Source: Candidatus Woesebacteria bacterium GW2011_GWB1_38_8b
Lineage (GTDB): Bacteria; Patescibacteriota; Microgenomatia; UBA8517
Direction: 5' to 3'
Assembly: GCA_000993115.1 (NCBI GenBank)
Contig: LBVN01000019.1
Coordinates: 1 to 32,905, forward strand
DNA: 32,905 bases
Both the position numbers and the translations under genes were made by a program. Of the stretch, positions 1 to 32,905 are shown piece after piece (the stretch's first letter is position 1; every line of letters begins with the position of its first letter). The notes below the pieces were generated by a model. That model worked only from the letters and a program-made list of their open reading frames with translations, searched no databases and was not told the origin of the DNA.

Positions 1-1665
1 GGTCACCAACCCGCCATAGAGGGATTGGAAAAATTCATGGACTATGGGTTTGTCAATTCGATTTTGAAATCAAACTATTTGCCTCCAACGGACATGTGGT
101 TTGCGGGCAAAGCTATAAATTATTATTGGTTTGGGCATTATTTAACAGCTTTTTTAACGCGTCTTATCAACATCCCCTCAGCAATATCATACAATCTGAT
201 GCTGGCAACAATAATGGGTTTGGTTTTATCGCAGTCTTTTTCTTTCATTTATGGATTTGTAAAAGTATTTAGCGGTAACAAATTAAGGCTCCCAATCATT
301 GCCGGGCTTATTTCGGCAATCATCCTTGTTTTCGCGGGAAATTTCCATGCACCTTACTACGTCTTGAAAAACGGAAGCGACAAATATTGGTACCCCGACG
401 CAACACGCTTTATAGGCTACAACCCCGATGTTAACGACAAGACTATTCATGAATTTCCGCTTTATTCATTTGTAGTGGCTGATCTTCACGGACATCTTCT
501 AAACCTTCCCGTTGTCATTTTATACATTAGCATTCTGGGTTCGTTTTTCATTACAACTAAAAGTTCGCTTGGACCTTCCCTCAATTTAATTCCTCTGGGA
601 TTTTTATTGGGAGTTAGCTTTATGACAAATACCTGGGATTTTGCAAATTACTTACTTCTTGCCGGAAGTGCTTTTTTTGTATTCTCTTTATCAAAAAGAA
701 AAGATTTGTTTAAATCGCTTTTCAATAGTGCATTATCTGGAATTGTGCTTGTTGTTATAGCAATAATAACAGCAGCTCCGTTTATTTTTAATTTTGATTC
801 AATAGCACAGGGTGTAAATCTGACTCATACACACTCGCTTTTGTGGCAGCTGGCAATTCTTTGGGGATATCCCCTGGTCCTGACTTTGGTTTTTTCCACC
901 CTCGTAATAAAAATAAAAAAGAATTTACTTCCAACCGACCTTTTTATAATCTCGATACTTGTAGCTTCATGGGTATTAATTATTTTACCTGAATTTATAT
1001 ATGTAAAAGACATTTATATTGCGTCCCACTACCGCGCCAACACAATGTTTAAATTAACTTACCAAGCCTTTGTCATGTTTTATCTGACTACCGGATATAT
1101 TATCTTCAGAACACTGACGTCAATTAAAAACAAAGCGGGAAAACTTATTGTGTCAATTTATTTTGCATCAATTTTAACGGCTGTTATGATTTATCCGTAT
1201 TACGCAATTAAATCTTATTACGGAAAGCTGGGAAGTTTTGAAACTCTAAACGGTGAGGTCTGGCTTACCCAAAAATACCCTGAACTGGCAGGTGTGATTG
1301 ACTGGTTTAGAAAAAACGTAAAGGAAAATACCGTAATTTTAGAAGCTCCGGGTGATTCATACACCCAATACAATGTTGTTTCATCTTACACAGGTCTCCC
1401 AACTGTGTCAGGGTGGTTTGTACACGAATGGCTGTGGCGAGGAGACGCCATTTATCCGCAGGAAAGGGTTGCCGATATTACAAATATTTACACATCCCCC
1501 GACTTAAACCTGACTTTGAGTGAAATTAGGAAATACAAAGTAAAGTACGTAATAATCGGTGCGTTTGAACGCGAAAAGTTTCCAACTATTAACGAAGAGA
1601 AATTCGACAAAATCGCGACGTTAAAAACTACAATCGGAAATACAAAAATATACGAAATAAATTAA
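1..1665 (+). CDS. DUF2298 / Chlor_Arch_YYY-type polytopic membrane protein, 5' truncated
   Basis: Frame is open from base 1 (GHQPAIEGLEKFMDYGF...), so the TTG at 25 is probably not the true start. Contains DMWFAGKAINYYWFGHYL and many TM segments. Confidence 0.8.
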   Translation, partial: GHQPAIEGLEKFMDYGFVNSILKSNYLPPTDMWFAGKAINYYWFGHYLTAFLTRLINIPSAISYNLMLATIMGLVLSQSFSFIYGFVKVFSGNKLRLPIIAGLISAIILVFAGNFHAPYYVLKNGSDKYWYPDATRFIGYNPDVNDKTIHEFPLYSFVVADLHGHLLNLPVVILYISILGSFFITTKSSLGPSLNLIPLGFLLGVSFMTNTWDFANYLLLAGSAFFVFSLSKRKDLFKSLFNSALSGIVLVVIAIITAAPFIFNFDSIAQGVNLTHTHSLLWQLAILWGYPLVLTLVFSTLVIKIKKNLLPTDLFIISILVASWVLIILPEFIYVKDIYIASHYRANTMFKLTYQAFVMFYLTTGYIIFRTLTSIKNKAGKLIVSIYFASILTAVMIYPYYAIKSYYGKLGSFETLNGEVWLTQKYPELAGVIDWFRKNVKENTVILEAPGDSYTQYNVVSSYTGLPTVSGWFVHEWLWRGDAIYPQERVADITNIYTSPDLNLTLSEIRKYKVKYVIIGAFEREKFPTINEEKFDKIATLKTTIGNTKIYEIN

Positions 1666-2144
1666 TTTACAAGCTTTCTTCCTATCTCACAGAATTGAAA
1701 GGTTCAAAGAATTGGAAATAAAAACAAGTTTTCTCAAAGCCCATCCTTCCTGAGTGAAACCGAATGGATAATCCCGTAATTTTTAATCAAATATTTACGT
1801 AACCCAACAACTCAAAATCACACTGTAAAGAAGATAAATAGATAACCAACTACCTAGGGTGGTGTTTGCAAAGATACTCAAACTATTACCTACCGGTAGG
1901 TAATAATAAAAAGTAGATTGTTCCTTATAATAGGCAATTTTAATTTATTATATTCACCCCCTATATAATATAGGGGAGAAATCAACTTTATATAACCATC
2001 GACACTACTGACTCAATATCTTTTACTTCTTTTTTTCAACCTCGCTACTTATAGTTATGCATAATGTACTAATTTTGATTTTGCTCAATAAGTCTCAACG
2101 ATTTTTAGTTAACCATATTCTTTTTTTAGATAATGTTTAGATAT

Positions 2145-2188
2145 GTACTTAATAAGTACTTGACAAGTCCTTATATAGATACTATTAT
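2145..2188 (+). promoter_or_regulatory. TA module 1 promoter with overlapping palindromic operator candidates
   Basis: TTGACA 2160-2165, 17-nt spacer, TATTAT 2183-2188. Inverted repeats GTACTTA-a-TAAGTAC (2145-2159) and ACTTG-a-CAAGT (2158-2168). Confidence 0.65.
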
Positions 2189-2194
2189 TTTCTT

Positions 2195-2458
2195 ATGTCT
2201 AGCGTACAAACAACACAAATCAAGGTTACATTATCTAACGAACTTTACTTACATCTAAAAAGTAAGGCGGAAAAACTCGGCCTGAACTTGGCGTCATATA
2301 TAAGACACCTTGTTATTAACGATGTCAAAGATATTGAGATTCCGGTTTTTAAAATGAGTGAGAAAAGAGAAAAAATAGCTCTGAAAGCATTAGAAGACTA
2401 TAAAGCTGGTAAAACCACTTCTGTAGAAAATTTTGACGACTACCTAGAAAACATATAA
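2195..2458 (+). CDS. RelB/RHH-like antitoxin
   Basis: 87 aa; N-terminal TTQIKVTLSNELYLHLKSKAEKLGLNLASYIRHLV is RHH-like; immediately upstream of a RelE-like toxin. Confidence 0.75.
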   Translation: MSSVQTTQIKVTLSNELYLHLKSKAEKLGLNLASYIRHLVINDVKDIEIPVFKMSEKREKIALKALEDYKAGKTTSVENFDDYLENI

Positions 2459-2467
2459 GTCTTTTAA

Positions 2468-2719
2468 ATGAAAATTAGGATTACGCCCCGTTTTGATATA
2501 AACCTTTCTAAGAAAAATCCCCAGCTTAAAATTAAAATTAAAAAGCAAGTTGAATTACTAATAATAAACTTACGACATCCTTCTCTTAAGCTTCATAAAC
2601 TTAGTGGCGATAGGGCTTCCGAGTATTCGTTTTGGATTGAAGGAAATTTGCGGATTACATTTATGATTGTCGATAATATTATATTATTCACGGACATCAT
2701 CACCCACGATGAATATTAA
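2468..2719 (+). CDS. RelE/ParE superfamily toxin
   Basis: 83 aa; 'HPSLKLHKLSGDRASEYSFWIEGNLRITFMI' pattern is typical of RelE-like mRNA interferases; 9 nt after the antitoxin stop. Confidence 0.75.
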   Translation: MKIRITPRFDINLSKKNPQLKIKIKKQVELLIINLRHPSLKLHKLSGDRASEYSFWIEGNLRITFMIVDNIILFTDIITHDEY

Positions 2720-2753
2720 TTCCGTTTCTAATAGGGAATAAAAAAAATAAAAA

Positions 2754-2807
2754 ATCGGAACTCTAAAAACCACAATCGGAAATACAAAAATATACGAAAT
2801 AAACTAG
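2754..2807 (+). pseudogene. Remnant/duplicate of the DUF2298 gene 3' end
   Basis: Encodes KIGTLKTTIGNTKIYEIN* (with the preceding aaa), nearly identical to the C-terminus KIATLKTTIGNTKIYEIN* of the gene ending at 1665; 32 nt are identical. Confidence 0.85.
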
Positions 2808-2828
2808 CCAATAAATTTCAATGAGACA

Positions 2829-3122
2829 TTATGGGAGCACGTCTATGTTTATGTTAATTGGTGTCCTTATAATATCGTAACAAGGATAAAGTTTGGCATA
2901 AATGAAAAATGCAGCTAATGAAACAGTTGCCATACCCAGACTAATTAACAAAAGCCTACCAACTCGTAACCACACCTTTTTAACAGTTTTCTTTTTTATC
3001 TTCAATATAAAACTAATTATTATCCCAGTAACCAAAGTTGTTAGTAAAATCCCCATTGAAACCAAAAAAGTCCAATATAATATCCATTGCCAGGCTGACA
3101 TTTCACAAAGACCTGAAAACAT
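2829..3122 (-). CDS. Small membrane protein of unknown function
   Basis: 97 aa with several hydrophobic segments; TATTAT 6 nt upstream of the ATG. Confidence 0.55.
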   Translation of the reverse strand: MFSGLCEMSAWQWILYWTFLVSMGILLTTLVTGIIISFILKIKKKTVKKVWLRVGRLLLISLGMATVSLAAFFIYAKLYPCYDIIRTPININIDVLP

Positions 3123-3256
3123 AATTTAATAATAACAGAAATGAGTTCAAACAATATCCATTACCATCCCCACATAATCAACTCAATAAGTGAGGTTGTC
3201 TAAATTTATTATGCACAAGAACAAGAATTTCGAAGCGGTTGCAAGATGTGCACCAA

Positions 3257-4357
3257 TTAATTACAGACCATAATTTCCAGTTTGCATTTAATGTTTTCCT
3301 GAAATGCGGTCCAGTTGTCGTCTTTTGGAACAAGAACATATAAATTTTCATATTTTGGATTACCGGTCACAATGTCAAATAAACTTTCGTCTAGACCGAA
3401 TTGATTAATGCTTCTCCTCGACTCATAAATATATCTGGAAATACTTGCGGCAGTAGAATCATCAAAATCCCTCTCAACTGCTGTGTTTACTACTCCCAAT
3501 AAATTCTTAATTTTTTTCGGGTTTAATAATATTTCTTTAGATAATAATTTTTCCTTTATTGCAGCAAAAATCTCCTGCTGTCTTGCACTTCTTGCAAAAT
3601 CGTCTCCCTCATCACCTTCGGCATGACGGCTTCTTGAATATTTTAAAGCTGTCTCTCCATTCATATGGATTATCCCTTTTTCAAAAGCAATTTTTTCATA
3701 TCGGCAGGAAAATGTCGTGTCGCCACCGCACTCGTCATTTTCCTTCCCGGGAATCGGAAACTTTTCATCCGTAAAACCGTTTTTAACCTGCACATCAACG
3801 CCACCAAGTACATCAATTATTTTTTTAAATCCATCAAAATCAATCGCAAGGGAATATTGAATAGGGATTCCCATTATTTCGGAAACTACGTTTTTAGCCA
3901 AAACCAATCCTCCCCCTTCGGTTTTTTTGTTTCCGTAATAATAAAGGCTATTAATTTTAGTTTTCAGGTTTTCAATCCAAATGTCCCTTGGGACAGAAAA
4001 TAAATAGGTTTTCTTTTTATCAACATCGATTGATAAAACTGTTAAAGAATCTGTCAAATCCGGCGCGTCATACCCTTCCCCTGCTTTTCCCAAAACCAAA
4101 ATGTTTATCCTGCCGTCAATAATTTTAATATTTTCGTAATTAGGCTTAATAAAGCCTTGCGCAATTTTTATACTGTTGCCAAAACGGGTATTTCGCAGTG
4201 CAAAAAAACTCAGGACTGCGACAATGCTTACAACCAAAACAACAACACCTAACATAAGTGTTCTTACAACCCAAACACGACTTATGATTTTCCGCTTTAC
4301 GCGCATAAACGTTGCCCGACTGATAATTGCGTTTCTCATTTTTAGAAAATTTTTCAT
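3257..4357 (-). CDS. LytR-CpsA-Psr (LCP) family protein
   Basis: N-terminal TM followed by GRINILVLGKAGEGYDAPDLTDSLTVLSID, FSVPRDIW, DFDGFKKIIDVLGGVDV, YSRSRHAEGDEGDDFARSARQQEI: canonical LCP motifs. Confidence 0.92.
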   Translation of the reverse strand: MKNFLKMRNAIISRATFMRVKRKIISRVWVVRTLMLGVVVLVVSIVAVLSFFALRNTRFGNSIKIAQGFIKPNYENIKIIDGRINILVLGKAGEGYDAPDLTDSLTVLSIDVDKKKTYLFSVPRDIWIENLKTKINSLYYYGNKKTEGGGLVLAKNVVSEIMGIPIQYSLAIDFDGFKKIIDVLGGVDVQVKNGFTDEKFPIPGKENDECGGDTTFSCRYEKIAFEKGIIHMNGETALKYSRSRHAEGDEGDDFARSARQQEIFAAIKEKLLSKEILLNPKKIKNLLGVVNTAVERDFDDSTAASISRYIYESRRSINQFGLDESLFDIVTGNPKYENLYVLVPKDDNWTAFQENIKCKLEIMVCN

Positions 4358-4379
4358 ATTAATAAATTGAGTTTTAAGG

Positions 4380-5108
4380 CTAAACTAGTTTTCCTTTAAG
4401 AAGAATTTTATTACCCTTTTTTAGTTCATTTTTAACCCTCTGTAAAACCATCTGATTAAGAAAAGTTATATTTGTATAAAGTTGAATAAGGTTGGGTTTT
4501 TTCCCATTTCTAACTTCAACCGCATGTCTAATTAAATCTTTAAATTGCGGTTCCAGCTCTAGCTTAAGTGCCTGCTCTGCAATTTCTTCATACTCCAAGG
4601 GAAATTCTTTCTTCTCTAAAATAACTAACACTCTTGCACCAAATAAAACAGATTTTGTAAACTCAATACCCATTGTTATCCAATCTTCTTGTCTTGAAGA
4701 TAATACCGCACTTAATGCGTAAGCAATTTGAAAGGCACCAACCTCTAATAAATCTCTAACTTTAATTGCTGGTGGTTTCATTTTTTCAATAACTTTCTTA
4801 CCCCTTACTGTTTTTGCCCCTTCTAAAAGTTCCCTTAAATAAACTGCTCTTGGGAACGGAGTGTCCAGAGAATAATTGATAAAATCCTCATAAACAAAGG
4901 GGTACAAATTTAACTTGTCTTGAGTATGTAGTGCTTTTAACTCTCTTCGCCCCCACTTTTTGTCTCTTTCAAACAACAATCCTACTTCATAATCGCTGTC
5001 CTTTTTATAATCACCTCTCGCCCTAGAACCGTACACAAAAATGGAGACTGGTTTTGCTTGTTCTAAAACCTTATCAAAAACCTCGTTAATCTCTTTTGGA
5101 ATATCCAT
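4380..5108 (-). CDS. MNT-type nucleotidyltransferase with helical C-terminal domain (possibly HEPN-like)
   Basis: GSRARGDYKKDSDYEVGLL motif plus an alpha-rich C-terminal half. Confidence 0.75.
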   Translation of the reverse strand: MDIPKEINEVFDKVLEQAKPVSIFVYGSRARGDYKKDSDYEVGLLFERDKKWGRRELKALHTQDKLNLYPFVYEDFINYSLDTPFPRAVYLRELLEGAKTVRGKKVIEKMKPPAIKVRDLLEVGAFQIAYALSAVLSSRQEDWITMGIEFTKSVLFGARVLVILEKKEFPLEYEEIAEQALKLELEPQFKDLIRHAVEVRNGKKPNLIQLYTNITFLNQMVLQRVKNELKKGNKILLKGKLV

Positions 5109-5311
5109 TTGAAAATATTGTACTCCAAATTAACTTAAAACGAGAACAGGTTGATGTTTATGGAAACCTTTAATTTTATCTACATCAAATGGTCTTGTTT
5201 TTGAACCAGATAGTTTTTAGTGTGGCTACCAAAAATACCTCAATGGTTTTCTCGAAACTGCTATAATTGTACTTTGCCAACAAAGTTCGAATCGAATTCA
5301 TTTTATTCCTT

Positions 5312-7216
5312 ATGACTAACACTGACAAGCTCTTGGATAGCCTAAATGATGCACAAAAAAAAGCGGTTACCTATAAAAATGGTCCGCTTTTGGTCCTTGC
5401 AGGAGCTGGCTCAGGTAAGACAAAAGTGCTAACTCACAGGGCGGCGTATTTTATTCAGGAAAAAATTGCCCATCCTTCCGAAATTCTTCTTTTGACTTTT
5501 ACAAATAAGGCCGCATACGAGATGAAAGAAAGAATCGGACTTCTGACACAAGACATTCCGGGTTTTACCGGAACATTTCATTCGTTCTGCGTTAAACTTC
5601 TCCGCCATGACGGAAAAATTCTTGGAATTCCGCCCGGATTTGTAATTTATGACGACGAGGACCAAAAAGATGCAGTCAAAGAAATTATAAATAAGCTTAA
5701 TTTAAACGATGAAAAATTCAAACCCAGCGAGGTTTTGTATCAAATTTCGGATGCAAAAACCAATATGCTTGGTCCCCTTGCTTACGGCGAAATTGCGCAG
5801 GGCGACTGGCAAGCAACTGTCTTTAAAATATATCTGGAATATGAAAAGTTTTTAAAAGAATCGGGGGCGCTGGACTTTGATGATTTACTTCTAAAGACAG
5901 TTAAACTCCTGGATGAGAATAAAGAAATAAAGAACAAGTGGCAGGAAAATTATAAATATGTTCTTGTTGACGAATGGCAGGATACAAATAAAATTCAGTA
6001 TAAATTAACAAAGCTTCTTGTCGGGGATCGGAAAAACTTAACTGCGGTTGGCGACGCGGCGCAATCGATTTATTCGTGGAGAGGTGCAGATTATCGCAAT
6101 ATTAATAACTTAATAAAAGATTACCCCGAGATGAGCGTAATAAATCTTGAGCGCAATTACCGCTCAACCCAAAACATCCTTGATGCCGCAAATAGCATTA
6201 TCAAAAAAAACTCTAGCCATCCTGTACTTTCGTTGTGGACCGATAAAAAAGCGGGCCAAAAAATAAAAATTTATCGGGGGAGAAGTGAGCTTGACGAAGC
6301 GGGTTTTATAATCTCCCAAATTGATAATTTAATTACAAAGGGCATTGAATTTAACGACATTGCGGTTTTATACAGAACCAACGCACAGTCCCGGGTAATC
6401 GAGGAGGCACTTCTCCACGCAGGGATTCCTTATTCACTTGTGGGCGGGGTCAAATTCTACTCCCGAAAAGAGATCAAGGATGTTTTATCGTATTTGCGGC
6501 TGATTGCAAACCCGAAAGATAAAGTTTCAAGAGGGAGAATCGAAAAACTTGGTATTAAAAAATACGAGAATTTTCAAAAGCTTGAAGAAGAATTGGGCCA
6601 AATCGAGAATTTTACGACGCTTGATTTGATGGACCAGGTACTTGGTAAAACAGATTATCTTTCAAAATATATCCGTGAGACTGAAGAAAATCTGGCACGG
6701 CTTGAGAACATCAAAGAACTCCGCTCTGTCGCGGCGGAATTTCCAGATTTAAACGAATTTCTGGAAAATGTTGCTCTTATAGAAGCGGAACAGGATGAAA
6801 ATGGAAAAGTAAAATCACGAAGCAGCAGTGACCAAACACCCCGTAACTGCATTACACTTATGACACTTCATGCCGCTAAAGGACTTGAATTCGGTGTAGT
6901 CTTTATAATCGGAATGGAGGAAGGACTTTTCCCCCATTCCCGAAGTCTTTTTGATATTAATCAACTTGAGGAAGAAAGAAGGCTTGCGTATGTCGGAATT
7001 ACCCGCGCAAAAGAAATTTTATATTTAACGTATGCCGGCAGGCGGCTTTACTTCGGTCAGAAGACAAGCAATCCTCCCAGCCGTTTTATTATCGACATTC
7101 CCGAAGAACTGTTGGAAGGGATTGAAGGAGAATATTTAGAACGTAATAGTTTTAAAAAACAGCATAGTTATGATTACGACGCGATTGATGACTTTGATGA
7201 TTCGATAAATTTTTAA
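5312..7216 (+). CDS. pcrA: UvrD/PcrA-family 3'-5' DNA helicase
   Basis: LNDAQKKAVTYKNGPLLVLAGAGSGKTKVLTHR (Walker A), VDEWQDTN, GDAAQSIYSWRGA, TLMTLHAAKGLEF, RRLAYVGITRAKE. ATG at 5312 preferred over the listed 5267 start. Confidence 0.92.
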   Translation: MTNTDKLLDSLNDAQKKAVTYKNGPLLVLAGAGSGKTKVLTHRAAYFIQEKIAHPSEILLLTFTNKAAYEMKERIGLLTQDIPGFTGTFHSFCVKLLRHDGKILGIPPGFVIYDDEDQKDAVKEIINKLNLNDEKFKPSEVLYQISDAKTNMLGPLAYGEIAQGDWQATVFKIYLEYEKFLKESGALDFDDLLLKTVKLLDENKEIKNKWQENYKYVLVDEWQDTNKIQYKLTKLLVGDRKNLTAVGDAAQSIYSWRGADYRNINNLIKDYPEMSVINLERNYRSTQNILDAANSIIKKNSSHPVLSLWTDKKAGQKIKIYRGRSELDEAGFIISQIDNLITKGIEFNDIAVLYRTNAQSRVIEEALLHAGIPYSLVGGVKFYSRKEIKDVLSYLRLIANPKDKVSRGRIEKLGIKKYENFQKLEEELGQIENFTTLDLMDQVLGKTDYLSKYIRETEENLARLENIKELRSVAAEFPDLNEFLENVALIEAEQDENGKVKSRSSSDQTPRNCITLMTLHAAKGLEFGVVFIIGMEEGLFPHSRSLFDINQLEEERRLAYVGITRAKEILYLTYAGRRLYFGQKTSNPPSRFIIDIPEELLEGIEGEYLERNSFKKQHSYDYDAIDDFDDSINF

Positions 7217-7243
7217 ATACGATTTTTTGCTAAAATCATAATT

Positions 7244-8203
7244 ATGAAACACCCCCTCCAATCGCCTGAATGGGCAAGCTTCAGAGCCGCGTGGGGAAAT
7301 GAAGTTGCCGAAACCCCTTACGGATTTTTAACATTGCATAAAATGCCTCTTACAAAATTTAAACTGGGAATTTTTGAAAAAGGAGCAAAACCAACAAAGG
7401 AAATGCTTGAAGGTTTAAAAAGTTTCGGAAAAGAAAATAATTTATTTTTTATCAAACTCGAACCCAATTATGTACCAGTTGCAGAAACTGAAAGAGAATC
7501 GTTGGTAAAACTTCTGAAATCTCAGGGTGCAGTACAGGGAAAAACTCTTTTTACTCCAACCACTTTCTGGATAGATTTAACCAAAAGTGAAGAAGAACTT
7601 TTAAAAAGTCTTCATCCGAAAACCCGCTACAACATAAGGCTTGCCGAGAAAAAAGGCGTAAAAGTAATTGAGGACAACTCAGATAAAGCTTTCGACACGT
7701 ATTTACAACTCACAAAAGAAACCGTCACACGACAGGGTTTTTATGCCCATTCCGAAAAATATCACCGACTGATGTGGCAACACCTTCACAGTACACCGAT
7801 CACCGAACACCACACACCAATTGCCCACTTACTTACCGCAAAGTTTGAAAAAGAAATTCTTACAACCTGGATTGTTTTCGTTCACGATAATTTTCTTTAT
7901 TATCCTTACGGTGCATCAACGGAAAAGCATAAAGACTTACAGGCAAATAGTTTAATGATGTGGGAAGCAATTAAATTCGGAAAAAAAATGGAGTGTATAA
8001 CTTTTGATCTTTGGGGACGGGAAGAAGGAAAAGGATTTACTCGGTTTAAGGAAGGCTTTAACCCAAAAGTCGTAGAGTTCCTTGGTACGTGGGATTTAGT
8101 AATTAATCCAACAATTTACAAAATTTATCGATTTGCAGAAAAAATCCGCTGGAGCCTTCTTCGCTTAAGAACAAAGTTTGGACTTATCAAACCCTCTTTT
8201 TAA
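7244..8203 (+). CDS. FemAB-family peptidoglycan bridge aminoacyltransferase (copy 1)
   Basis: HPKTRYNIRLAEKKGVKV, YPYGASTEKHKDLQANSLMMWEAIKFGKK, FDLWGREEGKGFTRFKEGFNPKVVEFLGTWD. Confidence 0.85.
   Translation: MKHPLQSPEWASFRAAWGNEVAETPYGFLTLHKMPLTKFKLGIFEKGAKPTKEMLEGLKSFGKENNLFFIKLEPNYVPVAETERESLVKLLKSQGAVQGKTLFTPTTFWIDLTKSEEELLKSLHPKTRYNIRLAEKKGVKVIEDNSDKAFDTYLQLTKETVTRQGFYAHSEKYHRLMWQHLHSTPITEHHTPIAHLLTAKFEKEILTTWIVFVHDNFLYYPYGASTEKHKDLQANSLMMWEAIKFGKKMECITFDLWGREEGKGFTRFKEGFNPKVVEFLGTWDLVINPTIYKIYRFAEKIRWSLLRLRTKFGLIKPSF
7794..7821 (+). repeat. Heptanucleotide tract (CACCGAT/CACCGAA/CACCACA/CACCAAT)
   Basis: Four consecutive 7-mers beginning CACC inside FemAB copy 1. Confidence 0.75.
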
Positions 8204-9159
8204 TGGACTTAAGGCAAACACCGCAGTACAGCGAATATTTAAAAAGCCTAAACTGGATTGTTGAAGAAATAGACGGGGTTTATTATTTTATCAAAAAAAT
8301 CTGGCTTTTCGGTTCTGTCATAAAAGCACAGAGACCAAAAAAATTTGACAGCACAACAATCGAACAATTAGCTAAAAAATACAGGGTTTTTCAGGTTATT
8401 CTTGAACCGACTCTATCCACCGTCTTCAATTCCAAGATGGGTTTTCATATCAACAAAAAAAATTTGGCTTTAGGTTCCTGTGTCGGGACCAAAAACCGGT
8501 CCTCCTCCGGTGTCTGGGCCATGAGTAATGTCCATAAATTAATCATACAACATGGATACAAGTTAGCAAAATCAAGTTATCTTCCAACCAAAACCACAGT
8601 AATTGATTTAAAAAAATCCCTTACCAAAATGTTGCAAAAGATGCACCACAAAACCCGCTACAACATCAAAAAATCCTGCAACTTACAACTTACAACCTAC
8701 AACTCAAAGGACATATTGTCTTTTGCCGACTTTTGGCAAAGTTGTGCATTAAAACAAAGAGGTATGTATTTATCGCAGAAAAAAGAAATTATTGCATTAT
8801 ATAAAGCATTCGAAAAAAACTGCTCCATTATTTTCGTGTTCCCACCTACAACCTACAACCTAAAACCTACAACCTTTCCCCTCGCCTCCGTCTTTTCCGT
8901 TTATTCCAAAGACACTGCATTTTATATGTATGCAGCAGCAACTCCAGAAGGCAAAAAACGCTTTGCACCAACGCTAGCCGCTTGGGAATCAATAAAACTG
9001 GCAAAGAAAAGGCACTTAAAATATTATGATTTTGAAGGAGTTTTTGACGAGCGATTTCCGCTTCCGTCATGGAAAGGTTTCTCACGGTTTAAATTATCAT
9101 TCGGGGGGAAAGTCGTTGAATACCCCGGATCTTATGTTAAATTTAGATTACCAGTTTAA
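8203..9159 (+). CDS. FemAB-family aminoacyltransferase (copy 2)
   Basis: MHHKTRYNIKKS, YMYAAATPEGKKRFAPTLAAWESIKLAKKR, FSRFKLSFGGKVVEYPGSYV; start overlaps the stop of copy 1 (taAtg). Confidence 0.82.
   Translation: MDLRQTPQYSEYLKSLNWIVEEIDGVYYFIKKIWLFGSVIKAQRPKKFDSTTIEQLAKKYRVFQVILEPTLSTVFNSKMGFHINKKNLALGSCVGTKNRSSSGVWAMSNVHKLIIQHGYKLAKSSYLPTKTTVIDLKKSLTKMLQKMHHKTRYNIKKSCNLQLTTYNSKDILSFADFWQSCALKQRGMYLSQKKEIIALYKAFEKNCSIIFVFPPTTYNLKPTTFPLASVFSVYSKDTAFYMYAAATPEGKKRFAPTLAAWESIKLAKKRHLKYYDFEGVFDERFPLPSWKGFSRFKLSFGGKVVEYPGSYVKFRLPV
8680..8703 (+). repeat. Heptanucleotide tract (AACYTAC)n
   Basis: AACTTAC AACTTAC AACCTAC AAC inside FemAB copy 2. Confidence 0.9.
8844..8875 (+). repeat. Heptanucleotide tract (ACCTACA)n
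   Basis: ACCTACA ACCTACA ACCTAAA ACCTACA ACCT inside FemAB copy 2. Confidence 0.92.
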
Positions 9160-9160
9160 T

Positions 9161-9427
9161 ATGCCAAAAAGAATTGAAAAGAAGGCGGTGCCGGAGCTTT
9201 TTCAAAAAGTTCTTGATGGTGATAAGACTTTTGACTTAAGACTTAACCGTTTTGAATGCAATGTTGGCGACATTTTAGTTCTTCGCGAATGGGATCCAAA
9301 GAAAAATAATTACACGGGGCGTGTCATTGAAAAAGAAATTACTTTTGTTTTAAAAACTAAAGAGTTGGACTTTTGGCCGGAAGAAGAAATTGAAAAACAT
9401 GGGTATGTAGTGATGGGGTTTAAATAA
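9161..9427 (+). CDS. DUF3850/ASCH-PUA-like small protein
   Basis: MPKRIEKKAVPELFQKVLDGDKTFDLRLNRFECNVGDILVLREWDPKKNNYTGRVIEKEITFVL. Start at 9161 avoids overlap with FemAB copy 2. Confidence 0.7.
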   Translation: MPKRIEKKAVPELFQKVLDGDKTFDLRLNRFECNVGDILVLREWDPKKNNYTGRVIEKEITFVLKTKELDFWPEEEIEKHGYVVMGFK

Positions 9428-9431
9428 GAAA

Positions 9432-12362
9432 TTATTCTTCGCTTCCACAAAGAAGTTTGTATTCGCAGTTTTTACAAAGGAAATTATTTGTGCAAGTAAA
9501 TTCTGACTTTTCGATTTCTTCCCGAATTTCCAATATTTTATTTTTTGCTTCTTCCAAATCTTTTTGAGTTCTTGTTGTTGTAAATTTTTCCTGCGTGTCC
9601 AAATAGTATAAAGATAGTTGCACTTTTTCAGGTTTTTTCCCAAAGGGAAATTCGTTGACTCCGGTAGCCGCAAATGCATAAAAAGTAAGCTGCAAATTTT
9701 TATCAACATCGCGTTGCGATGGAATACTCGCCGAAGTTTTATAATCTATTATTTCAATTACTCCACCTCCTAAATCGTCAACGCGGTCAATTTTTCCGCC
9801 GATTTTTAATGGTCTTTCTTTTTTCTGTTTTGCATCAGCAATTGACAGTAAATTCATAGTAAACGGCTGCTCAAGTCCAAGTGTTTTAATTTTTTTGTCA
9901 AACCCGTTTTTTAAAAATCCTTTCAGATACATTTCCCCTTTCGCGTAAAACTTTTTCTCATGGGTTTTACTGACAAAACCTTCATCAACCCAACTTTCGG
10001 CAAGGCACGATAAAATCATTTTGTCATTTGCCTTTTCTCCACTTTTAACTTTTTCATAAAAAAGCTTCAAAGCCGCGTGGATTGAAGTTCCAAAACTTGC
10101 TGACGCAGAAGCAGGTGTGGGAACTTTATAAATGTAGCGAAGTTTGTAATGCAAATGGCAAATTTGAAATGTCTCAATCTGGGAAACGGATAAGTAATCG
10201 ATATGGATAGGTTGTAAGCTATTGGAAGTATGTTGTAAGTCATGCTTGCCATAACCCAGAAGTGACAACTGTTCACCGGAAGTGTCACTTTTTTCAGAAG
10301 AGATCGCTCTATCCCCTAAGGTTTCAAAAATAAAAGGCGACAACTTCTTTTCCCTTTTACCCTCACTGTAATAATCGGCGGCCGTAAGGTATAGTCTTTC
10401 TTTCGCGCGGGTCATTCCGACATAAAATAGCCGCCTTTCTTCCTGTAAATGAAAATCCCCGATTGGCAGTATTTCTTTAATTAACTCGTCAGGAATTGGA
10501 ATTTGCTCTTTTTTATCAGTACTTGGGAAACGCTGTGAAACCAAATTAACTAAAAAGACAATCGGGAACTCAAGTCCTTTGGCTGAATGCAGAGTCAAAA
10601 TATTTACGGCGTTTGCGTCCGTCCAGTCACTGTCCGCGGCCAACGGCGACTCTCCAAGCTCGCTTGATAAATCGATCCAGTCAACAACCGCCGCAACCGA
10701 TGCTTCCTCATGATCAGCTTCATACGATTTTAACTTGTCAAAAAACTTTGAGATATTCGCTGCTTTTTTTTGGGCAAACGCAGTATCGGGGTTAAATATT
10801 TTTGGAAGTAAGTCTGCTTTTTCCAAAAAATTATATAAAAGCTGACCTGCCGTTTCTTTGTTTGTAAGCTTTTGATTTTCCAAAATTATATCCAAAAGCT
10901 TTTTTATTTTTTCGGCCCCCGCATCACTTACCGCCACATTTTTTAAATCTTCTATAGCCGCAAAAAGACTTAGGTTTTTCTTCCTTGAGAAACTACCTAA
11001 AATCGCGATGTCTCGGCTTGAAATTTCAAAATGCTCTAGTGTTAATAGTCGGTATAAAGAAACCGAATCCTCAAAATCATATAAAACTTTAAGGTACGAA
11101 ATTAAATCGATTATTTCCGGCTGCCTAAATAGTCTTCCCGGACCTAAAAACTGATGCGGAATTCCGTAACGAGCAAGTGAACGGACAAACGGATCGGCGT
11201 GGTTGTTTGCCCGAACCAAAATTGCGTAATCACTATATTTATATTTATTCTCACCACTGGTCAGTTCCTGTACTTTTTTTGCAACCCATTCTGCTTCGTT
11301 TTCGACACGGTCAACATGCGCAAACTCAATTGGTTCATTTTTTATATTTAGTTGTGATTTAAGTTTTTTGTCTATTTTCTCAACAACTTCTAAGCGGTCC
11401 GGATTATTAAACTGGATCAAATCATAAGCGCGGTCCAAAATTTCCTGATTGCTCCTGTAATTTTTAATAAGAGTTACGATTTTTGTTTTGGGAAAGTTTT
11501 TTCTAAACTGTATAACATTTGAAACAGCCGCTCCGCGCCAACGATAAATTGCCTGATCATCATCCGCAACGACTGTAATGTTTCCGTTTTTTCCGGCAAG
11601 CATTTTTACCAATTCGTTTTGGGAAAAGTTGGTGTCTTGATATTCATCTACCAAAACATACTTAAACTGTTCTTGGTATTTTTTTAAAATATTTTTGCGT
11701 GAGCGGAAAAGGTGAAGTGTTTTGACAATCAAATCCCCAAAATCCATGTAGCTGTTTTTAACTTTTAATTCTTCATAAATCCTGTAAGCATTTGCCAACT
11801 CCAGCCATTTTTTGTTTTCCAATTTTTCCTCCTCACTTTGCTCTATGTTCTTCGTTCTATGCTCTTTCGCCCAGTTGAGTAATTCAACTGGCGAAACGTC
11901 TTCATCCTGGAGTCTTGAAAAATGCTGAAGCATTCCGGCAATGTATTTATTCGGGTTCCCAAGCGGGCGAAAATAATCCAGGTCAAAAGCGAACAAGTTT
12001 TTTCGGATTAACTGCGTCGCTTCGGCTTCGGTAGTTAATTTGTATTTCGGATCAAGCCCAACATGCAGTCCTTCAGCACGAAGAACGCGGTCACAAAAAC
12101 TGTGGAATGTCATAAGCCACATTTGGGTATAGCCATAAGGAAGCGTTTCATCGACACGGGTTTCGAGCTCTCTGGCCGCTTTTTCCGTAAAAGTCAGTCC
12201 TAAAATTTCAGATGGCTTAGCTAAATCTTTGGAGATAAGATATTTAATCCGTTCAGTAATAACTGTAGTTTTCCCTGTCCCCGCCCCGGCAATAATCAAA
12301 AGTGGTCCCTTGCCATGTTTAACCGCCTTAAGCTGTTCAGTGTTTAACTTTTTCTCAGCCAT
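9432..12362 (-). CDS. UvrD/Rep-family helicase fused to PD-(D/E)XK (RecB/Cas4-like) nuclease
   Basis: GPLLIIAGAGTGKTTVITER, VDEYQDTN, DDDQAIYRWRGA, LTLHSAKGLEFPIVF, RLFYVGMTRAKERLYL; C-terminal GGKIDRVDDLGGGVIEIIDYKT and CTNNFLCKNCEYKLLC Fe-S-type cysteines. Internal ATG 12362 preferred over the GTG at 12380. Confidence 0.9.
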   Translation of the reverse strand: MAEKKLNTEQLKAVKHGKGPLLIIAGAGTGKTTVITERIKYLISKDLAKPSEILGLTFTEKAARELETRVDETLPYGYTQMWLMTFHSFCDRVLRAEGLHVGLDPKYKLTTEAEATQLIRKNLFAFDLDYFRPLGNPNKYIAGMLQHFSRLQDEDVSPVELLNWAKEHRTKNIEQSEEEKLENKKWLELANAYRIYEELKVKNSYMDFGDLIVKTLHLFRSRKNILKKYQEQFKYVLVDEYQDTNFSQNELVKMLAGKNGNITVVADDDQAIYRWRGAAVSNVIQFRKNFPKTKIVTLIKNYRSNQEILDRAYDLIQFNNPDRLEVVEKIDKKLKSQLNIKNEPIEFAHVDRVENEAEWVAKKVQELTSGENKYKYSDYAILVRANNHADPFVRSLARYGIPHQFLGPGRLFRQPEIIDLISYLKVLYDFEDSVSLYRLLTLEHFEISSRDIAILGSFSRKKNLSLFAAIEDLKNVAVSDAGAEKIKKLLDIILENQKLTNKETAGQLLYNFLEKADLLPKIFNPDTAFAQKKAANISKFFDKLKSYEADHEEASVAAVVDWIDLSSELGESPLAADSDWTDANAVNILTLHSAKGLEFPIVFLVNLVSQRFPSTDKKEQIPIPDELIKEILPIGDFHLQEERRLFYVGMTRAKERLYLTAADYYSEGKREKKLSPFIFETLGDRAISSEKSDTSGEQLSLLGYGKHDLQHTSNSLQPIHIDYLSVSQIETFQICHLHYKLRYIYKVPTPASASASFGTSIHAALKLFYEKVKSGEKANDKMILSCLAESWVDEGFVSKTHEKKFYAKGEMYLKGFLKNGFDKKIKTLGLEQPFTMNLLSIADAKQKKERPLKIGGKIDRVDDLGGGVIEIIDYKTSASIPSQRDVDKNLQLTFYAFAATGVNEFPFGKKPEKVQLSLYYLDTQEKFTTTRTQKDLEEAKNKILEIREEIEKSEFTCTNNFLCKNCEYKLLCGSEE
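11836..11863 (+). repeat. Heptanucleotide tract (CTWYGYT)n
   Basis: CTTTGCT CTATGTT CTTCGTT CTATGCT inside the helicase-nuclease gene. Confidence 0.8.
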
Positions 12363-12398
12363 CGTGAACAATTTTATCACTAAAGGTTTATAGAAGCT

Positions 12399-13448
12399 TT
12401 AGATTTCAATGTATCCAGAATTTTTTAAAAGGGGTTCGCGATCAACATAAAAATTCCTTTCCCAGGCATGTTTTTTTAGTTCCTGCATTAAACTAACAGA
12501 TAATTTTCTACCACCAGAAACAGATGTGTTTTCCACAACATATTTAACTTTCCTTGTTCCGGGAATTGTCGTTGATAATTCCTTATGTGACAAAAGCCAA
12601 CGCAAAGCTAATTCTGAAAGTGTTTTTGCTTCATCCCCAAAAAGTTTATTTAGTTTTTCAATTCTGGGTATAAATTCTTCCAACCTGTCTTTCCTAAAAT
12701 AAACTGAGCGCATGTCATCATCAAATTTTGAATCTTTTGTAATTCTTCCCGTTAAACCGCCTTCGTCTAACGGGACACGGGCAATTAAACCAATGTTATT
12801 TTTGGCAGCATATGGCAACAGTTTTTCCTCCGGCTTCTGATGAAAAATATTAAAAATAAATTGAATTGTTGAAATTAATCCGGTGTCGAGAGTTTTTAGG
12901 CAGTTGCTTGGCTGATAATCATTTATCGAAATTCCCCAATGTTTTACTTTCCCTTGTTTAGTTAATTTTGTAATCGCGTCCTTCCACCCGTCATCGTCAG
13001 TAAAATCTTCTTGCCAAACATGAAACTGCATTAAGTCTAGCGTCTCAATTCCCAAACTTTTCAGAGAGCTTTCAGTCATTTCGATTATATAGTTGGGCGG
13101 AAAAACTTCAGAGACCGGGATTCCTTTCCACGCAGGCCATTTTCTATTTTTAGGTGGAATTTTACTGGCAATTATTACCTTGTCGTGATTTTTTGCTTCC
13201 TTTACAAACTCGCCGATCAACTCTTCCGAGCAGTGTTTTCCTGATTTTTCGCCGGGCTCGTCAGCCCTTCCATAAACCCAGGCTGTATCAATAAAATTGC
13301 CGCCAAGTTCAACAAATTGATATAAAGCCCTCATGCTTTCTTTCTCGTTGGGTGCATCCCAACCCCAAGGAAATCCCGCTAACTGCCACGTTCCCATCCC
13401 AATTTCGGAAACTTTTAATCCAGTTTTACCTAGTATTCGATATTTCAT
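12399..13448 (-). CDS. Aldo/keto reductase
   Basis: MKYRILGKTGLKVSEIGMGTWQLAG, GGNFIDTAWVYG, LDLMQFHVW, LRWLLSHKELSTTIPGTRK. Confidence 0.92.
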   Translation of the reverse strand: MKYRILGKTGLKVSEIGMGTWQLAGFPWGWDAPNEKESMRALYQFVELGGNFIDTAWVYGRADEPGEKSGKHCSEELIGEFVKEAKNHDKVIIASKIPPKNRKWPAWKGIPVSEVFPPNYIIEMTESSLKSLGIETLDLMQFHVWQEDFTDDDGWKDAITKLTKQGKVKHWGISINDYQPSNCLKTLDTGLISTIQFIFNIFHQKPEEKLLPYAAKNNIGLIARVPLDEGGLTGRITKDSKFDDDMRSVYFRKDRLEEFIPRIEKLNKLFGDEAKTLSELALRWLLSHKELSTTIPGTRKVKYVVENTSVSGGRKLSVSLMQELKKHAWERNFYVDREPLLKNSGYIEI

Positions 13449-13487
13449 AACCCCAATTCTGCCTTAATACCCTCTAAAAGTAAACTG

Positions 13488-14057
13488 CTACAAATATTTA
13501 TGCAGTTCTTTAAATGTTATGTATTTTTCTCCTCCAGTTGAAACCCCAAAGTGTCCTGCATTATTAATAGCTATCAACTTTCCACCAACCTTTTTATATA
13601 TTCCAATTGAATGAGACGGCTGAACATAAGGGTCAGTGGGACAGTAGATTATTACAAACATTTTTGCTGAGGCCTTGATTTTTTTCCAATTCCACTTTTT
13701 CGGAAACAGATCTTTATAGTCTTCTTTGGGAACATAATTGTGTAGCAGTTCAGTTAAATTAGGGTTTGAAAAACCAGCAACTAAAATTGCTTTTTTTATT
13801 ACTATATTATCGGGCAGCTTTTGTAAAATTCCTAACACCAAACTTGCTCCAGAAGAATGACCTATTAATACTGTGTTTTCGTTTAATTTATATTTTGAGG
13901 TTAAGAATTTATATGTTTTATCTAGATTTGGTTTAAAACAACAAGGAAGCTGGGGAACAAAAACATTATGTCCTTTATCTTTTAGTTCCGTCGACAAATT
14001 CGTGTACCATTCTTCGGTTGGTTTTTTACCTAAACCATGTAAAATTATAAAATTCAT
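13488..14057 (-). CDS. RBBP9/YdeN-like serine hydrolase (alpha/beta hydrolase)
   Basis: MNFIILHGLGKKPTEEWYTNL, VLIGHSSGASLVLGIL, TDPYVQPSHS, GGKLIAINNAGHFG. Confidence 0.85.
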   Translation of the reverse strand: MNFIILHGLGKKPTEEWYTNLSTELKDKGHNVFVPQLPCCFKPNLDKTYKFLTSKYKLNENTVLIGHSSGASLVLGILQKLPDNIVIKKAILVAGFSNPNLTELLHNYVPKEDYKDLFPKKWNWKKIKASAKMFVIIYCPTDPYVQPSHSIGIYKKVGGKLIAINNAGHFGVSTGGEKYITFKELHKYL

Positions 14058-14060
14058 AAT

Positions 14061-14870
14061 TTATTCCAGCTCTTTTGTCTTTTCTTTTACTCCGCCTCCA
14101 AGCCTTTGAGTAGAGGAGATTTTTTGTCCCAGCTGAACAAAGCTACTGAATACATTTCCCATCATATTGAAGGCGTTAGTTAAATGTTTTTGCAAAATCC
14201 CCAAATTCTCTTCAACACGACCATAATCTTTTTGAATTGCACGTAAGCTTGAGAGAATTTCTTTTGCCTGGGCTTCAATTTTTTGGCCTTCAAAGCTCAT
14301 TAAAATCGCCCGAAGGTATGCATAAAAAGTGGTAGGGGAAACGGGAAGTACTCTTTTTGACCCTGCATAATCAAACAGGTTCTGGTTATTAACAATTTCG
14401 TAATATATTGCTTCGTTAGGAACATACATCAGGGCATAATCAATTGTCCCTTCTTCAGTCAAAATATATTTTATCGCTGCATCAACTTTTTCACCTGACT
14501 TAAAAGTGTATTGGAGATTAAACGAAGCTTTCGGCAAATACTGCCCAAGCATTTCTTTTAATATTGACTCACCCATATTTCCGCGAATTTTAGGGGAGCG
14601 TAAAAATTCCTGCAATTCCTTCATACCCCGTCCGATCTCGCTCATCTCGCCTATGTTTTTTTGAACATCCCCGATTACACGGGCTGCATTATCAAGTCTT
14701 TCATTAAAACTTTTTCCCTGTTGGTCAAGCCTTACATTTGTGGTTTTTAGATATTCCAAAAGTTCGTCTGAGGGTTTGGCAGAACCCAAATCGTTAATCT
14801 TCTTATTCAAAAAAAGAGCAAGTAAAATAAAACCTCCAACTAAAAGTACAGCAAGTATTATCGGATCCAT
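14061..14870 (-). CDS. rmuC: RmuC-family DNA recombination protein
   Basis: LDNAARVIGDVQKNIGEMSEIGRGMKELQEFLRSPKIRGNMGESILKEML, VDAAI, KRVLPVSPTTFYAYLRAI. Listed ORF begins at 14900; the ATG at 14870 follows GGGAGAAG. Confidence 0.88.
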   Translation of the reverse strand: MDPIILAVLLVGGFILLALFLNKKINDLGSAKPSDELLEYLKTTNVRLDQQGKSFNERLDNAARVIGDVQKNIGEMSEIGRGMKELQEFLRSPKIRGNMGESILKEMLGQYLPKASFNLQYTFKSGEKVDAAIKYILTEEGTIDYALMYVPNEAIYYEIVNNQNLFDYAGSKRVLPVSPTTFYAYLRAILMSFEGQKIEAQAKEILSSLRAIQKDYGRVEENLGILQKHLTNAFNMMGNVFSSFVQLGQKISSTQRLGGGVKEKTKELE

Positions 14871-14984
14871 ATATAATCTTCTCCCAATTTTACAGCTCAT
14901 TTCAATTCTTTGGAATGAGATGCTACAAACTATTTCTCAATATATATTAATTTGAAATAGTTTCTATCAGCTGCATACGCTAAA

Positions 14985-15362
14985 ATGATACTGATGCGTC
15001 TAAAAAAGATTAATTTCGAACATTTAAAAAAGGCGAGAATTGAAAATGCAAAATTGCGAAAAAACATTGTTCCGGCGATTGTTCTCGTCTTGCTTTCAAC
15101 ATTAAGCCTTGTTTATTTGATTTTTAATGTTGACCCGGACAAGTTCTGGTCAAAACCATTGTTTTTCCTTTTGGTTTTTTTAGACTCATTTTTTATTTTT
15201 ACAATTATTTTCGCAAAAAAAAGGCGGGGGTTAATTTCTGCAATAATTATTTGCGCGACTCTTCTTCTTAGGCTGTTGGGTCAAACAAGTTTTTACTTCC
15301 CTTTGGTATTAATCGGTGTAGGATTTGTTTTTGAGGTAATTTTTACTCTAAAAAACCGTTGA
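14985..15362 (+). CDS. Small membrane protein of unknown function
   Basis: 125 aa with several hydrophobic helices. TAAAAT lies at the listed ATG, so a later ATG (14994) may be the start. Confidence 0.5.
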   Translation: MILMRLKKINFEHLKKARIENAKLRKNIVPAIVLVLLSTLSLVYLIFNVDPDKFWSKPLFFLLVFLDSFFIFTIIFAKKRRGLISAIIICATLLLRLLGQTSFYFPLVLIGVGFVFEVIFTLKNR

Positions 15363-15412
15363 CTCTGAAATTTGACTTGCTATACTGCTACTAAAGTTCA
15401 TTAAATCAAAGC

Positions 15413-15763
15413 ATGCGAATTTCAAAGCAAATCTTAAACGAATCCATAAAAAAAGAGCTTTATAATACACTTGCTCAAGCCATAGCTGATCTTCACAGCA
15501 AAGACGAAACTCTCCAATTTTTAAACGATTTTTTTACCGCGTCCGAACTTGAAGCGTTTGCAAAACGCTTGGCTGTTGCCTATTGGCTCAAGAAAAAAAG
15601 AACATATAAAAATATAAAAGACAATTTAAAAGTAAGCAGTGCAACAATTGCGTCAACCGATAAAGATATGAAAAAGCTAGGATTCCAGATAATTCTTAAG
15701 AAGATAGAGGCTGAAGAGTGGGCTGACGTCTGGGCAGAGCGCATCAAAAGATTTAATAAGTAG
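15413..15763 (+). CDS. TrpR/YerC-YecD-like regulator
   Basis: LHSKDETLQFLNDFFTASELEAFAKRLAVAYWLKKKRTYKNIKDNLKVSSATIASTDKDM. Confidence 0.82.
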   Translation: MRISKQILNESIKKELYNTLAQAIADLHSKDETLQFLNDFFTASELEAFAKRLAVAYWLKKKRTYKNIKDNLKVSSATIASTDKDMKKLGFQIILKKIEAEEWADVWAERIKRFNK

Positions 15764-15871
15764 CTTGGCTTCTTGGTTAAACAGCTTCAGGGTGGTAAAC
15801 TTCCAGGTGCTTACGCCTATGGTTTTTATCATTTCATAATTGATGAAGCCCAATATGATAAAATTGCGATT

Positions 15872-17243
15872 ATGAGCAAAAATTTTTATATCACAACAAC
15901 ACTGCCTTATGTAAACGCAGAGCCGCATATTGGATTTGCGCTCGAGATTGTGCAAGCAGATGTTATTGCAAGATATCATAAAGGCTTGGGTGAAAAAGTT
16001 GTATTTAATTTCGGCACAGACGAACATGGGCAAAAAATATATCAAAAAGCTCTGGAGGAAAATAAGGATCCACAAACGTACTGTGACGAATACGCAAAAA
16101 AGTTTGATGCGTTAAAAGTGGCGTTAAACCTTTCTTATACGCACTTTATCAGGACCACAGATCCTCATCATATTGTTGCAGCACAGGAATTCTGGAAACT
16201 TTGTTATAAGAACGGTTTTATTTACAAAAAGAATTATAAACAAAAGTATTGCGTCGGTTGCGAGCTGGAAAAAAGCGATTCAGAATTGGTTGACGGAAAA
16301 TGTCCCATTCACCCTTCTTCCGAAATCCAAACTTTCGAGGAAGAGAATTATTTTTTTAAACTCAGTGAGTTTCAAAATAAGCTTCTGAAATTTTATGATA
16401 AAAACATTTGTCACAGACGGTTTGCAGGATTTTTCAATTTCGAGGCTTAAGAAAAAAATGCCATGGGGAATTGATGTGCCCGGCGACTCCGAACAGGTAA
16501 TGTATGTTTGGTTTGATGCGCTTATTAATTATATTTCCACTCTTGGTTGGCCGGAAAATAAAGAGAATTATGAAAATTTTTGGCCGGGAATTCAAATTGC
16601 AGGAAAAGATAATCTACGCCAACAAACAGCAATTTGGCAGGCGATGTTAATGGCGGCAGGACTAGCTAACTCGAGGCAGGTCTTTATACACGGATTTATT
16701 AATGTCGACGGACAAAAGATAAGTAAAAGCCTTGGCAATGCCATAAATCCAATTGAATTGGTGGGAAAATACGGCACAGACGCAGTCCGTTATTTTATTT
16801 TGGCAAAATTAAATCCTTACGAAGATTCCGATTTTACATATCAAAAATTTGAAGAAGCTTATAATTCAGATTTGGCAAACGGGTTGGGAAATTTGGTTGC
16901 AAGAGTTGCAAAATTGGCAGAAAATTCAGGGTTTGAATTTGAGTTTTCAAAACCAAGCCATTATGAAAGAGTTGTCGATCAAATAAACAGTTATCGATTT
17001 GATTTAGCAATGTATGCTATTTGGGCAAGAATAATGGTATTAAATCAAGAAATTAACACCGAAGAGCCATGGAAAAAAGAGGGTGAAGAATTAAAAGAAT
17101 CACTATCACATATGATTTCCGAAATAAATAAAATTGCATACAATCTTAAACCCTTCCTCCCTGAAACCGCCGAAAAAATTGAAAAACAATTTTCAAGGCC
17201 AAAAATAAAAAGCGCAGAATCCTTATTCCCCCGCCTAAAATAA
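15872..17243 (+). pseudogene. metG: Methionyl-tRNA synthetase split into two frames
   Basis: Frame 1: MSKNFYITTTLPYVNAEPHIGFALEIVQADVIARY...KLLKFYDKN. Frame 2 (from about 16395): FVTDGLQDFSISRLKKKMPWGIDVPGD...YVWFDALINYIS...KISKSLGNAINP. Total length is not a multiple of 3. Confidence 0.88.
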
Positions 17244-17263
17244 TTAAATTATTATCAACTAAA

Positions 17264-17746
17264 ATGGGTTACTTAATATCTTTATCTACTGCCATAAAAC
17301 TTGTATCTGACTTTAAAAAGACGGGTAAAAAAGTTGTTTTTACGCACGGGGCTTTCGACTTATTCCACGCAGGCCACTCGTTTTTTTTAATTAAATCAAA
17401 AAGTTTAGCCGACATTTTAATCGTAGGGTTAGAACCTGACGAAAATATAAAGAGATATAAAGAGGTTTCTAAACCAATTATCGGAGGTGTTCATCGGGCG
17501 GAGATTGTCTTAAACCACACTGCTGTTGATTTTGTATTTATAATTCCAAAATTTAGAGAGGTTAATGAGGAGTGTTATGTTGGTTTGTACAAAAAACTAA
17601 AACCAGACATTGTAACTATTGGTAGAAACTTTGCAACAAAAAGTCGCAGGGATGTAAAACCAACCTCTCCGCTAATTAGAATAATAAAACCTGAAGTCAC
17701 GTCGACGACAAAAATAATTTCTTTAATTATCTCAAGTCAAAAATGA
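17264..17746 (+). CDS. Cytidylyltransferase-like nucleotidyltransferase (RfaE2/TagD-like)
   Basis: KVVFTHGAFDLFHAGHSFFLIKSKSLADILIVGL: HxGH-type nucleotidyltransferase motif. Confidence 0.85.
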   Translation: MGYLISLSTAIKLVSDFKKTGKKVVFTHGAFDLFHAGHSFFLIKSKSLADILIVGLEPDENIKRYKEVSKPIIGGVHRAEIVLNHTAVDFVFIIPKFREVNEECYVGLYKKLKPDIVTIGRNFATKSRRDVKPTSPLIRIIKPEVTSTTKIISLIISSQK

Positions 17747-17794
17747 ATTACTTTACAAATATTTTACATTTCAATTTAAACTATAGTTTGTAAT

Positions 17795-19288
17795 ATGATG
17801 AGAAAATTTATACTTAAACACGAACGAGGAGTTTATAGGTCCTTGGAAATTTTACCGGGGTTTGTTTCCTGGAATTTAATTTTATTTCCTTATTGGGGAA
17901 TTTTTATAATTCCAAATGTTGTCGCTTACTTTGTACTCGCTTACAATATTTATTGGTTTTATCAATCCTTCCAAATTGCAATTTCAGCAACCGTCTCACA
18001 TTTTCGGGTTCAATCGGCAATGATTTTTGATTGGGTGGGGGATTTAAAATCTTTCCCCGACTGGAAAAAAGTAAACCATTTAATACTAATTACTACCTAC
18101 AAAGAACCTCTTCACATACTTGAACGGACGCTGACAGCATTGGCTGACCAAACTCTTCCGAAAGATCAACTGCATATTGTTTTAGCAATGGAGAAAAAAG
18201 AACCAGAGGAGGATAGAAACGAAAAGATAAAAATATTAGAAAAAAAGTACGGCAAAATTTTTGCTGATTTTTTTATTACGGTTCACGAAATAGTCCCGGG
18301 TGAAATTCCGGGTAAATCTTCAAACGAAAGGTTTGCCGCAATTTGGGCGAAGAAAGAATTAATCGATAAGCGTAAAATGGATATTAATTATTTTACAGTA
18401 ACCTCCTGTGACGCTGACCATAAATTTCACCCTAACCATTTCGCAGCCCTTACTTATCTTTTTCTTGATAATCCAAAAAGATATTTGTGTTTCTGGCAGG
18501 CAGCAATTATGTTTTACAACAACATCTGGAAACTTCCCGCCCTTACCCGCGTACCAAATACTTTAGGGTCCATCTGGAATTTGTCTCAACTCCCCCGCAA
18601 AGATAAATTAATTAATACTGCAAATTATTCCCTGTCGCTTAAGCTTCTGGACGAAGTCGGTTATTGGGACGCCGATAAAATTCCCGAAGATTGGGGAATA
18701 TTTTTCAAATCTTATTACGCCAAAAACGGGGGTGTCGAAGTTGAACCAATCTATCTCCCTCTTTATGCAGACGCCGCTGAGGGACCGTCTTTTATTAAAA
18801 CTCTGAAAAATGAATATAATCAAAAGAAGCGCTGGGCATGGGGAGTTTCTGATGATCCGTGGATTATCCGCGACTTTTTTCTAAACGACAAAATTCCTTT
18901 CTGGGAAAAAACCATGAGGGTTTTGTTTTTAATCCAATCACATTTTCTTTGGCCGGTTCATTTTTTTGTTATCACAATCGGACTTACCCTTCCGTCAATT
19001 CTAAATCCCCGCTTTGCAAGGACAACCCTCGGCTACACAGTTCCCAAATTGTCCTCAGCGATTCTAACCATCGCATTGGTCTTTCTTCTTGTGATGCTTG
19101 TCCTTGATAAAATTTATAAACCCGCAAGACCGAAAGAATACCCCCTTTGGCGTGCCCTTTTAACACCGCTTGAATTTGTACTCATGCCAATTGCCGGATT
19201 TTTGTTTACCGCACTTCCGGGAATTGATGCACATACCCGCCTGATGCTTGGAAAATATATTCAGTATAAAGTTACTGAGAAGGTTTAA
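17795..19288 (+). CDS. Membrane glycosyltransferase, GT2-like
   Basis: LILITTYKEPLHILERTLTALADQTLPKDQLHIVLAMEKKE, TSCDADHKFHPNHFAAL, EDWGIFFKSYYAKNGG, NQKKRWAWGVSDDPWIIRDF; flanking TM helices. Confidence 0.82.
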   Translation: MMRKFILKHERGVYRSLEILPGFVSWNLILFPYWGIFIIPNVVAYFVLAYNIYWFYQSFQIAISATVSHFRVQSAMIFDWVGDLKSFPDWKKVNHLILITTYKEPLHILERTLTALADQTLPKDQLHIVLAMEKKEPEEDRNEKIKILEKKYGKIFADFFITVHEIVPGEIPGKSSNERFAAIWAKKELIDKRKMDINYFTVTSCDADHKFHPNHFAALTYLFLDNPKRYLCFWQAAIMFYNNIWKLPALTRVPNTLGSIWNLSQLPRKDKLINTANYSLSLKLLDEVGYWDADKIPEDWGIFFKSYYAKNGGVEVEPIYLPLYADAAEGPSFIKTLKNEYNQKKRWAWGVSDDPWIIRDFFLNDKIPFWEKTMRVLFLIQSHFLWPVHFFVITIGLTLPSILNPRFARTTLGYTVPKLSSAILTIALVFLLVMLVLDKIYKPARPKEYPLWRALLTPLEFVLMPIAGFLFTALPGIDAHTRLMLGKYIQYKVTEKV

Positions 19289-19289
19289 C

Positions 19290-19922
19290 TTATTTTGACA
19301 ATACAAACCCTTTTGAATTTCCGAATTTTATAAACCCTTCAATATCCAAAATTGTTTTATCAATTTTTGAGTTTTCAAAATTTACACTCTCGATGTTTGC
19401 AGAACTAAAATCTGTCTCCTTCAAATTACACTTTTCAAAAACGCATCCAACCAATACAGAATCCTTAAATACGACTTTCTCCAAGTTGCAAAACGAGAAC
19501 ACTGTTCCCATTAAATCCGTATTTTCAAAATTACTTCCAGTCAAATTGAAAAGCTTTTTTTCATTTTTCGCACCTGTCATTTTTTGAAATATAGAATTAT
19601 TTATTACAGCACCTGAAAAATTACAGTCTTTAATATCACAGCTTCCGAAGTCTAAACTGCTGAGTTTGCTCTCTGGGAAAAAGCATTTCGTAAAATTGGT
19701 TATGTCAAAAGTAGACCCCGAAAAGTCACAAACTTTAAAAATGCAATTTGTAAAATTTGTGAAGTGAAAGTTTAGATTTGTAAATTTACATTTAACAAAA
19801 GTGGCGCCTTCAAAATCCCTACTTATTACCTCATCCTCTTTAAACGTTTTGTCCTTAATAATCATCTGTTTTTGTTTTGTCGTTGGAGCTTTAACGCCAC
19901 ACTTATACAAATCTCGTTTCAC
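19290..19922 (-). CDS. Pentapeptide-repeat protein
   Basis: Repeated five-residue pattern, e.g. FEGATFVKCKFTNLNFHFTNFTNCIFKVCDFSGSTF. Confidence 0.82.
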   Translation of the reverse strand: MKRDLYKCGVKAPTTKQKQMIIKDKTFKEDEVISRDFEGATFVKCKFTNLNFHFTNFTNCIFKVCDFSGSTFDITNFTKCFFPESKLSSLDFGSCDIKDCNFSGAVINNSIFQKMTGAKNEKKLFNLTGSNFENTDLMGTVFSFCNLEKVVFKDSVLVGCVFEKCNLKETDFSSANIESVNFENSKIDKTILDIEGFIKFGNSKGFVLSK

Positions 19923-20350
19923 TTATTATTAATTTTGCCACCTGTTAAAAATTTATTTATGATTTCTACATGATCAAAAGCTATTTTGTAATTTTCAATT
20001 TCGTCTATTCCTATAAAAGCAACGTCTGTAATTTCATGCTCGTTCAGGTTCATTGCTCCTTCTATTTCTCCTTCAAAATAATAAACATCCCAACTTTGCC
20101 CAGTAACTGAAGTTTTATCAATCTCACTTCCCCACATCCTTCTAGGTATAAACTTAACTCCAAGCTCTTCTCTTACTTCTCTTACTATTGTTTCCTCAAG
20201 TGTTTCTCTTGAATCCGGTTTACCCCCAACCAACGCCCATTCTCCCGTCGCAACACCGCGTGCTCGTTTTCCTAATAAAACTCGGCCGTCTATATCTTTA
20301 ACAAGCGCTCTTGTTACAATTTTCCGATTGCTAAATTCGATTTCTACCAT
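19919..20350 (-). CDS. NUDIX hydrolase
   Basis: GKPDSRETLEETIVREVREELGVKF NUDIX box. Confidence 0.9.
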   Translation of the reverse strand: MVEIEFSNRKIVTRALVKDIDGRVLLGKRARGVATGEWALVGGKPDSRETLEETIVREVREELGVKFIPRRMWGSEIDKTSVTGQSWDVYYFEGEIEGAMNLNEHEITDVAFIGIDEIENYKIAFDHVEIINKFLTGGKINNK

Positions 20351-20498
20351 TATTATTTGCAGGCGTTTCTAGTCTAATCCAAATATCGTCACTTTCGCAC
20401 CAGTAATTTTTCCTAACGTATTTTTTATAAGGCTTATCGTTAAAACTAAAATCCTTTGACTTTAAAACCATTTCCTTTTTGCATTTAGGGCATTTCAT
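20331..20498 (-). CDS. Small CxxC zinc-ribbon-like protein (not in the ORF track)
   Basis: My translation: MKCPKCKKEMVLKSKDFSFNDKPYKKYVRKNYWCESDDIWIRLETPANNNGRNRI*. TAAAAT is 7 nt upstream; overlaps the NUDIX start. Confidence 0.6.
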   Translation of the reverse strand: MKCPKCKKEMVLKSKDFSFNDKPYKKYVRKNYWCESDDIWIRLETPANNNGRNRI

Positions 20499-20560
20499 TT
20501 TGTTTATTTTACTATTTCTAGCAAAAAATCTAAATAAGCTTGAGGTATAATTGCATTGAA

Positions 20561-20964
20561 ATGGACAATCATCCCAAAGTTGGTGTCGGAGTAATTATAC
20601 TAAATGACAACAGGGTTCTTCTTTTAAAAAGGAAAAATGCGCACGGTGACGGAACATGGGCTTTTGTTGGCGGTCATTTAGAGTTTGGAGAAACTCCGGA
20701 AGAATGTGCAAAAAGAGAAGTGTTCGAGGAAATCGGACTTAGAATAATAAAGACAAAATCGGTTGCATTTACAAACGATCTTTTTAGAAAAGAAAAAAAA
20801 CACTATATAACAATATTTGTGCTCACAAAATATAACAAAAAAAAATTCAAATCAGGGAGTCAGACAAAATTGAGGAGTTAAAGTGGTTCGAGTGGGGAAA
20901 ATTTCCAAAAAATCTTTTTGTCCCAGTAGCAAATTTATTAAAAAAGGGGTTCAGTCCTTTATAA
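20561..20964 (+). pseudogene. NUDIX hydrolase with frameshift at an A9 run
   Basis: GGHLEFGETPEECAKREVFEEIGL NUDIX box in frame 1. The C-terminus RESDKIEELKWFEWGKFPKNLFVPVANLLKKGFSPL* continues in another frame after A9 (20837-20845). Confidence 0.85.
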
Positions 20965-21025
20965 TAGTTCTCGATTTAATTGAATTTGTAACACACCCCT
21001 CTTAAACTTGTGTATTATAAAGCAA

Positions 21026-21547
21026 ATGGACACCACAACGTTTGCCAACGGATGTTTTTGGTGCACAGAGGCAATTTTCAAAAGACTTCGGGGTGTAATT
21101 TCAGTTGTCCCCGGATACTCCGGAGGAGAGTTGGAAAATCCAACTTACGAACAGGTTTCAGCTGGTAATACCGGCCACTTTGAAGCAATTCAAATAAAGT
21201 TTGACCCTGAAAAAATTTCCTATGAAGACTTGCTTTACGTATTTTTCAAAACCCACAACCTGACGCAAAAAGACGGCCAGGGAGCGGATATTGGCACGCA
21301 GTATCTGTCAAAGGTTTTCTATCACAATGACGGCCAAAAAGAGGTTGCAGAAAAACTAAAACAAGAGTTGCAAAAAGATTATGACGCACCTATTGCAACC
21401 GAAATCTTAGAGTTCAAAAATTTCTATGAAGCAGAAAATTATCATAAAGATTATTATTCGAAAAACCCAAACGCACCTTATTGTAAACTTGTAATTGATC
21501 CGAAGATTAAAAAGATGAAAGAAAATTATTCCAAATACCTAAAGTAG
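21026..21547 (+). CDS. msrA: Peptide-methionine (S)-S-oxide reductase
   Basis: TTFANGCFWCTEAIFKRLRGVISVVPGYSGGELENPTYEQVSAGNTGHFEAIQIKFDP. ATG at 21026 preferred. Confidence 0.95.
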   Translation: MDTTTFANGCFWCTEAIFKRLRGVISVVPGYSGGELENPTYEQVSAGNTGHFEAIQIKFDPEKISYEDLLYVFFKTHNLTQKDGQGADIGTQYLSKVFYHNDGQKEVAEKLKQELQKDYDAPIATEILEFKNFYEAENYHKDYYSKNPNAPYCKLVIDPKIKKMKENYSKYLK

Positions 21548-21548
21548 G

Positions 21549-22184
21549 TTACTCTTTCTTAAACTCTAAATAAGAATAAACAACCAAGTAAAGTGATACC
21601 CCAACCAACGAAAATATTGTCAGATAGAATGCATAATTTTGAAAAACAATTCCGAGAAGCGGAAAAACTGCTGCATATTTATAAAGCTTACTTCCCAGTT
21701 TATGAGTCTTATCCCAAACTTTATCACTCGACAAAGTCCATGGAGTTCGAATTCCTATAAACCAATTTCTTTTTGCTTTTTCCAGAAGAATTCCAATCGA
21801 ATACGTCAAAAGCGAAAAAGCAGGAGTTAAAAATAAAATAAAATTAAACTGATAGCCGGTGTTCCAGACAATCATAAGTGTGTGAATGTAAAAAAGAAAA
21901 AATAAAATTCCGTTTATAAAAATATTAAATTGCCCTTCAAAGGATTTTATGTTTTTCTTCAAAGGGTCGAGCTTTGGAATAAATAGAAATAAAATATACA
22001 TGAAAGTTCCAATAATCGGCATCATAAAAAGGGCTATGGACTTATCCGACATGCCATTTGGTTCCCCGTAAAGTCCCCAATGAGACACAATTCTTTGCGG
22101 AAGAAGATTGTAAAAACAAATCGACAGCAAAAATGCCGCAACAATTATAAATACCGGTGTTAGCTTGCTTTTAAGAATTACCAT
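21549..22184 (-). CDS. SdpI/DUF1648-like membrane protein
   Basis: LLPQRIVSHWGLYGEPNGMSDKSIALFMMPIIG, WFIGIRTPWTLSSDKVWDKTHKLGSKLYK. Start uncertain (22184 or 22205). Confidence 0.82.
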   Translation of the reverse strand: MVILKSKLTPVFIIVAAFLLSICFYNLLPQRIVSHWGLYGEPNGMSDKSIALFMMPIIGTFMYILFLFIPKLDPLKKNIKSFEGQFNIFINGILFFLFYIHTLMIVWNTGYQFNFILFLTPAFSLLTYSIGILLEKAKRNWFIGIRTPWTLSSDKVWDKTHKLGSKLYKYAAVFPLLGIVFQNYAFYLTIFSLVGVSLYLVVYSYLEFKKE

Positions 22185-22207
22185 AATAGTATAATTATGC
22201 ATCACCT

Positions 22208-22642
22208 ATGCAAATTTCCCAAACTTTTGAGCCAAAAAACCAAAAAGAGTGGAGAAACTGGCTTGAGAAAAATCATAAAACTCAAAAAGAAATCTGGATT
22301 ATTTTTTACAAAAAATCTTCAGGTAAACAAGTATTAACTTACCAGAACATATTAGATGGAGCTTTGTGTTTTGGCTGGATTGACGGAATTGAAAAAAGTC
22401 TTGACAGTGTAAGGTTTGCTCTGCGTTTTACTCCAAGGTCTTCCAAAAGTAGATGGTCGGAGAAAAATTTCATAAGATACAAAGAGTTGTTAAAACAGGG
22501 AAAAGTTACAGCAGAAGGGAAAATGGCATATAAAAATAAAATTCATGTTTATGGATCTATGTCGAATAAAAAACCTGCAATGGCATGGCACTTGAAAAAT
22601 AAAATGCCAAAAAACCCAACGCTCGAACAACGAATTGCTTGA
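22208..22642 (+). CDS. YdeI/OmpD-associated family protein
   Basis: KEWRNWLEKNHKTQKEIWIIFYKKSSGKQVLTYQNILDGALCFGWIDGIEKSLDSVRFALRFTPRSSKSRWSEKN. Confidence 0.8.
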   Translation: MQISQTFEPKNQKEWRNWLEKNHKTQKEIWIIFYKKSSGKQVLTYQNILDGALCFGWIDGIEKSLDSVRFALRFTPRSSKSRWSEKNFIRYKELLKQGKVTAEGKMAYKNKIHVYGSMSNKKPAMAWHLKNKMPKNPTLEQRIA

Positions 22643-22718
22643 CACAAAGAACATAAAAAATTCTGCAGCTGCCGCCCAATTCCACCAACTCTCATTCCTT
22701 ATTTATTAAACAAGTAAC

Positions 22719-23003
22719 ATGACAAAATCCATACGCTATCTCTTTGCTTTAATTTTAATTTTTTCGCTTTACCATTTTGTCAGAGATGTTTTACAACAAT
22801 TCAATTTAGACAACGTCTTTACAGACATTCTTCACAGACCACACTATTGGTGTAGACCTTATTGCGACATCGTCACATATCCGTTGGATTTGCTCGGAAT
22901 ATCAGGTAGCTTTTATGCCCTAAAAACAAATAGGGTAGATTTTTTTGGAGTAAGTGTTCTCGTGGCTATGCCGTTATGGTTTTTAATTTTTATACTTAAA
23001 TAA
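22719..23003 (+). CDS. Small membrane protein of unknown function
   Basis: 94 aa, several hydrophobic segments. Confidence 0.45.
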   Translation: MTKSIRYLFALILIFSLYHFVRDVLQQFNLDNVFTDILHRPHYWCRPYCDIVTYPLDLLGISGSFYALKTNRVDFFGVSVLVAMPLWFLIFILK

Positions 23004-23104
23004 AGTAGATTAAAAGCGAGAAACACCAGTGACAAAACCCCTTTATATTTGGGTGAAAATTTTAGATTCTGCGGCCAAAAACAATCTTTTCATTCTTTCC
23101 AAAC

Positions 23105-23881
23105 TTAATACTTGCTCATTCCGATTGCATTAAACCTAGATTCAAACCCTATTCTTTTATAAAACTCATTCGGATAATGTCCTTCTTCCGTTGCTAAGCA
23201 GTGTATATCGTTTCCGTTTTTTATTGATTCCTGAACACAAAATAAAGTCGCAGCTTTCCCAAAACCTTCGCCTCGTACTTTTTCTAAAGAACCTACGTTC
23301 GAAATATAACCAATGTTTTCAAAATTAGTCAGTGTAGAAACAGCAACTGGCTCTGAACCTTTAAATACTACAAAATACTGCAGCCTATTAGTTCTTTTGT
23401 ATTTAGACCACACTTTTCTTGCTACATTCAAGTAATCCCCCAATTCACCATAAGGGTTTTGCGGATCATCTTTCTTGTAACAAGCGTTAAAAGTGTCCAA
23501 AAATATTTCCAGATCCTTTTCGTTTTCTATTTGTTTTACAAAATCAAAATACTTGCCGTCGATTTTGTTGGTTTTCCAGAATTGCCACGCATCCTCGAAC
23601 GAAAATTTATAACCTAGTTTATCAAGGGATTTTTTAAGTGGAAACAAAATTTTCGAATTTTCAAAGTATATGGTTGGTTTTCTATCCAATTTATTAAAAG
23701 CATTTTCAATTAATTTAATTTGTTCTGAATCAAGAATAATATTCGTCAATGCGTTGTTCCAAATCGAAGAACTATCGCCCTCCGAATATGTTAATTGAGC
23801 AAATCCCAAATCGATTAACCTATCGGACATAATATCATTTTGGAGAGCTTGATATTTTTTTAAAAAATCAAAGTTTTTCAC
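23105..23881 (-). CDS. GNAT-family N-acetyltransferase (GTG start)
   Basis: GSEPVAVSTLTNFENIGYISNVGSLEKVRGEGFGKAATLFCVQES...YPNEFYKRIGFE. TAAAAT is 6 nt upstream of the GTG. Confidence 0.72.
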   Translation of the reverse strand: MKNFDFLKKYQALQNDIMSDRLIDLGFAQLTYSEGDSSSIWNNALTNIILDSEQIKLIENAFNKLDRKPTIYFENSKILFPLKKSLDKLGYKFSFEDAWQFWKTNKIDGKYFDFVKQIENEKDLEIFLDTFNACYKKDDPQNPYGELGDYLNVARKVWSKYKRTNRLQYFVVFKGSEPVAVSTLTNFENIGYISNVGSLEKVRGEGFGKAATLFCVQESIKNGNDIHCLATEEGHYPNEFYKRIGFESRFNAIGMSKY

Positions 23882-23926
23882 AAACCAATTTTATCACGAT
23901 CCTGAGTTTTATCGAAGGACTCTGAA

Positions 23927-23946
23927 GCTACTTTGAAGACAAATTA
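23927..23946 (-). repeat. Dispersed repeat copy R1
   Basis: + strand GCTACTTTGAAGACAAATTA. Confidence 0.95.
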
Positions 23947-23962
23947 AATTATACCGTAATAG

Positions 23963-24385
23963 TTATTCGCCTGAAACATTTAACAATAAATACTCTAAAT
24001 TTTCCTTCAGAAAATTAACCTCTTGTTGGGGGCCTATAAGAGAAAGCGCCTCCTCAATTGTATACCAACCGTACACCTCCTCTGCACCGTGGTGTTTGTA
24101 AGATTCACTTTTAAGCAAATAAAGGTGAATATCTTTTAAAACCTTTATCCCGTCCCTTTCAATACTAGGTCTAGTAACAATACCAAGTTTTTTAATAACA
24201 TGTAAATCAGTTAGTCCTGTTTCTTCCCGCACTTCTCTTATTGCCGCTTCTTCATGGCTTTCTCCTTCACAAACATGACCTTTTGGAAATGACAAACCAC
24301 CTTGTGGAAAAGTTATTAATAGAATTTTTATTTGTCCACCTTCGTTTTTAACTACAACCCCACCCGCAGATACAGCTTTTTTCAT
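23963..24385 (-). CDS. NUDIX hydrolase
   Basis: SFPKGHVCEGESHEEAAIREVREETGL NUDIX box. ATG 24385 (MKKAVSAGGVVV) preferred; TAAAAT is 7 nt upstream. Confidence 0.88.
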   Translation of the reverse strand: MKKAVSAGGVVVKNEGGQIKILLITFPQGGLSFPKGHVCEGESHEEAAIREVREETGLTDLHVIKKLGIVTRPSIERDGIKVLKDIHLYLLKSESYKHHGAEEVYGWYTIEEALSLIGPQQEVNFLKENLEYLLLNVSGE

Positions 24386-24422
24386 ATAATGGATTTTACT
24401 CTCAACCAACTTTAACAACAAG

Positions 24423-24986
24423 CTAACTGTAAATAACGACCCGTTTGTAATTTGGAAGAATTAAAAGAGGAATTTTTTCTTTATATTCCGAAAGTTCTTG
24501 GGTAATTTTGTAATCACCAGAAACATAATGGCAGAAAGTCTTAATGTTTAATATTCCCAATCCCTTCCCGATTTTTTGACTCATGTTTCCATAAAAATAC
24601 TTAGAGAGACAATTGGCCCCAGCCGATGAGCCACCAACAACTTTATTTTCCAATAACTTATCAAAATTATCGTATTTCGACAATTTTTCTACAAGTTTTT
24701 CCGTTGAGCCACCTCCTTCGAAAAATACAACATCAGCCCATTTAAGTTGTTTAATAAACTTGTCTTCATCCGCTAATTTGAAAACAATAGTTTTACCCGC
24801 GCAGTATTTTTTAAATAAAGCGGAGTGTCTTTGAAATTTGTCCAACACTCTATTCTCGTCACAGGAAAAACAATTAATCAGAAAGTTGATAGGCTTGTTT
24901 CTACCTGAAGTCATCTCTTTATAAAATCCGATATTGTCAGAGTTTTTATCCCCAAAATCACCTCCATGCAATACAAATTTAATCAT
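24423..24986 (-). CDS. Peptidase E-like (S51 / type 1 glutamine amidotransferase-like)
   Basis: VVFFEGGGSTEKLVEKL...VVGGSSAGANCLSKYFYGN. Confidence 0.75.
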   Translation of the reverse strand: MIKFVLHGGDFGDKNSDNIGFYKEMTSGRNKPINFLINCFSCDENRVLDKFQRHSALFKKYCAGKTIVFKLADEDKFIKQLKWADVVFFEGGGSTEKLVEKLSKYDNFDKLLENKVVGGSSAGANCLSKYFYGNMSQKIGKGLGILNIKTFCHYVSGDYKITQELSEYKEKIPLLILPNYKRVVIYS

Positions 24987-25014
24987 TGGGAAATTATAAC
25001 AGAAACCAAGACTG

Positions 25015-25034
25015 GCTACTTTGAAGACAAATTA
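25015..25034 (-). repeat. Dispersed repeat copy R2
   Basis: GCTACTTTGAAGACAAATTA; its TTA is the stop codon of the gene at 25032-25811. Confidence 0.95.
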
Positions 25035-25811
25035 TTTTATTTCAACTCTCTTTTTTGGTTGCCACCATGTGTCAAATTCCCTTGCTTTTTTAACTTCATC
25101 TAAGTCTAGTTCCTCATAAAGTATTTCCTTTCGATCAGTGCTAGCTTCTTTCAACACCCCTCTAATTGGGCTCACAATCAGTGATCTTCCATAGGAGTTG
25201 AACGATTTATTTAAATTACCTGACATTAAAACATATGCACGACTTGTAAAAGCACCGTAAACAAATAACGCCTTTACATATTCTTGAGTATTAATTTCTT
25301 TCCAGCCAATAGACCAAGTTGGTATACAAATTATTTCAGCCCCCAACGTGTTAAATTTGTCATACAAAAAGTGGGAATATTTATTAAAGCCATCTTTACA
25401 AATTAGCATCCCCAATTTGCCTATTTCGGTGTTTTTGATTTCCAAAGTCTCTCCCGAAACTATACCAATGTTTTCAACTTCAGGTTTGGCTGGATAAATT
25501 TTTCTATGCGACACAACTGATTTACCCTCAGGGGAAATAATATGACCCTGATTAAAAAATTTGCCCTTGTCTTTTGTATAAAAACTTGTCGAAAGAAATA
25601 TTTTATTTTTTTTCGCAATTTCAACCAATCTTGGCAAATAATTTACGTCTTTTTCTTTTAATTCTCCAACGTCTCCAACAGCGGTTTCAGGTGCAACGAC
25701 CAATTTTGCATTAGCCCATGTAGCTTGAGAAACCAACTCATCAAGTTTTTTAAAAGAAGCATCAGATTCTTCAGGAACCTCATATTGCAAAACCGCAACT
25801 TTTAGCTTCAT
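25032..25811 (-). CDS. Carbon-nitrogen hydrolase (nitrilase superfamily)
   Basis: AKLVVAPETAVGD, HRKIYPAKPEVENIGI, KLGMLICKDGFN, GAEIICIPTWSIG. Confidence 0.85.
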   Translation of the reverse strand: MKLKVAVLQYEVPEESDASFKKLDELVSQATWANAKLVVAPETAVGDVGELKEKDVNYLPRLVEIAKKNKIFLSTSFYTKDKGKFFNQGHIISPEGKSVVSHRKIYPAKPEVENIGIVSGETLEIKNTEIGKLGMLICKDGFNKYSHFLYDKFNTLGAEIICIPTWSIGWKEINTQEYVKALFVYGAFTSRAYVLMSGNLNKSFNSYGRSLIVSPIRGVLKEASTDRKEILYEELDLDEVKKAREFDTWWQPKKRVEIK

Positions 25812-25831
25812 ATCCTTAATTCTACTCTGAA

Positions 25832-25851
25832 GCTACTTTGAAGACAAATTA
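25832..25851 (-). repeat. Dispersed repeat copy R3
   Basis: GCTACTTTGAAGACAAATTA; contains the stop codon of the gene at 25849-26394. Confidence 0.95.
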
Positions 25852-26394
25852 TTCAATTGTGTAATCCCATCCTGGTTGCCAAGCATGCTTTTTTCTCCAA
25901 TCTTCCGCAAATGCCTGCTCCCAAGTTTTTCCTCCTAGTAAAACATCCAGTGCAAGTTGTGGTGCTTTATGGGCAACTATAGCTACATATTTACCTTCAT
26001 AATTTTGCCTTAGAAAACCCAAGAAATCAGCAATTCTTGCCTTTACGTCTTCATAGCTTTCACCGTTAGGAAACTTGTTTGTTACATTTTTTTCCTGAAG
26101 AGGCTCTACAATTTCGGATGGCTTTCCGTTAAGATCTCCATAATTGCACTCGCGAAGTCTTGAGTCTTCTACAATTTTTACACTGTCTCCAAAAGTAAGT
26201 TTAGCCGAATCAACCGCTCTTTTTAGGTCAGAACAAAACACCACATCAAATTTTTTATCACGAATTTGTTGTATAAGTTCAAGAGACTGTTTCTTTCCCA
26301 GATCAGAAAGTCCGACATCTTTCCATCCTGAAGAGATTTCCTCTTCGTTATCGGTTGTAGTCCCATGGACAAAATAGGTAATTTCTACTGACAT
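25849..26394 (-). CDS. Histidine phosphatase family protein
   Basis: ITYFVHGTTTDNEEEISSGWKDVGLSDLGKKQSLEL, VFCSDLKRAVDSAKL, ECNYGDLNGKP, VAIVAHKAPQL. Confidence 0.82.
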   Translation of the reverse strand: MSVEITYFVHGTTTDNEEEISSGWKDVGLSDLGKKQSLELIQQIRDKKFDVVFCSDLKRAVDSAKLTFGDSVKIVEDSRLRECNYGDLNGKPSEIVEPLQEKNVTNKFPNGESYEDVKARIADFLGFLRQNYEGKYVAIVAHKAPQLALDVLLGGKTWEQAFAEDWRKKHAWQPGWDYTIE

Positions 26395-26417
26395 CGATTG
26401 TATTCTACTGTCTTTTC

Positions 26418-26434
26418 ACTTTGAAGACAAATTA
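26418..26434 (-). repeat. Dispersed repeat copy R4 (17-nt partial)
   Basis: ACTTTGAAGACAAATTA; contains the stop codon of the toxin gene at 26432-26695. Confidence 0.9.
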
Positions 26435-26695
26435 TTTATAAAGTTTGCTGTGTGTGCCCAATAAATCAAAATAAACAATTTCTCCACTTTTTAATTCTCT
26501 AAAAACAGCTCTCCAATCTCCTGTTATGTTTATGCTTCTAAATCCTTTATATTTTCCTGTCAATGCATGGTTGTTAAGCGATGGATAAAATTTATCAACT
26601 AATAACTGCTCAAGTCTTGAATCAAAAGCTTTTCTTATTTTGAAGGGAGCTTTATCATAATTTTTCCCAAATTTCTTAGAAAATTTAACTTTCAT
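26432..26695 (-). CDS. RelE/YafQ-like toxin
   Basis: MKVKFSKKFGKNYDKAPFKIRKAFDSRLEQLL...HALTGKYKGFRSINITGDWRAVFRELKSGEIVYFDLLGTHSKLYK. Confidence 0.85.
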   Translation of the reverse strand: MKVKFSKKFGKNYDKAPFKIRKAFDSRLEQLLVDKFYPSLNNHALTGKYKGFRSINITGDWRAVFRELKSGEIVYFDLLGTHSKLYK

Positions 26696-26986
26696 TTAAA
26701 TACCTTCTCTTGGGATTATTAAGCCAATCAATCGCATCTTTAACGTTATCAAAGGAAGGGGAAACTCTACCTGCTTTTCTGTCCTCTTCAGATTCCTTAA
26801 GAGCCTGAATCATATATTCACTGGGATTTCTTCAGTCAAAGAAAAGTGAATAGTTTTAGTTTTAATCAACTGATTAAGATAGCCATTGATAAGTGAACTC
26901 AAGCTGAAACCCAAATCAGAAGCAATTTTCTGCGCCTGGCTTTTTACTTTCGCATTGGTTTTGATATTTATAACCGCTGTATTCAT
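26685..26986 (-). pseudogene. RelB/DinJ-like antitoxin with single-nucleotide frameshift (not in the ORF track)
   Basis: MNTAVINIKTNAKVKSQAQKIASDLGFSLSSLINGYLNQLIKTKTIHFSLTEEIP | SEYMIQALKESEEDRKAGRVSPSFDNVKDAIDWLNNPKRRYLNES*; frame changes near 26820; end overlaps the toxin ATG. Confidence 0.85.
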
Positions 26987-27022
26987 ATATACTTATTATA
27001 TACGTAGTATATACCGTGTCAA
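26986..27022 (-). promoter_or_regulatory. TA module 2 promoter/operator
   Basis: Minus-strand TTGACA (27017-27022), 16-nt spacer, TATAAT (26995-27000), 8 nt to the ATG at 26986. Inverted repeat TATATACT (26986-26993) / AGTATATA (27006-27013). Confidence 0.75.
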
Positions 27023-27042
27023 TAGATATTAGGAAACCTTAA

Positions 27043-27062
27043 GCTACTTTGAAGACAAATTA
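27043..27062 (-). repeat. Dispersed repeat copy R5
   Basis: GCTACTTTGAAGACAAATTA; contains the stop codon of the gene at 27060-27479. Confidence 0.95.
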
Positions 27063-27479
27063 TTCTAAAGACTCCTCAAACTTTTTATGAGGCGAGTCCG
27101 GCATGGTCTGAACTATTTCTAACTTATTTCCTTCAGGATCAAAAAGCCAAACATATTTATTATGATCTCTTGTGTCTAGAATATCGGAATCAAAAACCAC
27201 GCCTCTTTTTTCTGCATCAATTTTTAATTTCGCTAAATCGTCAACAGTAAAACAAACATGTCTTACTCCCAAACTTTTTTGGTCATCAAAAGCAGGTCTG
27301 TCTTCACCTCCTAAACAGATCTCAAGATATTGTCCCTCTGAAATATGAAGATAAACTATTCGCAAGCTACCGTCATCATTGTTTATCCTAAAAGCTTCCT
27401 GCAACCCAAGTCCTTTGCAATAGAAATCCAAAATATTTCCTATATCTTTAACCCTAATTGCTACATGTCCAAATTTCAT
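27060..27479 (-). CDS. VOC/glyoxalase-like protein
   Basis: KFGHVAIRVKDIGNILDFYCKGLGLQEAFRI...VRHVCFTVDDLAKL...VWLFDPEGNKLEIVQ. Confidence 0.88.
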   Translation of the reverse strand: MKFGHVAIRVKDIGNILDFYCKGLGLQEAFRINNDDGSLRIVYLHISEGQYLEICLGGEDRPAFDDQKSLGVRHVCFTVDDLAKLKIDAEKRGVVFDSDILDTRDHNKYVWLFDPEGNKLEIVQTMPDSPHKKFEESLE

Positions 27480-27715
27480 ATTATGTTTTTCAGTCTTTTA
27501 TACTCATCCAGAACCTTTTCTGCCCGTAACAAATCGTCTTTATTATCTTTAAATATAATACTACGGATATCTAAAGACATCTTGTCTCCTAGTTTTTCCT
27601 TAGCTTTTTTAAAAAACGAAAGTCCTATTTCTTTCGATCCTTTTGCCAGATAAAACGCCGCACGATAAAGATCGACTATCCCATCTGAAATTAAGTCATG
27701 TTTATTCAGGACCAT
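27476..27715 (-). CDS. Small hypothetical protein
   Basis: 79 aa; overlaps both neighbouring CDSs in an operon-like arrangement. Confidence 0.6.
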   Translation of the reverse strand: MVLNKHDLISDGIVDLYRAAFYLAKGSKEIGLSFFKKAKEKLGDKMSLDIRSIIFKDNKDDLLRAEKVLDEYKRLKNII

Positions 27716-28044
27716 AATGCATTAAAATAGTCTTTAACAATTTTTATAAATTTCTCACGAATACCTTGATCTAAAATTTCCAAGTTATCATTTTTTAAAT
27801 TAGGTCTTATGTTTAAAACCGCAGTCGTATCAACCAACTTATCTAATAAATTAATTCCCCCACCCCAAATATCATTTTGTCTGCTTCCTTTTTCTAAAAG
27901 AATTTTCTCACCGTCCGCATGCAAAATACATCCCACCATCACCCAACCTTTCTCAACATCAATCGTCAACTTTACATAATCACCATATTCATTTTGAAAA
28001 CCCGATATTTCCTTTTTAGATAATTTCCTATCAACGAAATCCAT
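27706..28044 (-). CDS. DUF5674-like protein
   Basis: YVKLTIDVEKGWVMVGCILHADGEKILLEKGSRQNDIWGGGINLL...NIRPNLKNDNLEI. Confidence 0.6.
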   Translation of the reverse strand: MDFVDRKLSKKEISGFQNEYGDYVKLTIDVEKGWVMVGCILHADGEKILLEKGSRQNDIWGGGINLLDKLVDTTAVLNIRPNLKNDNLEILDQGIREKFIKIVKDYFNALWS

Positions 28045-28083
28045 TGACTGATTCTATCACGGTTTGTGTTTAACAGTTCTTGG

Positions 28084-29157
28084 TCAGCTTCCCAAGTATT
28101 TCTTGTAAAAATTCACCGTGTTTTGCATAGCCGTAACAAAATAAGGTCCTGTAATATTGTGTCCTCCCGACGGGTACTCGTTTAACTCATGAAATATATT
28201 CGTTGTGCCTAAAATTTTTTCTAGATTTCTGCTGTATTCAATACTTACCACATTGTCGTTTATTGCATGATTTAATTGAATTGCTCCCTTTAGGTCGTTT
28301 ACATAATTTGTTGGCACTACTTGTTTCCAAAATTCGCTATTGGAATTAAAATCGCCATGTGCGTCTCTTAGAAGCTGTCTTTTTCTAGCCCTTTGGGTAT
28401 TTTGCAGTGGTGGTCTATAAGAATTATCGCTGATTCTGTATTCCTGCAAATCGGTATACGAATATCCAGACCCTGCCCAAATCACAACAGCAGGAATTTC
28501 AGGTTTAACGGTGAAGGCACGAAAGACCACATTTCCGGACATTGAATGTCCCCACAAACCGATTGTCTTTGGATTTACAACATCAAAATTTTGAAGCGCC
28601 GAGTATGCGTTTAGCGTATCAACAACATAGTCTGCCGAGTAATAAGCTCCAGAAGCATCACCTTCCGAATCTCCATGCCCACGCAGATCAATTTTAAAAA
28701 CAACAAAACCATTTCTTGCAAGATAATTCACATAATCACCGTATCTTTCGGTGGTTTTATAAATCGTCGGAGCTATATAGCCGTGAACAAAAACAACTGC
28801 CGGATAACCGTTTGCCGGTTTATTTCCTTTAGGAATTGTTAATAATCCATTAATTTTAAATCCGTCTGAACCATAACTCGTGAGATAGGATGTGTATGAG
28901 CTGTTTTCAGAATATTTTGAGAGCTCGTTTAATTTTGAATCATAACCCCTGCTTCGCATTGCTGGTATTGTCATCTCCGAAAAAAGAAATGGTGTGGTGG
29001 TCGGACTAACAACGAATCCAAGTTTTTTAATTTTAGGAATTTCTGAAGTAAGTTTGTTAGCTCCTATACCATAAATAGAGAGTGTTGTTATTAAAATTCC
29101 TATAAAAAATAAAATCACTAATCCGGTTTTTTTAAACTTTATAGCAATTTTTCCCAT
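28084..29157 (-). CDS. Alpha/beta hydrolase / S9-like peptidase, membrane-anchored
   Basis: N-terminal TM; PAVVFVHGYIAPTIY, FKIDLRGHGDSEGDASG, IGLWGHSMSGNVVFRAF, HAINDNVVSIEYS, YPSGGHNITGPYF. Confidence 0.88.
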   Translation of the reverse strand: MGKIAIKFKKTGLVILFFIGILITTLSIYGIGANKLTSEIPKIKKLGFVVSPTTTPFLFSEMTIPAMRSRGYDSKLNELSKYSENSSYTSYLTSYGSDGFKINGLLTIPKGNKPANGYPAVVFVHGYIAPTIYKTTERYGDYVNYLARNGFVVFKIDLRGHGDSEGDASGAYYSADYVVDTLNAYSALQNFDVVNPKTIGLWGHSMSGNVVFRAFTVKPEIPAVVIWAGSGYSYTDLQEYRISDNSYRPPLQNTQRARKRQLLRDAHGDFNSNSEFWKQVVPTNYVNDLKGAIQLNHAINDNVVSIEYSRNLEKILGTTNIFHELNEYPSGGHNITGPYFVTAMQNTVNFYKKYLGS

Positions 29158-29267
29158 GTCAAAAAGTATAGCGGAATTAATAAAATTAATCCGTAATAAT
29201 TTGTTTGGATGATTTGCAAATTATTTTGCAAACGATGTGTTTTTTCTACTCAAATTTTGAGGAGTGT

Positions 29268-29597
29268 TTATGACTTAGGGAAAGCAAAAGCAAATATAAA
29301 AACTGTTACCAGAAACACGAACAGCCAGCCGGTTGTAAATAACACCAAATCAATTGCGTCTTTTTTCTTATCGTCAAAAAACAACCTGTATGGTTTGTAA
29401 AAAACAATTAAAGCACAAACAAGCGCGGAGAAAGAAAACAAAAGAAGAAACGCAACCGGACCGAAATAATTAGGGTCTTTAGGAAATATTTTATTCATCG
29501 TCCAGATAAACGAACCGATGGATGAACAGTACAGCGTAATACCTAAAGCCTGAATAAATCCTCGTTTGACCAGAGGATCTGATATTTTTCTGCCCAT
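29268..29597 (-). CDS. Membrane protein of unknown function
   Basis: About 109 aa, TM segments; TATAAT 5 nt upstream of the ATG at 29597. Confidence 0.55.
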   Translation of the reverse strand: MGRKISDPLVKRGFIQALGITLYCSSIGSFIWTMNKIFPKDPNYFGPVAFLLLFSFSALVCALIVFYKPYRLFFDDKKKDAIDLVLFTTGWLFVFLVTVFIFAFAFPKS

Positions 29598-29632
29598 AAC
29601 CAATTATACTCTTAAAATCAAATTATTAGATA

Positions 29633-29797
29633 TTATTGTCCGCACGGGTCGGTGGGCATCGGGGAGTTGGGGCTACCGTGCTTTACCCAGCCTCCATTTT
29701 CACAAATCCAAGTATCTTCGTTTCCACCCAGCAAAAACCTGATACCAATAAGCGCTAAAAGAAAGATTGCCATCGCTAATACTATCTTAAGCTTCAT
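29633..29797 (-). CDS. 54-aa secreted/TM small protein (not in the ORF track)
   Basis: My translation: MKLKIVLAMAIFLLALIGIRFLLGGNEDTWICENGGWVKHGSPNSPMPTDPCGQ*. Hydrophobic N-terminus followed by WxCxNGxWVKHG. Confidence 0.65.
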   Translation of the reverse strand: MKLKIVLAMAIFLLALIGIRFLLGGNEDTWICENGGWVKHGSPNSPMPTDPCGQ

Positions 29798-29844
29798 GGC
29801 TCTAATTTATCATAATTTCTGCTAAACTAAAATCAACCTGCCTT

Positions 29845-31185
29845 ATGGAGACTGTATTTAATCAAAGCCTTTGGGGGGATGAAGGGTTTTCTGCGATTCT
29901 TTCGATGAAACCTCTCCCTGATATTATAAAAATAATTATCCGGGACACAAGTCCTCCACTTTGGAACATCTGTGAATACCTGGTTTTTAAAATCTTCGGA
30001 ACAAATGAAGTTTACATCCGAGGCCTCGCATTTTTATTCTTTCTGGGAACCGTATTTTTCACTTATAAAATAGCAGCTCATTTATTTAATAAAAAAACCG
30101 CAGTTTTAGCTTCGCTTTTGATATTTCTGAATCCTTTTTTCTTTATTTACGCTTTCGAGGGTCGGATGTATTCGATAATGAGTTTTGGCGTTGCCGGGTC
30201 AATGTATTTTTTCCTTAGGCGGCGATGGAAGCTTTATGTCTTTTTTACACTTTGGGCTCTCTATTCACACCATTTTGCAATGTTTATTCTTTTCGTTCAG
30301 GGAATTTGGTTTCTACATGAATTCTTTTTCGGAGAAAAATTAATTGCCAAGAAAATGTTTAAGTATTTTGTAATTGTAGGACTGGGGTATTTACCTTGGG
30401 TATATCCTCTATATTTGCAGATTTCCATGGTTAAGGGAGGGTTTTGGCTGGGAAAACCAAATTCGGGAGACTTAATACATTTAATTTTTGATTATCTTGC
30501 GGAAGGAATAAAATCAAACATCACCATACCGCTTATCGATATCCCGATTTACAAACTAGCGCTTATTTTTACATTTGTAACACTTCTTCTTCGCAACTGG
30601 ATGAAAAACATCAAAAATACGCTTTTTTTCTTAAGCTGGTTTTTGATACCAATTATCGTTACATACCTAATATCCCAAAAATTCACATCGGTTTTTTATA
30701 ACCGCTATTTACTCTACACAATCCCAGCCGCAATGCTTCTTCTGGCAACTTGCAAAAGAGGAGTTGCTTCATACATCACAATTTTTTTGGTTTTGATTAC
30801 ATTTTCCATAATTGATTACAACTATTTCATTCATCCGGCTAAACTTCCTTTCCGTGAGTATTCCGAATATGTAAAAAGTGTTTCCGAAAAAAGAGATTAT
30901 TTAATCAACTGGAATTCAAACGGCTCGCATCATCTTTGGGAAACAAAATACTACAATATTCCCGCCCCTATTTATTCTTCCGGTGGGGGAGATTTGCCTT
31001 ACTTTGTCGGAACCGCTTTAATGGATAAAAATGATGTCGTACGCGATATACCAGAAGACGCAAATACCGTTGGTGTAGTCACCAGCGGAAATACGGAAGA
31101 GGTCAAACTCCCCAATTTTATCCAAAATGAAGTTAAGGAATTTAATGGGCTTAAATATATACTATTAGGGAGGAATGAAAAATAA
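29845..31185 (+). CDS. GT39-like membrane glycosyltransferase
   Basis: SLWGDEGFSAILSMKPL, RDTSPPLW, YIRGLAFLFFLGTVFFTYKIAAHLFNKKTAVLASLLIFLNPFFFIYAFEGRMYS. Confidence 0.82.
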   Translation: METVFNQSLWGDEGFSAILSMKPLPDIIKIIIRDTSPPLWNICEYLVFKIFGTNEVYIRGLAFLFFLGTVFFTYKIAAHLFNKKTAVLASLLIFLNPFFFIYAFEGRMYSIMSFGVAGSMYFFLRRRWKLYVFFTLWALYSHHFAMFILFVQGIWFLHEFFFGEKLIAKKMFKYFVIVGLGYLPWVYPLYLQISMVKGGFWLGKPNSGDLIHLIFDYLAEGIKSNITIPLIDIPIYKLALIFTFVTLLLRNWMKNIKNTLFFLSWFLIPIIVTYLISQKFTSVFYNRYLLYTIPAAMLLLATCKRGVASYITIFLVLITFSIIDYNYFIHPAKLPFREYSEYVKSVSEKRDYLINWNSNGSHHLWETKYYNIPAPIYSSGGGDLPYFVGTALMDKNDVVRDIPEDANTVGVVTSGNTEEVKLPNFIQNEVKEFNGLKYILLGRNEK

Positions 31186-32680
31186 ACTTTCCAAATATAA
31201 TCTACCAATTTGGTTAACAATTATTTTATTGGTCGTATTAATTCTTAGGATTCCTTCTTTTTTTGAACCATACTCGTACGGTGACGAAATGATTTATCTG
31301 ACTCTTGGTCAAGGTGTTCGTCAAGGAATTCCTCTTTATTCAGGACTTCACGACAATAAACCCCCGCTTTTATATATAACTGCGGCAATAGCCGGAAATT
31401 TATTTTGGTTTAAGGCAATTTTGGCCGTTTGGAGTCTTGCTACAATAACTGCGTTTTGGAAGCTTGTAGGTGCCCTTTTTCCAAAAAATCAACGTTTACA
31501 TTTTTTTTCAGTAGCAGTCTTTGCAGTCCTCACAACAATTCCTCTTTTGGAAGGAAATATCGCCAACGCCGAAAACTTCATGATAGGACCGACAATTGTC
31601 GCCTTTTACCTGATACTTACAAAAAAAAGCCTGAAGTCCGTTTTTCTGTCGGGTGTACTTTTTTCCATTGCCACTCTTTTTAAAATTCCGGCTGCGTTTG
31701 AGGTTCCGGTTGTAATTTTTTATTGGTTAATAGGCATCAAGAGTTTTGATAAATCCGAGATCATAAAACTTGCCAAAAAGACAATCGTGCTGTCTTCCGG
31801 ATTTCTTCTGCCTATCCTTCTGACGTTTATCTGGTACTTTTTTCAGGGTGCGTTAAAGCAGTATTTTATAGCAGCTTTTGCACAAAACTTCGGTTATGTA
31901 TCAAGTTGGAGGCCAGGAGATGTGCAAAAACCTTTCTTGGAAAAAAATGCGCCGCTTTTAATCCGGGGGTTAATTGTGTTTTCAATTTCACTCTTTATTT
32001 TCCTAAAACGAAAGCTTTACTCAAAACAGTTTGCGCTTGCTTCTGTCTGGCTTTTATTCGCGCTATTTGCCGTCACTTTATCCGAGCGTCCTTACCCGCA
32101 CTATTTATTACAAGCCGTACCTTCAATTTCCATCCTTGTTTCAATGCTTATAGGTATATCGAATTATGAGCAGGTTTTGGTTCTTCTTCCACTTTCACTA
32201 TCGTTTTTTGTACCTGTTTATTATCATTTTTGGCACTACTCCACAACTGTTTACTACGAGCGCTTTATAAATTTAAGTTTGGGAAAAATCAATAAACCCG
32301 ATTATTTAAAAACATTCGGAGATCAAATTCCAATTAACTACCAGGTTTCTGAATTTCTAATTTCTTCGACAAAACCTACAGATAAAATCTTTGTCTGGGG
32401 AGACACTTCAACTATTTATGCCCAAACAAAAAGACTGCCTCCAATCAAATACGTCGCGGATTATCATATTAGAGATTTCTCCAGCGACAGTGAATTAATT
32501 GATAAACTAAACGCCAACAAACCCGAATTTATAGTAATACTACCTAACTCAAATCCACCGTCACAGCTAATCTCCTTTATCACGAAAAATTACGGATTAG
32601 CCGAGCAAATAAGTAACACAAATATATGGCGGCTTCTAAATCCTAAGTTAAGGATTCTTCTAAACTCAAAAAAAACTTAG
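31175..32680 (+). CDS. GT39/ArnT-like membrane glycosyltransferase
   Basis: PYSYGDEMIYLTLGQGVRQGIPLYSGLHDNKPPLLY followed by multiple TM segments. Confidence 0.82.
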   Translation: MKNKLSKYNLPIWLTIILLVVLILRIPSFFEPYSYGDEMIYLTLGQGVRQGIPLYSGLHDNKPPLLYITAAIAGNLFWFKAILAVWSLATITAFWKLVGALFPKNQRLHFFSVAVFAVLTTIPLLEGNIANAENFMIGPTIVAFYLILTKKSLKSVFLSGVLFSIATLFKIPAAFEVPVVIFYWLIGIKSFDKSEIIKLAKKTIVLSSGFLLPILLTFIWYFFQGALKQYFIAAFAQNFGYVSSWRPGDVQKPFLEKNAPLLIRGLIVFSISLFIFLKRKLYSKQFALASVWLLFALFAVTLSERPYPHYLLQAVPSISILVSMLIGISNYEQVLVLLPLSLSFFVPVYYHFWHYSTTVYYERFINLSLGKINKPDYLKTFGDQIPINYQVSEFLISSTKPTDKIFVWGDTSTIYAQTKRLPPIKYVADYHIRDFSSDSELIDKLNANKPEFIVILPNSNPPSQLISFITKNYGLAEQISNTNIWRLLNPKLRILLNSKKT

Positions 32681-32729
32681 GTTAAAGTATTCTGACGGTT
32701 AAATGATATAATTGAGCACAGGTTTTTTA

Positions 32730-32905
32730 ATGAAAAACAAAAAGAAAACTGGCAGCAATGGTTTTAATTCGACTGTTGTTGCCTCAAAAATTGTATCGAA
32801 AAAATTTTTAGCGGCGAGCGTTTTATTTTCTATTTCTGCCATTTCAATCCCGATTATCTTTAGAAACAATCTTCCTCCTGTTATACCTTTGTTTTATGGT
32901 TTAGC
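32730..32905 (+). CDS. Partial CDS running off the window (unknown function, N-terminal TM)
   Basis: ATG at 32730: MKNKKKTGSNGFNSTVVASKIVSKKFLAASVLFSISAISIPIIFRNNLPPVIPLFYGL...; TATAAT upstream. Confidence 0.5.
   Translation, partial: MKNKKKTGSNGFNSTVVASKIVSKKFLAASVLFSISAISIPIIFRNNLPPVIPLFYGL

Follow-up and report, generated by a model that had tools for sequence, protein, structure and literature searches.

A toxin-antitoxin pair between two DUF2298 gene tails suggests homology-anchored gene addition at 3' ends in Patescibacteria

A toxin-antitoxin (TA) pair sits between the intact 3' end of a DUF2298 membrane-protein gene and a second, orphaned copy of that end. We assign a probability of about 0.6 to the reading that the pair is cargo that entered behind a conserved gene, at its 3' end, through one-sided, homology-anchored recombination. 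The scar belongs to a known but little-documented kind of gene addition, which is here recurrent in Patescibacteria. The window, meaning the whole stretch of 32,905 nt that was analysed, is contig 19 (C19) of a 904-kb genome in 33 contigs (a MAG), whose named relatives are Candidatus Woesebacteria MAGs. The locus contains the following features.

25-1665, plus strand: DUF2298 membrane-protein gene with intact C-terminus (Pfam PF10060, E 1e-83; open reading frame with its 5' end off the contig)
1612-1665, plus strand: tail copy 1, the end of the DUF2298 gene, closing with IATLKTTIGNTKIYEIN and the stop (repeat search, alignment)
1666-2194, no strand: non-coding lead-in of the insert, with relatives found for the last ~50 nt only (the TA promoter region)
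2195-2458, plus strand: antitoxin-like gene, RelB/ribbon-helix-helix-like (open reading frame, weak profile matches, homologue in G039)
2468-2719, plus strand: toxin-like gene of the RelE/YafQ superfamily (weak single-protein HMM matches, alignment profile)
2728-2753, plus strand: probable weak extension of the orphan tail on its upstream side, interrupted by in-frame stops (16 of 26 positions identical; chance about 0.1%)
2754-2807, plus strand: orphan DUF2298 tail (copy 2), closing with IGTLKTTIGNTKIYEIN and the stop, with no gene ahead of it (repeat search, alignment)
2808-3256, no strand: further, probably non-native DNA, which would be older cargo (LytR or UvrD directly follows DUF2298 in most relatives)
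2829-3122, minus strand: 97-aa open reading frame of unknown family within the preceding segment, with no homologue among the sequences compared
3257-4357, minus strand: LytR/CpsA/Psr gene, the native convergent neighbour (PF03816, E 3e-32; same neighbour in several relatives)

Results

The two tails are homologous ends of coding genes

The last 18 codons of the DUF2298 gene including the stop (1612-1665) recur at 2754-2807 with 47 of 54 nt identical, as the first-pass annotation had proposed, and the next-best match to 1612-1665 anywhere in the window, on both strands, reaches only 31/54. The 32-nt identical core that it described (1630-1661 and 2772-2803) is confirmed. The repeat search aligns 1586-1664 with 2728-2806 (79 nt, 80%, spacing 1142), and the best-matching part of the tail pair spans 53 nt at 90.6% identity (blastn E 2e-16). 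The codon differences are GCG/GGA (A to G), ACG/ACT, TTA/CTA, ACT/ACC, AAT/AAC and TAA/TAG, and they agree with the earlier description, as do the frame and the stop.

Seven nucleotides differ between the tails, changing one residue versus 4.3 expected under random substitution (18 codons, P = 0.003), and the similarity ceases at the stop codon, where one copy reads TAA and the other TAG. Because the differences are biased to silent ones and the likeness ends at the stop, the alignment indicates that both tails diverged while coding, and that one is the tail of a homologue and not a drifted duplicate. The tails would thus stem from two homologous genes. The first-pass annotation had likewise suggested a homologue as the source of one copy. 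A drifted single duplication is disfavoured, since replacing changes and likeness past the stop would then be expected.

Just upstream of the second copy, a fainter likeness to the gene with in-frame stops had been noticed, and we find it at 2728-2753 with 16/26 positions identical. This resemblance is probably real, if faint, because a match of this quality occurs in only 0.13% of in-gene 26-mers, and among the intergenic ones tested it does not occur at all. Near the insert junction (2727-2753), homology to the DUF2298 gene is only faint. A search of the window's own genome for further copies, with the region as query, found none, and IMG/VR gave no exact match to the 32-nt core. At the residue that differs (A in copy 1, G in copy 2), most relatives carry G; one residue is insufficient to name the native copy.

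Relatives carry a single DUF2298 tail

We compared 12 DUF2298 homologues (L050-L061, 43-67% identity). All 12 show one DUF2298 tail, which bears out the expectation of a single 3' end in relatives, and none has a second DUF2298 gene or a clear tail behind the first. The next gene is a convergent LytR or UvrD in most of them, and one or more extra genes lie between DUF2298 and LytR in three (L052, L055, L057); those of L052 include a MazE/AbrB-PIN toxin-antitoxin pair. With LytR directly, UvrD directly, or cargo genes before LytR, the DUF2298 3' flank is, by this comparison of sequences, a variable spot. In several relatives one end of LytR, its start or its stop, lies no more than a few tens of nucleotides from the DUF2298 stop, so the non-native DNA in the window probably reaches ~3256; the 449 nt behind the orphan tail also look acquired, because the native gene order is restored only from LytR (3257) onwards.

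A possible orphan DUF2298 tail in L052 (KVYKLTN before a stop, just ahead of the MazE/AbrB-PIN pair) scored at background level and is not claimed. A DUF2298-TA adjacency without an orphan tail, the donor arrangement, was found in none of the loci compared.

The TA pair shows no ends of its own

The antitoxin matches NikA-like PF21983 just below the cut-off (E 2e-5) and RelB_DinJ weakly, and it is 69% identical to the antitoxin of G039. The toxin gives weak single-protein HMM matches to YafQ and RelE_StbE, and its match to PF15738 (E 0.0015) is below the cut-off alone. A profile built from 8 toxin homologues finds the solved RelE-type toxins HP0892, HP0894, HigB and YafQ, with E down to 8e-9. 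In its antitoxin-first, small two-gene operon and its RelE-type toxin profile, the pair is thus predicted from sequence to resemble type II TA systems of the RelE/YafQ superfamily, from which it differs in single-protein scores under the curated cut-offs of the known subfamilies.

The closest relatives of the pair are in G012 and G039, with a toxin identity of 77-80%. They sit between other genes than the window pair, share 71-72% DNA identity with it over a stretch confined to promoter through toxin stop, and show no comparable flanking repeats. This confinement and the lack of such repeats led us to reject the TA pair as a self-contained mobile unit, and comparison with the closest TA pairs revealed no conserved ends. 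Carriage by a virus or plasmid was also rejected: besides the lack of the core in IMG/VR, the toxin has no match in phages and one weak match in plasmids.

These results divide the first-pass claim that a TA-only segment entered the 3' end of the gene in the manner of integrative elements, leaving the C-terminus intact. Addition at the 3' end stands, given the single tail in the 12 relatives. A TA-only integrative element is not supported, in view of the missing conserved ends, the missing recombinase and the varied cargo elsewhere.

Two other observations concern the window and its genome. A perfect palindrome with ACCTACCGGTAGGT lies at 1884-1905 in the non-coding lead-in ahead of the antitoxin and has no match in its own genome besides itself. 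The metG gene (15773-17243) consists of two overlapping open reading frames of 225 and 282 aa, which suggests a frameshift near 16.4 kb, and serS (C1:66192-67348) is likewise split. The splits are either assembly consensus errors or real lesions.

Orphan tails recur behind other genes with other cargo

By scanning the flanks of TA loci we found a second case in G070. There, an adenylate-kinase-like gene precedes a TA pair, and after the pair the tail of the gene reappears as a 71-nt copy (90% identity) that stops at the stop codon.

We then surveyed 2.35 Mb with 2327 ORFs from seven genomes of class relatives for sequences outside ORFs that repeat a gene's tail, head or middle on either side of that gene (score of at least 20). 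Tail copies downstream numbered 14, versus 1 for tails upstream, 1 for heads upstream, 2 for heads downstream and 0-1 for middles. With the contigs chosen for TA hits left out, the figures are 11 versus 0-2 in the controls. Reading hit by hit left about ten true in-frame gene-tail cases, the rest being low-complexity or domain repeats. The clear orphan tails are all short, about 30-80 nt; an intact gene stands at the border of every insert, with the homologous tail left over, and in the best cases the similarity ends at the stop codon. Pooled over 10 tail pairs, there are 33 silent versus 29 replacing codon changes. A neutral simulation gave 11.6 +/- 3.1 silent changes and reached 33 in 0 of 5000 runs.

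The host genes, named by eye from sequence, include seryl-tRNA synthetase, phosphoglycerate kinase, DnaJ and a TrpR-like gene. The cargo is varied: a HAD-like gene plus thrS behind serS, single genes, TA pairs, and genes behind pgk, dnaJ and the TrpR-like gene. Judging from these cases, the orphan-tail architecture is neither unique to the window nor specific to TA pairs. With cargo so different among relatives, it appears to be neither TA-driven nor bound to one att site.

Some TA loci show other kinds of repeats. In G070 (L114:13147-13225 and 14932-15008), the TA insert ends on the right with 79 nt that match, at 91%, the tail and 3' flank of a gene lying 1.7 kb further downstream; the TA unit looks as though it once stood behind that gene. 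In G067:C8 (L021, about 19.9-22.2 kb), a TA pair lies between tandem, partly diverged paralogues (78% over 360 nt). The repeats flanking TA loci L029 and L016 looked low-complexity or fell in a reverse-transcriptase region, and were set aside as unrelated.

Empty sites and stacked cargo in sister species

Two species of the same genus, G007 and G039, can be compared at pgk. In G039 this gene overlaps the one that follows it, an arrangement that represents the empty site. The order in G007 is pgk, a 382-aa gene, the orphan pgk tail, a 278-aa gene and then the pgk neighbour of G039, so that the orphan tail lies inside the inserted DNA and not at its border. An orphan tail leading an older cargo gene is as expected if acquisitions were stacked. 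At another such pair of sites, the TrpR-like gene of the window runs straight into metG, and two cargo genes plus an orphan tail lie between them in G017.

The thrS gene between serS and the orphan serS tail of G039 is 51% identical to thrS of G007 and 63% to that of the window's genome, which belongs to another genus. It is probably foreign, since it is closer to another genus than to its own. The comparison of G039 with G007 does not single out the native tail, as both tails lie at about the genome-average distance from the sister species; the tails of serS, dnaJ and pgk, compared within the genus, give no distinction between native and imported copy either.

Stop-codon repeat arrays occur in the window and in relatives

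We also notice a different kind of repeat in the window. At 23927-27064, a 20-22-nt repeat, TAATTTGTCTTCAAAGTAGC on the minus strand, occurs in 5 copies (expected 0). At four of them (25015, 25832, 26415 and 27043), a minus-strand gene terminates with the TAA of the repeat; these genes encode a nitrilase, a phosphatase, a YafQ toxin and a glyoxalase. The fifth copy, at 23927, lies just past a NUDIX gene. No further copy was found in the window's genome. From its layout, this stretch looks like a single-gene cassette array.

The same site occurs as AATAATTTGTCTTCAAATTAGCTYC, with a 7-bp stem, in about nine copies in an island of G017 (C4:118844-128321; L183, L184), which has a nitrilase and a 94-aa membrane protein in common with the window's array. 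G031 (C2, C9, C14) has five copies. An integron-like or hairpin-marked cassette system is possible on this evidence; no integrase was seen among the G017 island genes listed. Near the same island (G017:C4:115799, 117513 and 117847; L183), a second repeat of about CCGCGGAGGAAATGGTTTC stands between or just behind genes and surrounds a RelE-type TA pair.

Discussion

On our reading, incoming DNA from a related bacterium would have carried a DUF2298 homologue, or its end, beside the TA genes, and would have paired by homology with the resident DUF2298 gene. Its other end would then have joined without homology, inside the last ~20 codons of the gene. This would leave the gene intact, with the new cargo behind it and then a remnant of homologous tail, and repeated rounds would stack cargo behind one gene, the 449 nt after the orphan tail being an older acquisition. 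Few tails exceed ~80 nt, presumably because recombination between longer repeats removes the insert. Homology-facilitated illegitimate recombination has been described in naturally competent bacteria (PMC3240628), and the window's own genome encodes a member of the ComEC family (PF03772, E 1e-46), a gene of the DNA uptake machinery. We infer the route, DNA uptake followed by such recombination, and likewise the stacking order in the window. One point against anchored recombination is the near absence of orphan heads upstream, given that the model favours neither end of a gene. Selection against parting a gene from its promoter could explain the missing heads; in addition, mechanical calling of start codons makes heads more difficult to place.

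Insertion with a long target duplication, in which the TA unit itself inserts, duplicates its target and the copies drift apart, is improbable, though it ranks first among the alternatives. A mechanism of this type was put forward for the restriction-modification genes of Helicobacter (Nobusato et al., 2000, cited by PMC1643837 and PMC2654758). In G070, the adenylate-kinase-like case likewise involves a TA pair, and its 4 replacing and 3 silent changes would fit drift. As those citing papers present it, the likeness lies in a selfish-type gene unit within a long direct repeat, without a transposase. The difference is that the copies here have diverged with silent bias, both in the window pair and pooled, and end at the stop codon instead of running past it, which marks them as homologues and not as a duplicated target; in addition, the cargo is not only selfish genes, and non-TA cargo behaves alike.

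Slightly less probable still is a site-specific integrative element, by which a recombinase acting in trans would insert a small element whose attP carries a replacement tail. The two tails would be attL and attR, with the 32-nt identity shared by an intact and a displaced gene end as the core, and the preference for 3' ends would be explained. The E. coli prophage e14 integrates in the 3' end of icd in this way, bringing a replacement end with mostly silent changes and leaving the displaced original end at the far border, and the architecture here matches. Unlike e14, the insert has no recombinase, there is no common attachment site, and the cargo is about 0.3-2.7 kb. No integrase lies in or beside the insert, neither of whose genes looks like a recombinase. 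Exactly two tyrosine recombinases were found in 5 of the 6 genomes checked, probably the housekeeping Xer pair, and none is on C19. Each case has its own gene and tail, the cargo is without common ends, and the close TA relatives lie at other loci without this site, which, as noted, is also absent from IMG/VR. The missing recombinase on the contig, the lack of a shared site and the G007 tail within its insert make such an element the less likely account.

Equally doubtful, in our estimate, is that Patescibacteria of this group have a dedicated 3'-end-directed process (a recombinase or a transcription-linked one) that places single genes behind intact genes. It would account for the orphan tails together with the stop-codon repeat arrays at 23.9-27.1 kb, and would show itself in the scarcity of orphan heads.

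A decayed tandem paralogue, i.e. a second DUF2298 gene once present here of which all but the tail was lost and replaced, is very unlikely: TA pairs between tandem full-length paralogues do occur (G067, L021), but the DUF2298 relatives lack a second gene, and the same odd decay would be needed at about ten unrelated genes. Least probable is an assembly artefact joining the sequences of two strains, since a chimeric join at the shared 32-mer yields a mosaic and not both tails in one contig, and the same structure occurs in the one-contig genomes G007 and G021, even if this is a MAG in 33 contigs whose consensus may be imperfect, as metG and serS look frameshifted.

Our findings suggest that new genes have repeatedly been slotted in at gene ends, probably through recombination anchored in the upstream gene, and that TA pairs could spread without being mobile by themselves. 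Although the genomes of Patescibacteria are very small, their gene content varies. Orphan tails are a simple, countable scar of single genes, TA pairs and even an aminoacyl-tRNA synthetase entering 3' ends without a transposase, and they make gene gain in small genomes open to survey by computer.

By analogy, the anchored addition proposed here resembles the displacement model for Rhs and T6SS genes, set at ordinary genes of Patescibacteria. For T6SS effector-immunity arrays of Vibrio cholerae, the proposed order is new module, displaced 3' remnant, older module (PMC5361080). Both have a homologous anchor in a conserved upstream stretch and a non-homologous other end; a new module is added, the 3' remnant of the older gene is shifted downstream, and arrays arise by repetition. 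T6SS and Rhs displacement exchanges the C-terminal part of the gene itself, or the effector, and brings in its toxin or immunity gene as cargo. Here, in contrast, the encoded protein stays the same, a housekeeping or membrane gene serves as anchor, the cargo is unrelated, and the tail left behind is only about 30-80 nt.

Follow-up and report, generated by a model that had tools for sequence, protein, structure and literature searches.

A short, collinear palindromic site bounding apparently shuffled gene units in one family of Patescibacteria, and its possible role in cassette recombination

The attC sites of integrons carry the cores RYYYAAC and GTTRRRY and measure 57-141 bp (PMC3053210), and a cluster of attC sites without an integron integrase is termed a CALIN (PMC9668308). 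In Acinetobacter plasmids, small gene modules lie between pdif sites of about 28 bp, which alternate in orientation, with C and D modules (PMC13141974). In T4-type phages, the elements called PeSLs, each an intergenic stem-loop and promoter, lie between shuffled genes and are said to mediate gene shuffling (cited in PMC4503421), with no dedicated recombinase known. The genomes of Patescibacteria are very small, and the uptake and reordering of genes in these organisms are poorly known. Described here are arrays of short, site-bounded gene units from this group; a literature search of partial coverage found no paper describing such arrays in Patescibacteria.

The window, a stretch of 32,905 nucleotides from Candidatus Woesebacteria bacterium GW2011_GWB1_38_8b, holds five copies of a short repeat between positions 23927 and 27062, all on the same strand. 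The sequence GCTACTTTGAAGACAAATTA is exact at 23927, 25015, 25832 and 27043 (R1, R2, R3 and R5), while the fourth copy along the window (R4, 26415-26434) has three mismatches, leaving 17 identical nucleotides from 26418. No copies are expected in the window by chance (dinucleotide shuffles), and the organism's own genome (903,868 bases, 85.6% complete) contains no further copy at three or fewer mismatches outside the window array. On the coding strand the repeat reads TAATTTGTCTTCAAAGTAGC, and in four of the five copies (R2-R5) the TAA at its edge doubles as the stop codon of the gene upstream; R1 starts about 16 nt past the stop of a NUDIX gene. An earlier note, made from the sequence alone, had claimed five same-orientation copies with a partial R4, and a leading TAA serving as stop codon in R2-R5. 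Both claims held; the note had placed R1 about 20 nt past the NUDIX stop.

Read along the minus strand, which carries all of the genes and sites listed here, the series opens with a small gene and a DUF5674 gene (27476-28044) that have no clear upstream site in the window; the same two genes form a site-bounded unit in the relatives G049, G051 and G003. The VOC/glyoxalase gene (27060-27479) takes its stop codon from R5 (27043-27062), the 3' end of the VOC unit, and in Woesebacteria RBG_16_42_24 (L025) a homologue with 75% identity also ends at a site. The R5-R4 unit (26432-26986) pairs a RelB-like antitoxin gene (26810-26986) with a YafQ-type toxin gene (26432-26695) whose stop is the TAA of R4, a site with a degenerate right arm; the same pair occurs in the G002 array. 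Next come a histidine phosphatase unit (25849-26394), with homologues in the G051 and L025 arrays, which has R3 (25832-25851) at its 3' end, and a carbon-nitrogen hydrolase (nitrilase) unit (25032-25811), which has R2 (25015-25034); at R3, the sequence TTGTCT-17 nt-TAGAAT reads into the nitrilase gene. The R2-R1 unit (23963-24986) consists of a peptidase S51 gene (24423-24986), a homologue of which starts at a site in a G019 array, and the NUDIX gene (23963-24421), followed by R1 (23927-23946). After R1 lies the array's last gene, GNAT-like (23105-23881), with no site behind it. Pfam matches confirm the gene classes named in the earlier note, the GNAT match being weak, and add the peptidase S51 gene, which had gone unnamed.

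Two other repeated sequences were observed. A second, REP-like motif, TCCTTCGRTAAAACTCAGGA, lies directly after the site GGAG at four sites in three arrays, often with a -10 element behind it (window 23900-23919, its only place there; L034 sites 9161 and 10932; L025 site 3706). Elsewhere in the window, a 79-nt direct repeat (1586-1664 and 2728-2806, 80% identical) is the 3' end of a gene ending at 1665, duplicated past a toxin-antitoxin-like pair (2195-2719).

The window array sits in a 10.6-kb island between two conserved plus-strand genes, one mannosyltransferase-like (29845-31185) and the other encoding a glycosyltransferase (17795-19288). These edge genes are 10.6-26.5 kb apart in G000, G049, G050 and G051, and 5-44 bp apart in the array-free G007, G008, G014, G031 and G038, which lack the island at the orthologous place. 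In six genera the array is found on the same side of the mannosyltransferase-like gene and in the same orientation relative to it. Intermediate genomes such as G013 and G015 carry accessory genes at the island locus and no sites, and the locus is therefore also a hotspot for gene movement not marked by sites. Some array genes likewise occur in hotspots without sites (for example k25 and k36 in G015), cases that may reflect either other routes of gene movement or decay of the sites. Further site-bearing loci include a second one in G001, G050 and G051, others in G002/G003 and two more in G019; the sites are limited to accessory islands and are not scattered.

The same site is present in 8 of 51 family relatives and in RBG_16_42_24. 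A scan of 384 genomes of the class, using a model built from 43 sites, found arrays within one family only (G000, G001, G002, G003, G016, G049, G050 and G051); G019 was picked up in other searches. The conservation of the site is partly circular, because the model was made from like sequences. Most relatives have a cleaner palindrome, TAATTTG-TCTT-CAAATTA-GCT, and in the consensus WATTTG-TCTT-CAAATTAGCTYCGGAG a palindrome of 7-4-7 layout is continued by a conserved right flank. Other genomes of the family carry CTAATTTGAAGACAAATTA, one mismatch away from the window repeat, with six copies in 9.5 kb of G050. The right arm in the window is CAAAGTA as against CAAATTA in relatives, a T to G change that spoils the palindrome and is found in all four strong window copies and in two of five RBG_16_42_24 sites, one of which likewise follows the VOC gene. 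The statement in the earlier note that there is no long imperfect palindrome needs correction: the repeat belongs to a palindrome, which is hidden in the window because one arm carries a mismatch.

Some sites of G051, G019 and G001 have a long form, TAATTTGTCCCAGGGACGTTCGACGTCCTTCAAATTAGC, a nested palindrome that keeps the outer arms and right flank of the short form and adds an inner palindrome of about 20 nt, giving a length of 37-39 nt rather than 20-22 nt. Homologous genes can have the long site in one genome and the short site in another, as with the histidine phosphatase (G051, G000) and the DUF5674 pair (G051, G049). The short-form stem has a folding energy of about -4 kcal/mol (DNA energies) and no T tract, and base-pair covariation of the palindrome was not above that of shuffles. 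Two sites from one genome resemble each other more than two from different genomes do (permutation p 0.006).

Searches for the site in other settings gave little. Rfam has no family matching in the window, L027, L117 or L029, and no site was found in plasmid and phage collections; viral contigs gave one match to the window form, which is the chance level, and none to the consensus or long form. Exact matches in Lactococcus and Pseudobutyrivibrio in the genome collection were set aside as single occurrences at about chance level. Lone weak matches outside the family lie mostly within genes. In G286, of another family, two near-identical single sites (L121 and L122) read CTCCGAAAAATTTGTCTTCAAATTTGYTTGGAG, a longer inverted repeat, and lie outside any array.

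The sample analysed comprises 69 sites in 14 arrays. All 60 of the scored short-form sites are collinear within their own array (chance about 1e-14). The 55 site-to-site units have a median length of 726 bp; 47 of them contain one gene (30 units) or two (17 units), and 33 of the 113 genes in these units point against the site. In two-gene units the pairing is kept. One gene of the G049 array (L032:9318-9848) matches PADLOC candidate HEC-09 / NYN nuclease models.

Homologous units return in different arrays, and in blastn comparisons between arrays their DNA similarity breaks off at the sites. Between the window and G050, the nitrilase unit is 76% identical over its whole length, site to site, with the alignment running from -1/-1 to +17/+17 around both sites, and a two-gene unit shared by G049 and G050 aligns from -1/-1 to +22/+22. 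Nineteen ends of cross-array alignments coincided with a site in each of the two arrays, whereas 2000 randomisations of site positions gave a mean of 0.07 and never more than 2. Not one of 43 shared-unit comparisons revealed a neighbouring unit in common; the core genes flanking the island, unlike the units, hold their order. Neither the endpoint test nor the neighbour test is circular, because the sites were found from sequence alone. The identity of the sites, their collinearity, the unit boundaries, the homologous units with differing neighbours and the presence or absence of the island are shown by these data, and it is very probable that whole site-bounded units have been shuffled between genomes. 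All comparisons are between genera and mostly involve MAGs, so that exact excision at the level of strains was not seen. The earlier note would have been refuted had repeat-bounded units failed to vary among relatives; they do vary, with differing neighbours, and its alternative of intergenic spacer amplification is not supported.

The sites also carry a promoter-like signal. The motif TANNNT is enriched at a spacing of 17 nt from TTGTCT (12 of 55 sites, with six or fewer at any other offset), and when 16-18 nt is allowed, a -10 element is present at 16 of the 40 sites that precede a co-directional gene and at 0 of the 15 that precede a convergent one (Fisher p 0.0025). The arm AAATTAGCT is conserved alike in the two contexts (8.38 and 8.40 of 9). 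The -10 element therefore comes with the cassette that follows, while the arm is kept for something beyond transcription. Formation of a functional promoter at the junctions is an inference.

On balance, and by a modest margin, we favor the view that this repeat serves a mobile gene-cassette family, found in one family of Patescibacteria, as its recombination site; neither recombination nor a circular intermediate has been observed. Site-specific recombination is likewise the better-supported cause of the unit shuffling, though only moderately so: it is inferred, and the crossover position has not been mapped. The earlier note, in proposing a recombination or insertion target repeat in a cassette-like array, is supported and was largely right. 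In the favored model, a cassette would consist of a gene or gene pair with the palindromic site at its 3' end, the long form of the site having an inner stem placed between unchanged outer arms. Cassettes would be joined head to tail, their sites all pointing one way, within accessory islands that occupy a few hotspots of the chromosome, and recombination between sites would lead to the gain, loss and reordering of whole cassettes. The TTGTCT of the site may act as a -35 element, paired with the -10 element of the next co-directional cassette.

Integron arrays and CALINs share with these arrays the tandem units of one or two genes, the palindromic site at the 3' end, collinear sites, within-genome site likeness, and shuffled content at fixed chromosomal loci, with toxin-antitoxin and other accessory cargo. 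The arrays also satisfy the criterion of two or more collinear sites spaced by less than 4 kb, each following a gene. However, the arms TAATTTG / CAAATTA are not attC cores, as the earlier note had recognized, and the palindrome is too short; for lack of attC cores and attC length the array is not filed as a CALIN. Unlike integron cassettes, those described here often bear a -10 element that may pair with the TTGTCT of the preceding site. By its anatomy the array behaves as would an integron cassette array that has lost its integrase or never had one, yet on attC cores, site length and integrase it falls short of the integron/CALIN class. With pdif modules the arrays share small gene modules between short sites, and the short form allows a reading as two arms flanking a 6-bp GTCTTC center, one of them better conserved, but the sites show no alternation of orientation. 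Against a Xer/dif site, the arms are unlike the dif arms TTATGTTAAAT, and the long form alters the arm spacing, a change not expected of a double-strand Xer site. Constant outer arms with a changeable interior may instead resemble folded attC, although this too is inferred.

The acting enzyme has not been identified. No recombinase gene, integrase included, lies in or next to any array, in agreement with the earlier note, which had seen no integrase. The favored model would call for a recombinase acting in trans, probably a tyrosine recombinase, there being at least one Xer-like protein in every genome. Most family genomes have a XerA/D-like protein (about 320 aa) and a second Xer-like protein (about 290-305 aa), with arrays or without; the tyrosine recombinases of the window's own genome are 324 and 300 aa long. 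A third, XerA/IntI-like type of about 270 aa is found in 4 of 9 array-bearing genomes versus 1-2 of 43 others (Fisher p 0.002-0.006), an association picked after seeing the data. As a general explanation this type was rejected, being absent from five of the nine array-bearing genomes and, in four cases, located beside trmD without sites. The genes directly before trmD are on L229, L230, L231 and L234 (in G016, G049, G003 and G005).

Other candidates also failed. Some array-bearing genomes lack serine recombinases and some lack Y1 transposases (for Y1, G002 and G003 have no match), so neither class can account for every array. The dif-like pattern ATAA-N6-TTATGTNAA gave matches at chance level, and a site-like stretch behind the Xer gene of G000 was dropped for want of conservation in relatives. 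In several genomes, array-bearing or not, the XerA/D-like gene has a conserved stretch, (G)TCGCACAATNTTGACA, ahead of it (L065, L067, L069, L070 and L074).

The strongest rival, still unlikely, is a PeSL-like process in which regulatory spacers (a stem-loop after one gene, -35 and -10 elements before the next) serve as short hubs of homology for homologous or illegitimate recombination, with no dedicated recombinase. In its favor are the lack of a linked recombinase, the TANNNT spacing before co-directional genes only, and a stretch of 66 bp around R1 that is 94% identical to a RBG_16_42_24 site, promoter included. On the other hand, 15 of 55 sites precede a gene pointing back, where a promoter is useless, yet their arms are equally conserved, and the conserved right arm falls in the promoter spacer, where no sequence constraint is expected. 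A length of about 25 bp is also short for homologous recombination, and the stem is not a good terminator because it has no T tract. The arrays differ from PeSLs, finally, in lying on a bacterial chromosome.

Very unlikely is a highly divergent integron, in which the sites would be the reduced attC of a CALIN served by a true IntI from elsewhere; catalysis by IntI on these sites is hypothetical. The layout, 3'-end sites, collinearity, within-genome likeness and nested palindrome do fit CALIN anatomy (PMC9668308). In addition, a 276-aa XerA/IntI-like recombinase of G003 (L232:9020-9850, G003:C13) has V. cholerae IntI4 as its best PDB match, and its gene adjoins genes that flank loci with sites in G001, G050 and G051. 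Against this rival stand the absence of RYYYAAC/GTTRRRY cores, a site of only about 20-40 nt, the lack of intI or attI beside any array, the incomplete distribution of the IntI/XerA-like type, and the failure of any protein in the genomes to reach the NCBIfam cut-off for integron integrase (TIGR02249; best 221.8 bits, cut-off 265). The idea of a MITE or REP-like hairpin, spread by Y1 transposases and inserted after genes without relation to gene movement, is suggested by the short multicopy palindrome and the Y1-type transposases of several of the genomes, but is disfavored as very improbable by the confinement of the sites to accessory islands, the invariable orientation with no scattered insertions in either direction, the homology ending at sites with differing neighbors (unexpected from insertion into a fixed gene order), and the arrays in two genomes with no Y1 match.

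A bolder version of the cassette model is that this is an integron-independent system restricted to one Patescibacteria family, with an optional inner stem and fixed outer arms, in which a housekeeping or XerA/IntI-like tyrosine recombinase would act in trans and a junction promoter would form from the -35 of the site and the -10 of the cassette; taken together, these elements are rather less probable than the cassette model itself, and we put the whole slightly below an even chance. If the cassette interpretation is true, Patescibacteria would have a modular gene-capture locus that is comparable to the integron and invisible to searches based on attC or integrase. It would raise a direct experimental question, namely which recombinase uses these sites. 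Cassette arrays may then have arisen repeatedly in evolution, or taken on forms much simpler than the attC sites known so far.
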